A DNA stretch of 52,254 bases from positions 1 to 52,254 of IMG/VR virus record IMGVR_UViG_3300024344_000020; one strand, 5' to 3'. Positions 1 through 52,254 of this stretch are shown here, piece by piece. Both the position numbers and the translations under genes were made by a program. The notes under the pieces are model-generated. The model was not told the origin of the DNA and searched no databases. It saw nothing but the letters and a program-made list of their open reading frames with translations. Every line of letters begins with the position of its first letter. Position 1 is the stretch's first letter. This stretch comes from a virus.

Positions 1-1
1 T

Positions 2-394
2 GACACAGCAGCAGCTAATGCCTTAGATGATTATGAGGAAGGTACTTGGACTCCTGCTACTTCCACAAGCGGCTATACCATAACAAATACATCGGGTTAT
101 TATACTAAAATAGGAAATATTGTTAGTCTGACTGGTCAGTTCACCATTTCTGTAGTAGGAACTAATAATGCAATTTTAAGCATTACGGGGCTTCCTTATA
201 CTTCCGCAACAGTAACTGGTTTCCATTATGTAGGTGTAGGCAGGGAGGTTCAGACAAGGGGACAGATGTATGTTACTCAAGTAAATGCAGGTCAGTCGGT
301 TATGGGTATGAATGCGATGGACGGGGTTGTAGCAGGAGATGCCAAGGTGTTTGTAACAGACAAGTATTCATTCAATGTAACATACCGAGTTTAA
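2..394 (+). CDS. Tail fibre protein, C-terminal part (5' end outside window)
   Basis: An open frame runs in from base 2 and stops at 392-394, giving 130 residues. It begins with the phrase NALDDYEEGTWTP, followed by GYYTKIGNIV. This pairing is very common at the C-terminal end of marine phage tail fibres and tail-associated structural proteins. It should form part of the host-recognition fibre. The gene at 52083 at the other end of the window starts a fibre and is cut off, so the two are probably halves of one gene. Joined end to end they are out of frame, so sequence is missing between them. The family assignment is solid; the receptor is unknown. Confidence 0.8.
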   Translation, partial: DTAAANALDDYEEGTWTPATSTSGYTITNTSGYYTKIGNIVSLTGQFTISVVGTNNAILSITGLPYTSATVTGFHYVGVGREVQTRGQMYVTQVNAGQSVMGMNAMDGVVAGDAKVFVTDKYSFNVTYRV

Positions 395-450
395 TTACTC
401 CAAGTGGATTCTTGGAACGGACAAATTATTAACAACATAGGAACAAACAA

Positions 451-720
451 ATGGCTTTAAAAAAAACAGAAGTAGTAGATAAAACAGAGGTTTTAGAGAA
501 CGGTACAATTCAAATCCGTACAGCAACAAGAATTGATGAGGACGGTACATTATTATCATCATCATTTCACAGACACGTGCTTACACCAGGTCAAGACTTA
601 ACAGACCAAGACCCAAAGGTAGTAGCTATTGCTAATGCTGTATGGACACCAGAAGTAGTATCAGCGTATAACGATATGATTGCTGCTCAAGAAGCGGAGA
701 TGGCTACTGAAGCTGAGTAA
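451..720 (+). CDS. Small acidic protein after the fibre gene, unknown function
   Basis: An 89-residue protein with no signal peptide or membrane segment. The N-terminal half is beta-rich with alternating charged residues, and the C-terminus is helical and acidic (ending EAEMATEAE). It follows the fibre gene and precedes the small membrane genes, all on the same strand. The upstream base run AACATAGGAACAAACAAATG provides an AGGA-type ribosome site. I do not recognise a family. Its position among fibre genes suggests a small virion or fibre-associated protein, but this is only inference. Confidence 0.7.
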   Translation: MALKKTEVVDKTEVLENGTIQIRTATRIDEDGTLLSSSFHRHVLTPGQDLTDQDPKVVAIANAVWTPEVVSAYNDMIAAQEAEMATEAE

Positions 721-752
721 AAACACCAACTTAATTAAACTTGAAGGACAGT

Positions 753-1016
753 ATGACAACTAAGAAACAAGAACAGGAATCGTGGCACTTATCTAAGACT
801 GTCAACATATCACACCTAGCCACTACAGTAGTCCTGGTAGTAGGTATGGTATCTTATATAGGCGATATAGAGAGGGCAGTAGCAGTACAACAAGCTGAGA
901 TAGTTAACATTAAAGCTAAGATGGTAGAACATAAGGGTTCTTATGATGATATGTTTAGCCGTATCGATAAGAAGCTAGATAGATTATTTGAATTATTTCA
1001 CGAGAGTAAGGGATAA
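753..1016 (+). CDS. Small membrane protein with coiled-coil tail (holin or spanin partner candidate)
   Basis: An 87-residue protein with a short cytoplasmic N-terminus, one hydrophobic segment at about residues 21-36, then a long charged helix ending in heptad-like KKLDRLFELF. I chose ATG 753 over the upstream TTG at 741 because AAGGA sits directly ahead of 753. It lies just before the lipoprotein gene at 1020, so the pair resembles a lysis cassette. Known holins and inner-membrane spanins share this size and topology, but no sequence motif decides between them. Small one-TM proteins of this kind are common beside tail genes in marine phages. Confidence 0.65.
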   Translation: MTTKKQEQESWHLSKTVNISHLATTVVLVVGMVSYIGDIERAVAVQQAEIVNIKAKMVEHKGSYDDMFSRIDKKLDRLFELFHESKG

Positions 1017-1019
1017 GTA

Positions 1020-1412
1020 ATGTATGGTAGCAATAGAAACAATAGTTCTAATACCAGATTGCTGGCTGCTATATCCCTATCTTCTCTGCTCCTAACCTCT
1101 TGCTCTAGCCTAGAACTAAAGAACCTAGGTAAGTCAGTAGCTACTACAGGTGTTACTTATGTAATCGCTGGACCTATCCCTGCTATAGCTAACGCAGCTA
1201 CTAGTATGGCATACGATGAGATAGTACCTGACAGTCCTGAGGTTACCGATATAGAGACGAAAGAACAGGCAGTGGCATACGTAGCTAAGGAGTGGAGTAA
1301 AGACCTCTTATATGGCTTCCTAGCGTTCCTGTTGGTCACTAACATAGTAGTACCTTGGTTGACTAGAAGACAAGGATATGCTAAGGCTAAAGATAAATAC
1401 AAAAACACTTGA
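1020..1412 (+). CDS. Lipoprotein with C-terminal membrane segment, u-spanin-like
   Basis: A 130-residue protein. Residues 13-28 form a lipoprotein signal with lipobox LLTSC, predicting lipidation at Cys28. A second hydrophobic segment, about residues 96-114, lies near the C-terminus and is followed by a basic tail (RRQGYAKAKDKYK). A lipid anchor at one end and a membrane helix at the other is the layout of unimolecular spanins such as T1 gp11, which has almost the same length and bridges outer and inner membranes for the last step of lysis. A weaker hydrophobic stretch lies at residues 42-58. It follows a one-TM protein gene with a 3-bp gap. The spanin role is inferred from topology alone. 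Confidence 0.6.
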   Translation: MYGSNRNNSSNTRLLAAISLSSLLLTSCSSLELKNLGKSVATTGVTYVIAGPIPAIANAATSMAYDEIVPDSPEVTDIETKEQAVAYVAKEWSKDLLYGFLAFLLVTNIVVPWLTRRQGYAKAKDKYKNT

Positions 1413-1437
1413 CAATCTAACAAAAGTGTGATATAAT
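1409..1437 (+). promoter_or_regulatory. Sigma70-type promoter, late left arm
   Basis: TTGACA at 1409-1414 and TATAAT at 1432-1437 are separated by exactly 17 bases, a perfect consensus match. The -35 overlaps the end of the spanin-like gene, whose stop is at 1410-1412, and the next gene starts at 1466. It should drive the virion and ejection genes from 1466 to 13923 using host RNA polymerase. Confidence 0.85.
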
Positions 1438-1465
1438 CGATATCTTTATAATAAAGGTTAATAAG

Positions 1466-1687
1466 ATGTCTAACAAGAAAGAAACAAACAACAACTCTAT
1501 AACAGTAGATGAAGAAGTAATTGATATTAATTCTTTATCTGATGAGTCAAGAATGTACTTAGACCATTTAGTTGATTTAGATAAACAAGTACAACAACTA
1601 AACTTTAAACTACAACAAGTAAGAACAGCTAAGACAGCTTTCTTAACTATGTTTAAGAACAGTAAGGATATTATAAAAAAGGAATAA
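1466..1687 (+). CDS. Small DUF6447-like protein
   Basis: A 73-residue protein. The central pattern ITVDEEVIDINSLSDESR, followed by a helical segment LDKQVQQLNFKLQQVRTAKTAF, looks like the small phage family I know as DUF6447 (beta hairpin, then a helix with a QLN...Q..TA pattern). Its function is not established. It is the first gene downstream of the promoter at 1409-1437 and lies 3 bases ahead of the Gln/Asn-rich virion protein gene. The family call is from memory of the pattern and is moderate. Confidence 0.65.
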   Translation: MSNKKETNNNSITVDEEVIDINSLSDESRMYLDHLVDLDKQVQQLNFKLQQVRTAKTAFLTMFKNSKDIIKKE

Positions 1688-1690
1688 TAT

Positions 1691-3343
1691 ATGGCAACAA
1701 CAGGACTACCAGAAGAAGCTAAACCAGGTTACTACGACAGTAAAGGAGCATCTAAATCAAAAGCTGCTTATGATGTAGTAGCTGGTAATATTAAAGCACC
1801 TACAATACCTACTGGTGCAAAGCAGAAATATGAGAAAGGCACAGTGGGCACTGGGGAGATTCTTACTTCAGCTACTATGGGTGCTCCTACTTCTGTTAGT
1901 GGAAGAGCTATCTCTAAGCCTACGTTAGGAGCTGCAGATAAAGCAACTACTACAGGCATTAAAGCACCTACTGCTGTTAGAGCTTCTGGGTTTACTGCCG
2001 ATACTTCAGGCAAAGCTCCTACTGCTATTGGTGAGAAAGCTACTGGATTAACTGATACGGTAGCAGCACAGACAGGTAAAGCATCTACTATGACCGCAGC
2101 TACAGATACGGGGGCTATGACAGGAGCTCTTGCTGGTAGCGTTACTGGTGCGTTATCTGCTGGTTCTAAAGCTACTGCAGCTACAGGAACTACTCCTAGT
2201 GCTGCTTTAATGTCTACACAGTATAAGAACCTTATGGCTGATGTAGATGCTGATGGTGTTCCTAAGTTTGCTAAGCCTGCGTTAGAAGCTGCTGAGGCTG
2301 TGTTAGCTGCTAGAGGTATGGGTAAGTCTACTGTAGCAAGAGAAGCTATTATGTCAGCCATATCACAGGCTGCATTACCTATTGCGTCACAGAACGCACA
2401 GACAGAGCAACAAACCTTTATGGCTAACTTGTCTAACCAACAACAAGTAGCTGTTCAGAATGCACAGGCTCAAGTGGGTATGGATATGTCCAACCTTAAC
2501 TATAGTCAACAGAAAGCGTTATCAAATAGTAAGTTTATGCAAACACTACAGATGACTAACTTAGGTAATAGACAACAGTCAGCTGTACAGAATGCTTTAA
2601 CTATGTCTCAGATGGACGTAGCTAACTTATCTAATGCACAGCAAGCTCAGGTAGCAAATGCTCAAGCGTTCTTACAAATGGATATGTCTAATCTATCTAA
2701 CGCACAACAAGCAGCAACGCTTAACGCTCAGATGAGACAACAAGATATGTTATCTGACCAATCAGCTACTAATGCTTCAAGACAGTTTAACGCAGCTAAT
2801 GCACAGCAGGTGAATACCTTTATGGCTAGCTTAGGTACTCAAGTAGAGACAAGTAACGCACAGAGAGCAGACGCTATCAGTCAGTATAACTCACAGTTAT
2901 CACAACAAAGAGCTGCGTTAGATGCTGGTAATAACTTACAAGCACAACAACTTAACGCACAGATTAACTCACAGATTGACCAGTTCAACTCACAACTAAG
3001 TTTTAATCAAGACCAATTCAACGTACAGAATACTAACGCTATTAATCAATCTAACGCACAGTGGAGAAGACAGTTGAACACCGCTAATACAGCAGGTGAG
3101 AACGCAATGAATCAAGCTAACGCTATCAATATGTTTAATCTTTCTGCACAGTCACAAGCGTATATGTGGCAAGAGATGAGAGACAGTGCTAACTGGGCGT
3201 TTCAATCATCTATGAACGATGCAGACGCTAAGACTAGGTTAGCTATCTCAGCTATGGGTAACGAAGCTGCTACTGATGCTGCTAAAGGTAAGGCATTAGC
3301 TAAAGCAGGTGAGTTAGCTATAGATATCTGGAAAAATTACTAG
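1691..3343 (+). CDS. Gln/Asn/Ala-rich virion protein with helical repeats
   Basis: A 550-residue protein in three parts. Residues 1-170 are Ala/Thr/Pro/Lys-rich and apparently unstructured, with many KAPT-like repeats. Residues 200-480 carry irregular repeats around NLSNAQQ and NAQ, with a pattern of long polar helices. The last about 60 residues are a helix rich in Ala and Trp. Proteins with this Q/N-rich helical repeat are common structural components of marine phages. A long helical oligomer, such as an internal core or tail needle, is plausible. It is followed closely by GNAT and ejection-type genes. Confidence 0.7.
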   Translation: MATTGLPEEAKPGYYDSKGASKSKAAYDVVAGNIKAPTIPTGAKQKYEKGTVGTGEILTSATMGAPTSVSGRAISKPTLGAADKATTTGIKAPTAVRASGFTADTSGKAPTAIGEKATGLTDTVAAQTGKASTMTAATDTGAMTGALAGSVTGALSAGSKATAATGTTPSAALMSTQYKNLMADVDADGVPKFAKPALEAAEAVLAARGMGKSTVAREAIMSAISQAALPIASQNAQTEQQTFMANLSNQQQVAVQNAQAQVGMDMSNLNYSQQKALSNSKFMQTLQMTNLGNRQQSAVQNALTMSQMDVANLSNAQQAQVANAQAFLQMDMSNLSNAQQAATLNAQMRQQDMLSDQSATNASRQFNAANAQQVNTFMASLGTQVETSNAQRADAISQYNSQLSQQRAALDAGNNLQAQQLNAQINSQIDQFNSQLSFNQDQFNVQNTNAINQSNAQWRRQLNTANTAGENAMNQANAINMFNLSAQSQAYMWQEMRDSANWAFQSSMNDADAKTRLAISAMGNEAATDAAKGKALAKAGELAIDIWKNY

Positions 3344-3355
3344 GATATTAATAAA

Positions 3356-3820
3356 ATGCCCGTACACCTAAGACAATTTGAGTATAGAGATGTAGAAGAG
3401 TTGACTAGGTTAGGTGTTATAAATCATTTAGAAAGTAGATTTGGTAAGATAGTTCCTGTTAATGAAGACTCAATTCAGAAATTAATCTTTAACGTACTAA
3501 CAGATGAAGACAGCTATATAGGTATAGTGGCGTTAGACGGTGAGAAGATAGTCGGTTATATGGTAGGTTTTATAACTAACTATTCTTTTAATGAAGATGC
3601 TTATTATGCCGCAGATGAGATGGTGTATGTGATTCCTGAGTACAGAGGTAAGTTAGTAGGTAAAAGAATACTAAAAGCTTTTCAAGACTGGGCAAAAAGA
3701 AAAGGTTGTTTAGAGGCAGTGATAGGAACGATATCAGAGATAGCAACAGAAAGAACAAAGAAATTATATAGTAAACTAGGATTCACTGAGGTGGGTTCAT
3801 TATTTAGAAAGAGGATATAA
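3356..3820 (+). CDS. GNAT-family N-acetyltransferase
   Basis: A 154-residue protein with the typical GNAT order. It has an N-terminal strand-helix region, a central strand IVALDGEKIVGYMVGF, the acetyl-CoA loop VIPEYRGKLVGKRIL (Q/R-x-x-G-x-G/A type, with R and G visible) and a C-terminal LYSKLGFTEVG motif typical of the fold. It is predicted to move an acetyl group from acetyl-CoA to an amine; the substrate is unknown. It sits inside the virion gene run, 12 bases after the previous gene and 2 bases before the next, as in many marine podoviruses. It might modify a virion or host protein. Confidence 0.85.
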   Translation: MPVHLRQFEYRDVEELTRLGVINHLESRFGKIVPVNEDSIQKLIFNVLTDEDSYIGIVALDGEKIVGYMVGFITNYSFNEDAYYAADEMVYVIPEYRGKLVGKRILKAFQDWAKRKGCLEAVIGTISEIATERTKKLYSKLGFTEVGSLFRKRI

Positions 3821-3822
3821 GT

Positions 3823-5142
3823 ATGGGTGGCGCAGTAAAAAAAATTAAAAAGGTAGTCAAGAAAGTTACCAAGGTAGTAAAGAAGGTAGTTAAAGGTATT
3901 GGTAAAGTAGCTAAGAAAGTATGGAAAGGTGTTAAAGGAGTGGTGAAGAAAGTAGGTAAAGCTGTGGGTAAGCTCGGACCACTCGCGTCCATAGCCATTG
4001 GATTTATTCCTGGCTTCCAAGGACTGTGGGCTAACGCAGGTATCTGGGGAGCTATGGGTAAAGGTGCTATTACTGGTTTCATTACTAGCGGTGGTAAGCT
4101 TAAAGGTGCTCTTGTAGGTGCAGCTGGTGGTGGTCTTGGTTATGCGGCAACTCAAGGAGCAAGTGCTTTCAAAGGAGGTTGGGATAGTATGGGAGAAGGT
4201 GCGTCAATCTCGGATAAGCTAACTGCTGGTTTTAAATCAGTAGGTTCTTCTACTTCTGAAGGTGTTACTAATATGTACAAGAGTGCTAGTGATGTTATGT
4301 CTACTGGAGACTTTGGTAAAATTAATTACTTAGATGACGCAGGTAAGAGTATATACTCTAAAACTTTATTAGATGACGCTAACGCAGAAGTAGCTTATGA
4401 TAAAGCTATTGGTGATGTTGGTCCAGATATTCACGAAAGGGCTACTCAAAACTATGTTAATAAGAATCCTGCTGAGTTTGGTAAGCGTATGTCACCTAAG
4501 GTACAACAACGTATGATGAAGATGAGTATGGAAAGCGGACAATCAGGCGCTATACAACAAGCTAAAGCATTTGGTTATAACGAGGACGTAGGTAAAGCTT
4601 TTTATAAAGATTACACAAGTACTATTCAAAGAGCACCTGGCTCAGTAGCGTATCAAAGACAGATGGAAGAGATATACGACTACTCACAGGCTGCTAATAC
4701 AGGGCTAGAACAAGGTCGTGGGTTATGGGAACAGACAGGTGGAGTTAATAAGTCAACGTCATTCGATTGGGAAGGTGGTGTAGATTCTCCATATAAATAT
4801 ACCGCTGATGGTTTAAGAGCTACACGTGCTTCAGCAGCAGGTGGCACTCCTACATATATCTCACCTCAAGACGCAACCACAACAACTGAGAAGAAGAAAG
4901 ATAAGACACCTAATCTAGCAGACGCAGCTAAGAGTTTATTTGGCAGCTCTGGTGGTTCATCAGCAGGTTTACCTTTCTCTACTGGAGACGTAGGAGACCA
5001 ATACGCTGTGGCTGGTGGGTTAACATCGGTAGGTGGTGAAGCAGGTACAGGTGTTGATTTTGCACAGGATTACGGAGGTGCGTTAGGCGGTTCTGCTTAT
5101 GCTGCATTGCAGGGCAAACGATTTAAAAGTTTATTAGGATAA
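3823..5142 (+). CDS. Internal virion / ejection protein with polycationic amphipathic N-terminus
   Basis: A 439-residue protein. Residues 1-50 are a lysine/valine array with units such as KKVVKKVTKVVKKVVKGIGK, followed by glycine-rich hydrophobic stretches at about residues 53-110 (IAIGFIPGF, GALVGAAGGGLGYAA). The rest is polar, with a Thr/Lys linker and a Gly/Ser-rich C-terminus. The N-terminus looks like a membrane-active amphipathic peptide, and the hydrophobic part could insert into a bilayer. With the two large genes that follow, it probably belongs to the proteins ejected with DNA. I know no characterised homologue. Confidence 0.7.
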   Translation: MGGAVKKIKKVVKKVTKVVKKVVKGIGKVAKKVWKGVKGVVKKVGKAVGKLGPLASIAIGFIPGFQGLWANAGIWGAMGKGAITGFITSGGKLKGALVGAAGGGLGYAATQGASAFKGGWDSMGEGASISDKLTAGFKSVGSSTSEGVTNMYKSASDVMSTGDFGKINYLDDAGKSIYSKTLLDDANAEVAYDKAIGDVGPDIHERATQNYVNKNPAEFGKRMSPKVQQRMMKMSMESGQSGAIQQAKAFGYNEDVGKAFYKDYTSTIQRAPGSVAYQRQMEEIYDYSQAANTGLEQGRGLWEQTGGVNKSTSFDWEGGVDSPYKYTADGLRATRASAAGGTPTYISPQDATTTTEKKKDKTPNLADAAKSLFGSSGGSSAGLPFSTGDVGDQYAVAGGLTSVGGEAGTGVDFAQDYGGALGGSAYAALQGKRFKSLLG

Positions 5143-5146
5143 TATA

Positions 5147-5674
5147 ATGGCAGAGAATATACAACAACATCAACAAATGGCAGAGGGTTTTGAACAACTA
5201 GGTGTTGACCCTTTTGATGCTCCTGTCCCAGGAGAGTCACTAACAGCAGACCCAGAGAACCAGAGACCTTATGAGAAACCACCAGAGTACTCTAATGTAG
5301 AGTCAGCGATGGCTGCTATCTTTGACCATCTAACGGCTGATGGTGCATACGAGAGTGTATTGGACGCTATGAGAGAAGGTGTTCCGTTAGATATGTTAGC
5401 TCAAGTATATTTAACTAAAGGCTTCCACGAGGGTAAATGGAATCCTGATTTAATGTTACTTCTTATTGAGCCTACTATCTATCTACTTATGTGGTTAGCT
5501 GCTGAGGTAGAAATTGACGCACAGTTAGACAGTGACGGTGATATCTGGGAAGAGGAAGAAGAGGATAACAAAATCAGAGAAGCTGCTAAAGAAGATATCA
5601 AGAAGCTGCAACCTGAAGAACTTAAAAGTAAGATGCCTAGTTCTTTGTTGTCTAAAATGAATGAGTTTGAGTAG
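5147..5674 (+). CDS. Virion-associated protein of a marine phage family, unknown function
   Basis: A 175-residue acidic protein. The N-terminal phrase DPFDAPVPGESLT...PYEKPP followed by a helical domain resembles a conserved protein seen in marine T4-like phages with the phrase PFDEPIPGQSLT...RPP. Residues 100-125 contain a hydrophobic stretch (LMLLLIEPTIYLLMWLAAEV), then an acidic run (DIWEEEEEDN) and a charged helix. It lies between two putative ejection proteins. Its role is unknown; a structural role is likely from position. Confidence 0.65.
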   Translation: MAENIQQHQQMAEGFEQLGVDPFDAPVPGESLTADPENQRPYEKPPEYSNVESAMAAIFDHLTADGAYESVLDAMREGVPLDMLAQVYLTKGFHEGKWNPDLMLLLIEPTIYLLMWLAAEVEIDAQLDSDGDIWEEEEEDNKIREAAKEDIKKLQPEELKSKMPSSLLSKMNEFE

Positions 5675-5685
5675 GAGGCAGAGTA

Positions 5686-7104
5686 ATGAGTTTACTTGTT
5701 GATGTAATGAGTTTTGTTGGTGGTGCTACTGATAGAGCTAGAGAGTACGATAAAGCAGAGACAGAAAGAACACAACGTCTTGCAGAGATTAAAACTAAGA
5801 GACAGGATGAATTATTAAAAACTAAATGGTCTGAAGCTAAGAAGAAAAGAGATAAGGACGTAGAGAAATACGAAGGCTTTATGGATAAGGGTGGTGATAT
5901 CACTAGCCTAAGTGCACAAGCACATCTGTTAGGTTATAAAGACGTAACTGAAATGCAGAAAGATATCATCAACACTAAGAAAGCAGGTGGTGAGTTTGCT
6001 TGGGCTAAAGCTCCTGTTATGCCTCCTGAGTTAGAGGCTATTAAGTACGCAGATGAAGATGATATATATAAGTCTATGCTTAAGACACGTGGCACTACAG
6101 CGGGTCAGATATTTGAGGCTCTAGGTGGACCTAAGAGAGAAGTTAAAGAAGAGGTAATGACAGAAGACCAAGTTGGCTCTGCACCTACTTATAGAAGAGC
6201 TACACCTAGTACTCTAACAGAAGAACAGAAGAAAACTTTATCTGGTTATACATTTAAAGATGATGAAGACGGTAAGTTAGACGTTGAGAAGAAGAAAGAC
6301 TATTACTTCACTATGTATTCTGACCCTAAGTTATTCCCTGAACTAACGAGTGTTACTCCTGCTATGAAGGAACGTATTGCTTTTGATGTAGCTAATAAAA
6401 CAATAGCCTTAAACAAAGAAGGCTTACAGGTAGATATCTTCAAAGAAACCCTAAACTCTCTAAATGCTTTTGCAACAGAACAAGATGTTGAAACAGGCGT
6501 AGACCTTTCTGATACAAGCGTCCCTCAAGCAGAGCGTATAGAAAAGAAAAAAGAAATGAACGATGCTAAGGAAGCAGCGGATAAGCTTAAAGTTAAGTTA
6601 GCTGAAGAAGAACGCAAAAGGAAAGAGTGGGAGAGACAGCAACAGGTTAAGGCAGAGAAACAAAAACAGCAAACTAAAAAAGCTATCGAGACATCTCAAC
6701 CATATAAGGTTACCGCAACTGATATTGGTTTAGCAGGTAATGTATTAGAATCAGCAACTATGCTAGTTAAAGGTAAGCCTTTACAATTCCATAACGAACT
6801 GTCTTCAGATAATAAAAATAGAATAGAAGCGGACGTAGCTGGTAACGTTAATGCTATTATGAGTCAACGAAGAATAAGTCAAACAGAAGCATATGATTTG
6901 GCTACGGCTATTGCTAAGTCTGGTCTAACACACGAAGGCGATAACGTTGTTACTGATTTATTTACTGATGAGTTCTCATATCAATCTCCTATTATGAAGT
7001 GGCAAGATGTTTATGATACTTATAATGTATTGAAGAAGAGTAATCCTTCACTAACATACGATGATGTAGTACGTGCTATCTCTAATAAAAATAAGAAAAA
7101 ATAA
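5686..7104 (+). CDS. Putative internal virion protein, coiled-coil
   Basis: A 472-residue charged protein. Residues 15-65 and about 265-325 are strongly helical with heptad-like Lys/Glu/Arg patterns (for example KLAEEERKRKEWERQQQ). There is no signal peptide or enzyme motif. A GAGG-type ribosome site (GTAGGAGGCAGAGT) precedes ATG 5686. It lies directly ahead of the giant 2271-residue gene, with a 3-base gap. By synteny with T7-type virions this is the expected place for an internal core protein. The function is inferred from position and composition only. Confidence 0.65.
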   Translation: MSLLVDVMSFVGGATDRAREYDKAETERTQRLAEIKTKRQDELLKTKWSEAKKKRDKDVEKYEGFMDKGGDITSLSAQAHLLGYKDVTEMQKDIINTKKAGGEFAWAKAPVMPPELEAIKYADEDDIYKSMLKTRGTTAGQIFEALGGPKREVKEEVMTEDQVGSAPTYRRATPSTLTEEQKKTLSGYTFKDDEDGKLDVEKKKDYYFTMYSDPKLFPELTSVTPAMKERIAFDVANKTIALNKEGLQVDIFKETLNSLNAFATEQDVETGVDLSDTSVPQAERIEKKKEMNDAKEAADKLKVKLAEEERKRKEWERQQQVKAEKQKQQTKKAIETSQPYKVTATDIGLAGNVLESATMLVKGKPLQFHNELSSDNKNRIEADVAGNVNAIMSQRRISQTEAYDLATAIAKSGLTHEGDNVVTDLFTDEFSYQSPIMKWQDVYDTYNVLKKSNPSLTYDDVVRAISNKNKKK

Positions 7105-7107
7105 TTT

Positions 7108-10100
7108 ATGACTATTCTATTATCGCAAGAAGACTTAGATACATATGGTGAGACTACTGAAATAGAACAAACAGAAGTAGCTCCAGTTGTTGAGGATACA
7201 AATAATGTAGTACTCTCTCAAGACGACTTGGAGAAGTTTGGTGGTATTACTAAATCACAAACTACAGCGCATATAGATGAGGCTTCTGACCCATTGTTCC
7301 AAGATGATGAAGTATCAATGGGTACTAAGTTTGCCTATGGTTTCCAGAAACAGCCTACTGACGTAGAGAACTTAGCTATCTATCTTGAAGCTAAGTATCC
7401 TATGCCTGGTTGGTCCACCTCTCATACATTGCCAAGTAAAGAAGGCAGTAGTTTCTTTAAGAGTGTTGATGAATTATATGGTGAGGGTTTTGAAGATAAG
7501 CCAGAAGATGAACGTAGAGAATTAATTCAACAATATAGACAAGAGTATATTGCTAGAGAATATCCAGTCCTCTCAGCTAAAGAAAAGACAGAGGGTAGTG
7601 AGTACGACAGAAGTTGGTCAGAAGCTGTAGGGGCGTTTACAGGTTTATTAGCTACACCTACAACATTAGTCCCTATAGGTCATACGTATAAAGCTGCCTC
7701 AGGTATAGGTGCTTTGTTAGGTTTCTCATATGGTGTGACAGAAGGCCTTGCTGAAAAAGGTGAGGTGGATTGGAATACTACTGGCACATATACTGCAGGT
7801 GGTGCTGTCTTGAGCCCTCTTATGATATGGGGTGGTAGACAATTTACTACACGCTTTAAGAAAGCTATGGACACCCGTAACCTTAAGAAGCAAACTAAAT
7901 CTGCAGAAGAATTAATAAATACATATGACTCGTTAGTCTATGAAGCAGTACATAAAGGTGAGACTGACCCTACACTACTATTTAAAAGACTTAACCAGAT
8001 GTTAGGTGTTACTAACGATGATTTAACGCAAGCTGCTAAGTTGGCTGAACGTAAGATATATGTACCTACAAAGAAAGAAGCTGACTTATACTTTGAAACT
8101 ATAGCACACGTTGAAGGTAAAGCTGCCAAACCTGGTGGTGGTTTCGATGAATATCTAGGTGTACTTAGCACACGTGTTAAAAATATAAACGTACCTATCT
8201 GGCACAGACTACGTAAATTAGAGTATAATCAACACGCTAGACTACATACTAACTATACTGAGGTAGCTCCTTTCTTAGAGGGGCTATCTAAAGTAAAAGG
8301 ACCAGAGAAAGATGCTTTGATTCTGAGCCTATATAATGGAAAGAATAGACAAGTAGAAGCCTTACTTAAGAAACAAGGTAATATGGAGCTGTTAGATGCC
8401 TTTAAAGCCACACAACAAACCTTAAATAAGCTACACCAAGAAGCTACTGACGCAGGACTAACATTAGGTTATAAAGAAAACTACTTCCCTAGAATTGTTA
8501 AAGATGTTGATGGTATGCAACAGTACTTTGGTAAGGATAGACGTGATGAGATTCTAAGAATGATTGAAGATGCGGCTATTGCTAAGGGTGAAATACTAAC
8601 TAAAGCAGAGCAAGCAGACGTTGTTAATAATTATCTTATCGGTAAGAAGTATTTAGTAGGTGGTAAGTTTACTGCGTTTAATAAAGAACGTAAGATTGAG
8701 ATAGTAACTCCTGAACTATTAAAGTTCTATGAAAATCCTGAGCAAGCGTTACACACGTACATTAGACGTGTTGTATCAGAAACAGAGAAGAAGAAGTTCT
8801 TTGGTAACGCTTGGGAGAAAGGTGGTCTAGATAGTACAGATATTGATGAGTCTATTGGTAGATTACTTCTAGAAGAACGTAGGATAGGTAACGTAGCTCC
8901 AGGTGATGCTACTGAGTTAGGTAGATTATTACAGCTAAGGTTTGGTCCAGGTGAACAAGGACCTAAGAAATGGATTCAAGCGTCTAAGAGTATATTATAT
9001 GCACAGACACTTGGTAACCCAGTATCAGCTGTTACGCAGTTAGGTGATATATTTCTATCCTCATATAAGAATGGTATTAAACCTACAGTACAGGCTCTGT
9101 TATCTAAGAAAAAGATTAAGTTAGCTGACTATGGCTTCACGGATATTGCTGAAGAATTTGCCTCTAAAACTAGAACAGCTGAATTTATGCGTAAGACATT
9201 TAAGTGGGGTGGTTTTAGTAGGGTTGACAGATTAGGTAAAGAAACATTACTTAATAGCTCATTCCTAAAGTACACAAAAGAAGTAAGTACTCCTGCAGGA
9301 ATGAAAGCCTTTAGAAAGAAATGGAGAAAAGCTTTCGGTGATGACATCAACGAGCTGGCTGAGAACTTAAAGAACGGTAACGTTGATAACGACCAGGTAC
9401 GTCTCTTGCTATGGCACGACTTATCTGATATGCAGCCTATTTCATTATCTGAGATGCCCGCTAAGTATCTAGCAAGTCCAGACGGTAGAGCGCTATATAT
9501 GCTTAAGACGTTTACTATTAAACAGTTTGATATTATGAGGAGAGATGCTTTCCAATTAATGAAGAATAAAGAAACAAGAGCTGAAGGTGTTAAGAACTTA
9601 ATTAAGTACGCTACTATCTTTACTGCAGGTAATATGACATCAGATAGTATTAAGTCTTGGATGTTAGGTAGAGAATATGACATAGAAGATTCATCTCTTA
9701 ACTCCCTATGGAGACTTATTGGTTTAAGTAAATACTCAGGTGAGCAGCTTGGAGATAAACCTTTAGATGTTATCTGGGGTTTAGCTAAACCACCTATAAA
9801 TATTTGGGGTGATATGTTATCTGCAGCGCAGGACGCTATGGACTTTGATGACGATACTGAAGCATCTGATAAGTGGGTCAAGGGTGTACCTATTGTAGGT
9901 AAGCCTGTATATGAACACTTGTTAGGCGGTAAAGAAGAGTATCAAGATAAGATGGACAAACAGCGTAGAGGTTTTAGACGTGGAGGTATAGTCGCACAAG
10001 CGAACCGCTTGGGTTTTAATGAGGGGGGTAATGTTCAAAAAAACCCTTGTGAAGGGAAGGAAGGCTTAGCACTACAAATGTGTAATCTTAAACAAGAGGT

Positions 10101-13100
10101 CAGGGATAAGACTACTTGGAATGTAGATAAAGATACTAAAGTATTTCTTAACTTAGGTAAAGATAATGTAGGTATACAATACAGACGTTCTTTTAATAAA
10201 GGGGGTGAAGTATCCCAAAACACACTTCCAATATCTACAGAGTCTCAAATCTTAGTTGATAATGAAAATGTACCGTTTGTTGATAGGATTATTAATCCAC
10301 AAGATTATCCATACCCCGATGAAAATAAAGATGGCAGCATATCTACGCACCTATTATCTGCTGAGGTTGACGAGGATGGCTCTGCTTACGTCTTTCCTAC
10401 AAAGGTGTACCAAGATAAGGGTTATAAAACTTATACCGAGAATGAGCGTTTTCAGGCGTTAGAGGATGCTAAGGCTGCAGGCAATGCTATTAAGTTTGAT
10501 GATATTGATAAGGCTGTAGACTTCTCTAAGAACTATAAGACTGATGCGTTTAAAAAATACTATAGACGTAAGCCTTTAACAGAGGATGTAACTAGTAACT
10601 TAGATAAGATATATAATACTCCTTCCAACATAGGAGATGCTTGGGGAAAGAGAGCTCTTAATATGCAAGAGACTATACAGAGAGCTAAGAAAGGAGATAT
10701 TAATGCACTTAAATTTGCGTATCATATCTTTGGAGATTTATTTGGTGGTGCTTGGGATACGGGTGGTGAGTTAATAGGTACTACTACAGATACCGCTAGG
10801 GTTAATGCTCGTTATACTTTCCCTGATGCTTATAGTATGGTTGCTGATACTCTAAATTCAGCGGGTAAAAAAGCACTTGAAACAGATATTGCCCAGAAAG
10901 GATTAAAAACCGCAGGTGATATCTATGAATGGTATCAAAGTTATAAGGAAGAAGACCCTATTGGTGCTAAAGATTTAGAAGCTGGTGCTAATCTATTCCC
11001 ACTTGCCTTCCTAAAATTTAAGGGGTTAAATAATCAGATGGATGATTTAAACATCCCTAATAAGAAAGATAATGTGTTAGAGGGTGAGGTACTTTCTCCT
11101 GAAACTTCTAAGTATCAATTTAAACCTAACTCAGATACACCACATATAGATGTTAATACTACTGAGCGTTTTAAATATATAGGTGAGAAAGCTCAGAGTG
11201 ATATGCACGATGTTAATAAACTATTTAATCCTGATGTTATCAATAAGGCTTTACAGAGTACAGATAAGAATACTAATGTTGTTTATATGACACCTGGGCA
11301 GTTCTTAACTCTAGCTAAAACACATACCTCTACTTCTGAAACAAAGAAACTTGATAGAGTTAACAAAGCTATTAATGATGGTAAGCAACTAGAAGATATA
11401 CCTACGTTAACAATGACAGTAGTTAAAGGTACAGATTCTAAGGTAACTAACCACGATGGTAGACATAGGGCTATGGCACTTGAAGGTTTAGGGATAGGAC
11501 TTATACCTGTTAGAGTAGTAACAGAAGGAGTTAAAGAAGGTGTACATCTAAGGACGGTTACGAATGAAGATGGTAATGAAGTTTATTCATTCCCTCATAG
11601 TGCAGTTTATAATAGACAACACTATGGTGATACTAAGACAATAGAAAATAAGCGTTATAGTTTAAAGGATAATAGTGAACTTGTGGCATTAGCTGAAGGT
11701 CTAACAGAGTCTGGTGGTTTTAAATATAAGTTACCTACTATGTTACTTGACCTAACAGTTAAAGAAAAGATAGCACCTAGTAAACCTTCTCACTGGAAAT
11801 ATACTATTAGTCGTTGGGCTAAGAAAGGTAAGATTAAGAAAGAGGAGTTAGAGGATTCTAGAATTATGAATTGGTTAGAATCCCAAGACAAAGAGACTAA
11901 GATATCCACTGAAGATATCTTTACTTTTATGCAAGAGAACTCCCCAATGCTTAAGACATACACAAGTAAGGTACAATCTAAAGCTGATATGGAGTGGTTG
12001 AATAAGCAACCGTTATACCAAAAGAAAACTAAGTTACAAGAAGAGTATCACAACAAGTTGGGAGAAGTGGCGTACCTACAGGAAGCAGCAAACATAAGCA
12101 GTGAATTATCTCCTATTCACACTGCCCTTATAAAAGAAACTGCTGACTGGGTACATCACGTTTCTGTAGAGGATGTAATGACTCCTGGTTATAATTCATA
12201 TATTACCGCCACGAGTGACCCTGAAATATACGCATTTCTCCTTAAGTCACCATATAATAAAAAAGCTATTAAGGCGGAACGAATTAATGCTAAGTTACTT
12301 AATGATACTGATAGTATATTTCATCCAGATAACGCATCTGAATTTAAACCTAACGATATAGTTCCATATATGTTAGGACAAAGTAGCCCAGAAAAAAGAA
12401 ATGGATACATTGCTCAAGCGATTATTGAAAGACTTAATCAAGCATATATAAGAGCACCTGAGGGGCGTAGACGTAAAGAACTGCTAGGTAACTACGTAGA
12501 TATTATGCTAGCTAGTTTAAAAGCTAAACTAACTAAAGATACTTTTGAATATGAAAAAGGTACTAAGCTACGTAAATTATCTAAAGAAGCGATGGAAAGA
12601 ACAGCAGGCGATGTATCAGCGAATACTTGGGGTACGTTTGCACTACCTAATATGCGTGGTAAGCCTGTAACTATTCTTGTTCAATCTAAAGTAGGTAAAG
12701 AAGACAGACTTAAAAAACTTAAAGACTTTCGTGATATTGTAGCTAAATACTCAGCAAGCAGCTGGGGTGATAAGGTGGATGGGATTTCAACCTTAAGAGA
12801 TAGAATTGATAGGTTGGAAAAAGACAGAGATACTAATCCTGCAGACCAACGTCTATTTCCTATATCACGTCTACTGAAAGAAAAACGTTTCTTGAAAGAA
12901 AGACTGGCTACTTTTAAAAAGGAAACAGGTGTTGCTTGGGACGATAGACATAACTACATAGATAATGTTGAAACTGATATATATAAAGAGCCTCATTGGA
13001 CTGGAACATATGGTGAATCACCTCTTAAGAAAGGTATCCCACAAGAGAATATCTTTATGCATATTAGAGGTAACATCATTAAGCAAGATAGTTTAGGTAG

Positions 13101-13923
13101 AGGCAATGGTTTGTTTATTACTGAACAACAAGCTCAACCACATCAAGAAGCTATGGGGCATAAGATAAATTTTGAAAATCTAGCTGAGCTATCTCCTGAG
13201 TTAAGGAATATTAGTGGTTATGCTAAGACAGGTATAGGTGTTGAAGTACGTGAGCTTATTGATAAACGTGATAAGATTCAAAAAGCTGTTGATAACTTAT
13301 GGGATAAAGCACAGAAAGCAACTCTATCCGAAGAGTATTCCAAGACTGATTTGCCAGTTAGTGAACACCCTATGTTTAAGAAAGTCTCTAAGCTAGTTGA
13401 ACCACTAGATAAAGAAATAGCTGATATTGATTTACAATTAAAGAAGTTAACAGGTTTACCTGGTAATGAAAGTATGGTTAACGTTATTAATAATACTCTC
13501 CCTGATACTCTATCACACAAGAAAGACTGGACACCGTTAGCAATGAAACAGTCAATCAAGTACGCTATTGATAATAACCTTAACTATCTAGTTCTTCCTA
13601 TTGAGCGTCACACTATAGATGTGATTGAGCAATGGGGAGGAAAAGAACGAGGAGTGATGCAAGCTATCATAGATAGGAACTCTATTTACTCACCACGTGC
13701 TTACCGTGATATTGTTAGGAAATGGGATAAAGATGCTAAACCGTTTGAAAGTGAATACATAGATAGAGATGGTAATGGTGATTGGGGAGAAACGGATATA
13801 CACAAAGTTATCGTACTCCCAATCACTGAGGCTATTAAGAAAGGATTTAAGGAAGATGGGTTATTAGCGTATCGTAGAGGTGGCTTAGTTACACAGATGA
13901 AAGCTCTGACTCTAAGTGCTTAA
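7108..13923 (+). CDS. Giant internal virion / polyvalent ejection protein (2271 aa)
   Basis: A single 2271-residue frame with several regions. Residues about 178-250 hold hydrophobic glycine-rich segments (membrane-insertion type). Residues 280-950 are helical. Around 953-975 there are GG motifs (RRGGIV, EGGNV). Residues about 1075-1150 carry DGSISTH...YVFPTKVYQDKG, a phrase recurrent in phage virion proteins. About 1434-1474 is a ParB/DdrB-like segment with NHDGRHRAMALEGLG. About 1960-2170 matches the large polyvalent-protein C-terminal pattern (NIFMHIR...GLFITEQQAQPH, then LAMKQSIKYAIDNNLNYLVLP). It probably enters the cell with DNA. No lytic transglycosylase or RNA polymerase motif is visible. 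Its last 35 bases overlap the convergent gene 13889-14098. Confidence 0.8.
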   Translation: MTILLSQEDLDTYGETTEIEQTEVAPVVEDTNNVVLSQDDLEKFGGITKSQTTAHIDEASDPLFQDDEVSMGTKFAYGFQKQPTDVENLAIYLEAKYPMPGWSTSHTLPSKEGSSFFKSVDELYGEGFEDKPEDERRELIQQYRQEYIAREYPVLSAKEKTEGSEYDRSWSEAVGAFTGLLATPTTLVPIGHTYKAASGIGALLGFSYGVTEGLAEKGEVDWNTTGTYTAGGAVLSPLMIWGGRQFTTRFKKAMDTRNLKKQTKSAEELINTYDSLVYEAVHKGETDPTLLFKRLNQMLGVTNDDLTQAAKLAERKIYVPTKKEADLYFETIAHVEGKAAKPGGGFDEYLGVLSTRVKNINVPIWHRLRKLEYNQHARLHTNYTEVAPFLEGLSKVKGPEKDALILSLYNGKNRQVEALLKKQGNMELLDAFKATQQTLNKLHQEATDAGLTLGYKENYFPRIVKDVDGMQQYFGKDRRDEILRMIEDAAIAKGEILTKAEQADVVNNYLIGKKYLVGGKFTAFNKERKIEIVTPELLKFYENPEQALHTYIRRVVSETEKKKFFGNAWEKGGLDSTDIDESIGRLLLEERRIGNVAPGDATELGRLLQLRFGPGEQGPKKWIQASKSILYAQTLGNPVSAVTQLGDIFLSSYKNGIKPTVQALLSKKKIKLADYGFTDIAEEFASKTRTAEFMRKTFKWGGFSRVDRLGKETLLNSSFLKYTKEVSTPAGMKAFRKKWRKAFGDDINELAENLKNGNVDNDQVRLLLWHDLSDMQPISLSEMPAKYLASPDGRALYMLKTFTIKQFDIMRRDAFQLMKNKETRAEGVKNLIKYATIFTAGNMTSDSIKSWMLGREYDIEDSSLNSLWRLIGLSKYSGEQLGDKPLDVIWGLAKPPINIWGDMLSAAQDAMDFDDDTEASDKWVKGVPIVGKPVYEHLLGGKEEYQDKMDKQRRGFRRGGIVAQANRLGFNEGGNVQKNPCEGKEGLALQMCNLKQEVRDKTTWNVDKDTKVFLNLGKDNVGIQYRRSFNKGGEVSQNTLPISTESQILVDNENVPFVDRIINPQDYPYPDENKDGSISTHLLSAEVDEDGSAYVFPTKVYQDKGYKTYTENERFQALEDAKAAGNAIKFDDIDKAVDFSKNYKTDAFKKYYRRKPLTEDVTSNLDKIYNTPSNIGDAWGKRALNMQETIQRAKKGDINALKFAYHIFGDLFGGAWDTGGELIGTTTDTARVNARYTFPDAYSMVADTLNSAGKKALETDIAQKGLKTAGDIYEWYQSYKEEDPIGAKDLEAGANLFPLAFLKFKGLNNQMDDLNIPNKKDNVLEGEVLSPETSKYQFKPNSDTPHIDVNTTERFKYIGEKAQSDMHDVNKLFNPDVINKALQSTDKNTNVVYMTPGQFLTLAKTHTSTSETKKLDRVNKAINDGKQLEDIPTLTMTVVKGTDSKVTNHDGRHRAMALEGLGIGLIPVRVVTEGVKEGVHLRTVTNEDGNEVYSFPHSAVYNRQHYGDTKTIENKRYSLKDNSELVALAEGLTESGGFKYKLPTMLLDLTVKEKIAPSKPSHWKYTISRWAKKGKIKKEELEDSRIMNWLESQDKETKISTEDIFTFMQENSPMLKTYTSKVQSKADMEWLNKQPLYQKKTKLQEEYHNKLGEVAYLQEAANISSELSPIHTALIKETADWVHHVSVEDVMTPGYNSYITATSDPEIYAFLLKSPYNKKAIKAERINAKLLNDTDSIFHPDNASEFKPNDIVPYMLGQSSPEKRNGYIAQAIIERLNQAYIRAPEGRRRKELLGNYVDIMLASLKAKLTKDTFEYEKGTKLRKLSKEAMERTAGDVSANTWGTFALPNMRGKPVTILVQSKVGKEDRLKKLKDFRDIVAKYSASSWGDKVDGISTLRDRIDRLEKDRDTNPADQRLFPISRLLKEKRFLKERLATFKKETGVAWDDRHNYIDNVETDIYKEPHWTGTYGESPLKKGIPQENIFMHIRGNIIKQDSLGRGNGLFITEQQAQPHQEAMGHKINFENLAELSPELRNISGYAKTGIGVEVRELIDKRDKIQKAVDNLWDKAQKATLSEEYSKTDLPVSEHPMFKKVSKLVEPLDKEIADIDLQLKKLTGLPGNESMVNVINNTLPDTLSHKKDWTPLAMKQSIKYAIDNNLNYLVLPIERHTIDVIEQWGGKERGVMQAIIDRNSIYSPRAYRDIVRKWDKDAKPFESEYIDRDGNGDWGETDIHKVIVLPITEAIKKGFKEDGLLAYRRGGLVTQMKALTLSA

Positions 13924-14098
13924 CCAACTCATCTAACTTATGATTACACTCCCTAATAAGGACACTATATAAGTTCTTATCGGAGAAGTCTTTAAATACA
14001 TTATCAACTTCCTCTAAAGGCAGACCACTTAGTTCAACGGTGATTCTGCCTTTCTTATCTAAGAGTACTTGAAATCCTACTAGCTTAGCTTCACTCAT
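13889..14098 (-). CDS. Small protein at the distal end of the minus-strand region, unknown
   Basis: A 69-residue protein beginning MSEAKLVGFQVLLDKKGRITVELSGL, likely a beta-rich start followed by a helical C-terminus. It starts 4 bases inside the methyltransferase stop (ATGA overlap), so it is the last gene of the minus-strand run. Its 3' end overlaps the convergent giant gene by 35 bp. I do not recognise a family. Confidence 0.65.
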   Translation of the reverse strand: MSEAKLVGFQVLLDKKGRITVELSGLPLEEVDNVFKDFSDKNLYSVLIRECNHKLDELVKHLESELSSV

Positions 14099-14682
14099 AG
14101 TTGTAAGTAAACATCCAAGTTACCTGCTGTATCCTTACCATCTGATAAATCATACTCTAGTACTTCAATGCTATGTTCCTTAAATTTATCTAACCACCAA
14201 GTAGATGGTTTAACTGTTAGATGTAGTGCTTTAGTTATGTCGTGTTGTCCTCTTGCATCTAAATACAAGGCAATACGCACAACTGCTTTACCCTTAGGTG
14301 CAGCACGTTTCATATTCTCTAATAGATTATCAATACTCTTAGGTGGTAAGTGCTCAAACACATCACAAGAATAGATGAAGTCAAACTCTCTATCAAAGTC
14401 TTGTAGCTCACCTAAGTCCATAACATATCTATACCCCTCTAATTCAGGAAAAGATAGTGAGTTATCTGCTATGTCAGTACCGTAACAATCAACACCTTTA
14501 TCCCTAAAATGTTTAATAACGTGACCTTCACCAGAACCAAACTCGATAAGAGATTTGATAGCTACTAACTTGTTGGATACATTAAACTTATTCTGTGTTA
14601 TAAAATTAATACCTGGTTGGTGCTTTCTATACTGCCCATCCTTATATAAGTCTTGATACTTAGACTGTTCTTCTTTGTTCAT
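14095..14682 (-). CDS. SAM-dependent methyltransferase (class I)
   Basis: A 195-residue protein. Motif I, LIEFGSGEGHVIKHF, lies at about residues 44-58, followed by GTDIAD (acidic ribose-binding position) and a motif IV-like FIYSCDVFEHLPP. This is the arrangement of small class I methyltransferases of the Methyltransf_11/23 type. The substrate cannot be told; related proteins modify small molecules, sugars or proteins. It overlaps the upstream glycosyltransferase gene by 4 bp and was probably co-acquired with it, which hints at glycan or surface modification. Confidence 0.85.
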   Translation of the reverse strand: MNKEEQSKYQDLYKDGQYRKHQPGINFITQNKFNVSNKLVAIKSLIEFGSGEGHVIKHFRDKGVDCYGTDIADNSLSFPELEGYRYVMDLGELQDFDREFDFIYSCDVFEHLPPKSIDNLLENMKRAAPKGKAVVRIALYLDARGQHDITKALHLTVKPSTWWLDKFKEHSIEVLEYDLSDGKDTAGNLDVYLQL

Positions 14683-15353
14683 TTGTTATCCCTATATAGT
14701 GTAGCATTTAATTCCTCAAACCATTCAGAAGCGTACTCAACATCTACATACTCATTAAAGTACGGGCCTCCTAATGTATAATGTACTAGCTTAGCATCTT
14801 CTCTAGGCTCATCATAACCTACTAGATGATTCCATTCATTAGGTATTTCACCTATAAGGTTATCATCTCCTAACCATTTGAATTGATGTAGGTCTAAACC
14901 ACTAGCTGTGTTTACATATTTCAACGATAAGCTCTTACATTTACTGTTGTTAAATAACACAGCACTAGACCAATTCTTTTTATCGTACTTAGTCTGTGTT
15001 GCACCTAAGAACTTAACAGTTTCTTTAGGTACGTGATTATGTTTAACACACATCACTGCATACTTATCGTCACAGTAATCAAACAACTTATCTATATCAT
15101 CCAACACTAACATATCACAGTCAATGAATAATGACCACCCTTCGTAGTTAGATAGATAAGGTGTTAAGAATCTAGAGAAACTAAAGTCTGTAGATTGTAG
15201 TTCGTTCTTATCTCTATTGAAGATATCTTCTAAGTTGTCTAGCTTGATGGGTGTAATAGATATAGGTTGTGTAGCACGATTTAAGATACTGTGTGCTAGT
15301 ACGTGGTACGCTACTGCTTCTCTACTATCATAACCTATAAATATATTTAACAT
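14679..15353 (-). CDS. Glycosyltransferase, GT8-like
   Basis: A 224-residue protein starting MLNIFIGYDSREAVAYHVLAHSI, the typical nucleotide-sugar-binding start of GT8-like enzymes (GYD-E...). A DxD-type metal motif is in LFIDCDMLVLDDID at about residues 86-99, and a late HYTLGGPYF resembles the conserved C-terminal H-x-x-G of the family. It should transfer a sugar from a UDP-sugar. Such genes are widespread in marine phages, and the acceptor (DNA, virion or host surface) is unknown. It forms a 4-bp overlap with the downstream methyltransferase. Confidence 0.82.
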   Translation of the reverse strand: MLNIFIGYDSREAVAYHVLAHSILNRATQPISITPIKLDNLEDIFNRDKNELQSTDFSFSRFLTPYLSNYEGWSLFIDCDMLVLDDIDKLFDYCDDKYAVMCVKHNHVPKETVKFLGATQTKYDKKNWSSAVLFNNSKCKSLSLKYVNTASGLDLHQFKWLGDDNLIGEIPNEWNHLVGYDEPREDAKLVHYTLGGPYFNEYVDVEYASEWFEELNATLYRDNK

Positions 15354-15559
15354 TATGTTCCCTTCTTTAGTGCTCTGATATCTCTCTCGTATGCATCTCT
15401 TAGTTCGTACATCTGATATAGATGTTCTTCATACTTCTCTGAATTAACTACGTCCATCTCTAATGCAAAGATACCCCTCTCTAAATTCTCAAGGTTCTTC
15501 TTAACTACTTCGATATCAGATATATCTAGTTCTTGAACTTGTAACGTCTCAGGCTTCAT
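15353..15559 (-). CDS. Small helical protein, unknown
   Basis: A 68-residue acidic protein made almost entirely of charged helix (IEVVKKNLENLERGIFALEMDV...), likely a short coiled coil. It overlaps the upstream gene by 11 bp and the glycosyltransferase start by one base, so it is translationally coupled to both. No family is recognised. Confidence 0.6.
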   Translation of the reverse strand: MKPETLQVQELDISDIEVVKKNLENLERGIFALEMDVVNSEKYEEHLYQMYELRDAYERDIRALKKGT

Positions 15560-15866
15560 TTTCTAGTTCTCTTATTTCATTCTTAAGATGTGCTATCTTA
15601 ATATGTTTATCGTTGTCTTGTCTATAAGCAAGTAAGGTATCAATAAGACTATCAATGTTCTCAAACCTGAACGGTATATATCTACCTATACTATCTTCAA
15701 TACAGAACTCATCGTTACCATTAAGACCTATTCTGAAACCATCTACTAAATTATTCTCAGACCAATCAAAGAACTGACCACCAGCTACATACTTCTTCTT
15801 ATCTGTTAGTATGTTATATTGTAGTGGTGCTTCATCTCTTAAACTTTGTATTGTTACTACTGACAT
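15549..15866 (-). CDS. Hypothetical 105-aa protein
   Basis: A 105-residue soluble protein, with a beta-rich first part (FRIGLNGNDEFCIEDSIGRYIPF) and a helical end (IKIAHLKNEIRELENEA). An AAGGAGG ribosome site sits directly ahead of ATG 15866 and is contributed by the end of the small membrane-protein gene. No family recognised. Confidence 0.6.
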   Translation of the reverse strand: MSVVTIQSLRDEAPLQYNILTDKKKYVAGGQFFDWSENNLVDGFRIGLNGNDEFCIEDSIGRYIPFRFENIDSLIDTLLAYRQDNDKHIKIAHLKNEIRELENEA

Positions 15867-15867
15867 A

Positions 15868-15981
15868 TTATCCTCCTTGATTCATTGAATGTAAGATACC
15901 TATAATTATTGTTGTTATTAATATTGTTGTGTACATATTATCTATCCATAAAAATTCTACTATACCATAAAATATATCCAT
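15868..15981 (-). CDS. 37-aa membrane microprotein
   Basis: A short frame with ATG at 15981 and stop TAA at 15868-15870. AGGAG lies 6 bases upstream, inside the end of the ParB-like gene. It encodes 37 residues with one hydrophobic segment, TTILITTIIIGIL, at about residues 18-30. It links the ParB-like gene and the gene at 15866 with almost no gap. Its function is unknown; a small inner-membrane peptide is likely. Confidence 0.5.
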   Translation of the reverse strand: MDIFYGIVEFLWIDNMYTTILITTIIIGILHSMNQGG

Positions 15982-15987
15982 TGTCAA
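15959..15987 (-). promoter_or_regulatory. Possible internal sigma70 promoter
   Basis: On the minus strand TTGACA (15987-15982) is followed after 17 bases by TATAGT (15964-15959), five of six matches in the -10. It overlaps the start of the 37-residue gene and could boost the distal genes ending in the glycosyltransferase and methyltransferase. A chance match in AT-rich DNA is possible. Confidence 0.4.
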
Positions 15988-16424
15988 CTCCTAAAGCTAT
16001 CTTTATTTCTTTTCCAGTCATTTCTCATACCTATACATAAGTTACTTGATTGTTTATAGTTATCTAATACAACACACTCTATGTGCGTAAAGCCACCATA
16101 CTTAGCCATATGGAGACGTTTACACCCACACCTTACTTGGGGTACTACTTCAGAAGAAACGTCTGGATATGGAAGGATATCAGGCTCTGGGATAGGGTGC
16201 GTCATCTGTGCCCATTCTTCTCTACTAACAGGTGCAACAACTATAGGATTTTTCATTCCCTCTGCTTCAATAGATTTTAGTACAGCTTGATAGTTAATGT
16301 TGTACTCTTTCTTATGAGGTAACTCATTGATATAATAATCTATATCTACATAAGGATATAGAGTATCAATAGCTACTATCTCTGTGTTACCCCACTCAGT
16401 AGCCCTTGACTTTAATATCTTCAT
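15984..16424 (-). CDS. ParB-like (ParB/sulfiredoxin fold) protein
   Basis: A 146-residue protein. The middle carries the ParB N-terminal-domain pattern: an IDTLYPYVDID strand, then VLKSIEAEGMKNPIVVAP, and finally VRCGCKRLHMAKYGGFTHIECVV, which is the R-x-G-x-x-R-L...A...G signature of the ParBc fold. Phage members of this family include nucleases and nucleotide-binding proteins; which activity applies here cannot be told. There is no helix-turn-helix partner domain, so plasmid-type partition is unlikely. It overlaps the upstream nuclease-like gene by 4 bp. Confidence 0.75.
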   Translation of the reverse strand: MKILKSRATEWGNTEIVAIDTLYPYVDIDYYINELPHKKEYNINYQAVLKSIEAEGMKNPIVVAPVSREEWAQMTHPIPEPDILPYPDVSSEVVPQVRCGCKRLHMAKYGGFTHIECVVLDNYKQSSNLCIGMRNDWKRNKDSFRS

Positions 16425-16816
16425 CGTGTAGCTACTGCATCAGTAATAGGTATGTACGCTATCTCTTTATCTATCCAATCCTTACGACCAAAGTCTGTTT
16501 GAGCAGGTAGCTTCTTAGTAAACCAATTAATGTTTAACTTATTAGGATGAAACAAGTAGACAGTTTCCTTACCATCCTTAGGCATACTAACAGCGTAGAT
16601 AAACTTATAGTTGTTATCGTTAGCGTACTTAGTATTCCAATCGTACTTCATCTTCTCAATAAGTGTATCATCATAGAATGTACGTCTACATTTAATCTCT
16701 AACATAACGCCGTGCTCTTCACAGAACGCATCATATCGTGAGTAGTTATCCTTTTCTTTCTTAAATGTATACTTACTTGTGTTGTTTAATAAATCTATTA
16801 CTTGTTGTTCGTTCAT
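16421..16816 (-). CDS. Putative PD-(D/E)XK-type nuclease
   Basis: A 131-residue protein. YSRYDAFCEEHGVMLEIKCRR at about residues 24-44 has the spacing of a PD-(D/E)XK site: an Asp at the end of one strand, then E-I-K in the next. A helix and the strand FIYAVSMPKDGKETVYLF follow. It lies between the RusA-like resolvase and the ParB-like protein, with 4-bp overlaps on both sides, which suits a DNA-processing role. The fold assignment rests on one motif, so the enzymatic call is moderate. Confidence 0.5.
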   Translation of the reverse strand: MNEQQVIDLLNNTSKYTFKKEKDNYSRYDAFCEEHGVMLEIKCRRTFYDDTLIEKMKYDWNTKYANDNNYKFIYAVSMPKDGKETVYLFHPNKLNINWFTKKLPAQTDFGRKDWIDKEIAYIPITDAVATR

Positions 16817-17196
16817 AGTATCTCCATATTAAATGTAATTCTTCCATCAGTAGACCAATACTTCCTGGCTCTAATCATAACTATTTGTTTATCATTATCA
16901 TAATACTTACCTTCTAATGAATCAAGTGCTGCCTTAACATAGTTATCTATGTCAGCATTATTATCACACAACTTACCATCCTTCTCTAATGTCTTCTTCT
17001 TAGACCAAGACTTAGGTATCTGTACAAAGAAGTCTAACTTCACATATAATAAAGCATCAGTAGGTTCTACATCGTAACCTTCTAGTAGTTCTTTAAACTC
17101 ATCTCTGAATGCTTGATACTTCTTAGGAAAGTAAGTAGCCCATCTGGTTACTCTAGCTCTGCTCGCTACTACAGGTGCTATTGGAAATGTTATCAT
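16813..17196 (-). CDS. rusA: RusA-family Holliday junction resolvase
   Basis: A 127-residue protein. The RusA signature is visible in its second half: NNADIDNYVKAALDSLEGKYYDND, with the Asp pair in D-I-D, the Lys in YVKAALD and a third Asp in YYDND, followed by the strand IVMIRARKYW. Length and order match RusA (about 120 residues). It would resolve branched DNA before packaging, a role held by endonuclease I in T7. It overlaps the downstream nuclease-like gene by 4 bp. Confidence 0.85.
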   Translation of the reverse strand: MITFPIAPVVASRARVTRWATYFPKKYQAFRDEFKELLEGYDVEPTDALLYVKLDFFVQIPKSWSKKKTLEKDGKLCDNNADIDNYVKAALDSLEGKYYDNDKQIVMIRARKYWSTDGRITFNMEIL

Positions 17197-17219
17197 TATT
17201 TATTTTCTTTCATCTTATG

Positions 17220-17606
17220 CTATACCTTACACTTAATACCATCATCATTAGCTACTTCCCATTCTTCACCAGCATCTACACAAGCCTGCTCTAGGTTAGA
17301 CCAATACTTCTCCTCGTCTCGCTCCCTATCGATAAAGTCAATAAGAATCTGAGTGATACCTACTTGTATTAAAGCATCTACGTCATCGTCATCAATCTCT
17401 ACTGTTAGCCTATTCTCTTTGGAGTCTAAGTTTACAGCCACTGGATGCTCAGGGTCTACAACAATAAACTGTTCTAGCTTACCCTCACGTGCTGAATTAA
17501 CTAGAGCTTGTAGTCCTTTCTTGAATAGGTGCTGTTGCTCTTCCTCTGTTACATCACTGACTGTGAAGTCGTTAGTTTTACTATCTTCTACTTCTTTAAT
17601 TATCAT
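17220..17606 (-). CDS. Hypothetical acidic 128-aa protein
   Basis: A 128-residue acidic protein. The centre reads as strand-helix (LTVEIDDDDVDALIQVGITQILIDFI) and the C-terminal part is aromatic with two Cys (ACVDAGEEWEVANDDGIKCKV). GGAGAATAAAG precedes the start and is contributed by the preceding 44-residue gene. No family recognised. The long plus-strand frames here are shadows. Confidence 0.6.
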   Translation of the reverse strand: MIIKEVEDSKTNDFTVSDVTEEEQQHLFKKGLQALVNSAREGKLEQFIVVDPEHPVAVNLDSKENRLTVEIDDDDVDALIQVGITQILIDFIDRERDEEKYWSNLEQACVDAGEEWEVANDDGIKCKV

Positions 17607-17730
17607 CTTTATTCTCCTTTAACTTGTCTATCTCATCATATACGTCTTGTATCACAAAGCTCAGTTTCATTAGAGCCTCAGACAAAACCTCTACCCTGTC
17701 TAGTAGTAGTGACTCTTCTTCGTTAGTCAT
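17596..17730 (-). CDS. 44-aa helical microprotein
   Basis: ATG at 17730, stop at 17596-17598. It overlaps the upstream gene by 8 bp and the downstream gene by 11 bp. The ribosome site GGAG...AAAG lies in the end of the upstream gene. The product is a charged helix (EEESLLLDRVEVLSEALMKL...). Function unknown. Confidence 0.55.
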   Translation of the reverse strand: MTNEEESLLLDRVEVLSEALMKLSFVIQDVYDEIDKLKENKDDN

Positions 17731-18097
17731 CTTTATTCTCCTCTGGTTTGTTTACCTTATCACCGTGTACTGTACACCCTCCACTGTATACATAATACCC
17801 ATAAGGATAGTTATCATTATTATCCATCTTAGGACAACTACAAGCAGGGAAGTTCCAGAACTTAATCTTGTTGTCATCCCTATCAAATCCCCAGAGGTCT
17901 TGTAGTTCCTGCTCTACTGAGTACCACTCCTTATATAACTCTCTCTGTAAATCGTCCCTAAGCTTACTAGATATAAGTAACTTACCACTCTCCTCAGATA
18001 CTGTAAATATACGTTTCCTATATTCGTGCAGTCCTTCTATCCTATCGATAGTGTTGGCGGATAGTCCTCTGTCTTCTGCTAGTTCTTTGTTAATCAT
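17723..18097 (-). CDS. Conserved phage protein with CxCPKMDN and C-x-x-HG motifs
   Basis: A 124-residue protein. The N-terminal half is helical; the C-terminal half has FWNFPACSCPKMDNNDNYPYG...GGCTVHGD. The pattern FW..P.C.CPKMDN.D..P.G.Y.....C..HG occurs in a widespread family of phage hypothetical proteins. The Cys/His spacing suggests a metal-binding knuckle. Its role is unknown. It is coupled to the small genes on either side. Confidence 0.7.
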   Translation of the reverse strand: MINKELAEDRGLSANTIDRIEGLHEYRKRIFTVSEESGKLLISSKLRDDLQRELYKEWYSVEQELQDLWGFDRDDNKIKFWNFPACSCPKMDNNDNYPYGYYVYSGGCTVHGDKVNKPEENKDD

Positions 18098-18349
18098 CTA
18101 TATCCCCTTAATTCTGAAATCGGTATTATCATATTTGCCATAGTCTTCAAACTCTGATATATCATTTACCGTATACCAACTAGACCACATACCCTCAGGT
18201 TTTCTATCTCGTCTTTCAATCCACTTACCGTCAATATAAGCACATACACATTCCTTTACCATCGCCTTCCTATCTTTTACTTGTACCTCAAGTGCGTTAA
18301 CTCTTATGTTTAACTTTTGAATCTCTTCTACGTAATCAAATTGTTTCAT
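18098..18349 (-). CDS. Hypothetical 83-aa protein
   Basis: An 83-residue protein. The first 40 residues are a coiled-coil-like helix (VEEIQKLNIRVNALEVQVKDRK), followed by an aromatic C-terminal part (GMWSSWYTVNDISEFEDYG). Its stop is one base from the next gene's start. No family recognised. Confidence 0.6.
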   Translation of the reverse strand: MKQFDYVEEIQKLNIRVNALEVQVKDRKAMVKECVCAYIDGKWIERRDRKPEGMWSSWYTVNDISEFEDYGKYDNTDFRIKGI

Positions 18350-18351
18350 CT

Positions 18352-18600
18352 TTATTCTCCTAATGGATACTGTTGCTTATAACTACAATCTAACTTATGT
18401 TCCTCTGTACCGTAACACTGAGGACAACTACTGTCCCACTCATACCACTGGTCAGGGTCACTGTATTGTTTGATGACTATCTTATATGCTTCTTGTACTT
18501 CCTCAGTATCAAACTCCAGTGCATTCTCATACGAACTGATTAGTGATAGTCTAACTAACTCATCAGCTTCATCACTGTTTACTTCTATCTCTATCTTCAT
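18352..18600 (-). CDS. Hypothetical 82-aa protein with possible zinc knuckle
   Basis: An 82-residue acidic protein. The C-terminal part, SSCPQCYGTEEHKLDCSYK, holds a C-x2-C...H...C arrangement that could bind zinc. The N-terminal 50 residues are helical and acidic. It is the first gene after a 125-bp interval with direct repeats. Confidence 0.6.
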   Translation of the reverse strand: MKIEIEVNSDEADELVRLSLISSYENALEFDTEEVQEAYKIVIKQYSDPDQWYEWDSSCPQCYGTEEHKLDCSYKQQYPLGE

Positions 18601-18627
18601 ATCCTACTCCCTTAGTATTAATCACCT

Positions 18628-18681
18628 TAATGACTCATATCTGAGCTTTAATCCTTGTTAACTAGGACTAATGACTCATAT
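18628..18681. repeat. Pair of 13-bp direct repeats upstream of the 18352-18600 gene
   Basis: TAATGACTCATAT occurs at 18628-18640 and again at 18669-18681, with starts 41 bp apart, in the only gene-free gap (18601-18725) of this part of the minus-strand run. No convincing -35/-10 pair accompanies them. They may be protein-binding sites or a processing signal. Confidence 0.6.
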
Positions 18682-18725
18682 TTAAGTCAAGTAAAGTGTA
18701 CATAAAACTTGACATCCTATATTCA

Positions 18726-18953
18726 TTACAATACCTTCCAGTCCTTAGCATAATTCCTCAGGAACTTATCTCCATCATCTACTTTGTCCTTTCCTTGTTT
18801 CCTAATCTTTTGTACGAGGAGGTTATACTTTGTTTCAATAGCTTCTCTCTTTGCTTTCTCTTCTGTGTATAAGGAATGCCACGAGACTGCACTGTCCTCA
18901 ACGAGCTGCTGATACTTCTCTTTCCTGGTCCAGTAATCTTCTTCACTCACCAC
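18726..18953 (-). CDS. Hypothetical 75-aa helical protein
   Basis: A 75-residue protein of charged helix (WHSLYTEEKAKREAIETKYNLLVQKIRKQ). It appears to start at GTG 18953 or the next GTG at 18950; AGGAG lies just upstream. It overlaps the preceding gene's stop (GTGGTGA). No family recognised. Confidence 0.55.
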   Translation of the reverse strand: MVSEEDYWTRKEKYQQLVEDSAVSWHSLYTEEKAKREAIETKYNLLVQKIRKQGKDKVDDGDKFLRNYAKDWKVL

Positions 18954-19264
18954 TGCACTCCTAAGTTACTATTGTATTGTCTCTGCCACACAGTACGCCC
19001 ACCTCTTTTGATTGTGATTGACTCACAGTATTGAGTAGCACCTCTAGCTTCTGCTTGTAGTACGTAGATATAACAAGCCTGCACACTAGGGCATACATAA
19101 GTACCACCACCAGTCTGTGATTGCTTGACTACATCCATAGTTATACTGGCATAAGGGAAGTTGTAGTTAGTCTCCGCCTTAGCCTGAGTATTAATTAATA
19201 ATACAAGACACACCCATAATACTACTACTATACCAAACCTTATAAATCCTTTGTCCTTATTCAT
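18947..19264 (-). CDS. Small exported or membrane-anchored protein
   Basis: A 105-residue protein. A hydrophobic N-terminal segment, RFGIVVVLWVCLVLLINTQAKA, looks like a signal peptide (possible cleavage after AKA) or an uncleaved anchor. The mature part is beta-rich with three Cys (TYVCPSVQACYIYVL...QYCESITI). The start at ATG 19264 is chosen because GAGG lies 6 bases upstream; the ATG at 19270 abuts that site. It forms an ATGA overlap with the TusE-like gene. Possible roles include superinfection exclusion or periplasmic action, but this is speculation. Confidence 0.6.
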   Translation of the reverse strand: MNKDKGFIRFGIVVVLWVCLVLLINTQAKAETNYNFPYASITMDVVKQSQTGGGTYVCPSVQACYIYVLQAEARGATQYCESITIKRGGRTVWQRQYNSNLGVQW

Positions 19265-19554
19265 ACACATCCTCTAGGTTGTGGTAGCCCACCATATTTA
19301 CTTAAGTTCTTCATAGGACCTGAGCCACCGTGGTCCATAAAGATTTCCTTCTTGCCTTTACCATAATGCTTAGCAAAGTTTCTGATTGGAGGTACTACAC
19401 CATTCTCATCATAGTATTCTCTAGCACTTAGTATCTGCTTACGTATCTCAGGTGTTAAGTTGAAGTCATCTTGCTCTGCCATCTCATACATAACATCAGT
19501 GTTCCAAATAGAAGGGTCAACTAAGTACCCATTACTTGTTCTATCTATACTCAT
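19261..19554 (-). CDS. tusE: TusE/DsrC-like sulfur carrier protein
   Basis: A 97-residue protein matching the DsrC/TusE family: a short beta start (GYLVDPSIWN), LTPEIRKQILSAREYYDENGVVPPIRNFAKHYGKG, and the C-terminal arm GGLPQPRGCV. The penultimate Cys (CysA) is present. The second Cys of true DsrC, eleven residues earlier, is replaced by Ser, as in TusE-type members. TusE passes sulfur for 2-thiouridine at tRNA position 34. No other tus or dsr gene is present, so it must act with host partners. It overlaps the exported-protein gene downstream (ATGA). Such genes are a known auxiliary metabolic gene class of marine phages. Confidence 0.88.
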   Translation of the reverse strand: MSIDRTSNGYLVDPSIWNTDVMYEMAEQDDFNLTPEIRKQILSAREYYDENGVVPPIRNFAKHYGKGKKEIFMDHGGSGPMKNLSKYGGLPQPRGCV

Positions 19555-19702
19555 CTAATTCCTCCTTAGTTTTTCTTGGTTTACGTTCACCGTCTGATGG
19601 TTCAAACTTCTTATACTTTCTGTTTAAAGGATTATCCACTAGAGTGTTAGCTAGTGGACTCCCAAAGGGAGGTCTATTTCCTTTTGTTAGTCCGTTGCTC
19701 AT
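19541..19702 (-). CDS. 53-aa basic/polar microprotein
   Basis: ATG at 19702, preceded by GGGGAGG; stop at 19541-19543. It ends 14 bp inside the TusE-like gene and supplies that gene's ribosome site (AAGGAGGAATTAG). It encodes 53 residues, rich in Pro, Asn, Lys and Glu, with no hydrophobic stretch. Function unknown. Confidence 0.5.
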   Translation of the reverse strand: MSNGLTKGNRPPFGSPLANTLVDNPLNRKYKKFEPSDGERKPRKTKEELDEYR

Positions 19703-19706
19703 ACTA

Positions 19707-19808
19707 CTAAACCTCCCCAAATAATAAACCTAACACAATGATAGTACCCATTATAGCTATAGTTTTATTTTCTTTTACTGCTTCAATTACTTCTTTTAAA
19801 GTATCCAT
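19707..19808 (-). CDS. 33-aa membrane microprotein
   Basis: ATG at 19808 with GGAG 9 bases upstream; stop TAG at 19707-19709. It has a charged helix (KEVIEAVKEN), then one membrane segment (TIAIMGTIIVLGLLFG). It lies between nrdB and the 53-residue gene. Function unknown. Confidence 0.5.
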   Translation of the reverse strand: MDTLKEVIEAVKENKTIAIMGTIIVLGLLFGEV

Positions 19809-19823
19809 TTGTATTACTCCGTA

Positions 19824-20780
19824 TTATTCCCAGCCCCAACTATCTCCTGTCATACCAACGGCTGAGTAGTCGGTAACAGTTTTCTCAAAGAAGTTAGACA
19901 TAGAATCACCTGATGTCAACTCCTCTACCCAAGGTAAGGGATTCTCTTTGACTTTAAAGTTACCCTTGAATCCCATTTGAATTAATCTCCTGTCCGCCAG
20001 ATAGCGTATGTACGTTTTAACTTCACCTTTGTCAAGACCCACAATATCCCCAGCTTGATAGGCAAGGTCAATAACTTTGTCTTCCAGCTTAACAACTTGT
20101 CTCGCCATTTTGTATACTTCTCTCTTGAAATCATCATTAACAATTCTCCCGTGTTCATTACAAAACTCTCTAAATAAACGAGACATACCTTCAGTATGTA
20201 GCGTCTCATCCCTGATAGACCACTCAACTACAGTGTTCATACCTTTCATCTTACCCATACGTTGGTAGTTCAGTAACATAACGAAGGCACTGAATAAGCT
20301 GACCCCTTCATTAAATACTGTCAGTGCCAACGACAAAGCAATACCGTGTAGTGAATGCACATCTGCATCCTTCATAAAGTCTACCTTCTTAGACAACTCA
20401 TCATACTCAAGGAAGGTACTGTACTCTTTCTCGTGTAACCCTAAGGTATCGTTAAGTAAGGCATAAGCTCTAGCGTGAATACCCTCTCTTGCAGCGAAGG
20501 ACATAAGCATCATACGTACTTCATTGTTTAAGAACTTAGGTATATAGTAGTTACAGTAGTTGCCTGCTACTACCACATCAGACTGTGTAAATAATCTAAG
20601 GATGGCAGTGATGTGTTCCTTCTCTACCTCTGATAGTGTACCATCTTTCCACTGTGTTACGTCATCATTAAGGTTAATCTCATCTTCAATCCAGTGTAGC
20701 ATCTCGTGTTCTGTAGCGTACTCTACAAAGACAGGGTACTTGAATGGCTTGTAAGTCTTACTTTCTTCTAATAAACTCAT
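19824..20780 (-). CDS. nrdB: Ribonucleotide reductase class I, beta subunit
   Basis: A 318-residue protein. The diiron ligands are visible in family order: Asp in TQSDVVV, Glu and His in REGIHARAY, Glu in NEGVSLF, and Glu and His in RDETLHTEG. The radical Tyr is the Y of HARAY, four residues after the His, so this is a tyrosyl-radical subunit. With NrdA it reduces ribonucleoside diphosphates to supply dNTPs for phage DNA. Its start overlaps the HNH gene stop (ATGA), and the length is normal for phage NrdB. Confidence 0.95.
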   Translation of the reverse strand: MSLLEESKTYKPFKYPVFVEYATEHEMLHWIEDEINLNDDVTQWKDGTLSEVEKEHITAILRLFTQSDVVVAGNYCNYYIPKFLNNEVRMMLMSFAAREGIHARAYALLNDTLGLHEKEYSTFLEYDELSKKVDFMKDADVHSLHGIALSLALTVFNEGVSLFSAFVMLLNYQRMGKMKGMNTVVEWSIRDETLHTEGMSRLFREFCNEHGRIVNDDFKREVYKMARQVVKLEDKVIDLAYQAGDIVGLDKGEVKTYIRYLADRRLIQMGFKGNFKVKENPLPWVEELTSGDSMSNFFEKTVTDYSAVGMTGDSWGWE

Positions 20781-21226
20781 AATTTGTTTCCCTTCTTTAG
20801 ATTTTCAGTTGCGGTTATAACTTGTAAGTTGTATTCTACGTGAAAACCACATACATTATTTCCTTGTAAAGGAACTATATGGTCTACGTGGTGTGGCTCA
20901 CCTAACTTATGTGTTAAGAAAGCAGACACTTTATACATACGTTCAATAGCTTCCTTGTCTGCCCACAATACTGTAGCATTACATTCTCTAGCTCTTCTAC
21001 GTGCTTTAGATGCCTGTCTCTTGCCTTTATTGTCCTTACTCCACTGACTGTAATAAGCAGACATCTTATCTTTGTTTCTACGTTCCCATTCTCTATTTGA
21101 TTTCCTAACAGCTTCTCTATTATTCTTCTTCCATTCAGCAGATGCTTTTATTTTCTTCTCTCTAATCAAATGGTAGCGTGCTTTATCGTAAGCTGCTTTC
21201 TTAGCCTTGGCATCCGAGACACTCAT
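20777..21226 (-). CDS. HNH homing-type endonuclease between nrdA and nrdB
   Basis: A 149-residue protein. The N-terminal about 80 residues are a very basic helix with repeated W/KKNNRE units (DNA-binding type). The C-terminal part holds the HNH site: EPHHVDHIVPLQGNNVCGFHVEYNLQVIT, with the HVDHIVPL first histidines, the N of YNL and a truncated final helix. Its start lies 26 bp inside the nrdA end and its stop overlaps the nrdB start, so it fills the whole gap between the two subunit genes. Free-standing HNH genes commonly sit beside conserved phage genes. The target site is unknown. Confidence 0.88.
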   Translation of the reverse strand: MSVSDAKAKKAAYDKARYHLIREKKIKASAEWKKNNREAVRKSNREWERRNKDKMSAYYSQWSKDNKGKRQASKARRRARECNATVLWADKEAIERMYKVSAFLTHKLGEPHHVDHIVPLQGNNVCGFHVEYNLQVITATENLKKGNKL

Positions 21227-22985
21227 TTTCTTCCTCCATAAAATCCTTCAATGCTACTCTCGTAACCTGTTGTCCTACACTCTCAGCACTAGATGCAGCC
21301 GAGGTACGTAAGTAGTATAGACCTTTAAGTTTCTTCTTCCAAGCTGCTAGATGAACTCTGTTTACATAATCCTTAGCTGAACCCGCTCGAAAGAATACAT
21401 TAACACTCTGACCTTGGTCTATAAACTGTTGCCTATCACCTGCGTGTTGTATTACCCACATCTGGTCTAGTTCAAAGGCAGTCTTAAACACATCCTTCTC
21501 CCACTCAGTAAGATAATCTAACTGTTGTACCGAACCTTCGTGGTGACTGATATTACGCCACTCTTTAGCTAACCATTCTTCATCTTTACCTAGGCGTAAT
21601 CTATGTTCCTCCATAATTAAGGCGAGGTGTCTGTTCTTAATTACGTGAGAACCAATTCGTGTCTTATGTGTGTAGTAGTTAGACTTGATAGGCTCAATAG
21701 AAGCACTCGTACCTGCAATCATAGCTGAATTTGCATTCGGCGCTACAGCAGTCAGGTGTGAGTTTCTTCTACCACTACCTGCACCATCTAGATACTCACC
21801 TCTAACATCAGCTAGTGCTTTAGTAGTCTCTACTGCTTTCTCCTCAATCAAACTAAACATCTTCATATTCTGTCCTTGTGCTAAGGCACTTTCAAAAGGT
21901 ATGCTCTTGCTTTGTAGATAGCTGTGAAAACCAAATGCGCCCAACCCTAGGCTACGCTCACGAAGTGCCGAGTAACGTGCCTTATCGAGAGCCTCAGGGG
22001 CATTAATAATGAAGTCAGTTAGTACGTTATCTAACATAGTAATTAAGTCACCTATCAGTGATGTTTCCATCCATTCCTCAAAGAGTTCAAGATTGACGGA
22101 TGAAAGGCAACATACTGCCGTCCTATCTTCATTTGTGGGCAGATGAATTTCATTACATAAATTGCTTCCTCTAATTTTGAGTCCATTTTCTTTCAGCTCC
22201 TTCGGTAGGTGTCTATTAGCTTCATCAATAAAGTTTAGGTATGGTTCACCAGTTCTGAAACGCGTCTCCAGGATTCTTTCCCAAAGTTCACGAGCCCGAA
22301 CCACATCACGTACACTACCATCGTGAGGGTCAGTGAGATTCCAATCACTGTCACTAAGGACAGCATCCATAAAGCTGTCACTGATGTTAACAGCGTTGTT
22401 AATATTAAAGCACTTACGGTTACTATCCCCTCCCGTAGGGATTCTAATGTTAAGAAACTCAATGATGTCTGGATGCGAGATGTCCAAGTACGCTGCATAA
22501 CTTCCCTTCCTTGTTTGTCCTTGTTTATATGCTGTCATCGCTGAGTCAGCTACCTTAATGAATGGTATTGGTGAAGGTGCTTTGTCACTGACTGCACGTA
22601 CATCACCCCAGTGTCCACCTACACCACCTCCCTTAACACTTAACCAAGCTAACTCTGACTGGTGAGCAATAAGCCCATCAAGAGTATCAGGAATGTAAGA
22701 AAGAAAACAGCTAATTGGTAGACCCTTGGCTTCCTCTCCTGGAGCAGGAGCGTTACTGAGAATAGGACTACTAAACATAAACCAACCATTAGATACTGCA
22801 TCATATAACCTCTGTGCTAAATCATTATCGCCACCACTGTATGCCACACAAGCTCTGGCGTAAGCTTCTTGTGGGCTCTTCTCTTTACCTCTAAGGTAGT
22901 AACCTTTGACTAACTCTAGTGCCTGTTCAGACATTAGTTTGTCTCTGGTTCTATCTATTATTATGCCTAAGTATTCACTCTTCAT
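21201..22985 (-). CDS. nrdA: Ribonucleotide reductase class I, alpha subunit
   Basis: A 594-residue protein. The active-site residues of class I NrdA are all present: Cys in LPISCFL, Asn-Cys-Glu in NLCNEIHLP, Cys in AVCCLSSVNL, the Tyr pair in KGLYYLRT, and the C-terminal C-L-G-C redox pair. There is no N-terminal ATP-cone, so overall dATP activity control is probably absent, as in many phage enzymes. The start at 22985 has AGGTG upstream and overlaps the preceding gene. No phage thioredoxin or glutaredoxin is seen, so a host reductant is needed. Confidence 0.95.
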   Translation of the reverse strand: MKSEYLGIIIDRTRDKLMSEQALELVKGYYLRGKEKSPQEAYARACVAYSGGDNDLAQRLYDAVSNGWFMFSSPILSNAPAPGEEAKGLPISCFLSYIPDTLDGLIAHQSELAWLSVKGGGVGGHWGDVRAVSDKAPSPIPFIKVADSAMTAYKQGQTRKGSYAAYLDISHPDIIEFLNIRIPTGGDSNRKCFNINNAVNISDSFMDAVLSDSDWNLTDPHDGSVRDVVRARELWERILETRFRTGEPYLNFIDEANRHLPKELKENGLKIRGSNLCNEIHLPTNEDRTAVCCLSSVNLELFEEWMETSLIGDLITMLDNVLTDFIINAPEALDKARYSALRERSLGLGAFGFHSYLQSKSIPFESALAQGQNMKMFSLIEEKAVETTKALADVRGEYLDGAGSGRRNSHLTAVAPNANSAMIAGTSASIEPIKSNYYTHKTRIGSHVIKNRHLALIMEEHRLRLGKDEEWLAKEWRNISHHEGSVQQLDYLTEWEKDVFKTAFELDQMWVIQHAGDRQQFIDQGQSVNVFFRAGSAKDYVNRVHLAAWKKKLKGLYYLRTSAASSAESVGQQVTRVALKDFMEEENECLGCQG

Positions 22986-23175
22986 AAGGATTCACCTCTA
23001 TAGTAATTAGATTAATACCTTCCTCTTCCATCTCTACAGTATAGGTAAGTCTACCTTCACTGTGTAGTTGTACTGCATCTATAAAACCATTGTCATATGC
23101 TTTATAATCTGTGTACCAAATAGCAAGAGCACCTATAGCTAACCAAAGAATACTTACTGCTATTAATTCATTCAT
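22975..23175 (-). CDS. Small membrane-anchored protein
   Basis: A 66-residue protein. The N-terminal segment LIAVSILWLAIGALAIW is a membrane helix or signal anchor, followed by a mostly beta, acidic domain (LTYTVEMEEEGINLITIEV). It overlaps DUF3310 upstream (8 bp) and nrdA downstream (11 bp). Function unknown. Confidence 0.6.
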   Translation of the reverse strand: MNELIAVSILWLAIGALAIWYTDYKAYDNGFIDAVQLHSEGRLTYTVEMEEEGINLITIEVNPYEE

Positions 23176-23371
23176 CTTTAGTCATCTCCAACATTAGTTT
23201 ATTTAAGTACCACTGTGCTTTCTTTAAATCTTCAAGTCCGTTCTTAAACTTATATCTACTTACGTACTTGATGATGTTACCTTCTACGTATGTCATATCT
23301 TGGTCTAAGATAAAGTCTATAACCTGTATGTTACCCTGCTTATAGTGGCTTGGGTTAATTGAATCACTCAT
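23168..23371 (-). CDS. DUF3310 protein
   Basis: A 67-residue protein with the DUF3310 pattern: NPSHYKQGNIQVIDFI, then YVEGNIIKYVSRYKFKNGLEDLKKAQWYLNKLM. The family is widespread in phages, often annotated as nucleotide-kinase associated, but its activity is not established. It is of normal length. GGAG-type signal TAAGGAGAAAATAAA precedes ATG 23371. Next to nrdA it suggests a link with nucleotide metabolism, which is inference. Confidence 0.88.
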   Translation of the reverse strand: MSDSINPSHYKQGNIQVIDFILDQDMTYVEGNIIKYVSRYKFKNGLEDLKKAQWYLNKLMLEMTKDE

Positions 23372-23393
23372 TTTATTTTCTCCTTATTTAATT

Positions 23394-23447
23394 TGGTGAC
23401 CTGTTTCAGGGGAGCGGTAGGTCAAGCCGCTTGCTCTATGAGCTAGT
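23394..23447 (-). ncRNA. tRNA-like fragment between two genes
   Basis: The minus strand reads TAGCTCATAGAGC (a D-arm with a shortened loop), then AGCGG...CCGCT (5-bp anticodon-like stem with a 9-base loop), then CCTGAAACAGG (4-bp hairpin) and TCACCA. This mimics positions 8 to the 3' end of a tRNA, but the 5' acceptor strand does not pair and the T-arm lacks TTCRA. It is not a functional tRNA. It could be a decayed tRNA, an old attachment core or simply a set of three hairpins in the 79-bp gap. Confidence 0.25.
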
Positions 23448-23450
23448 ATA

Positions 23451-23711
23451 TTAATGTTGTGTATTGCTTTTCATATCAACGTACACATCACCGTTGTATA
23501 GTTCAGTACCTGCTTCGTATAGTAAGCTAGGGTCTTCCTCCAGTATAACACTTATCCCCATAGCTAATGGATATAATAGTTGGTTAGCTCTACCACCTTT
23601 AACTGTGTTATCAACAATAGATAGTTCCATTATATCACGTTCCTTATCTAATGACAAGACTAATAACATCTCTTCTTTATTAGACACCAACACTCTTCCA
23701 ATCTTTCCCAT
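23451..23711 (-). CDS. Hypothetical 86-aa protein
   Basis: An 86-residue protein, strand-rich at the start (GRVLVSNKEEMLLVLSLD) and with a hydrophobic middle (LLYPLAMGISVIL). The start at 23711 overlaps the upstream gene by 32 bp and has only a weak ribosome site; a later ATG at 23669 is possible. No family recognised. Confidence 0.55.
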   Translation of the reverse strand: MGKIGRVLVSNKEEMLLVLSLDKERDIMELSIVDNTVKGGRANQLLYPLAMGISVILEEDPSLLYEAGTELYNGDVYVDMKSNTQH

Positions 23712-23919
23712 CTTCTAACATCTTGATAAACCACTTGTATGAATAGATAGATAGTTTAACTGTACCAAAACTCATAACGTGTGTTTGTTGTGGTGCTAAC
23801 TCTAATACATTCTTAGTGTTTACCTTATCTCTTTCTTCACCCTCAAGTAAAGACTGTAACCACTCAACCATATTCTCTTTAGCTTGTCTTCTTATAATCT
23901 TAGCTCTCTTCCCACTCAT
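23680..23919 (-). CDS. Hypothetical 79-aa protein
   Basis: A 79-residue protein with a very basic N-terminus (SGKRAKIIRRQAKENM) and a mixed C-terminal part (VMSFGTVKLSIYSYKWFIKML). It overlaps the nuclease gene's stop by 4 bp. The basic start hints at nucleic acid binding. No family recognised. Confidence 0.55.
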   Translation of the reverse strand: MSGKRAKIIRRQAKENMVEWLQSLLEGEERDKVNTKNVLELAPQQTHVMSFGTVKLSIYSYKWFIKMLEDGKDWKSVGV

Positions 23920-24782
23920 TTGTAATACTCCTTTGTTACTTCTTCAATGTCTGAACGTGGTCTCTTCTCTACGTGTGTAAAGAATAGGTCACCACTAGCA
24001 TATCTAAATACTCTAGCATTAGGGTTACAAGCTACCTTATGGCTACACCACTTACAAGAGTTATGTAGTCCCTCGTTACCTGCCTTACCTATATCAATGA
24101 TAGGGTGACATCTTTCTTTAGGTGGTTTGTCTTGCCCCAATTCATCACGTACCTTAGTGATACGTGTCTCAATGTTAGGTAACTCTAAGTCATCAGGTCT
24201 AAACAAACATAACTCACCTGATGATTTGTTAGCTACAAGGAAACCACCACCTTCTTTCTTAAGTCCGTGTTCATATCCAGCAAGCTGTGCGAGGTAACCA
24301 AAGGGGTCATTCTCTACTAGTGTACCTTCTTTAAACTTCTTAAATGAATAGTCACTGGCTGTCTTGATATCAATAACAACACCGTCAATCACTGAGTCTA
24401 TGTGTCCCTTAAGACCACACACATCTACCTCTGCTTGTTGCATCTCAACCTTATGTCCCGCAAGGTCAGCAAAGAACAGTAGTAGCTCTTCAACAACGTG
24501 ACCATATAAGAACCTAAACATAACATCAGGTCCTGCTTCTTCCTGTGTAGCGTCAGAGTTAACATCGTACCACAGTTGTCTGTTAGGTCTACCTACGTTA
24601 GACATCCTTAAGCCACTGCTCTGTCCTCGTGGTGTTGCCCATTGGTACAGTACTTCTTCAAGCCCACTCATTAACTTAGCTACCTTTTTCTTAGGCATCT
24701 TAAGTTCTTTACCTTTACTTATGTTAGTAAATAACTTCTCTACATCTTCTACTAGTGTATCAACTGTTTTCTTTTTAGCCAT
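23916..24782 (-). CDS. PD-(D/E)XK exonuclease, RecB/Cas4-like, with C-terminal Cys cluster
   Basis: The product has 288 residues from ATG 24782. I prefer this start to 24800 because GGAG lies 8 bases upstream and TAATG couples it to the polymerase stop. The nuclease site is visible as GHIDSVIDGVVIDIKTAS (Asp, then D-x-K), followed by YLAQLAGYEHGL (Q-x3-Y motif). The C-terminal region has Cys residues in RCHP and SCKWCSHKVAC, a spacing like the iron-sulfur cluster of Cas4/AddB-type nucleases. It would trim or recycle DNA, the role of gp6 in T7. It sits directly after the polymerase. Confidence 0.82.
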   Translation of the reverse strand: MAKKKTVDTLVEDVEKLFTNISKGKELKMPKKKVAKLMSGLEEVLYQWATPRGQSSGLRMSNVGRPNRQLWYDVNSDATQEEAGPDVMFRFLYGHVVEELLLFFADLAGHKVEMQQAEVDVCGLKGHIDSVIDGVVIDIKTASDYSFKKFKEGTLVENDPFGYLAQLAGYEHGLKKEGGGFLVANKSSGELCLFRPDDLELPNIETRITKVRDELGQDKPPKERCHPIIDIGKAGNEGLHNSCKWCSHKVACNPNARVFRYASGDLFFTHVEKRPRSDIEEVTKEYYK

Positions 24783-26551
24783 TAGTGTGTCTCCGCCCAA
24801 GTTAATCCTACTTTATATTCCCCATCAAGAGGACATCTCATTTCGTACTCTACACCTGCATCAACGATAGCCTCAACAGCAAGAGCACCAAACTTATCAG
24901 CGTGCTCTTTAAGTACCTCTGTCTGGTACTCATCGTGGATATTACCTACAAAGTTGTAATCAAGTCCAGCCATTGTAGCACGTTCATCTAAAATTGTCAA
25001 GGCTTTTTTCATAACTATTGCTCCTGCCCCTTGCAAGAGAGTGTTAAGTGCTGCGTGTTCTGACCTGACCCAGATTTTTCTGCTGTCAAGTCCTTTAATG
25101 TAGCCTCTTTTAGCAGCCTTTCCAACTCGCTCTCGTAAATTTCTAAGTGATGGCGTATTATTAAGGAACTTTGTCTTAAGGTTTTTACCATCTCTTGACT
25201 TTCCTCCAACGATACTCCCGACCTTTGCATCCCCTGCACCATACAAGAATGCATAGATGAAAGTCTTTGCCTGATTTCTTGATTGAAGTCCTGCAGCCAC
25301 TTGGTTTGCTGTGTGTATATCTCCGTGTAATATTTCATTTGTGTACCCCTCATCATCCATATAGTGTGCAAGCATTCTTAACTCAAGACCACTAGCATCA
25401 CAACCTACAATTACATATCCTTCCTTTGCTTGAAAGATATTCCTAAAGTCTGCACCATAACCCCCTTCAATACCCCAGATAAGCTCACCCTTATCATCCT
25501 GCTTAGCCGCTGGTATCTGTGCCATATTAGGGTCAGAGTGTGTCATCCTACCTGTTACTGCACCATTAGTATTAACGTACCCGTGTATCCTAGTATCAGT
25601 ACCTACCTTACCTAATATATTTCTAAGCATAGCTTCACGCTTAGAGATTAAGAAGTACTCAGCAATCAACACGCACTCAGGTATGTCAGTGATACCTTTA
25701 AGTACTGACTCATCTACAATAGCGTTACCTTTATCAGTAAACTTAGTAGGTGTCCAACCAAAGTGTTCAAGGTATCTAACAATCTGTTGTCTAGATGCTA
25801 AGTTAAACTCAGGGTACTCGATACATCCCCACTCCCTCTTGTCATTGAAGTGTGCACCCCTTGCCATCTGTTTAGCATAAGCCTTAGAAGGTCTACCATC
25901 TTTTAACATAGGGTTCTTTAGTACGTTAAGTTTAATGAAGGTAGGTAAAGGTTTAAATGTTTCTAGTACTTTATCTACTAGCCCTTGCTTACGTTCACAT
26001 AGCTCAGCGTGTAGTACGTTAGCTTTCTTCTCATTAATTAACCAACCGTTAGTCTGTTGTTTATGAATGATGGTAGCTACTTGATGTTCTAACTCAATAC
26101 ACTCATCACTAAAACCTTTAAGGTCTTCAGTAACTAACATCTTATATACAGCTTCTGTGACTCTAACGTCTTGCTTACAGTACGCTATCATCTCAGGTGT
26201 TAGTCTAGTCCAATCATCATAGTCACCCTTAGGAAAGTTAAGGTACTCGCCCCACTTCTTAAGACCGTGACCACCTAACTTAGAAGGCTCAGATAATCTA
26301 GACATAACTAACGTATCAGTTATCTTCTTACCACTAAAGTCTATACCCCATAGGCGTTCAAGTACTGGTACATCATAGCCAATGATGTTGTGACCTATCA
26401 CTTCATCAACATCGTCAACGTACTTCTGAAACATATCAGCATCTTTGAATACGTATGGGTCGTTAGGGCTACCTAGTTTGTGAGCACACACCACCCATAT
26501 CTGTGTTGGGTCTAACCCATCAGCTTCTAAATCAAATATTAACTTATTCAT
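24782..26551 (-). CDS. Family A DNA polymerase, T7 gp5-like
   Basis: A 589-residue protein. The 3'-5' exonuclease motifs are intact: DLEADGL, GHNIIGYDVPVL and YCKQDVRVT. The polymerase motifs are A (DASGLELRMLAHYM), B (RNQAKTFIYAFLYGAGD) and C (GNIHDEYQTEV). The residue equivalent to E. coli Phe762 is Tyr (KTFIY), as in T7, which favours low discrimination against dideoxynucleotides. It is shorter than T7 gp5 (704), and most of the thioredoxin-binding thumb insert seems reduced. It follows the primase-helicase gene and a 53-residue gene with overlaps. It is the replicative enzyme. Confidence 0.97.
   Translation of the reverse strand: MNKLIFDLEADGLDPTQIWVVCAHKLGSPNDPYVFKDADMFQKYVDDVDEVIGHNIIGYDVPVLERLWGIDFSGKKITDTLVMSRLSEPSKLGGHGLKKWGEYLNFPKGDYDDWTRLTPEMIAYCKQDVRVTEAVYKMLVTEDLKGFSDECIELEHQVATIIHKQQTNGWLINEKKANVLHAELCERKQGLVDKVLETFKPLPTFIKLNVLKNPMLKDGRPSKAYAKQMARGAHFNDKREWGCIEYPEFNLASRQQIVRYLEHFGWTPTKFTDKGNAIVDESVLKGITDIPECVLIAEYFLISKREAMLRNILGKVGTDTRIHGYVNTNGAVTGRMTHSDPNMAQIPAAKQDDKGELIWGIEGGYGADFRNIFQAKEGYVIVGCDASGLELRMLAHYMDDEGYTNEILHGDIHTANQVAAGLQSRNQAKTFIYAFLYGAGDAKVGSIVGGKSRDGKNLKTKFLNNTPSLRNLRERVGKAAKRGYIKGLDSRKIWVRSEHAALNTLLQGAGAIVMKKALTILDERATMAGLDYNFVGNIHDEYQTEVLKEHADKFGALAVEAIVDAGVEYEMRCPLDGEYKVGLTWAETH
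24972..25000 (-). promoter_or_regulatory. Possible internal promoter inside the polymerase gene
   Basis: On the minus strand TTGACA (25000-24995) and TACAAT (24977-24972) are 17 bases apart. It could help express the nuclease, nrd and tusE genes downstream. It lies in coding sequence, so chance is a serious alternative. Confidence 0.3.
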
Positions 26552-26705
26552 CTTTAGCGTCCTCCCAATCTTTAATAAAGCGTTTACTGCATACTGCGTA
26601 AGTCCCGTCAGGCATCTTTATATATACTACATCATCAGAAAAGTCAGGCAAAGGTCCTATCTTTTCCATCGCTTCAGCCGCAGTCAGTATGTCATCCTTA
26701 AAACT
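26544..26705 (-). CDS. 53-aa protein between primase-helicase and polymerase
   Basis: A 53-residue protein from ATG 26705 (SFKDDILTAAEAMEKIG...), chosen over longer starts because GGAG lies 7 bases upstream and the frame then overlaps the primase-helicase stop by only 8 bp. The sequence VVYIKMPDGTYAVCSKRFI suggests a small beta sheet. It overlaps the polymerase start by 8 bp. Possibly a replisome accessory, by position only. Confidence 0.6.
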   Translation of the reverse strand, partial: SFKDDILTAAEAMEKIGPLPDFSDDVVYIKMPDGTYAVCSKRFIKDWEDAKDE

Positions 26706-28347
26706 CATCGTCATCTCCTGCATCGTTAGGGTTATCAACCTCTGTCATTCTACCTGTATCTTTATCATAGTACAAGTAACAAGCAGGTCCAGTAAGCCCA
26801 CTGAATCTATTCTTTAGTACCCTAATAGTAGTAGTGTTGCGTATGATAGGGTCTTCATCTTGTCCGTTACGTTCAAGACCAATCACCATATCAGATAGTT
26901 GTCCAATACCTGCTGAACCTCTGAGCTGTGCTAGTGAAGTCATACCACCTTCCTCGTGTGCTGTACCTCCAGGTCTACGTAGATGACTAACCATAAACAA
27001 AGCAACACCTGTCTCTTGTACCAGTGTACGTAGCTTAGTAGCTATCTCATCAAGAGCCTTACGTTCATCACCATTCTGTTGGTCAGATACTAGGATAGAT
27101 ATGTGGTCAAGGAATATATACTTACAATCTAAACCTTTAGCCATATATCTAACACGACTAATGATATTATCAATGCTGTTAGAACCAAAGCTATCATATA
27201 AGAATACCTTACCTGTACCTAACGTAGCATCATAGTGTTTCTTTAACTCTTCCCTGTCCATATGTACATCAGGTAGATGTAATAGTTGATTAGCTGATAA
27301 GGACATAAGACTTAAGCCAGTACGTCTAATAGATTCTTCCATCATCAGTAGCCCTACGTTACCTTCATCTTCCATATTCATTAGGTAGTAGACTAACTCA
27401 CGAATGAACTGTGACTTACCCATACCACTACCTGCTGTGATGGTAATCAATTCGTGTGTACGAATACCATAGGTTAGGTCATTCATTCCTTGCCAAGGGT
27501 ACTCAACAAACGATTGATTGATTTCTTCTGTGACAACATTCCACATATCATCACCCCTAACAATACCATCAGGTGCAAATAGCTTAGCGTTCCACCAAGC
27601 CTCCATAAAGGATTGTTTCTTGTTTACCCTGAGCATATCATTAGCGTCTTTATAATCCTCAGGCATCGTCATAATCTTAGCCTTAGAGGGTGGGAATAAC
27701 TCAGCTACTTTCTTAGCTGCGTCCTTACCTGCTTTGTCTGCGTCAAAACAAATAACAATTGTTTCAAAGTCATTAAAGAACTCAAGGTTTTTCTTTACAT
27801 CTTTAGGTGCTGATGACGCACCATTGATAACACTTACTACTGCCCACTTGCTGCCCATCAATTCATAAGCAGCCATTGCATCACACTCACCCTCAGTGAT
27901 AGTAATGTACTTACCTTTCTTTTGTACTGTGTGCATACCAAACAACTCTGCATCTCTAACAGTACCTTCAATACGGAAGTCTTTATCTTGTACGTCACGT
28001 ATCTTTTGTGCTACTTGTTCACCATCTTTATAGTATGGATACAGATGGTTCTTAATACTACCGTCTTTGTTCCTACGTATAGTAACCCCGTACTTCTTAG
28101 TTGTATCTGAAGTAATCTTTCTATCTGTGAGTGCACCAGCCACACCCTCTGTTCTTATTGCTGATGGTTTACTTTCCGTCATTTGTTCTCCTATATATTC
28201 ATTGTCATAATTCTGTCCGTGTGTTTGACAACTAAAACAGTGCCACGAGTCATCTTCATTAACACATACTGCATCAGATGAACCGCAAGCATCACACGGT
28301 AGGTGTCGAGCCTTCCAATTGGATTGGTTGTGGTCTAACTTGTCCAT
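26698..28347 (-). CDS. DNA primase-helicase, T7 gp4-like
   Basis: A 549-residue protein. It has an N-terminal zinc-binding domain (CDACGSSDAVC...WHCFSCQ), a TOPRIM domain (ITEGECDAMAAYEL, then VICFDADKAGKDAAKK), and a RecA-type helicase with Walker A GSGMGKSQ and Walker B YIFLDHIS. Later motifs include LRGSAGIGQLSDMVIGLERN. The C-terminus is acidic and ends in Phe (AGDDDEF), like the T7 gp4 tail that contacts the polymerase. It unwinds DNA and primes the lagging strand. A good GGAG site precedes ATG 28347. Confidence 0.96.
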   Translation of the reverse strand: MDKLDHNQSNWKARHLPCDACGSSDAVCVNEDDSWHCFSCQTHGQNYDNEYIGEQMTESKPSAIRTEGVAGALTDRKITSDTTKKYGVTIRRNKDGSIKNHLYPYYKDGEQVAQKIRDVQDKDFRIEGTVRDAELFGMHTVQKKGKYITITEGECDAMAAYELMGSKWAVVSVINGASSAPKDVKKNLEFFNDFETIVICFDADKAGKDAAKKVAELFPPSKAKIMTMPEDYKDANDMLRVNKKQSFMEAWWNAKLFAPDGIVRGDDMWNVVTEEINQSFVEYPWQGMNDLTYGIRTHELITITAGSGMGKSQFIRELVYYLMNMEDEGNVGLLMMEESIRRTGLSLMSLSANQLLHLPDVHMDREELKKHYDATLGTGKVFLYDSFGSNSIDNIISRVRYMAKGLDCKYIFLDHISILVSDQQNGDERKALDEIATKLRTLVQETGVALFMVSHLRRPGGTAHEEGGMTSLAQLRGSAGIGQLSDMVIGLERNGQDEDPIIRNTTTIRVLKNRFSGLTGPACYLYYDKDTGRMTEVDNPNDAGDDDEF

Positions 28348-28370
28348 ACTATTCTCCGTTCGTTAGAGGT

Positions 28371-28393
28371 AGAAAGGACATCCGAAGATGCCC
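28371..28393 (-). terminator. Hairpin with UUCG loop between SSB and primase-helicase genes
   Basis: Minus-strand stem GGGCATC / GATGTCC (one G-U pair) closes a TTCG loop at 28393-28376 and is followed by TTTCT. It is a compact intrinsic-terminator-like or attenuator hairpin after the SSB gene. The short T tract suggests partial termination, giving SSB more transcript than the primase-helicase. Confidence 0.5.
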
Positions 28394-28419
28394 TTAATGA
28401 TTAACTACTCAGAGAGATA

Positions 28420-28875
28420 TTAAAACTCCTCGGTAGTTGCTCCTTCGTTAGCGAACTCACTAACACCTGAACCACCTGCATATGGTACAAGGTCAACAAC
28501 TTGAATGGCATTCAACATCTTACCAAGACCAAACTTCTTAGTCATTGCGTGTTCAAATGCAAAGAAACTAACCTTAACAAGTGAGTCATTACCAATCTCA
28601 CTACCGTCCCAAGGATTCTTTTCACCGTCTACAATAGTAGGTGCTCCATTCTCTTTACCTTTAGCTGATGTTTCTTTACGTTGAAACTTAAAGATGTTTG
28701 TTTCTACTTCACCATCCTTGTGGTAAGGACGTAACCCCTCTTTAACTAGACGTTTCTTTTCTTTATCAGAAACTTCTAAGTCAAGTGACCAGTAGTTGTA
28801 ATCCTTGTATTGGTCACCTACTACTAACTGATGTGGCAATACCTTTGCCCATTGTGCTTTACCTGTTGCAATCAT
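28420..28875 (-). CDS. Single-stranded DNA-binding protein, T7 gp2.5-like
   Basis: A 151-residue protein. It begins MIATGKAQWAKVL, a T7 gp2.5-like start, followed by an OB-fold-like order (YNYWSLDLEVS, TNIFKFQRKE, LVKVSFFAFEH...GLGKMLNAIQVVDLV). The C-terminus is an acidic tail ending EF, the feature by which gp2.5 contacts polymerase and helicase. It is somewhat shorter than gp2.5 (232). It is the first replisome gene after the promoter at 29069-29097. The long AT-rich leader 28876-29061 holds no other gene I can support. Confidence 0.85.
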   Translation of the reverse strand: MIATGKAQWAKVLPHQLVVGDQYKDYNYWSLDLEVSDKEKKRLVKEGLRPYHKDGEVETNIFKFQRKETSAKGKENGAPTIVDGEKNPWDGSEIGNDSLVKVSFFAFEHAMTKKFGLGKMLNAIQVVDLVPYAGGSGVSEFANEGATTEEF

Positions 28876-29068
28876 TATATTTTTCCTTATGCTTTATAAG
28901 CATTGTTGTTATATTAAAACTAACCACCCTATGTAGTTAGTTACTTACCATTATACACACTCTTAAGAATATGTACAGAGTTTTTATACAATTTAGTTAT
29001 TAAACTTTATTAATAAACTATCATATAAAACTATTGTTATTAGTTGTTGACAACTCCTAAGAGATTCT

Positions 29069-29097
29069 ATTATAGCATATCTTTTTAGAGATGTCAA
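29069..29097 (-). promoter_or_regulatory. Sigma70-type promoter of the replication genes
   Basis: Minus strand TTGACA (29097-29092), exactly 17 bases, TATAAT (29074-29069) with TGC just before the -10 (extended -10). A perfect consensus pair, lying between the DUF932 gene and the SSB gene. Transcription would begin near 29062. A TTGACA on the plus strand at 29047-29052 faces it but has no good -10. Confidence 0.85.
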
Positions 29098-29112
29098 CCC
29101 CAATTAACATAA

Positions 29113-29922
29113 TTATGCAGCCAACCTAAGAACATCTAACATAGGTAATACTTTACGTACCTTCTGCTCCCTACTAATGATGGTGCTAGGTATGTTAGAT
29201 TTATTCCTAACCTCTGCGTGAGATGACCAATCGGTTAGTGTATTAAATAATGCCCACAAGTTATGACCCATTTCAAATACATACTTCTGGTAGCTAGAGT
29301 TAAGTACCTCCATCATCTTATCGTTACCGTTAGCTAACTGTAGTAGTACATTGTTAGCTTCCCGTATGCTAATCTTAACTGTTGGGTACTGCTTCCAAAG
29401 TTCAGCATTCTGTAGGTAAACTTCAAGAGAATCTTCTAACTTGTTAATAGCATAGTCTACATCTAAACTCTTAGTGTGCTTACCATAGTACGAAGAGAAG
29501 CTATCACCAATGATTTGTCCGTTAGTACACAGCATTCTATACGCACCTACCATAGACATAAACTTCCAACTACCGTCATAACTATTGAGTACCGTTATCA
29601 TTAAGTCCATCTCATCACCTTCTGTCACAGCAATCCTATGAGCGGGGAAACGATATGATACTACTGTCCTTGCACCATCGTGTGAATACTGTACGTCACG
29701 TATCATACCCTCTGTGTTTAGGTTAGACCTAGCAATAGCTCGTTCATACTGTGGTATGATGTCCGAGTTCTGTACTAGGTTATATCCTTTACCTACTACT
29801 GATATGATACGTCCAGTATCTTGTTCAACAATAGCCTTATGCTTAGGTGCGTGAACATCTAAGAATGTACCGTCTTCACTAGTCCATAGTGTTCTTTCTT
29901 CTACTTGTATAAAGTCGTTCAT
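29113..29922 (-). CDS. DUF932 phage protein
   Basis: A 269-residue protein. The pattern HKAIVEQDTGRIISVVGKGYNLVQNSDIIPQYERAI, and later MLMITVLNSYDGS-type (DLMITVLNSYDGSWKF) with RMLCTNGQ, is characteristic of DUF932, found in plasmids and phages. The function is unknown; a role in DNA metabolism or host takeover is often assumed. It starts 4 bases inside the preceding 52-residue gene's stop, and AAGGAGAAAC lies upstream. Confidence 0.88.
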   Translation of the reverse strand: MNDFIQVEERTLWTSEDGTFLDVHAPKHKAIVEQDTGRIISVVGKGYNLVQNSDIIPQYERAIARSNLNTEGMIRDVQYSHDGARTVVSYRFPAHRIAVTEGDEMDLMITVLNSYDGSWKFMSMVGAYRMLCTNGQIIGDSFSSYYGKHTKSLDVDYAINKLEDSLEVYLQNAELWKQYPTVKISIREANNVLLQLANGNDKMMEVLNSSYQKYVFEMGHNLWALFNTLTDWSSHAEVRNKSNIPSTIISREQKVRKVLPMLDVLRLAA

Positions 29923-30077
29923 TTGTTTCTCCTTTTTAATTGTTTTCTTTTCTTTCTATATTTATTTACGTCACTGCGAGGTGCTAACCCTTTAGGGACA
30001 TACTCTCTCTTATCATTACGATATACTAACCTTCCTTCATCTTCCATACCTATTACGTAATCACCTATTCTTGACAT
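29919..30077 (-). CDS. 52-aa basic microprotein ahead of DUF932
   Basis: ATG at 30077 with GGGGAGG 6 bases upstream; stop TGA overlaps the DUF932 start. The first half is beta-like (SRIGDYVIGMEDEGRLVYRND) and the C-terminal 15 residues are strongly basic (KYRKKRKQLKRRNK), suggesting nucleic acid binding. Confidence 0.6.
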   Translation of the reverse strand: MSRIGDYVIGMEDEGRLVYRNDKREYVPKGLAPRSDVNKYRKKRKQLKRRNK

Positions 30078-30252
30078 ACGCTACCTCCCCTTCTTCTAAT
30101 ACGTCTGCTTCTGTAAACATAATACCTACTTGCTCACCTTTTCCTTTAGCTATCAGTGCCTTAGCTTCACTTAGGCTAATAGCTTCAACCTCATACAAGG
30201 TTGTCATCTTGCACTCAATCATATCCTCTTTCTTAAACTTAAATGTTTTCAT
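30061..30252 (-). CDS. Hypothetical 63-aa protein
   Basis: A 63-residue protein from ATG 30252. This start is chosen because TAATG couples it to the previous stop and AGGTGG lies upstream; a GTG at 30261 is the alternative. The sequence MIECKMTTLYEVEAISLSEAKALIAKGKGEQ suggests an alpha-beta fold of the type seen in small phage proteins. Function unknown. Confidence 0.6.
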   Translation of the reverse strand: MKTFKFKKEDMIECKMTTLYEVEAISLSEAKALIAKGKGEQVGIMFTEADVLEEGEVAYVKNR

Positions 30253-30671
30253 TACGTCCACCTATTAAGTAGCTTCCAGAAATCATCAGGGTCATAGAAC
30301 ATTCTACTACTAATATAGTTAGTCACTTCCTTAGCAGTGCTTTTACCAAAACCCCCTTTATCTTTAGGTGGTGCTAACACCACAGCAGGGTCTGTATAAC
30401 AAGACAGTCTAGTAGAGGCAGTAGATAGTAAACAACCTGTATGCTCTGCTACCATAGTACTAGTCCATTCAGACCCATCATCTAATACATATAAGCGTTT
30501 ACCATTGTGTATCTTATGCTTCTCTCTAGGTCTAAACACTTCTTCTCTGTTAGTTGATTTAGTTAGTCTGTAAAAGGCACTACTGTGTGAACAACCTACC
30601 TCATCCATTACCATCTTAGTAGTCACTACACTATCATCATCTAACACCCATTGTTTTACTACACTACCCAT
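30252..30671 (-). CDS. Putative DNA-binding protein with duplicated helix-turn-helix-like unit
   Basis: A 139-residue protein. Two related units stand out: VLDDDSVVTTKMVMDEVGCSHSSAFYRL at about residues 9-36 and VLDDGSEWTSTMVAEHTGCLLSTASTRL at about 62-89. Each reads as a short beta lead followed by a helix-turn-helix-like V..E.GC..S.A..RL. This suggests a small DNA-binding regulator with two reading heads. No named family; the call rests on the internal repeat. Confidence 0.5.
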   Translation of the reverse strand: MGSVVKQWVLDDDSVVTTKMVMDEVGCSHSSAFYRLTKSTNREEVFRPREKHKIHNGKRLYVLDDGSEWTSTMVAEHTGCLLSTASTRLSCYTDPAVVLAPPKDKGGFGKSTAKEVTNYISSRMFYDPDDFWKLLNRWT

Positions 30672-30828
30672 TATACTTTCCCCTATTTAATCTCTTGTGT
30701 TCATCTAATAATTCCTTCATTAGTATCATACCTTCCTTGATATCGGATAGATATACCTTCTCATCATCACGAGGATTAGATTTAAGAGGACTTCTCTGCC
30801 TACCCCTTGCCTTGGTATTGCTGCACAT
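30664..30828 (-). CDS. 54-aa microprotein
   Basis: ATG at 30828 with GGAGG 7 bases upstream; stop TAG at 30664-30666 overlaps the next start. The basic N-terminal part (KARGRQRSPLKSNPR) is followed by an amphipathic helix (DIKEGMILMKELLDEHKRL). Function unknown. Confidence 0.55.
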   Translation of the reverse strand: MCSNTKARGRQRSPLKSNPRDDEKVYLSDIKEGMILMKELLDEHKRLNRGKYNG

Positions 30829-30982
30829 ATAATCCCTCCTTATTTACGTAGTATTCAGTCCCGTTATCTCTAATGTATTCCTCTTTATGTTCAGGCGTTG
30901 CGTTCTTATTATCTAACCACCACCCCATATAGGTATCGTCAGGTACACAGTACCACTCATCTTTATCTCTTACACAGTACAT
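30800..30982 (-). CDS. 60-aa aromatic-rich protein
   Basis: A 60-residue protein rich in Tyr and Trp (YCVRDKDEWYCVPDDTYMGWWLDN...EYYVNKEGLYVQQY), probably a small beta sheet. AAGGAGGACAG precedes ATG 30982. It overlaps the next gene by 29 bp. Function unknown. Confidence 0.55.
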   Translation of the reverse strand: MYCVRDKDEWYCVPDDTYMGWWLDNKNATPEHKEEYIRDNGTEYYVNKEGLYVQQYQGKG

Positions 30983-30994
30983 CAGCTGTCCTCC

Positions 30995-31168
30995 TTAATA
31001 TTTAAATTCGTCTACGGGAAATACACCTTCCCCATCTAATTGTCTTTCAAAATCTTCAAAAGTATTCCATACGGTTACGTAACCCTCGCCTATAACTAAC
31101 ACCTTATCGTTATCGTGAACAACAGTCAGCATATTATGACCACCACCATCAAATTGATATGTCCTCAT
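30995..31168 (-). CDS. 57-aa microprotein
   Basis: ATG at 31168 preceded by GAGGAGG; stop TAA at 30995-30997. It overlaps the upstream gene's stop (ATGA). The sequence reads as alternating strands (NMLTVVHDNDKVLVIGEGYVTVW). Function unknown. Confidence 0.55.
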   Translation of the reverse strand: MRTYQFDGGGHNMLTVVHDNDKVLVIGEGYVTVWNTFEDFERQLDGEGVFPVDEFKY

Positions 31169-31590
31169 ACTTCCTCCTCACAAATATCTTTAATTTCTCT
31201 AAGTCTATGTCTAAGCATAACATTCTTATCCACCAAATGCTTCCACCCTTTACCCTTAGTAACAAACCTATCCCATACATCAGGTGTACCACAAGCAATA
31301 TCCCCTACATCAGTATCGGTCAAGGTACTGTCGTTGTATTTGATAAACTCAGCCATATTCTTATTCTCATAGGCTAGAGTATCACGCTCATCTGTTCTGT
31401 TTTCTAAATGTCGTTCAGCATCATCTAAATCAAGTTCAATATTGTCATACTTATTAATCTCAATTATTAACTCAGTCTTTAGTTGCTTGTTCTCTTTAAT
31501 GAGTCGCTCTCTATCTTGTCTAATCTCATCAAGTTCAACAGCCATATCATCTATTTGTTCTGCAAGTGCAGTTCTGTAATTGTATTTCAT
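31165..31590 (-). CDS. Coiled-coil protein, 141 aa
   Basis: A 141-residue protein. Residues 10-85 form a long heptad helix (EQIDDMAVELDEIRQDRERLIKENKQL...), and the C-terminal part is helical too. It overlaps the next start by 4 bp. Long coiled coils of this sort are common in phage early regions, with unknown roles. The plus-strand frames opposite it are shadows. Confidence 0.6.
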   Translation of the reverse strand: MKYNYRTALAEQIDDMAVELDEIRQDRERLIKENKQLKTELIIEINKYDNIELDLDDAERHLENRTDERDTLAYENKNMAEFIKYNDSTLTDTDVGDIACGTPDVWDRFVTKGKGWKHLVDKNVMLRHRLREIKDICEEEV

Positions 31591-31591
31591 T

Positions 31592-31795
31592 TTATTCCTC
31601 CTCCTCTAATATATATCTATCAACAAAATGGATTGTATCTCTAATCTCATTATCAGCATCTTGATAATGTTTGTTATCAATACTATCAATAACCTCTGCC
31701 CATCTGTTGGCAGATTGTTCATTGTCTTCACGATTTGTTACCGCTAAGTAGTCCTCATAACTCCATTCAAATTTTAATATTCTATCTCTGTTCAT
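31592..31795 (-). CDS. Hypothetical 67-aa acidic protein
   Basis: A 67-residue acidic protein, helical, with a recognisable WSYEDYLAVTNREDNEQSANRWAEVI start. AAGGAGAAGTGAA precedes ATG 31795. Function unknown. Confidence 0.55.
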   Translation of the reverse strand: MNRDRILKFEWSYEDYLAVTNREDNEQSANRWAEVIDSIDNKHYQDADNEIRDTIHFVDRYILEEEE

Positions 31796-31796
31796 T

Positions 31797-31871
31797 TCAC
31801 TTCTCCTTCTTATTATAAACTATTACTACACACCCTAGGTATGAGTGTATCTCTTTAACATTATCATACAT
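31797..31871 (-). CDS. 24-aa possible leader or microprotein
   Basis: ATG at 31871, stop TGA at 31797-31799, 24 residues, overlapping the end of the preceding gene by 8 bp and carrying the AAGGAG ribosome site of the next gene in its last codons. It contains a short hydrophobic stretch (LGCVVIVY). It may act mainly to couple translation across the gap. Confidence 0.35.
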   Translation of the reverse strand: MYDNVKEIHSYLGCVVIVYNKKEK

Positions 31872-32088
31872 ATTGTACTTCCTTACTCATTCTAAGTATA
31901 TTATTCATACTATCCCCATAATGTCTTTCAATATCACTATCCATATTTTCATAACACTTAATTGAATTTAGTTTGTCATAACACCTCAAGGTATCAGCAC
32001 TAATAAACATATATAGATTGTCTTGTAAGTAGTTGTGCATTGCTTCTTCTTCAATCATCTTCTTTTGTCTTTTAATTAACTTTCTCAT
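31864..32088 (-). CDS. MRKL-type small protein, copy 1
   Basis: A 74-residue protein starting MRKLIKRQKKMIEEE. The start and the later D.L..Y..L...Y......RHYGD pattern match the 65-residue protein at 34642-34839 (MRKLNKKQKSYIE...RYYGD), so the two are probably paralogues. MRKL-K-QK starts are frequent in small early proteins of marine phages. Function unknown. Confidence 0.65.
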   Translation of the reverse strand: MRKLIKRQKKMIEEEAMHNYLQDNLYMFISADTLRCYDKLNSIKCYENMDSDIERHYGDSMNNILRMSKEVQYV

Positions 32089-32288
32089 TCTTTATTCCTC
32101 CAATCTGATAATTCTACTAATATCTTACATCTTAAAGGGTCATAAACCTGATTACCTTTCTTATCCAATAGATATACATCATCTATGTCATAACCCTCTA
32201 TCCTTTCGGCTGAGAAGTAGTAGTCTATTAGGTCATCCAGTGTTAATGACACTACCTCTTCTCTATATTCTAGCATTAATTTACTCAT
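32085..32288 (-). CDS. Hypothetical 67-aa protein
   Basis: A 67-residue protein with helical start and short strands (DVYLLDKKGNQVYDPLRCKILVELSDW). It overlaps its neighbours by 4 and 8 bp. GAAGATGAGTAA-type coupling precedes the start. No family recognised. Confidence 0.55.
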   Translation of the reverse strand: MSKLMLEYREEVVSLTLDDLIDYYFSAERIEGYDIDDVYLLDKKGNQVYDPLRCKILVELSDWRNKE

Positions 32289-32454
32289 CTTCGTCTAGCT
32301 CCCTAGTTAATTGTTTAATCTCTTCTATTAGTGGCTTAATATGTTTGAAATATTCATCCGTTGAAAAGTCATCGTTTAAGTAGGCTTCTCGTAGTGGTCT
32401 CATCTCTTCATATAGTTTATTTAATCGTCTTAATGGTTTAAGTTGATTACTCAT
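32281..32454 (-). CDS. 57-aa helical protein
   Basis: A 57-residue protein from ATG 32454 (SNQLKPLRRLNKLYEEMRPL...). The frame stays open to 32529, but that would bury 83 bp of the upstream gene. The downstream ATG has GGAGG 9 bases upstream and overlaps by only 8 bp. It is almost wholly helical and ends acidic. Function unknown. Confidence 0.6.
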   Translation of the reverse strand: MSNQLKPLRRLNKLYEEMRPLREAYLNDDFSTDEYFKHIKPLIEEIKQLTRELDEDE

Positions 32455-32632
32455 CTTCATCTTCCTCCACTTCAATTGTGTATATCTCAGCACCGTCATA
32501 TCTAGCGTCACAGCCCCAAGTATCTTCATACGCTTGTTGGTAGGCTAGTTCTGTTGCTTGTTCCTCATTCTCAGCATCAACCACCACAGTTAATACGGTT
32601 GTTATATCTACTTCTACTCTATATTTAGTCAT
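32447..32632 (-). CDS. Hypothetical 61-aa protein
   Basis: A 61-residue acidic protein, TKYRVEVDITTVLTVVVDAENEEQATELAYQQAYE, a strand-strand-helix order seen in many small phage proteins. GGAGAATAAAA precedes ATG 32632. Function unknown. Confidence 0.6.
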   Translation of the reverse strand: MTKYRVEVDITTVLTVVVDAENEEQATELAYQQAYEDTWGCDARYDGAEIYTIEVEEDEDE

Positions 32633-32747
32633 TTTTATTCTCCACTTCCTTATTAATTAACTTGTTTAAATCTATCGCCATCACTAGGGCAAACATCATT
32701 AAACCCACTGCTATTGCAAACATTATTGTTATTACTATTGACTGCAT
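32625..32747 (-). CDS. 40-aa membrane microprotein
   Basis: ATG at 32747 with GGAGG 7 bases upstream, coupled by TAATG to the previous stop; it ends 8 bp inside the next gene. One membrane helix (SIVITIMFAIAVGLMMFALVMAI) spans nearly half of it. Function unknown. Confidence 0.55.
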   Translation of the reverse strand: MQSIVITIMFAIAVGLMMFALVMAIDLNKLINKEVENKND

Positions 32748-33046
32748 TATAGTACCTCCAAAAATCTAATCTTATCTGCAAGATACCACAACCCACCTTG
32801 ACTATCGGGTCTATGTAATGTTTCATAGTTGGCTATCTCTACCTTAACCCACACTCTATCTCTCTCTGATAGATGAGGTGCTTCGGGCTTAGAGGTACAG
32901 TGCCACCCCTGCCTAACCTTAAAGCCTTTAGTTGGATGACACTCACTTGGATACCAAGTATCAAAGTTAATACCTAACTGCTTGTTAATGAATAGTGGTG
33001 TTAGTTTTCCACTCTTTAACTTACGTACTAGTTTATAAGCAATCAT
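32747..33046 (-). CDS. Conserved phage protein, 99 aa (GWHCT family)
   Basis: A 99-residue protein. GKLTPLFINKQLGINFDTWYPSECHPTKGFKVRQGWHCTSKPEAPHLSERDRVWVKVEI is a well-conserved pattern (HPTKGF..R.GWHCT..P.APHLS) in phage hypothetical proteins from many hosts. No function is known to me. It is two bases downstream of the preceding gene. Confidence 0.75.
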   Translation of the reverse strand: MIAYKLVRKLKSGKLTPLFINKQLGINFDTWYPSECHPTKGFKVRQGWHCTSKPEAPHLSERDRVWVKVEIANYETLHRPDSQGGLWYLADKIRFLEVL

Positions 33047-33048
33047 AG

Positions 33049-33351
33049 TTACCCCTTAACAAAGTAATCTGTACCACCTGCTCTAACAGCAGTAACAGTA
33101 TCAAGGTTAATAGTTCTGTACCCTTTGGCTTGTACATCATAGATAGTTTTATATGCATTCCAATCTGCCACTACCTTGTTAGTACCACCTCTTAAATGTT
33201 TGGTAACTTTAAATCTACCGTTCATAGTTCGCCATTCACCATTCTTCTTTCTGAATTGTACGGTTACAAACTTATGTCCATTACGAATTAATACATCTTC
33301 AATCTTTACTCTTGCTAATAACACTTGTTTTCTTTTATTCATTTTATTCAC
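33049..33351 (-). CDS. Conserved phage protein, 100 aa, SH3-like beta fold
   Basis: A 100-residue basic protein. TVQFRKKNGEWRTMNGRFKVTKHLRGG...YRTINLDTVTAVRAGGTDYFV is a pattern shared by small phage proteins of unknown role, probably a beta barrel that could bind nucleic acid. It is the first gene after the control segment 33352-33452, which carries one copy of the 15-bp operator palindrome. AGGTG precedes ATG 33351. Confidence 0.7.
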   Translation of the reverse strand: MNKMNKRKQVLLARVKIEDVLIRNGHKFVTVQFRKKNGEWRTMNGRFKVTKHLRGGTNKVVADWNAYKTIYDVQAKGYRTINLDTVTAVRAGGTDYFVKG

Positions 33352-33398
33352 CTATAAATTTTAAATAGTTTCTTTCACATTCAATAAATAATAATGTT

Positions 33399-33414
33399 TT
33401 AATGATATCATTAA
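33399..33414. promoter_or_regulatory. 16-bp perfect palindrome
   Basis: TTAATGATATCATTAA, a perfect palindrome in the 101-bp gene-free segment ahead of the 33049-33351 gene, 23 bp from the operator copy at 33438. It is a candidate protein-binding site. Confidence 0.5.
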
Positions 33415-33437
33415 CCAGTATTTAGTTATCGTTTGTT

Positions 33438-33452
33438 AATAAACTGTTTATT
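33438..33452. promoter_or_regulatory. Operator palindrome copy 1
   Basis: AATAAACTGTTTATT, a 7-1-7 perfect inverted repeat, directly after the GP88 stop and 87 bp upstream of ATG 33351. It is one of five copies of AATAAAC(A/T)GTTTATT in the window, all in the early minus-strand control segments. Confidence 0.7.
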
Positions 33453-34157
33453 TTAAATAACAAAGCCACTTACATCTTTCTTGGCTTTACCTTTTGCTTT
33501 CAATCCAACAATGACACCTTGCTCATCATCAAATCTAAAGTCATTGACATCACCATCAATAACCTTACGCCCCATAAATGTAGCAGGTAATTCTTTACGA
33601 AATACTACCGCTACGTTATGAGATGTTTCTTTAATTACTTTATCAACCAATGGCTTATACTTATCCGTACCACTGTAACTAAATGTTAAGTGATAGTTAG
33701 GCGGTACATCTTTAAAAGCCCATTTCAAATTCTTAGTGTAGTCATAGAATTGTACATCTGGAAACTTCTCTATCACTTTCATATAGTTAATGTCTGATAG
33801 TACATTCAACCTAATAGCAGGTTTAACACCTAACAGTTCACACTTACGTTTGAAAGCAGAGATATCCCCCTCAACAGTAGCCATAAACCCTTGACGGTCA
33901 TCTCTATAAAACTCTGTCTTTCTAGTCCTTGCTTGTTTAACGTTAGAGAAAGCACCTCTACCTGCACTCTCTAAACACCCTTGTTTACACCCTGCACAAT
34001 CAGACATCGGACATACGTTGATACCCTCTACCTTATCAGCAGACATTAAAGATAATCCTGCAACAATATACTCATCACCGTTATCTTTAACTATCTTTGC
34101 GTTAGTACCTGCACTTAACAAGTTACCACCCCACTTTACATCTTTACTTTTTAACAT
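33453..34157 (-). CDS. GP88-like phage protein (three-Cys motif)
   Basis: A 234-residue protein. The family signature is clear: a Cys cluster in NVCPMSDCAGCKQGCLESAGRG, then VKQARTRKTEFYRDDRQGF, PAIRLNVLSDI and VQFYDYTKN. It matches a family I know as GP88 or gp88-like from mycobacteriophages and others. It is sometimes compared with radical-enzyme folds, but activity is unproven. It sits next to the GNRAV-family gene, a frequent partner. Confidence 0.82.
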   Translation of the reverse strand: MLKSKDVKWGGNLLSAGTNAKIVKDNGDEYIVAGLSLMSADKVEGINVCPMSDCAGCKQGCLESAGRGAFSNVKQARTRKTEFYRDDRQGFMATVEGDISAFKRKCELLGVKPAIRLNVLSDINYMKVIEKFPDVQFYDYTKNLKWAFKDVPPNYHLTFSYSGTDKYKPLVDKVIKETSHNVAVVFRKELPATFMGRKVIDGDVNDFRFDDEQGVIVGLKAKGKAKKDVSGFVI

Positions 34158-34162
34158 AATTA

Positions 34163-34483
34163 TTATTCCTTATGATTTGTTATCTCTAACTTAGAACAAT
34201 CAATAACGTAAACACCATTGTCCCCGTTATCTGTATCTAAGTATTTACATATACCTATACCTAACGATTGATTACCACCAAAGAAATTACCAATGGTTTG
34301 AATCAATCTTGCTTTAGTATAATTATAATCCCCTACGATATCACCTATTAAATCTTTAGTTGATTTCAAAAAACCCTCAATAGATTCTCTACCACCATTC
34401 CAATGAAGATAAATACCTATCTCATCTTCATCGTACTCAGGATTTCTACCGTTCTTTAAACATAATACTGCTCTGTTACCCAT
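34163..34483 (-). CDS. Conserved phage protein, GNRAV family, 106 aa
   Basis: A 106-residue protein. MGNRAVLCLKNG...EIGIYLHWNGGRESIEGFL is the pattern of a small conserved phage/plasmid protein that is often encoded beside GP88. Its function is unknown. It is separated by 5 bp from GP88. Confidence 0.75.
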   Translation of the reverse strand: MGNRAVLCLKNGRNPEYDEDEIGIYLHWNGGRESIEGFLKSTKDLIGDIVGDYNYTKARLIQTIGNFFGGNQSLGIGICKYLDTDNGDNGVYVIDCSKLEITNHKE

Positions 34484-34554
34484 AATTATTATTCCTTTTA
34501 TTATTTAGTTTTTAAGCCTATCTCATCAGTATCAAGGTGGCTAATCCTTAATAG

Positions 34555-34599
34555 ACATATCTTAGATTTCCCAACCACAATCGTAGCACTAAGATATGT
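34555..34599 (-). other. 11-bp perfect inverted repeat with 23-base loop
   Basis: ACATATCTTAG at 34555-34565 pairs perfectly with CTAAGATATGT at 34589-34599. It fills the 158-bp gap between the GNRAV gene and the MRKL gene; no gene fits in that gap. It could be an RNA stem-loop (processing site or small RNA) or a binding site. There is no T tract, so it is not a standard terminator. Confidence 0.55.
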
Positions 34600-34641
34600 T
34601 TCAACTAAAGCATTTATCTTTTATCTTTTTCTTTTAACATA

Positions 34642-34839
34642 TTATTTTTCCCCGTAGTAATGTTTCAATAATAAATCCCCGTAATACCTATTAGCATCTT
34701 GATATAACGTTTCATAATCATTATATTTTTCTAGTGTTTCCAAGTCATCACAATCCAATGCGTTAAATTTCACACCTAGTTTAGTCCACTTTACAGCACT
34801 TTCAATATATGACTTCTGTTTCTTATTTAACTTTCTCAT
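34642..34839 (-). CDS. MRKL-type small protein, copy 2
   Basis: A 65-residue protein, MRKLNKKQKSYIESAVKW...DLETLEKYNDYETLYQDANRYYGD. It resembles the protein at 31864-32088 in its start and its YYGD/HYGD part. It is also like small early proteins of other marine phages. It starts 4 bases inside the preceding 38-residue gene. Function unknown. Confidence 0.65.
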   Translation of the reverse strand: MRKLNKKQKSYIESAVKWTKLGVKFNALDCDDLETLEKYNDYETLYQDANRYYGDLLLKHYYGEK

Positions 34840-34952
34840 CTTTTACATTCCTTTTTTATGATACCTAACACCCATATAAACATTATCATCATATAGAATA
34901 AGCCACCAAATACCAAATACACATACAAATCCATAGCATCATTAGTATTCAT
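34836..34952 (-). CDS. 38-aa membrane microprotein
   Basis: ATG at 34952 with GAGAGGG just upstream; stop at 34836-34838, with the next ATG overlapping it (ATGA). One membrane helix (YVYLVFGGLFYMMIMFIWVLGII) and a basic end (KKECKR). It overlaps the upstream 54-residue gene by 11 bp. Function unknown. Confidence 0.55.
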   Translation of the reverse strand: MNTNDAMDLYVYLVFGGLFYMMIMFIWVLGIIKKECKR

Positions 34953-35106
34953 AATACGCCCTCTCATTTTCTACATCTACCATTTCAAACTCATTCAAAC
35001 TAACAAACTCATCTACAAAGTCTGATAGTACAAAGTCATTATCAATACCGTTTAGTGTTACATCATCTTGATTATTATTATCAAATTCAAAATTTACATT
35101 AGTCAT
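34942..35106 (-). CDS. 54-aa acidic microprotein
   Basis: ATG at 35106 with GAGG 8 bases upstream; stop TAA at 34942-34944. It is very acidic and Asn/Asp-rich (FEFDNNNQDDVTLNG...EFEMVDVENERAYYEY), resembling small DNA-mimic or inhibitor proteins by charge only. Function unknown. Confidence 0.55.
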   Translation of the reverse strand: MTNVNFEFDNNNQDDVTLNGIDNDFVLSDFVDEFVSLNEFEMVDVENERAYYEY

Positions 35107-35140
35107 TTTTATTTCCTCATTGTTTAGTTATAGTTATTAG

Positions 35141-35257
35141 TTATCTTATACCACGCATAAAATAATGTTGATTGCAATCATACAACCATTTATTATTTAA
35201 GTAGTTTTCTTTTAATCTTAAATATCTTTTTAATTTTTTTACATTTATTAAAGTCAT
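35141..35257 (-). CDS. 38-aa basic microprotein
   Basis: ATG at 35257, stop TAA at 35141-35143. It starts with a basic helix (TLINVKKLKRYLRLKENYL). The leader AATAGGATAAAAAAA is shared with the gene at 36138, and as there an AATAAAC-GTTTATT palindrome lies just upstream (35296-35310). This makes it likely a real early gene. Confidence 0.5.
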   Translation of the reverse strand: MTLINVKKLKRYLRLKENYLNNKWLYDCNQHYFMRGIR

Positions 35258-35295
35258 AGTTTTTTTATCCTATTATTGTTTAATTATCAATCACT

Positions 35296-35310
35296 AATAA
35301 ACAGTTTATT
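35296..35310. promoter_or_regulatory. Operator palindrome copy 2
   Basis: AATAAACAGTTTATT, extended to TAATAAACAGTTTATTA (17 bp perfect), 38 bp upstream of ATG 35257. It lies in the 377-bp gene-free, very AT-rich stretch 35258-35634, which also holds copies 3 and 4 and the terminator at 35589-35610. Confidence 0.7.
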
Positions 35311-35335
35311 AATAGAATATTTAAATAACTATCTA

Positions 35336-35350
35336 AATAAACAGTTTATT
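35336..35350. promoter_or_regulatory. Operator palindrome copy 3
   Basis: AATAAACAGTTTATT, its start 40 bp from the start of copy 2 (about four helical turns). This spacing would place two bound proteins on the same DNA face. Confidence 0.7.
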
Positions 35351-35511
35351 AGCACCTTCAAACATTCATATTTTAGATATAAGCAACTATTATCTATAAA
35401 GGTATATCAATACCCTATAAAAGAATAATAACGGCTTAAATAGAGAATATAAGCGTTTAATAATAAAATAACTAATAACACCATTAACAATCTTTTTATT
35501 ATTTTTTTGAT

Positions 35512-35526
35512 AATAAACAGTTTATT
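35512..35526. promoter_or_regulatory. Operator palindrome copy 4
   Basis: AATAAACAGTTTATT between the terminator at 35589-35610 and copies 2-3, so downstream of the first early gene. Confidence 0.7.
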
Positions 35527-35588
35527 TGTGATAAGTTTTAGTTACCTTATTATTAAAAACTTAAAAAGGCTTTATCGATAAATGCAAA

Positions 35589-35610
35589 AATCCCCTAATT
35601 AAAGGGGATT
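35589..35610 (-). terminator. Rho-independent terminator after the first early gene
   Basis: AATCCCCT / AGGGGATT form an 8-bp perfect stem with a 6-base loop. On the minus strand it is followed by TTTTTGC, 25 bp after the stop of the 35635-36138 gene. The plus strand also has a T-rich tail (AATTGTTTTTGTTTTT), so it may work both ways. It separates the first early gene from the rest. Confidence 0.8.
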
Positions 35611-35634
35611 AATTGTTTTTGTTTTTAGTGGTAT

Positions 35635-36138
35635 TTATTTATTTTGAGATAGTAAAAAGGCTTTAATAACTTTATCCGATAATTTCGCTAATTCTTTGTT
35701 ATATGCCTTGCGATTTTCACTTATAACAGTCTTATTTTTATCATTTTGATATTTTCGGATAGTTTTATAAGTGGTGGTTTTATCAATAACTTGATTATCT
35801 TTTAAATATGATTTAACCGCACTTATAACAGTTTTAAACGTTCCCGTTAATGGTTTTGCGGTTGATTGATTTTTAATGCCTTTCTTTCTAAGATAGATAT
35901 TATTTGTTTGATAGTCTGATACTTGCTTATTTTCAAAACTTGCAAAATCCAAATCCTTATACATTTTTACAATATCGTCGCAAATGGTTGTTTTTGTGAT
36001 GTTTAATTTAAACAATTCTTTGTCCGTTTTATTGGATAGGTTTAATAAGTTTTCAAATTGTGATATCTTTTTATTTTTAACGTTTGTGGGTGTAGTGTTG
36101 TTCGCTGTTTGTGTATTTTTTTGTTTTGTAGTAGTCAT
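35635..36138 (-). CDS. First early gene: basic Lys/Asn/Thr-rich protein, possible regulator
   Basis: A 167-residue basic protein. The first 25 residues are low complexity (Thr, Asn, Gln, Lys). The rest is helical (FENLLNLSNKTDKELFKLNITKTTICDDIVKMY...) and ends KLSDKVIKAFLLSQNK. No family is recognised. It is monocistronic, lying between the leftward promoter at 36267-36294 and a terminator. Its leader carries the longest operator copy (21 bp) and two tandem 18-bp palindromes. An autoregulated DNA-binding protein is a fair hypothesis. The strong AT bias is shared with the surrounding DNA. Confidence 0.65.
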   Translation of the reverse strand: MTTTKQKNTQTANNTTPTNVKNKKISQFENLLNLSNKTDKELFKLNITKTTICDDIVKMYKDLDFASFENKQVSDYQTNNIYLRKKGIKNQSTAKPLTGTFKTVISAVKSYLKDNQVIDKTTTYKTIRKYQNDKNKTVISENRKAYNKELAKLSDKVIKAFLLSQNK

Positions 36139-36157
36139 TTTTTTATCCTATTAAATT

Positions 36158-36178
36158 GTAAATAAACAGTTTATTTAC
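36158..36178. promoter_or_regulatory. Operator palindrome copy 5, extended to 21 bp
   Basis: The core AATAAACAGTTTATT at 36161-36175 extends to a 10-1-10 perfect palindrome at 36158-36178, 19 bp upstream of ATG 36138. It is the most complete copy and may be the strongest site. Confidence 0.75.
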
Positions 36179-36190
36179 GTAGTTATTAAA

Positions 36191-36228
36191 TGTTGTATTT
36201 TTACAACATTTGTTGCGTTTTTGCAACA
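36191..36228. promoter_or_regulatory. Two tandem 18-bp palindromes
   Basis: TGTTGTATTTTTACAACA (36191-36208) and TGTTGCGTTTTTGCAACA (36211-36228), with centres 20 bp apart. Both are perfect or near-perfect inverted repeats with outer arms TGTTG/CAACA. They lie in the leader between the leftward promoter and ATG 36138. They are either operators bound as a pair or, as RNA, two small hairpins. Confidence 0.7.
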
Positions 36229-36266
36229 TATACCAAAAAACACCTTTGTTTATTGATATGGTTGCC

Positions 36267-36294
36267 ACTATACACGAAAAAAAACATTTGTCAA
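36267..36294 (-). promoter_or_regulatory. Leftward early promoter
   Basis: Minus strand TTGACA (36294-36289), 16 bases, TATAGT (36272-36267). Transcription would begin near 36260 and give a leader of about 120 bases with the palindromes described above. Confidence 0.7.
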
Positions 36295-36409
36295 ACTATT
36301 TTTTAACTATCACGTTATTATAATATGCTAATATAGTTGGCTCATAAAAGAATATGAACGTGCGCGCGTAGCATAGTTTTTAATCTTTGTCAAGTTATTT
36401 TTTAACTAT
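36287..36409. repeat. Two 24-bp near-identical units 99 bp apart
   Basis: TTTGTCAAACTATTTTTTAACTAT begins at 36287 and a copy differing at two positions begins at 36386. The first contains the -35 of the leftward promoter. The second lacks a good -10 on the minus strand. A related TATTTTTAAACTATTT sits near 36831, ahead of the rightward promoter. Confidence 0.6.
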
Positions 36410-36459
36410 TTGCGTATTATTATATTATTATATTGTAATAGTCTTATATAGTTGATGCA

Positions 36460-36478
36460 AATGAGAATTATTATCATT
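36460..36478. promoter_or_regulatory. Fur-box-like site 1
   Basis: AATGAGAATTATTATCATT fits all 16 specified positions of the Vibrio-type Fur consensus AATGAnAATnATTnTCATT. It lies in the gene-free 36139-37118 region. Confidence 0.65.
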
Positions 36479-36488
36479 TAGATTTATA

Positions 36489-36568
36489 TTAGAGTATCAT
36501 AATATTATTTTATGCCTATATAACGGTATTCTAATGCACTGTAAACCACTTTAGAGTATCATAATATT
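36489..36568. repeat. 18-bp perfect direct repeats around Fur-like sites
   Basis: TTAGAGTATCATAATATT occurs at 36489-36506 and 36551-36568. A further 12-bp repeat, TCTTATATAGTT, stands at 36442-36453 and 36568-36579, directly ahead of Fur-like sites 1 and 2, so a composite unit is duplicated. Confidence 0.75.
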
Positions 36569-36579
36569 CTTATATAGTT

Positions 36580-36598
36580 AATGAGAATGATTATCGTT
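36580..36598. promoter_or_regulatory. Fur-box-like site 2
   Basis: AATGAGAATGATTATCGTT: one mismatch to the AATGAnAATnATTnTCATT consensus. It starts 120 bp after site 1. Confidence 0.6.
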
Positions 36599-36643
36599 TA
36601 CATTATGAGTATATTATGATATTCTTATGTAATATCCTATATA

Positions 36644-36662
36644 AATGCGAACGATTCTCATT
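36644..36662. promoter_or_regulatory. Fur-box-like site 3
   Basis: AATGCGAACGATTCTCATT: two mismatches to the consensus. It is followed by TGTATTC, which is also present after site 4. Confidence 0.5.
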
Positions 36663-36672
36663 TGTATTCACT

Positions 36673-36691
36673 AATGCGAGTGATTCTCATT
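36673..36691. promoter_or_regulatory. Fur-box-like site 4
   Basis: AATGCGAGTGATTCTCATT: two mismatches to the consensus. It starts 29 bp after site 3 and forms with it a tandem pair of nearly identical units. Confidence 0.5.
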
Positions 36692-36697
36692 TGTATT

Positions 36698-36730
36698 CGC
36701 ACGGGGTACGCAGGGGACACCCCACCCCCC
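36698..36730. other. GC-rich island in the AT-rich control region
   Basis: A 33-bp stretch with runs GGGG, GGGG, CCCC and CCCCCC, able to pair GGGGT with ACCCC. It is strikingly different from the surrounding AT-rich DNA. It might be a terminator stem without T tract, a recognition or packaging site, or an origin element. From here to the promoter at 36861 I see nothing else. Confidence 0.4.
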
Positions 36731-36860
36731 TAGTATAATTATAGCCTTAGTTTACATTTTACACAGAAATACCTTGTCAACCACATAGCTCTAAAAAGGC
36801 TCTGTATAGGCTTTTCGCGGAACACTAAGAATTATTTTTAAACTATTTACGTTTTAGGGG

Positions 36861-36889
36861 TTGACAAAACCTCTAAACAGGTGTATAAT
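36861..36889 (+). promoter_or_regulatory. Rightward late promoter, copy A
   Basis: TTGACA (36861-36866), 17 bases, TATAAT (36884-36889): a perfect consensus. It lies inside a 38-bp sequence (36853-36890) repeated without change at 39517-39554. It drives terminase and, by read-through, the head and tail genes. Confidence 0.88.
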
Positions 36890-37008
36890 ATATCTTAGAG
36901 ATATCTTAAAAAGTTTAGTTAAATAATATTTATAAGAAGTTAATTATAATTAGTTATAGATAATTGTTATAGATATTGTTTAATATAATTTATTACATAA
37001 CTTACTAG

Positions 37009-37025
37009 GAACTCATTATGAGTTC
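37009..37025. promoter_or_regulatory. 17-bp palindrome in the leader of the terminase genes
   Basis: GAACTCATTATGAGTTC, an 8-1-8 perfect inverted repeat about 95 bp upstream of the terminase small-subunit gene and downstream of the rightward promoter. It could be an operator or an RNA hairpin. The rest of 36890-37118 is AT-rich leader with short direct repeats (TTATAGATA twice near 36954-36975). Confidence 0.5.
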
Positions 37026-37118
37026 TTATACAATATCTAAAGAACTCTTATAGTAGCTTAATTATAACTACTACTATATGCTTTGTTTAGGTTGTTAGAC
37101 AAAACAGGAAGGTGTTAG

Positions 37119-37556
37119 ATGGCTGTACCACAATCAATGTTAGATAAGAAGAGGAATTATACAGAGAAGCAACAGAGTTTCTTAGATGCTATGTATGACT
37201 CTAAGACTGGTGATGTTAGACAAGCTATGATTGTAGCAGGGTACGATGGGAAAGCTCCTTCTACATTCTTATTACAATCTTTATCAGATGAACTAATAGA
37301 GATAGCTAGTCATACGTTAGCTAAGAATGCTCCTAAGGCTGCTAACAAGATAGTAGATATTATGACTAGTGATACTCCTATACCACAAGTAACACAGAAA
37401 CTACAAGCAGCTCAGACTTTGTTAGACAGAGTAGGAGTTGTTAAAGAACAGAAGATGAACGTAGAACATAACGTATCTGGTGGTATCTTTGTTATACCTG
37501 CTAAAGAGGAACTAACTGTTGATGCTGAGGAGGTAGAGTGTGAGTCTATTAACTAA
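37119..37556 (+). CDS. terS: Terminase small subunit
   Basis: A 145-residue protein. The N-terminal part is a DNA-binding helical region (YTEKQQSFLDAMYDSKTGDVRQAMIVAGYDG), followed by an oligomerisation helix and the typical tail LLDRVGVVKEQKMNVEHNVSGGIFVIPAK seen in small terminases of marine podoviruses. It recognises the packaging site and stimulates the large subunit. AGGAAGGTG precedes the ATG. It overlaps the next gene by 17 bp. Confidence 0.85.
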   Translation: MAVPQSMLDKKRNYTEKQQSFLDAMYDSKTGDVRQAMIVAGYDGKAPSTFLLQSLSDELIEIASHTLAKNAPKAANKIVDIMTSDTPIPQVTQKLQAAQTLLDRVGVVKEQKMNVEHNVSGGIFVIPAKEELTVDAEEVECESIN

Positions 37557-37812
37557 CACAGGTGAGTTACATATTAAGATGAAAGGTTCTACTATACCTT
37601 TTGGTTATGAATCTATTGAAGAGATACCTGGTTACGTTAGACCTGTAATAACACAACTAGAAGCATTAGAGGAAGCTAAGGATTATGTTAAACAAGGGGC
37701 TTTCTCATATAGAGATGCTGCTAGTTGGTTAGAAGCTACTACAGGTCGTAGAGTATCTGCACAAGGGTTACATAAGATGATGAAGAAACACGGTGATACT
37801 ATAGATGGCTAA
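37540..37812 (+). CDS. Small terminase-associated protein with HTH-like end
   Basis: A 90-residue protein starting at GTG 37540 with GAGGAGG just upstream. The C-terminal region, SYRDAASWLEATTGRRVSAQGLHKMMKKHG, looks like a helix-turn-helix (recognition part S-x-x-G-L...). It lies between the small and large terminase genes with overlaps on both sides, so a role in packaging is plausible. Proteins like it occur at this place in other marine phages. Confidence 0.7.
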   Translation: MSLLTNTGELHIKMKGSTIPFGYESIEEIPGYVRPVITQLEALEEAKDYVKQGAFSYRDAASWLEATTGRRVSAQGLHKMMKKHGDTIDG

Positions 37813-39481
37813 TAAGCAAGGATTAGCAGAGAAAGATATACCTAAGATTTCTATAAAGGAATGTAAGGAACAGTTCCCTGATTTAGATATAGATACTCTT
37901 GATACTGTAAAAGGAAAGGTACGATTAAAGTTAGATGGTACTCCTAGAAAGAAGAGAGGATATAAGAAAGGTATACCACGTAAGTATTCTAAAGTTAAAG
38001 GGGCTGCTCCCCAACGTAGAATAAATAAAGTAGCGGCAGGTAAGAAGAAGTCTCAGGCAGCAACAAAGATACGTAACGCTGAGGAAGGTACTCTACGTTC
38101 TAGTATTGTTAGTGATAAAGAGATAGCTACATCAGTAGGACAAGAGGATGCTAAGGTAGCGTTTAAACCTAACCCTGGACCACAGACAGAGTTCTTAGCA
38201 GCACCAGAGAAAGATGTACTGTATGGTGGTGCAGCTGGTGGTGGTAAGTCATACGCTATGTTAGTTGACCCGTTACGTTATGCACATAGACCACAACATA
38301 GGGCTCTTATCCTTAGACGTTCTATGCCAGAACTACGAGAGCTTATTGATAAATCAAGAGAACTATATCCTAAAGCATTCAAAGGTGCTAAGTTTAAAGA
38401 AGTAGATAGAACTTGGAAGTTTCCTTCAGGAGCTACTGTACAGTTTAGTTTCCTTGAGAAGGACGCAGATGTATATAGATATCAAGGACAAGCATATAGT
38501 TGGATAGGGTTTGATGAGATAACACACCTACCTACTGAGTTTGCTTGGAACTATCTAGCGTCTAGACTTAGAACAACAGACCCAGAGATACAAACATATA
38601 TGAGATGTACAGCTAACCCTGGTGGTTCTGGTGCTCATTGGGTAAAGAAGAGATACATTGAAGCTGCTCCCGCTAATGAATCATTCATTGGTGAAGACGA
38701 TATGACACGTAAGTTCATACCTGCTTTGTTAGATGATAACCCTTATCTATCTGGTACAGACTATAAGAAGATGTTAGCATCTCTACCTCCTGTACAACGT
38801 AAACAATTACTAGAAGGTAACTGGGATATTAATGAAGGTGCTGCCTTTGTAGAGTTTGATACATCTATACACGTCATACCTCCATTTGATATACCTCCTA
38901 GTTGGAATAGACTTAAAGGTGTTGACTATGGTTATGCGGCAGAGTCAGCAGTTATATGGGCAGCTGTAGACCCTAATGACGATACTCTTATCATCTATAG
39001 AGAGTTATATCAAAAAGGATTAACAGGTGAAGACTTAGCAGAACGAATGACAGCTTATGAACAAGGTGATGCTTTCTCTATCCCTGGTGTGTTAGATACA
39101 GCAGCTTGGAACAGAACTGGTTATACTGGTCCTACTATTGGTGAGATACTTGTTAGAGCAGGACACAAGCTAAGACCAGCAGATAAAAATAGACTAGCAG
39201 GTAAGGTACAGGTACACGAAAGACTTAAACAGAATAAGACAGACGGTAGACCTAAGATGCAGATATTTAATAGCTGTCCTAATCTAGTTAGAGAACTACA
39301 GACTATACCCGTAGATAAAACAAGACCAGAGGACGTAGACACTAAAGCAGCAGACCACGCATATGACGCATTAAGATATCTTATTATGTCTAGACCACGC
39401 TCAACTACCTTTAATGAGATGTTTGAGTTTAAAAAGAACTTAGATATACCTCAAATGGCAGATACTACTTTTGGTTATTAA
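37805..39481 (+). CDS. terL: Terminase large subunit
   Basis: A 558-residue protein. The N-terminal 120 residues are basic (KKRGYKKGIPRK...). ATPase: an adenine-binding Q in GPQTEFLAA, Walker A in YGGAAGGGKSYAM and Walker B in WIGFDEITH. Nuclease (RNase H fold): acidic residues in KGVDYGYAAES, VLDTAAWN and DHAYDALRYL. It packages DNA into the prohead and cuts it. Its start overlaps the previous gene by 8 bp. Confidence 0.96.
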   Translation: MANKQGLAEKDIPKISIKECKEQFPDLDIDTLDTVKGKVRLKLDGTPRKKRGYKKGIPRKYSKVKGAAPQRRINKVAAGKKKSQAATKIRNAEEGTLRSSIVSDKEIATSVGQEDAKVAFKPNPGPQTEFLAAPEKDVLYGGAAGGGKSYAMLVDPLRYAHRPQHRALILRRSMPELRELIDKSRELYPKAFKGAKFKEVDRTWKFPSGATVQFSFLEKDADVYRYQGQAYSWIGFDEITHLPTEFAWNYLASRLRTTDPEIQTYMRCTANPGGSGAHWVKKRYIEAAPANESFIGEDDMTRKFIPALLDDNPYLSGTDYKKMLASLPPVQRKQLLEGNWDINEGAAFVEFDTSIHVIPPFDIPPSWNRLKGVDYGYAAESAVIWAAVDPNDDTLIIYRELYQKGLTGEDLAERMTAYEQGDAFSIPGVLDTAAWNRTGYTGPTIGEILVRAGHKLRPADKNRLAGKVQVHERLKQNKTDGRPKMQIFNSCPNLVRELQTIPVDKTRPEDVDTKAADHAYDALRYLIMSRPRSTTFNEMFEFKKNLDIPQMADTTFGY

Positions 39482-39524
39482 TCAATGACTTACAATTATT
39501 TTCAAATTAATTTGCATTTAGGGG

Positions 39525-39553
39525 TTGACAAAACCTCTAAACAGGTGTATAAT
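39525..39553 (+). promoter_or_regulatory. Rightward late promoter, copy B, ahead of portal
   Basis: TTGACA (39525-39530), 17 bases, TATAAT (39548-39553). The surrounding 38 bp (39517-39554) are identical to 36853-36890. It gives the head genes their own promoter in the 105-bp gap between terL and the portal gene. Confidence 0.88.
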
Positions 39554-39586
39554 AGTATATACAAGTTATAAAAATATATAATATAA

Positions 39587-41830
39587 ATGGCTAAGAAAGA
39601 AGTCCCTCTGGATATAAACGAAAACCCTACGCCATTTGTATCTGCAGATGAGCTAGTACAGCCTGTATCACCAGAAGAAGGCACTAGTGAAATCTTTATA
39701 TCTAACCTAGCTAGATTAGTAGAAGAAAGATTCGAGTCAGCTGAGAGAGGCAGACGAGATGACGAGAAGAGATGGTTAGAGGCTTACCACAATTATCGTG
39801 GTATCTATAACAAGAACATTAAGTTTAAAGAGAACGAGAAGTCTAAGGTATTCATTAAGGTTACTAAGACTAAAGTACTTGCAGCTTATGGTCAACTTAT
39901 AGATGTAGTATTCTCAGGGGCTAAGTTCCCTATTCAAATTCAAGAGACTATACTCCCAGAAGGTATTGCAGAGTATGCTCATCTAAATCCTTTACAAGAA
40001 CAGAACGGTGGTCCTATGGACACATCACCTGAACTAGAAGGTAACTTAGACTATTCACCTACAGAAGGAATCACTAATGATAATGTAGGTAACTTCGACC
40101 CTTACGATGTAGGTTATGAAGGTGATGGTAATACGTTAGCTCCTGGAGCAATCCAGACTGACACTGACAAATTCTTAGGTTCTCTTGAAGAAGAGTATCA
40201 AAATGAAGGAGGTGATACAGTAGTCTCGGAGGGTGCATCGAGAGCACCAGAACAACCACAGATTCAGCCCGCTCAGATAGCTGCTCGTAGGATGGAGAAA
40301 TTAATTCACGACCAGATTGAGGAATCTAACGGAGCAACTGAATTACGTAACGCAATCTTTGAATCGGTACTATTAGGTACTGGTATCATCAAAGGTCCAT
40401 TTAATTATAATAAGACTATACATAAGTGGACCAAGGGAGAGAGTGGTAGAGAATACACTCCTGAAGAAGTAAGAGTACCACGCTTAGAGTTTGTTAGTGC
40501 TTGGGACTTCTACCCTGACCCTAACTCAACAGATATCGAAAGTGCTGAGTGGACAGTACACAGACATAAATATAATAAGACACAACTAAGAGCGTTAATG
40601 AATCGCCCTTACTTTGATAAGACTAAGATATCAGAATGTATTAAGCAAGGATATAATTATCAGAAGCGTTCATTTGAAGATGAGATTAAGTTAGATAATA
40701 ATTCATCTACATTCACAGACACAGAAAGATTTGAAGTACTAGAGTACTGGGGCGTTATGGATGCCGAGTACGCTAGAGATGCAGGGTTAGACATTGACGA
40801 TAGTGTTGATGACCTAGAAGAGATTCAAGTTAATGCTTGGGTATGCCAAGGAAAGATACTACGCTTAGTAGGTAATCCTTTCAAACCTTCTAGACTACCA
40901 TACAATGCAGTACCGTATGAGAAGAATCCATACTCTTTCTGGGGTATTGGTGTTCCAGAGAATATGGAAGACTCACAACAGATTATGAACGGTCACGCTA
41001 GAATGGCTATTGATAACTTAGCGTTAGCTGGTTCGTTAGTCTTTGATATTGATGAAGCTGCTTTAGTAGCAGGACAATCAATGGATATCTACCCAGGTAA
41101 GATATTCAAGAGACAAGCAGGTATGCCTGGTCAATCTATCTATGGACTTAAGTTCCCTAACACTGCACCAGAGAATATGCAGATGTTTGATAGGTTTAGA
41201 CAACTAGCAGATGAGTCTACAGGTATCCCATCATACTCACACGGTAACACAGGTGTACAAGGTATGACTAGAACAGCATCGGGTATGTCGATGCTTATGG
41301 GAGCTGCCTCATTAAACATTAAAACAGTTGTCAAGAACCTTGATGACTTCTTATTAAAACCATTAGCTGTAGCATTCTATCAATGGAATATGCAGTTCTA
41401 CGAAGGAGAATTAAATGTTGTTGGAGACCTTGAAATTAAAGCTACAGGCACTAGCTCGCTTATGCAGAAGGAAGTTAGGTCACAGAGACTCACTACGTTC
41501 CTTCAGTCAGTTCAGAACCCAGCTGTCGCTCCTTTTGTTAAAGTATCTAAAATCATTCAAGAGTTGGCTTACAGCCTTGACTTTGACCCTGAAGAAATAA
41601 TCAACTCACCTGAAGAGGCGGCAATCTATGCAGAAATTATCGGACTTCAAAATCAGCAACAACCACCTGGAGCAGATGGTCAACAATCCCCTATGGGTGA
41701 AGGTGGAGGAGTACCTGGAGGTGGAGCAGCTGAAGGTGTTACAGGCAATGGCGGCGGCAACATCGGAACAGGAAATGTACCGATGCCAGGGGAAGGTGAA
41801 TTTAGTCAAGCAGCTCCTACTGCTCCGTAA
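39587..41830 (+). CDS. Portal protein
   Basis: A 747-residue protein. It follows terL and precedes scaffold and capsid, the standard portal position. Features include a helical N-terminal domain (LARLVEERFESAERGRRDDEKRWLEAYHNYRGIY), KVFIKVTKTKVLAAYGQLIDVVF typical of marine podovirus portals, and MTRTASGMSMLMGAAS near the pore region. Residues about 150-240 are an acidic insertion; the C-terminus is Gly/Pro/Gln-rich. It is longer than the T7 portal (536). No ribosome site with strong consensus precedes ATG 39587. Confidence 0.9.
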   Translation: MAKKEVPLDINENPTPFVSADELVQPVSPEEGTSEIFISNLARLVEERFESAERGRRDDEKRWLEAYHNYRGIYNKNIKFKENEKSKVFIKVTKTKVLAAYGQLIDVVFSGAKFPIQIQETILPEGIAEYAHLNPLQEQNGGPMDTSPELEGNLDYSPTEGITNDNVGNFDPYDVGYEGDGNTLAPGAIQTDTDKFLGSLEEEYQNEGGDTVVSEGASRAPEQPQIQPAQIAARRMEKLIHDQIEESNGATELRNAIFESVLLGTGIIKGPFNYNKTIHKWTKGESGREYTPEEVRVPRLEFVSAWDFYPDPNSTDIESAEWTVHRHKYNKTQLRALMNRPYFDKTKISECIKQGYNYQKRSFEDEIKLDNNSSTFTDTERFEVLEYWGVMDAEYARDAGLDIDDSVDDLEEIQVNAWVCQGKILRLVGNPFKPSRLPYNAVPYEKNPYSFWGIGVPENMEDSQQIMNGHARMAIDNLALAGSLVFDIDEAALVAGQSMDIYPGKIFKRQAGMPGQSIYGLKFPNTAPENMQMFDRFRQLADESTGIPSYSHGNTGVQGMTRTASGMSMLMGAASLNIKTVVKNLDDFLLKPLAVAFYQWNMQFYEGELNVVGDLEIKATGTSSLMQKEVRSQRLTTFLQSVQNPAVAPFVKVSKIIQELAYSLDFDPEEIINSPEEAAIYAEIIGLQNQQQPPGADGQQSPMGEGGGVPGGGAAEGVTGNGGGNIGTGNVPMPGEGEFSQAAPTAP

Positions 41831-41845
41831 TAACGTAGTTAGCTA

Positions 41846-43153
41846 ATGGCATTACTGGAACACGAAGGTGAAATCCCAGAAGAGTATCTCACAGGTTTCG
41901 AGAGAGAGATGCAAGAAACTACTGATGGTAAGGTAACAAAGAGCTGGAAAGAATACGCTAAGGGTTACGTACCAAGAGATACTAAAGAAGTAAAGTTTGA
42001 CGAAGTAACGAATAAGACAGCTTGGTTTAAAGATAAGGATGAACTGGGAAAACAAACTCTTTCAGGTTCTTGGCAAACAGAATCAGGAAAACTGGGAAGA
42101 CAGAGGGAACAAGTAGACAGAGCTTCTCAATTAATGAGAGCTTGTAAGATGGGAGATACAAGTGCTTGTGACTTAATCCAAGCAAGTACCCCAGGATTTT
42201 CGTCTGATAAATTTAAAGCTTCACAAAAGAGAGGGATGATGAGCCCATACCAAAGAAAAGGATTTGCACAGGGTGGTATGTTAGACCAAACAGCTAAGCT
42301 GTGGAAGATGGAATCAACTTACCCAGAATTTCAAAAAGGCATCGCTTCACGCGTAACCAAAGATAGAGTGCCTACAACACCAATAGAGGAAGAATATATG
42401 TATAGTCCAACACAAGGCGGATACCCACAAGGATACGCAGAAGGTGGTTCAGTTTATGACACAGAAGGTTCTATGTTAGCACCTGAAGTACCGTTAGATT
42501 TTGAAGAAGAAATGCCTATGATGGAAGAGGAGTCTGAACTAGGATTATCTCCTGAAGAGACTGAGGTGTTAGCTCAAGCAATGTCTGATTATCCAGAACT
42601 AGAGGGTATCTTAAATAAAGTAGATAGTACACTTAATGATTCATTCACAGGGGATGGTTCTGTAGAAGGACCAGGTACAGAAACAAGTGACTCTATTAAT
42701 GCTAAGCTATCAGACGGTGAGTTCGTATTCACAGCTAAAGCAGTTAAACAATTAGGTGTAGATAAGCTACGTAAGATGATGGACAAAGCTGAAACAGATT
42801 ATGATGAAGCAGGTAATAAACAAGCCTTTGCTCAGATGGGTGACGCTGGTTTTGCATCGGGTGGTTTCTTCACACGTCCTGGTTATGAACACGGTGGTGA
42901 ACATACAGAGAAACCTCAATCAACTAAAGAAGATGTCACCTGGTACGAAGCATTAGGTTCAAAGCTTAAGGAGGCATCAAGGCGTTGGACCGAAGGTATG
43001 TCACACGGGTCGCGCGGTATAGGTTATGAGCTTGGTACACGAGACCGACTTAAGGCAGAACAACGACTCAAGGCAGAACAATACCTAGACCAAGAGGAAC
43101 AAAACCAACCCAGCGCAGAAGATATTAGAGAAGGTATGAGCCTATTCAAATAA
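41846..43153 (+). CDS. Virion-associated protein with GG motifs, unknown function
   Basis: A 435-residue protein between portal and scaffold. Recurrent GG motifs (FAQGGM, YAEGGSV, FASGGFF) and the phrase GPGTETSDSINAKLSDGEFVFTAKAV are typical of minor structural proteins of marine phages. The region around residues 200-250 is very acidic, and the end is a helix with two RLKAEQ repeats. Possible roles are a head-completion or internal protein; no enzymatic motif is seen. Confidence 0.7.
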   Translation: MALLEHEGEIPEEYLTGFEREMQETTDGKVTKSWKEYAKGYVPRDTKEVKFDEVTNKTAWFKDKDELGKQTLSGSWQTESGKLGRQREQVDRASQLMRACKMGDTSACDLIQASTPGFSSDKFKASQKRGMMSPYQRKGFAQGGMLDQTAKLWKMESTYPEFQKGIASRVTKDRVPTTPIEEEYMYSPTQGGYPQGYAEGGSVYDTEGSMLAPEVPLDFEEEMPMMEEESELGLSPEETEVLAQAMSDYPELEGILNKVDSTLNDSFTGDGSVEGPGTETSDSINAKLSDGEFVFTAKAVKQLGVDKLRKMMDKAETDYDEAGNKQAFAQMGDAGFASGGFFTRPGYEHGGEHTEKPQSTKEDVTWYEALGSKLKEASRRWTEGMSHGSRGIGYELGTRDRLKAEQRLKAEQYLDQEEQNQPSAEDIREGMSLFK

Positions 43154-43206
43154 ATTAACTATAAACCCCCAGCTAAACTGACGAGACACAAGCTGACTTT
43201 GTAGTG

Positions 43207-43305
43207 ACAACCCCAAGGCTACCCCCTACTATGTAGGAGCACCTTGGATTTTTAAATCTCGCAAGAGATGAGCAACCCCGAAAGCCACCCCATAACAATG
43301 GGCAC
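43207..43305 (+). ncRNA. Structured intergenic with two related 41-base units; first ends in a terminator
   Basis: CAACCCC...CACC-TT at 43208-43248 and CAACCCC...CACTT at 43272-43312 are alike. Unit 1 folds CCAAGG/CCTTGG around CCTAC/GTAGG and is followed by ATTTTTAAA, giving an intrinsic-terminator shape (43213-43253). Unit 2 folds CCCAT-AACA-ATGGG just ahead of the scaffold ribosome site. It fills the 167-bp gap between the GG-motif gene and the scaffold gene. Confidence 0.55.
43213..43253 (+). terminator. Intrinsic terminator between portal-side genes and scaffold
   Basis: Outer stem CCAAGG/CCTTGG (43213-43218 / 43242-43247), inner stem CCTAC/GTAGG (43225-43229 / 43233-43237), then TTTTT at 43249-43253. 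It may partially reduce read-through from the portal side; I see no clear new promoter before the scaffold gene. Confidence 0.55.
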
Positions 43306-43320
43306 TTAATGGAGGTCAAT

Positions 43321-44286
43321 ATGACAACAGCAACAGCAACAAGAACGGAGGAAATCCAACAACCACAAGCAAACCCTTATAACGCTAATAAGAAATGGGA
43401 CAACAGTAACAAAGATGCCAAACTAGGTATTGAGTCTGCTGATGATTCCTTAGCTTACCTAGCCCCTCGTAAGGAAGCAGTAATATCTAATGGTAAGACA
43501 CCAATCTTAGAAGAAGAAAAAGTTACTACAGATACTGCAGACAAAGAGGCTACCCAGGTAGACGATACTTATAAAGAAGAACCTAATGAGAAATTCAAGA
43601 AGGTAGACTTTAAAAAACGTTATGATGATTTGAAGAAACATTATGATAGAAAACTAGGAGACTGGAAATCTAAAGAGCAATCTTTAAAAGCAGAGATGCT
43701 TTCTAATCGTCCTACTTATAATGCCCCTAAAACCCCAGAAGAACTGGCTACTTTTAGAGAGGACTATCCTGATGTTTATGATGTAGTAGAAACAGTAGCA
43801 CATATGAGAGCTGAAGAGCAACTGTCTGATTTACAGGCACAAGTTAAACAGCTATCAGAGAAAGAGTACGTAGCAAATCGTAGAGCGGCAGAGCAAGAGC
43901 TCCTAAACCTACACCCTGACTTCACCCAGATTAGAGAATCTGAAGAGTTCCACGACTGGGCACGAGTTCAACCTGAAGCAATTCAGTCTTGGATTTATGA
44001 GAATGATGGAGATGCTACGTTAGCTTCTAGAGCTATTGACCTATACAAACAGGATGTTGGAGTCTCCACGAAGGCTGAGGCTGTGTCGAAAAAAACTAGT
44101 CCAGAAAAAGATACGAGAGGTTCGGCTGCAGATGCAGTATCAGTTAAAACGAAAGTTGACACTAATGCACCTCAAGAGAAAGTTTGGACAACCTCAGAAA
44201 TCGCTAACCTTTCTGTTGACCAGTATGAACAGTATCAGTCTGAGATTGATGCAGCTTTTCAAACTGGGAGAATTAAAGAAGGTTAG
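43321..44286 (+). CDS. Scaffolding protein
   Basis: A 321-residue protein from ATG 43321, chosen because GGAGG lies 5 bases ahead; the ATG at 43309 contains that site. It is acidic and mainly helical, with no hydrophobic core stretch. It has a central coiled coil (RYDDLKKHYDRKLGDWKSKEQSLKAEM) and a helical C-terminus (SVDQYEQYQSEIDAAFQTGRI). It lies directly before the capsid gene, the usual place of the capsid assembly scaffold. Confidence 0.85.
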   Translation: MTTATATRTEEIQQPQANPYNANKKWDNSNKDAKLGIESADDSLAYLAPRKEAVISNGKTPILEEEKVTTDTADKEATQVDDTYKEEPNEKFKKVDFKKRYDDLKKHYDRKLGDWKSKEQSLKAEMLSNRPTYNAPKTPEELATFREDYPDVYDVVETVAHMRAEEQLSDLQAQVKQLSEKEYVANRRAAEQELLNLHPDFTQIRESEEFHDWARVQPEAIQSWIYENDGDATLASRAIDLYKQDVGVSTKAEAVSKKTSPEKDTRGSAADAVSVKTKVDTNAPQEKVWTTSEIANLSVDQYEQYQSEIDAAFQTGRIKEG

Positions 44287-44355
44287 TATTATTAAGTAAT
44301 GATAGATTGCACCCTTATTAAATAGGTTGCTTGATATCTAAATAGGAGAAATATT

Positions 44356-45294
44356 ATGGGCTTTGAAACAGGCGCATCAATGAACTTCGACCCAGCCATT
44401 ACGGGGCAAACAAACTCGTCTTGGTTACCAGAAGTTTTTTCAAAGAAAGTACAAGTTGCTTTCCGTAAATCAGCAGTAGCTGAAGCAATCTGTAACACTG
44501 ATTATATGGGTGAAATCGCTCAGTTCGGTGATACAGTTAACATCATCAAAGAGCCACAGATTAGTGTAAATGCTTATACTCGTGACTTAGCATTGTCAAG
44601 TACTGACCTTACTGATGAAGAATTAGTTCTTCAAGTAGACCAAGCGCAATACTTTCAATTTGAAGTTGATGACTTAGAAGCACGTTTCTCACACGTAAAC
44701 TGGCAACAGATTGCGTCTGATAATGCTGCGTATAAGTTAAAAGACTCTTTTGATAGTAACGTACTGTCAGCAGCTGTAACAGGTGCTACAACTAATACGT
44801 ATGGTTCTGCGTCAGCACCTATTGATGTTGGTCACGACTCAGGTGAAGTTGACCCGTTGAATGTGTTAGCACGTTTAGCTCGTCAGTTAGATGATAACAA
44901 TGTTCCAGAAGAGAATCGTTGGGTTGTTGCATCACCTTCATTCTACGAAGAGTTAGCACAGACTAGTTCTAAGTTGATGTCAGTTGATTACAATCAAGGT
45001 GACGGTGGTCTTCGCAACGGTCTAGTTGCTTCAGGTTCACTACGTGGCTTCAAGATGTATAAGTCTAACAATATGCCTACCGTAACAGGTACTGGTTCGT
45101 ACACAGGTGCTGCGTTACCTACTGTACTAGCAGGTCATATGTCAGCTATTTCTTGTGCACAGTCTTTATCTACTGTTGAGACAGTTCGTTCTACTACTTC
45201 ATTCCGCGACATCGTAAGAGGTCTATTGGTATGGGGTCGTAAAGTATTACGTCCTGAGTCTTTAGCACTAGCTACTGTACAAGTTTACGACTAA
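44356..45294 (+). CDS. Major capsid protein, HK97-like fold
   Basis: A 312-residue protein. The order fits HK97-fold capsids of marine podoviruses: an N-terminal arm, WLPEVFSKKVQVAFRKSAVAEAICNTDYMGEI, an E-loop with FGDTVNIIKEP, a spine helix (DNAAYKLKDSFDSNVLSAAV), and C-terminal VASPSFYEELAQTS...FRDIVRGLLVWGRKVLRPESLALATVQV. The ribosome site TAGGAGAAATATT is strong. A hairpin follows the stop. About 415 such subunits would form a T=7 shell, by family knowledge. Confidence 0.92.
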   Translation: MGFETGASMNFDPAITGQTNSSWLPEVFSKKVQVAFRKSAVAEAICNTDYMGEIAQFGDTVNIIKEPQISVNAYTRDLALSSTDLTDEELVLQVDQAQYFQFEVDDLEARFSHVNWQQIASDNAAYKLKDSFDSNVLSAAVTGATTNTYGSASAPIDVGHDSGEVDPLNVLARLARQLDDNNVPEENRWVVASPSFYEELAQTSSKLMSVDYNQGDGGLRNGLVASGSLRGFKMYKSNNMPTVTGTGSYTGAALPTVLAGHMSAISCAQSLSTVETVRSTTSFRDIVRGLLVWGRKVLRPESLALATVQVYD

Positions 45295-45306
45295 ATCGTA
45301 ACCCTT

Positions 45307-45330
45307 AGAGAGTCCTTCATTGGGCTCTCT
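45307..45330 (+). terminator. Hairpin after the capsid gene
   Basis: AGAGAGTCC / GGGCTCTCT form a 9-bp stem (one G-T pair) with loop TTCATT. The T tract after it is poor (TCC), so it is a partial terminator or an mRNA-stabilising hairpin. Such hairpins after the capsid gene are common. Confidence 0.6.
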
Positions 45331-45353
45331 TCCACATTATATAAGAGGAAAGA

Positions 45354-46265
45354 ATGGCAGATAATCAAACATACTTAGGATTAACTAATGAAATATTAGG
45401 TGAACTTAACGAAGTCCAACTTACCTCTTCTAACTTCGCTGCCGCTAAAGGTATTCAGAAGTTTGTTAAAGATGCTATAAACAGAGCGTACTTTGATATT
45501 GCCAACGAGAACCCAGAGTTCCCTTGGCTATCTACATCTTGTGCAGGCGTTGATAACCAAGAGTACGGAAATACTTTTGTAGATTCTGTAGCAGGTACTA
45601 GATGGTACTTCTTAAAGAAACACTCTAGTGGTTCTCACGGCACAGCTAAAGACTTTGGTCGTATTGACTGGGATAACTTCTACCTGACTACAGAAGACGT
45701 AGGTACTTGTTCTGTTTTAGGTGTATGTTCAGACAGTACTTACACAACAGCTGACACTTGTGTAGCAGCCAGTAAAGTATGGACTGACTACGATACTTCA
45801 TCTACTTGTGTATCACCTAATACTTGGACAACAACACACACTACACCACACACCAGACAGAACTTAAAGTTCACAACAATTGAATCTTGGCGTAAGCATT
45901 ATAGAGAGTCTGATGATAACGCTAAAGATAGTGGTGAGTATGGTCAACCTACTAAGGTAATTATGTCTCCGTGCGGTCGTAAGTTTGGACTCTCCCCGTT
46001 GCCAGATAAAGCGTACAGAATCTATTTCTATGCTTGGGAACAGATTAATGAGTTAGAGAACGATACAGATACTGTACGATACCCAGAGCAATGGACAGCA
46101 GTCTTATCAGCTAGAGCTCGCTATTATGTGTGGCAGTTCAAAGAGAACATCCAACTAGCGGCATTAGCGCTAGACGAATATAAGAAAGGCATTAAACTTA
46201 TGAAGGCTTATACTGGTAAACCACAGCCTTCAATAATGACTGACGATAGAATAAGGTTCGTATAG
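45354..46265 (+). CDS. Tail tubular protein A (gp11-like adaptor)
   Basis: A 303-residue protein. The N-terminus, LGLTNEILGELNEVQLTSSNFAAAKGIQKFVKDAINRAYFDIA, is the family start, and the C-terminal part IQLAALALDEYKKGIKLMKAYTGKPQPSIMTDDRIRF is characteristic. It forms the ring below the portal. Residues about 117-160 carry a Cys-containing insertion (C119, C125, C136, C152) not typical of T7 gp11. The same type of motif recurs in the next gene. Read next to tail tubular B, the identification is strong. Confidence 0.88.
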   Translation: MADNQTYLGLTNEILGELNEVQLTSSNFAAAKGIQKFVKDAINRAYFDIANENPEFPWLSTSCAGVDNQEYGNTFVDSVAGTRWYFLKKHSSGSHGTAKDFGRIDWDNFYLTTEDVGTCSVLGVCSDSTYTTADTCVAASKVWTDYDTSSTCVSPNTWTTTHTTPHTRQNLKFTTIESWRKHYRESDDNAKDSGEYGQPTKVIMSPCGRKFGLSPLPDKAYRIYFYAWEQINELENDTDTVRYPEQWTAVLSARARYYVWQFKENIQLAALALDEYKKGIKLMKAYTGKPQPSIMTDDRIRFV

Positions 46266-46268
46266 GAT

Positions 46269-48218
46269 ATGGCAGTAGAACAAGGAATAGCAATATCAAT
46301 TGGTGGTGGTCTTGATAAGACCTCTTCATCTTATGACTTGTTTAAAACTCCTGGTGTTGCTACACGTTTAAAGAACTTCGAGGCATCTCTTCACGGTGGT
46401 TACCGTAGAGTAAACGGCTATCGTAAATTCTTATCTAGTCCTGTGATAAGCGTTACTATAACGGATGGTGGTACGGGATATGACGCAGGTACAACTGTAG
46501 CATTCACTGATGAAGACGGTAACGGTAGCGGAGCAGCAGGGACAGTTACAGTTGTTTCTGGTGTTATTACAGCTGTTACAGTTACGTCAGGTGGTACTGG
46601 ATATCAAACACCGCCCACTATATCTTTCCACTCTACGGGAAGCCCTGTAGATAAAGCAGTAACGGTAGCGGTACTAAATACAGAGCTAACACCTTCTGGT
46701 GGTACAACGCCTATTAAAGGTGTATATGCTTATGCCGAGGGTGGTTGGGCTTGTCAGAACGGTAACATTTATTGGTCTGAGGACGGTTACACTTGGGCAC
46801 AAGTTAATAAGGACTACGGTACTTGTTCTTCAGGCGGACATACTACACAGCAAACGTGCGAGGAATCTAACGCCACTTGGACAGCTGATTGGGCGACTAC
46901 TACAGATTTATCTACAGCAACAGCTGTATCCCTAAACACAGATGGTAGGTATAACTTTTCAGAGTACATCCCAGCTTCTGTACCTAACGCACGTATCACA
47001 GCAGTTAATGGCGCTGACGCTCCAGTATACTTAGAGACTAAACTAGATAGTGGTGTACGTAAATTTAAGTTCTATAGAGGGCTATATGACGCGTTCGGTT
47101 TATCTAAGTCTACGCCAGTGTATGCTGATATCCCTAAACCACAATACGTAACAACTCACGATGACCACACGGTTATTGCAGGTTGGACAGATAAACCTGA
47201 AACGTTATATTATAGTACTCGTTACGATGACGCAGACTTTACAGGTGCTTCAGCAGGACAAATTAATACAGGTGACGAGCTAACGGGCGTAAGAACTTTC
47301 CGTAGTGAGCTCGTAGTATTTGGTAGAAATAGTTTAAGTAAGTTACTAAACATCAGCAGCAGTACCAACATTTCTCTAGTGGATATCACAAAGAACATTG
47401 GTTGTGTAGATGGTTTTTCTATTCAGGAGATTGGCGGTGACCTAGTATTTCTCGCACCTGACGGTATTCGTACAGTGGCTGCAACAGCCCGTATTGATGA
47501 TATTGAGTTATCCTCTATCTCACACAAGATTCTACCTATCATTAATGATATCGTGAATAACATTCATAGATATGATTTATCTTCAGTTGTTATCCGAACA
47601 CAGAATCAATATAGATTATTTTACTGTAACGCTACTACAGGTAAGCTAGCACAGAAGGGTGTTATCGGCACATTTAAGATTAGTCCTCAAGGTTTACCAG
47701 TATGGGAATGGGCAGAGACACAAGGTATTTCGGTATCTACATTAACTTCTGGTTTTGACAGTCGTAACGTAGAGAGAGCGTACCACGGTGACTACCAAGG
47801 TTATGTGCATATGCATAACGTAGGTAGTACATTTGATGGTAGTCTTATCGATGCTGTATATAAAACACCTGATATTGACTATGGTGATATTGGTATTAGA
47901 AAGACACTACACTTTACTAAGTTATCTATCAAGCCAGAAGGTGAAACAGATATTAACTTAGATGTACGTTATGACTTTGAAGACCCAGAGATTCCACAAC
48001 CTGCGGTATTCCCTTTAGGTTCTATCTTAGCTCCTTCACTATTTGGATATGCTATCTTTGGTACATCTAAGTTTGGTACACCAGAAGTACCTATGAAACG
48101 TTTGAACTTATGGGGTAGTGGTTTCTCTAATAGCTTTAAGTTCTCAAGTAAAGACACACATCCACCGTACTCAATCCAGGGTATGTACGTAGATTTAATT
48201 CCATCAGGAAGGAGATAA
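46269..48218 (+). CDS. Tail tubular protein B (gp12-like nozzle)
   Basis: A 649-residue protein with gp12-like start (GGGLDKTSSSYDLFKTPGVATRLKNFEASLHGGYRRVNG) and conserved phrases such as TGVRTFRSELVVFGRNSLSKLLN, GGDLVFLAPDGIRTVAATARIDDIELSSIS and NQYRLFYCN. It is shorter than T7 gp12 (794). Two insertions stand out: residues 58-120, a beta repeat with two GGTGY motifs, and residues about 184-210, a Cys motif like that in the preceding protein. It builds the tail nozzle. Confidence 0.9.
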   Translation: MAVEQGIAISIGGGLDKTSSSYDLFKTPGVATRLKNFEASLHGGYRRVNGYRKFLSSPVISVTITDGGTGYDAGTTVAFTDEDGNGSGAAGTVTVVSGVITAVTVTSGGTGYQTPPTISFHSTGSPVDKAVTVAVLNTELTPSGGTTPIKGVYAYAEGGWACQNGNIYWSEDGYTWAQVNKDYGTCSSGGHTTQQTCEESNATWTADWATTTDLSTATAVSLNTDGRYNFSEYIPASVPNARITAVNGADAPVYLETKLDSGVRKFKFYRGLYDAFGLSKSTPVYADIPKPQYVTTHDDHTVIAGWTDKPETLYYSTRYDDADFTGASAGQINTGDELTGVRTFRSELVVFGRNSLSKLLNISSSTNISLVDITKNIGCVDGFSIQEIGGDLVFLAPDGIRTVAATARIDDIELSSISHKILPIINDIVNNIHRYDLSSVVIRTQNQYRLFYCNATTGKLAQKGVIGTFKISPQGLPVWEWAETQGISVSTLTSGFDSRNVERAYHGDYQGYVHMHNVGSTFDGSLIDAVYKTPDIDYGDIGIRKTLHFTKLSIKPEGETDINLDVRYDFEDPEIPQPAVFPLGSILAPSLFGYAIFGTSKFGTPEVPMKRLNLWGSGFSNSFKFSSKDTHPPYSIQGMYVDLIPSGRR

Positions 48219-48222
48219 AAGA

Positions 48223-49875
48223 ATGGGAAATTCATATACGAGACAGTCATCTTTTTCTGATGGCGACACTATTAACTCAGGCTTATTCAACGATGAATAT
48301 GACCAGTTAGTACTTGCGTTTAGTAGCACAACAGGACACACACACGATGGTTCAACGGGTGAAGGCGCAGCTGTCACAAAGGTAGGTCCAGCACAAGATG
48401 TTATTGTATCGGGTACTACAGTATTACCTAAAACATCTAACGCTATTGACCTAGGCTCTTCTACTTATAAGTTTAAAAACGCTTACTTTGCAGGTAACAT
48501 TACAGCCGATGGCTCTATTACTTATAACGGTAACGTAGTCTTAGGTAGTGATGCTGCTGACACAGTAACGATTAACGGCACTATTCAAGGTGGTTCATTA
48601 TTATTTGAAGGTGCTACAGCAGACGCTCACGAACTTACGTTAGCTATCCCTAACGCTACTTCAGACATTACTGTTACGTTACCTAACGCTACAGATACTT
48701 TAGTAGGTAAAGATACAACAGATACATTAACTAATAAGACATTAACATCTCCAACTATCACAGGTAACACTACCTTTAGTGATGGTGCTTATGACTTTGA
48801 TATTGCATCTCACGATGGTACTAACGGTCTTAAGTTAGGTAGTACATTAGTTACAGCTTCAGCAGCTGAGTTGAATACTATGGATGGTATTACCTCTACA
48901 ACTGCTGAGTTGAATAAGCTCGATGGTTTTACTGGTGCTGTTGGTGACCTTAACTACGCTAAAGACTTAAACGCTACTGGAGTAACAACCTCTGAGTTTG
49001 ATATCTTAGATGGTCTAACAGCTACCACTACAGAGCTTAATTTGATGGATGGTGTCACAGCTACAACGTCTGAATTAAACATCTTAGACGGTGTTACAAG
49101 CACAGCTGCGGAACTTAATATCCTTGATGGTGTTACTGCTACAACTGCAGAGCTTAACATTATTGATGGTGTTACTGCTACAACTGCAGAGCTTAACATA
49201 ATGGACGGGGTTACATCTACCACAGCTGAACTTAACATAATGGATGGTGTGACATCCACAGCTACAGAGCTTAATCTTCTAGATGGTATAACAGCTATCA
49301 AAGATGAAGATGATATGACATCTAATAGTGCTACATCTTTAGCTACACAACAATCTATTAAAGCATACGTAGATGCACAAGTAGATACGGCAGATACGTT
49401 AGCTGAGATGACAGATACAACTATCACATCTCCTGCTGATAGCCACTTCTTAGTACACAACGGAACTAAGTGGGTCAACGAAACAGGAGCTACTGCAAGA
49501 ACATCGTTAGGTGTAGACGCAGCAGGTACAGATAATTCTACAAATGTTACCTTAACAGGTACTAGAGACTATGTTACAATATCGGGACAGGCGATTACTG
49601 TAGGTGAGATTGATATTGGTGATGATACAAACTTAGCAGCTGGTACAGGTATTACACTCACAGGTGATTCTCTATCGGTTGATTATGGTACGGCTGCTGG
49701 TACAGCGGCACAAGGTAATGATTCAAGATTATCAGATAGTAGACAATGTAACAATAGTTTTGATAGTGCTTCAACTTCAAGAACAAACTTAGGCTTAGGT
49801 ACAGCAGCAACTTCAGCCTCTACGGACTTTGATGCTGCAGGTGACGCTGTTGCTATGGCAATCGCTCTAGGTTAA
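48223..49875 (+). CDS. Tail fibre/structural protein with 13-residue repeats
   Basis: A 550-residue protein. The first 60 residues (SSFSDGDTINSGLFNDEYDQLVLAF...GHTHDGSTGEG) are typical of tail-attached fibre proteins. At residues about 211-357 there are some ten repeats of the form ATTAELNIMDGVT (13 residues), then ATQQSIKAYVDAQ, NSDSRL-like and TSRTNLGLGTAA patterns. These repeats form trimeric beta or coiled structures. It begins 4 bases after tail tubular B. Confidence 0.85.
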   Translation: MGNSYTRQSSFSDGDTINSGLFNDEYDQLVLAFSSTTGHTHDGSTGEGAAVTKVGPAQDVIVSGTTVLPKTSNAIDLGSSTYKFKNAYFAGNITADGSITYNGNVVLGSDAADTVTINGTIQGGSLLFEGATADAHELTLAIPNATSDITVTLPNATDTLVGKDTTDTLTNKTLTSPTITGNTTFSDGAYDFDIASHDGTNGLKLGSTLVTASAAELNTMDGITSTTAELNKLDGFTGAVGDLNYAKDLNATGVTTSEFDILDGLTATTTELNLMDGVTATTSELNILDGVTSTAAELNILDGVTATTAELNIIDGVTATTAELNIMDGVTSTTAELNIMDGVTSTATELNLLDGITAIKDEDDMTSNSATSLATQQSIKAYVDAQVDTADTLAEMTDTTITSPADSHFLVHNGTKWVNETGATARTSLGVDAAGTDNSTNVTLTGTRDYVTISGQAITVGEIDIGDDTNLAAGTGITLTGDSLSVDYGTAAGTAAQGNDSRLSDSRQCNNSFDSASTSRTNLGLGTAATSASTDFDAAGDAVAMAIALG

Positions 49876-49891
49876 TTAATAGGACATACAA

Positions 49892-50209
49892 ATGGCAAAT
49901 ACATTTCAAAGAGCGGTAAACGCTAACATAGGTACAACCCTAGAGGCGGTACACACAGCTACTACTAAGACAGTAGTCATTGGTTTAACATTATCTAATG
50001 TAACAGGTGGTTCAATCACAGCAAGTGTACAACTAGCTACATCAGGTGAAGACCCGTACATCATTAAGAACATTCCTATCCCATCAGGCTCATCAGTTGA
50101 GGTTATGGCAGGTAATAAGATTGTGATGAACAGTGGAGATATTATTAAGGTATCAGGCTCAGCAGCAACGTCTGTTGACGCTACGATGTCATATATGGAG
50201 ATAAGCTAA
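49892..50209 (+). CDS. Small virion protein, fibre region
   Basis: A 105-residue beta-rich protein (TKTVVIGLTLSNVTGGSITASVQL...YIIKNIPIPSGSSVEVMAGNKIVMNSGD). Proteins of this size and pattern lie among fibre genes of many marine phages and are probably small virion-associated jelly-roll-like proteins. Its last base overlaps the next start. Confidence 0.7.
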   Translation: MANTFQRAVNANIGTTLEAVHTATTKTVVIGLTLSNVTGGSITASVQLATSGEDPYIIKNIPIPSGSSVEVMAGNKIVMNSGDIIKVSGSAATSVDATMSYMEIS

Positions 50210-51537
50210 TGCCATACGTAGGAAGAACTCCAACAGCGTCACCTATTGACTCTAGTGATATTCCAGATAACAGTATTGATGCTTCTAAGATTGTAGATGG
50301 AAGTATACAAGCCGCAGATTTAGGTGCTGATTCAGTAGGGGTATCAGAACTAAGTGCTACAGGTACAGCCAGTAGTTCAACATACCTTAGAGGTGATAAC
50401 TCTTGGACTACGCCATCACTAGGCGGTCTATCAGATGCCACAACAACAGCAACATCTAACCTTGGCTTAGGCACAGGAGCAGTAGATAGTATTACTACTG
50501 GTGATTATAATGTGGGTGTTGGTGATAATGCTTTGACTGCTGTTACTACAGGTGGTCATAACACATCTTTAGGTTTTAACACTTTATTTAGTGTTACTGG
50601 AGGTGAAAAGAATACAGCAATAGGTAGAAGTGCCTTGTATGCTACCACTAGTAGTAATAATACAGGTATGGGTCACGAATCCCTTAGGTTTAACACCACA
50701 GGTTCTGACAACACAGCGGTAGGTTATCAAGCCCTTTATTCTAACACCACAGCTGGTGGTAACGTAGCAGTAGGTAAGGCTCTGTATTCAAATACTACTG
50801 GTGCTTCTAATGTAGCAGTTGGTTTTGCAGCATTAAATCTAAATACTACGGCATCTTATAATACTGCTATTGGTAGAGATTCTTTAAAGAGTAACACCAC
50901 AGGTTCTAATAACACAGCTACTGGTTACCAGAGTTTGTACAGTAACACCACAGGAGCTAACAATACTGCTGTTGGTTACAACGCAGGTGACAACATCACC
51001 ACAGGTTCATCTAATATCATCATTGGTTCTGGTGTAGATGCTATGAGTGCTACTGGTTCTAATCAGTTGAATATTGGTAATTGGATTAAGAAAGAGGGTA
51101 ACGCTATTGATTTATACCCCTCGGGTAGTAGTGATAGGTGTCTTAGAGTGGAGTCCAACGGCAAGATTATGGTTGGTGATGCAGGTAACACTGAGTTAGT
51201 CAGGCAACTTCATATTAGTTATTCTTATGTATCTGGTGGGGTCTTAACCTATTCCTTTAATTTTACAGACTTAGCACTACAAAACGGTGTAACTGATATT
51301 GCAGACAGAAACTCTTTTATGTTCTTCGTGAATGTGACCAGTTATCTAGGAAGATACATACACGGAGTAGCTATAGTTGATACTAATGCAGGTCACAGTA
51401 TAAGCTTTGCAACTCTTCATAACTCAACTTTAACAGCTAGTATGTCTATAAATGCCAGTACAGAGGTTATCACTCTCACGGTTAATGGGTTATGGGCTAA
51501 CAGTACTAATTTTATGGGTCGTATAACAGCGGCTTAA
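50209..51537 (+). CDS. Tail fibre with GxxNTAxG repeats
   Basis: A 442-residue protein. The N-terminus YVGRTPTASPIDSSDIPDNSIDASKIVDGSI is a common fibre start. Residues about 95-265 hold repeats of the form TTGSNNTAVGYQALYSNT (17-19 residues), as in trimeric adhesins and fibres. Residues 300-442 form a distinct beta-rich domain that probably makes contact with the host receptor. It ends two bases before AGGAGAATATA of the next gene. Confidence 0.85.
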   Translation: MPYVGRTPTASPIDSSDIPDNSIDASKIVDGSIQAADLGADSVGVSELSATGTASSSTYLRGDNSWTTPSLGGLSDATTTATSNLGLGTGAVDSITTGDYNVGVGDNALTAVTTGGHNTSLGFNTLFSVTGGEKNTAIGRSALYATTSSNNTGMGHESLRFNTTGSDNTAVGYQALYSNTTAGGNVAVGKALYSNTTGASNVAVGFAALNLNTTASYNTAIGRDSLKSNTTGSNNTATGYQSLYSNTTGANNTAVGYNAGDNITTGSSNIIIGSGVDAMSATGSNQLNIGNWIKKEGNAIDLYPSGSSDRCLRVESNGKIMVGDAGNTELVRQLHISYSYVSGGVLTYSFNFTDLALQNGVTDIADRNSFMFFVNVTSYLGRYIHGVAIVDTNAGHSISFATLHNSTLTASMSINASTEVITLTVNGLWANSTNFMGRITAA

Positions 51538-51549
51538 TAGGAGAATATA

Positions 51550-51807
51550 ATGATTTCAGATTACTTAATAATGAACCAATTTCAGTTCCCACAGGGAGTA
51601 GAAGAAGAGTTTTTAATAGAGCGAATGAGAAACATCAGAGATGCCGAGCTAAAAGCAACGGACTTCTGGGCATTGGCTGATTTTACAATTACAGATGCTC
51701 AAAAAGAATATAGACAGGCGTTGAGAGATTTACCAAATAACTTTACACCTGCTATTGACGAGAATGGTCAGTTAATAATGACAGACTTTCCAACATTAAA
51801 CGCATAA
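51550..51807 (+). CDS. Possible tail fibre assembly chaperone-like protein
   Basis: An 85-residue protein. The pattern MRNIRDAELKATDFWALADFTITDAQKEYRQALRDLPNNF resembles phage tail assembly proteins (R..LL..TDW..L.D..L....Y RQALRDLP). Such proteins assist fibre folding or are minor tail components. It lies between two fibre genes, which supports the reading. Moderate confidence. Confidence 0.7.
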   Translation: MISDYLIMNQFQFPQGVEEEFLIERMRNIRDAELKATDFWALADFTITDAQKEYRQALRDLPNNFTPAIDENGQLIMTDFPTLNA

Positions 51808-51824
51808 AAACAGGAGAAAGAAAT

Positions 51825-52052
51825 ATGCCAAATGAAGAAGTGGTACTAGATGTACCAACAGCAGAAGAAATTTCACAGCACTACTCAGCTATGCTTGACT
51901 CAGTAAACCTAATCAACGCTGGTAAGCCAGAGGATATGGATGACGCAGACTGGACAGATACAGTCAGTAGAAACCAAGAACACCTTACGCTTATGCTAGA
52001 GAAGGATTTCTGGACTGACGAAGATATGACAGCAGTAAACGCTGTACTATAA
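51825..52052 (+). CDS. Small acidic protein in the fibre cluster
   Basis: A 75-residue acidic helical protein (PTAEEISQHYSAMLDSVNLINAGKPEDM...). AGGAGAAAGAAAT precedes the ATG. Its position between fibre genes suggests a fibre accessory or chaperone; no family is recognised. Confidence 0.65.
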   Translation: MPNEEVVLDVPTAEEISQHYSAMLDSVNLINAGKPEDMDDADWTDTVSRNQEHLTLMLEKDFWTDEDMTAVNAVL

Positions 52053-52082
52053 ATACATACATAATATTAAGGAGATTGAGTA

Positions 52083-52254
52083 ATGGCATTAACTAAAGTA
52101 ACCGCAGGGGGTTTACCTTCTCCTTTAACAACAGAGGTATCACTTGGCGATAACGTCAAGGCTAAGTTTGGTGCTGGTGATGACCTACAGATTTATCACG
52201 ATGGTAATCATTCTTTTGTTCAAGATACTGGCACAGGTAACTTATATATCAGAG
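52083..52254 (+). CDS. Tail fibre protein, N-terminal part (3' end outside window)
   Basis: 57 complete codons follow ATG 52083, with AAGGAGATTGAGTA ahead. The phrase FGAGDDLQIYHDGNHSFVQDTGTGNLYIR is a hallmark of marine phage tail fibres. The frame is open to the window end. It is probably the N-terminus of the protein whose C-terminus lies at 2-394; the middle is missing or the two are separate copies. Confidence 0.82.
   Translation, partial: MALTKVTAGGLPSPLTTEVSLGDNVKAKFGAGDDLQIYHDGNHSFVQDTGTGNLYIR

Follow-up and report, generated by a model that had tools for sequence, protein, structure and literature searches.

Fur-box-like palindromes in the divergent control region of a lytic marine phage are candidate binding sites for host Fur

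The stretch of DNA analyzed here (the window) comprises all 52,254 nt of the IMG/VR virus record IMGVR_UViG_3300024344_000020, which comes from a lytic, marine phage. Its kinship with phages of the HTVC103P/HMO-2011 type was revealed by the terminase, the primase/helicase and the gene layout, all of which are related. TerL is 65–71% identical to those of HTVC103P/104P/115P (71% to Pelagibacter phage HTVC115P) and about 49% identical to that of Puniceispirillum phage HMO-2011; for the helicase the identity is 53%. By terminase and primase/helicase, the Pelagibacter phages HTVC103P, HTVC104P and HTVC115P are the nearest cultured kin; they differ from the window in that their Fur-box-like sites do not exceed the letter-reversed control. 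No tRNA genes that could give a host clue are present in the window, and assignment of a host from genome contigs was rejected, since the seven binned contigs were of mixed taxa.

Leftward genes, starting from position 36138, include replication genes and a class Ia-type ribonucleotide reductase, while rightward genes, from position 37119, encode terminase, portal and capsid. They are separated by 980 non-coding bases with a G+C content of about 26%, and the palindromes considered below are located in the middle of this gap (Table 1). Neither an integrase nor transporter cargo was found in the phage, and an Rfam search for a known RNA element gave no match.

Table 1. Features in and beside the divergent control region, in window coordinates. 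Loci of other viral contigs are given by their L numbers.
Feature	Position	Strand	Remarks
First leftward (early side) ORF, 167 aa	35635..36138	-	No family match
Predicted leftward sigma-70-like promoter, TTGACA-16-TATAGT	36267..36294	-	11/12 positions
Fur-box-like palindrome 1, AATGAGAATTATTATCATT	36460..36478	+	0 mismatches to AATGANAATNATTNTCATT
Motif TGTAAACCAC between boxes 1 and 2	36540..36549	+	Recurs in L007, L011, L016, L017, L012
Fur-box-like palindrome 2, AATGAGAATGATTATCGTT	36580..36598	+	1 mismatch to AATGANAATNATTNTCATT
Fur-box-like palindrome 3, AATGCGAACGATTCTCATT	36644..36662	+	2 mismatches to AATGANAATNATTNTCATT
Fur-box-like palindrome 4, AATGCGAGTGATTCTCATT	36673..36691	+	2 mismatches to AATGANAATNATTNTCATT; in 26-nt repeat family
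G/C-run tract adjoining box 4	36702..36731		Read in window and relatives' control regions
Second copy of TGTAAACCAC motif, TGTCAACCAC	36775..36784	+	Present again in all relatives scanned
Predicted rightward sigma-70-like promoter, TTGACA-17-TATAAT	36861..36889	+	12/12 consensus positions; equal score in 6/6 relatives scored
First rightward ORF, terminase small subunit	37119..37556	+	phrog_2538, E 0.00063; similar to HTVC103P/104P gene of that name

The first-pass annotation of this DNA had described four Fur-box-like palindromes between the leftward and rightward transcription. A scan of the window with the 19-bp Fur consensus pattern AATGANAATNATTNTCATT returned the same four sites with the same coordinates and mismatch counts, and their placement was also correct, with a sigma-70-like promoter match and the first ORF on each side. 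Palindrome 4 begins 29 bp after palindrome 3, and an overlapping, register-shifted match to the pattern with 3 mismatches is present at 36586. The observed sites exceeded every shuffle. Whole-window dinucleotide shuffles contained on average 0.56 matches at three or fewer mismatches and 3 at most, as compared with 5 observed. For Markov shuffles of orders 1–3 confined to the AT-rich control region (36142–37118), the mean number of sites at two or fewer mismatches was 0.005–0.011 and the maximum was 1; four sites were reached in none of 4500 shuffles. The 19-bp palindrome thus matches the Fur consensus and is more frequent than expected by chance and than the reversed motif. The same 19-bp inverted repeat constitutes the Fur boxes in gammaproteobacterial chromosomes (Vibrio consensus AATGATAATAATTATCATT, PMC7536154); box 1 fits every specified position of this consensus, to which Aliivibrio Fur binds in EMSA (PMC7536154).

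Relatives of the phage were drawn from 80 loci obtained by a TerL search of viral contigs, most of the related loci being metagenomic. Fur-box-like sites were revealed in the control region of the near-identical contig L006. According to the first-pass annotation, the sites should be conserved in close relatives, and this holds for L007 and L008 (three sites in the same control region), L010 (one), L011 and L015 (two), and L016 and L017 (four), but not for the equally close L012 and L013 (TerL 86%), in which no Fur boxes were found in the control region. Many other loci of the 80 (61–78% TerL identity) had no boxes, and some were too short upstream to judge. The positions of the boxes do not align between relatives; their kind is kept while their number and place shift, which looks like turnover of binding sites. 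By searching with the box itself, we also found more distant relatives, which have in common with the phage the primase/helicase (L170, L179, L185, L244, L245) or the terminase (L116, L166), with boxes upstream of the gene concerned; found in this way, these loci show that such arrangements exist and not how frequent they are. In L179, two boxes 29 bp apart are located in a divergent gap with DnaA boxes on both flanks.

The promoters and DnaA boxes reported here are consensus matches. A match comparable to the leftward promoter is present in L007, L012, L016 and L017 and absent from L011 and L015. According to PMC7536154, the Fur box of chromosomes is located in iron-gene promoters, with the -35 element on one side and the -10 element on the other. 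The boxes of the phage, by contrast, are at least 165 bp away from the predicted promoters, and no iron-uptake gene was found alongside them. Neither of the two strong predicted promoters is overlapped by a box, and for this reason we do not speak of a classical Fur operator. In the window, L007 and L016 the boxes are located 165–250 bp from both flanking predicted promoters, a distance that does not agree with simple occlusion of the latter. The predicted promoters that do touch a box are weaker and are not conserved among relatives.

Other elements recur in the same region. The motif TGTAAACCAC / TGTCAACCA is usually present in two copies per control region of the relatives, including the boxless L012. 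The G/C-run tract keeps its place beside the array (L010 341–370; L011 1020–1060), with the G-rich strand swapped in L010, L011 and L015. AT-rich repeats of about 10–11 bp (e.g., ATTAGAATAT, ATTATGATAT) were seen by eye at 36480–36642 of the window, in L011 (600–1030) and in L012 (3010–3250). In some relatives the control region is filled with them, whether Fur boxes are present or not, and they vary independently of the boxes: L012 and L013 contain repeats without boxes, and L016 contains boxes and few repeats.

The box is not restricted to this lineage. A scan of viral contigs for exact AATGMGAATGATTMTCATT revealed at least 120 stretches, as compared with 3 for the same letters reversed. With four box variants as the BLAST query, matches were obtained in 435 of the 50,697 phage records, and with the letter-reversed query in none, a contrast to be read qualitatively since a palindromic query may self-pair and add matches. 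The matching records were mostly phages of Escherichia, Salmonella, Klebsiella, Cronobacter, Pectobacterium and Vibrio, with those of Enterobacterales predominating; PAK_P4, PAK_P3 and HTVC027P gave no Fur-box match. Arrays were found in phi92, anhysbys, GAP31 and Erwinia phage KEY, with a spacing that is often 29 bp from start to start. In T5 (L290, AY543070) a cluster at 9552–9715 is located within the annotated injection stop signal (9140–10149), and in DT571/2 (L284) a long array of a T5-like phage (8407–9019) adjoins DnaA boxes. As in the window, the same box is clustered in non-coding DNA of lytic phages; in contrast to the window, the arrays of T5, phi92, GAP31 and KEY lie between converging genes, and these phages are unrelated to the window phage.

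It should be mentioned that phi92 (NC_023693) contains more Fur-box-like sites at 26–290 and 147407–148559, with identical sequences repeated near both ends of the record, and that L107, a contig with 21% G+C, has at least seven such sites inside 500 bp (2215–2703). A single preferred spacing of 29 bp was rejected, for this distance is conspicuous in several phages but only weakly over-represented in less biased box pairs, 35 bp being more so. Similarly, we do not claim enrichment of tight box pairs in viruses over bacteria: they were counted in 50 viral stretches and in none of 398 genomes, but the viral collection was probably much larger.

These computations give good support to the proposal of the first-pass annotation that host Fur recognizes the palindromes: the motif recurs in related and unrelated phages, the reversed controls are near zero, and no match to a Fur-family gene (PF01475) was found in the six records tested (the window, L116, T5, phi92, GAP31 and KEY). 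We infer that host Fur probably binds the palindromes. Fur-family genes are present in Pelagibacterales genomes, two of them in a Pelagibacter-labelled genome, and the Fur box is found in Pelagibacterales above the reversed control. The idea that SAR11 phages lack the box because SAR11 itself lacks it was rejected on the latter ground.

A strict DnaA box was located within 300 bp of 28 out of 151 box clusters from viral contigs L087–L206 and L242–L283, as compared with 5.1% of non-coding control points, and the reversed DnaA motif near 6 out of 151. This enrichment points to control or origin regions as the surroundings of the clusters. No strict DnaA box was found near the window's own array. 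The skew minimum of the window lies at 35–36 kb, and AT-rich repeats are present; the gene direction switches at the same place as the skew, so that the divergent control region is no more than a possible replication origin.

What seems to us the best explanation, although a tentative one, is that the host Fur sites gate the control or origin region according to iron status. Binding of iron-loaded host Fur to the four palindromes would give rise to a nucleoprotein complex midway along the divergent control region, possibly at a replication origin. As long as iron is plentiful, this complex would hold back transcription or origin firing, and it would let them proceed when iron falls. The suggestion of the first-pass annotation that Fur could gate early transcription does not follow from these data: the boxes are off both promoters, their positions turn over, and arrays elsewhere lie between converging genes. 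Gating is also opposed by L012 and L013, which manage without boxes, and by the absence of a strict DnaA box near the window array.

Alternatively, in line with the other suggestion of the first-pass annotation, titration, the boxes could be a decoy that binds host Fur and regulates no phage gene, which we consider rather unlikely. The laboratory Fur titration assay makes use of Fur boxes in multicopy, which titrate Fur. Accumulating phage DNA would titrate Fur, host iron uptake would be derepressed, and iron would become available for iron-dependent enzymes, among them the class Ia ribonucleotide reductase of the phage. This course of events is in agreement with the presence of several boxes per genome, with number kept while positions turn over, with the arrays between converging genes in T5, phi92, GAP31 and KEY, and with the reductase encoded by the phage. 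Host iron-uptake transcripts are raised by some phages (PMC12753301), including PAK_P4 as cited in PMC10986025. However, PAK_P4 and HTVC027P, the reported raisers of host iron uptake, have no boxes, and a link to the reported up-regulation was rejected for this reason; HTVC115P has the reductase small subunit and no boxes, and the iron demand of the reductase was likewise rejected as an explanation. Furthermore, the boxes of the podovirus lineage keep to a single control region, a constancy not required of a pure decoy. The turnover of positions and the locations elsewhere between converging genes favor the decoy, while the consistent location of the boxes within the lineage slightly favors the gate. 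If Fur does bind, iron-responsive gating would have about an even chance, and titration a clearly smaller one.

It is improbable that the array is an operator for a phage-encoded regulator, or a set of initiator iterons, that resembles Fur boxes by accident. Its location in the phage's own control region beside AT-rich repeats, and the several small early genes with no assigned function, would suit such a role, but the AT-rich repeats vary independently of the boxes. The same motif with the same degeneracy is found in T5, phi92, GAP31 and KEY, unrelated phages for which a common regulator is not to be expected, and most of the matching phages infect hosts that use the Fur box; because of this, host Fur, the simplest common ligand, and not a phage regulator most likely binds the boxes across phages. 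Slightly less probable still is another host protein, either one of Fur-like specificity, a member of the Fur family (Zur, Mur, Irr) or a nucleoid protein preferring AT-rich palindromes. Fur-family paralogues may be relevant if the host is alphaproteobacterial like the hosts of the nearest cultured relatives, and the Pelagibacter-labelled genome does have two Fur-family genes; however, the motif is the classical Fur box and not a looser AT-rich palindrome, and this box is present in Pelagibacterales genomes as well. Finally, a chance resemblance, for which one could invoke the low G+C content of the region and the AT-rich, degenerate nature of Fur boxes, is very hard to reconcile with the local shuffles, the reversed-motif controls and the recurrence of the sites in relatives.

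In lambdoid coliphages, a Fur box was described ahead of the sitABCD cargo operon (PMC6969025). As in the window, a phage genome contains a site for host Fur, but there the box controls a metal transporter that a temperate phage carries as cargo, whereas the window contains a control-region array, and neither an integrase nor such cargo was found in it. Changes in host iron genes during phage infection are also on record (PMC12753301, PMC10986025, PMC9305737, PMC12282109). As far as we could find, the open papers searched do not describe arrays of Fur sites in any lytic phage, do not treat the T5, phi92, GAP31 and KEY sites as Fur boxes, and offer no mechanism that would let a lytic phage read the iron regulator of its host or take it over; older T5 work lies mostly outside these papers, and an earlier description is possible.

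It can be proposed, with considerable reserve, that lytic phages (marine podovirus-like, T5-like, Vequintavirinae and phi92-like) have repeatedly and independently acquired arrays of host Fur sites as a control element, one that makes phage transcription, replication or DNA entry depend on the host's iron status. Phages may in this way sense or hijack that status. Some phages reportedly alter host iron metabolism. Since a Fur-site array is present in the control region of this phage and similar clusters in T5 and other enterobacterial phages, both Fur binding and the effect of iron on infection can be tested in a standard laboratory system.
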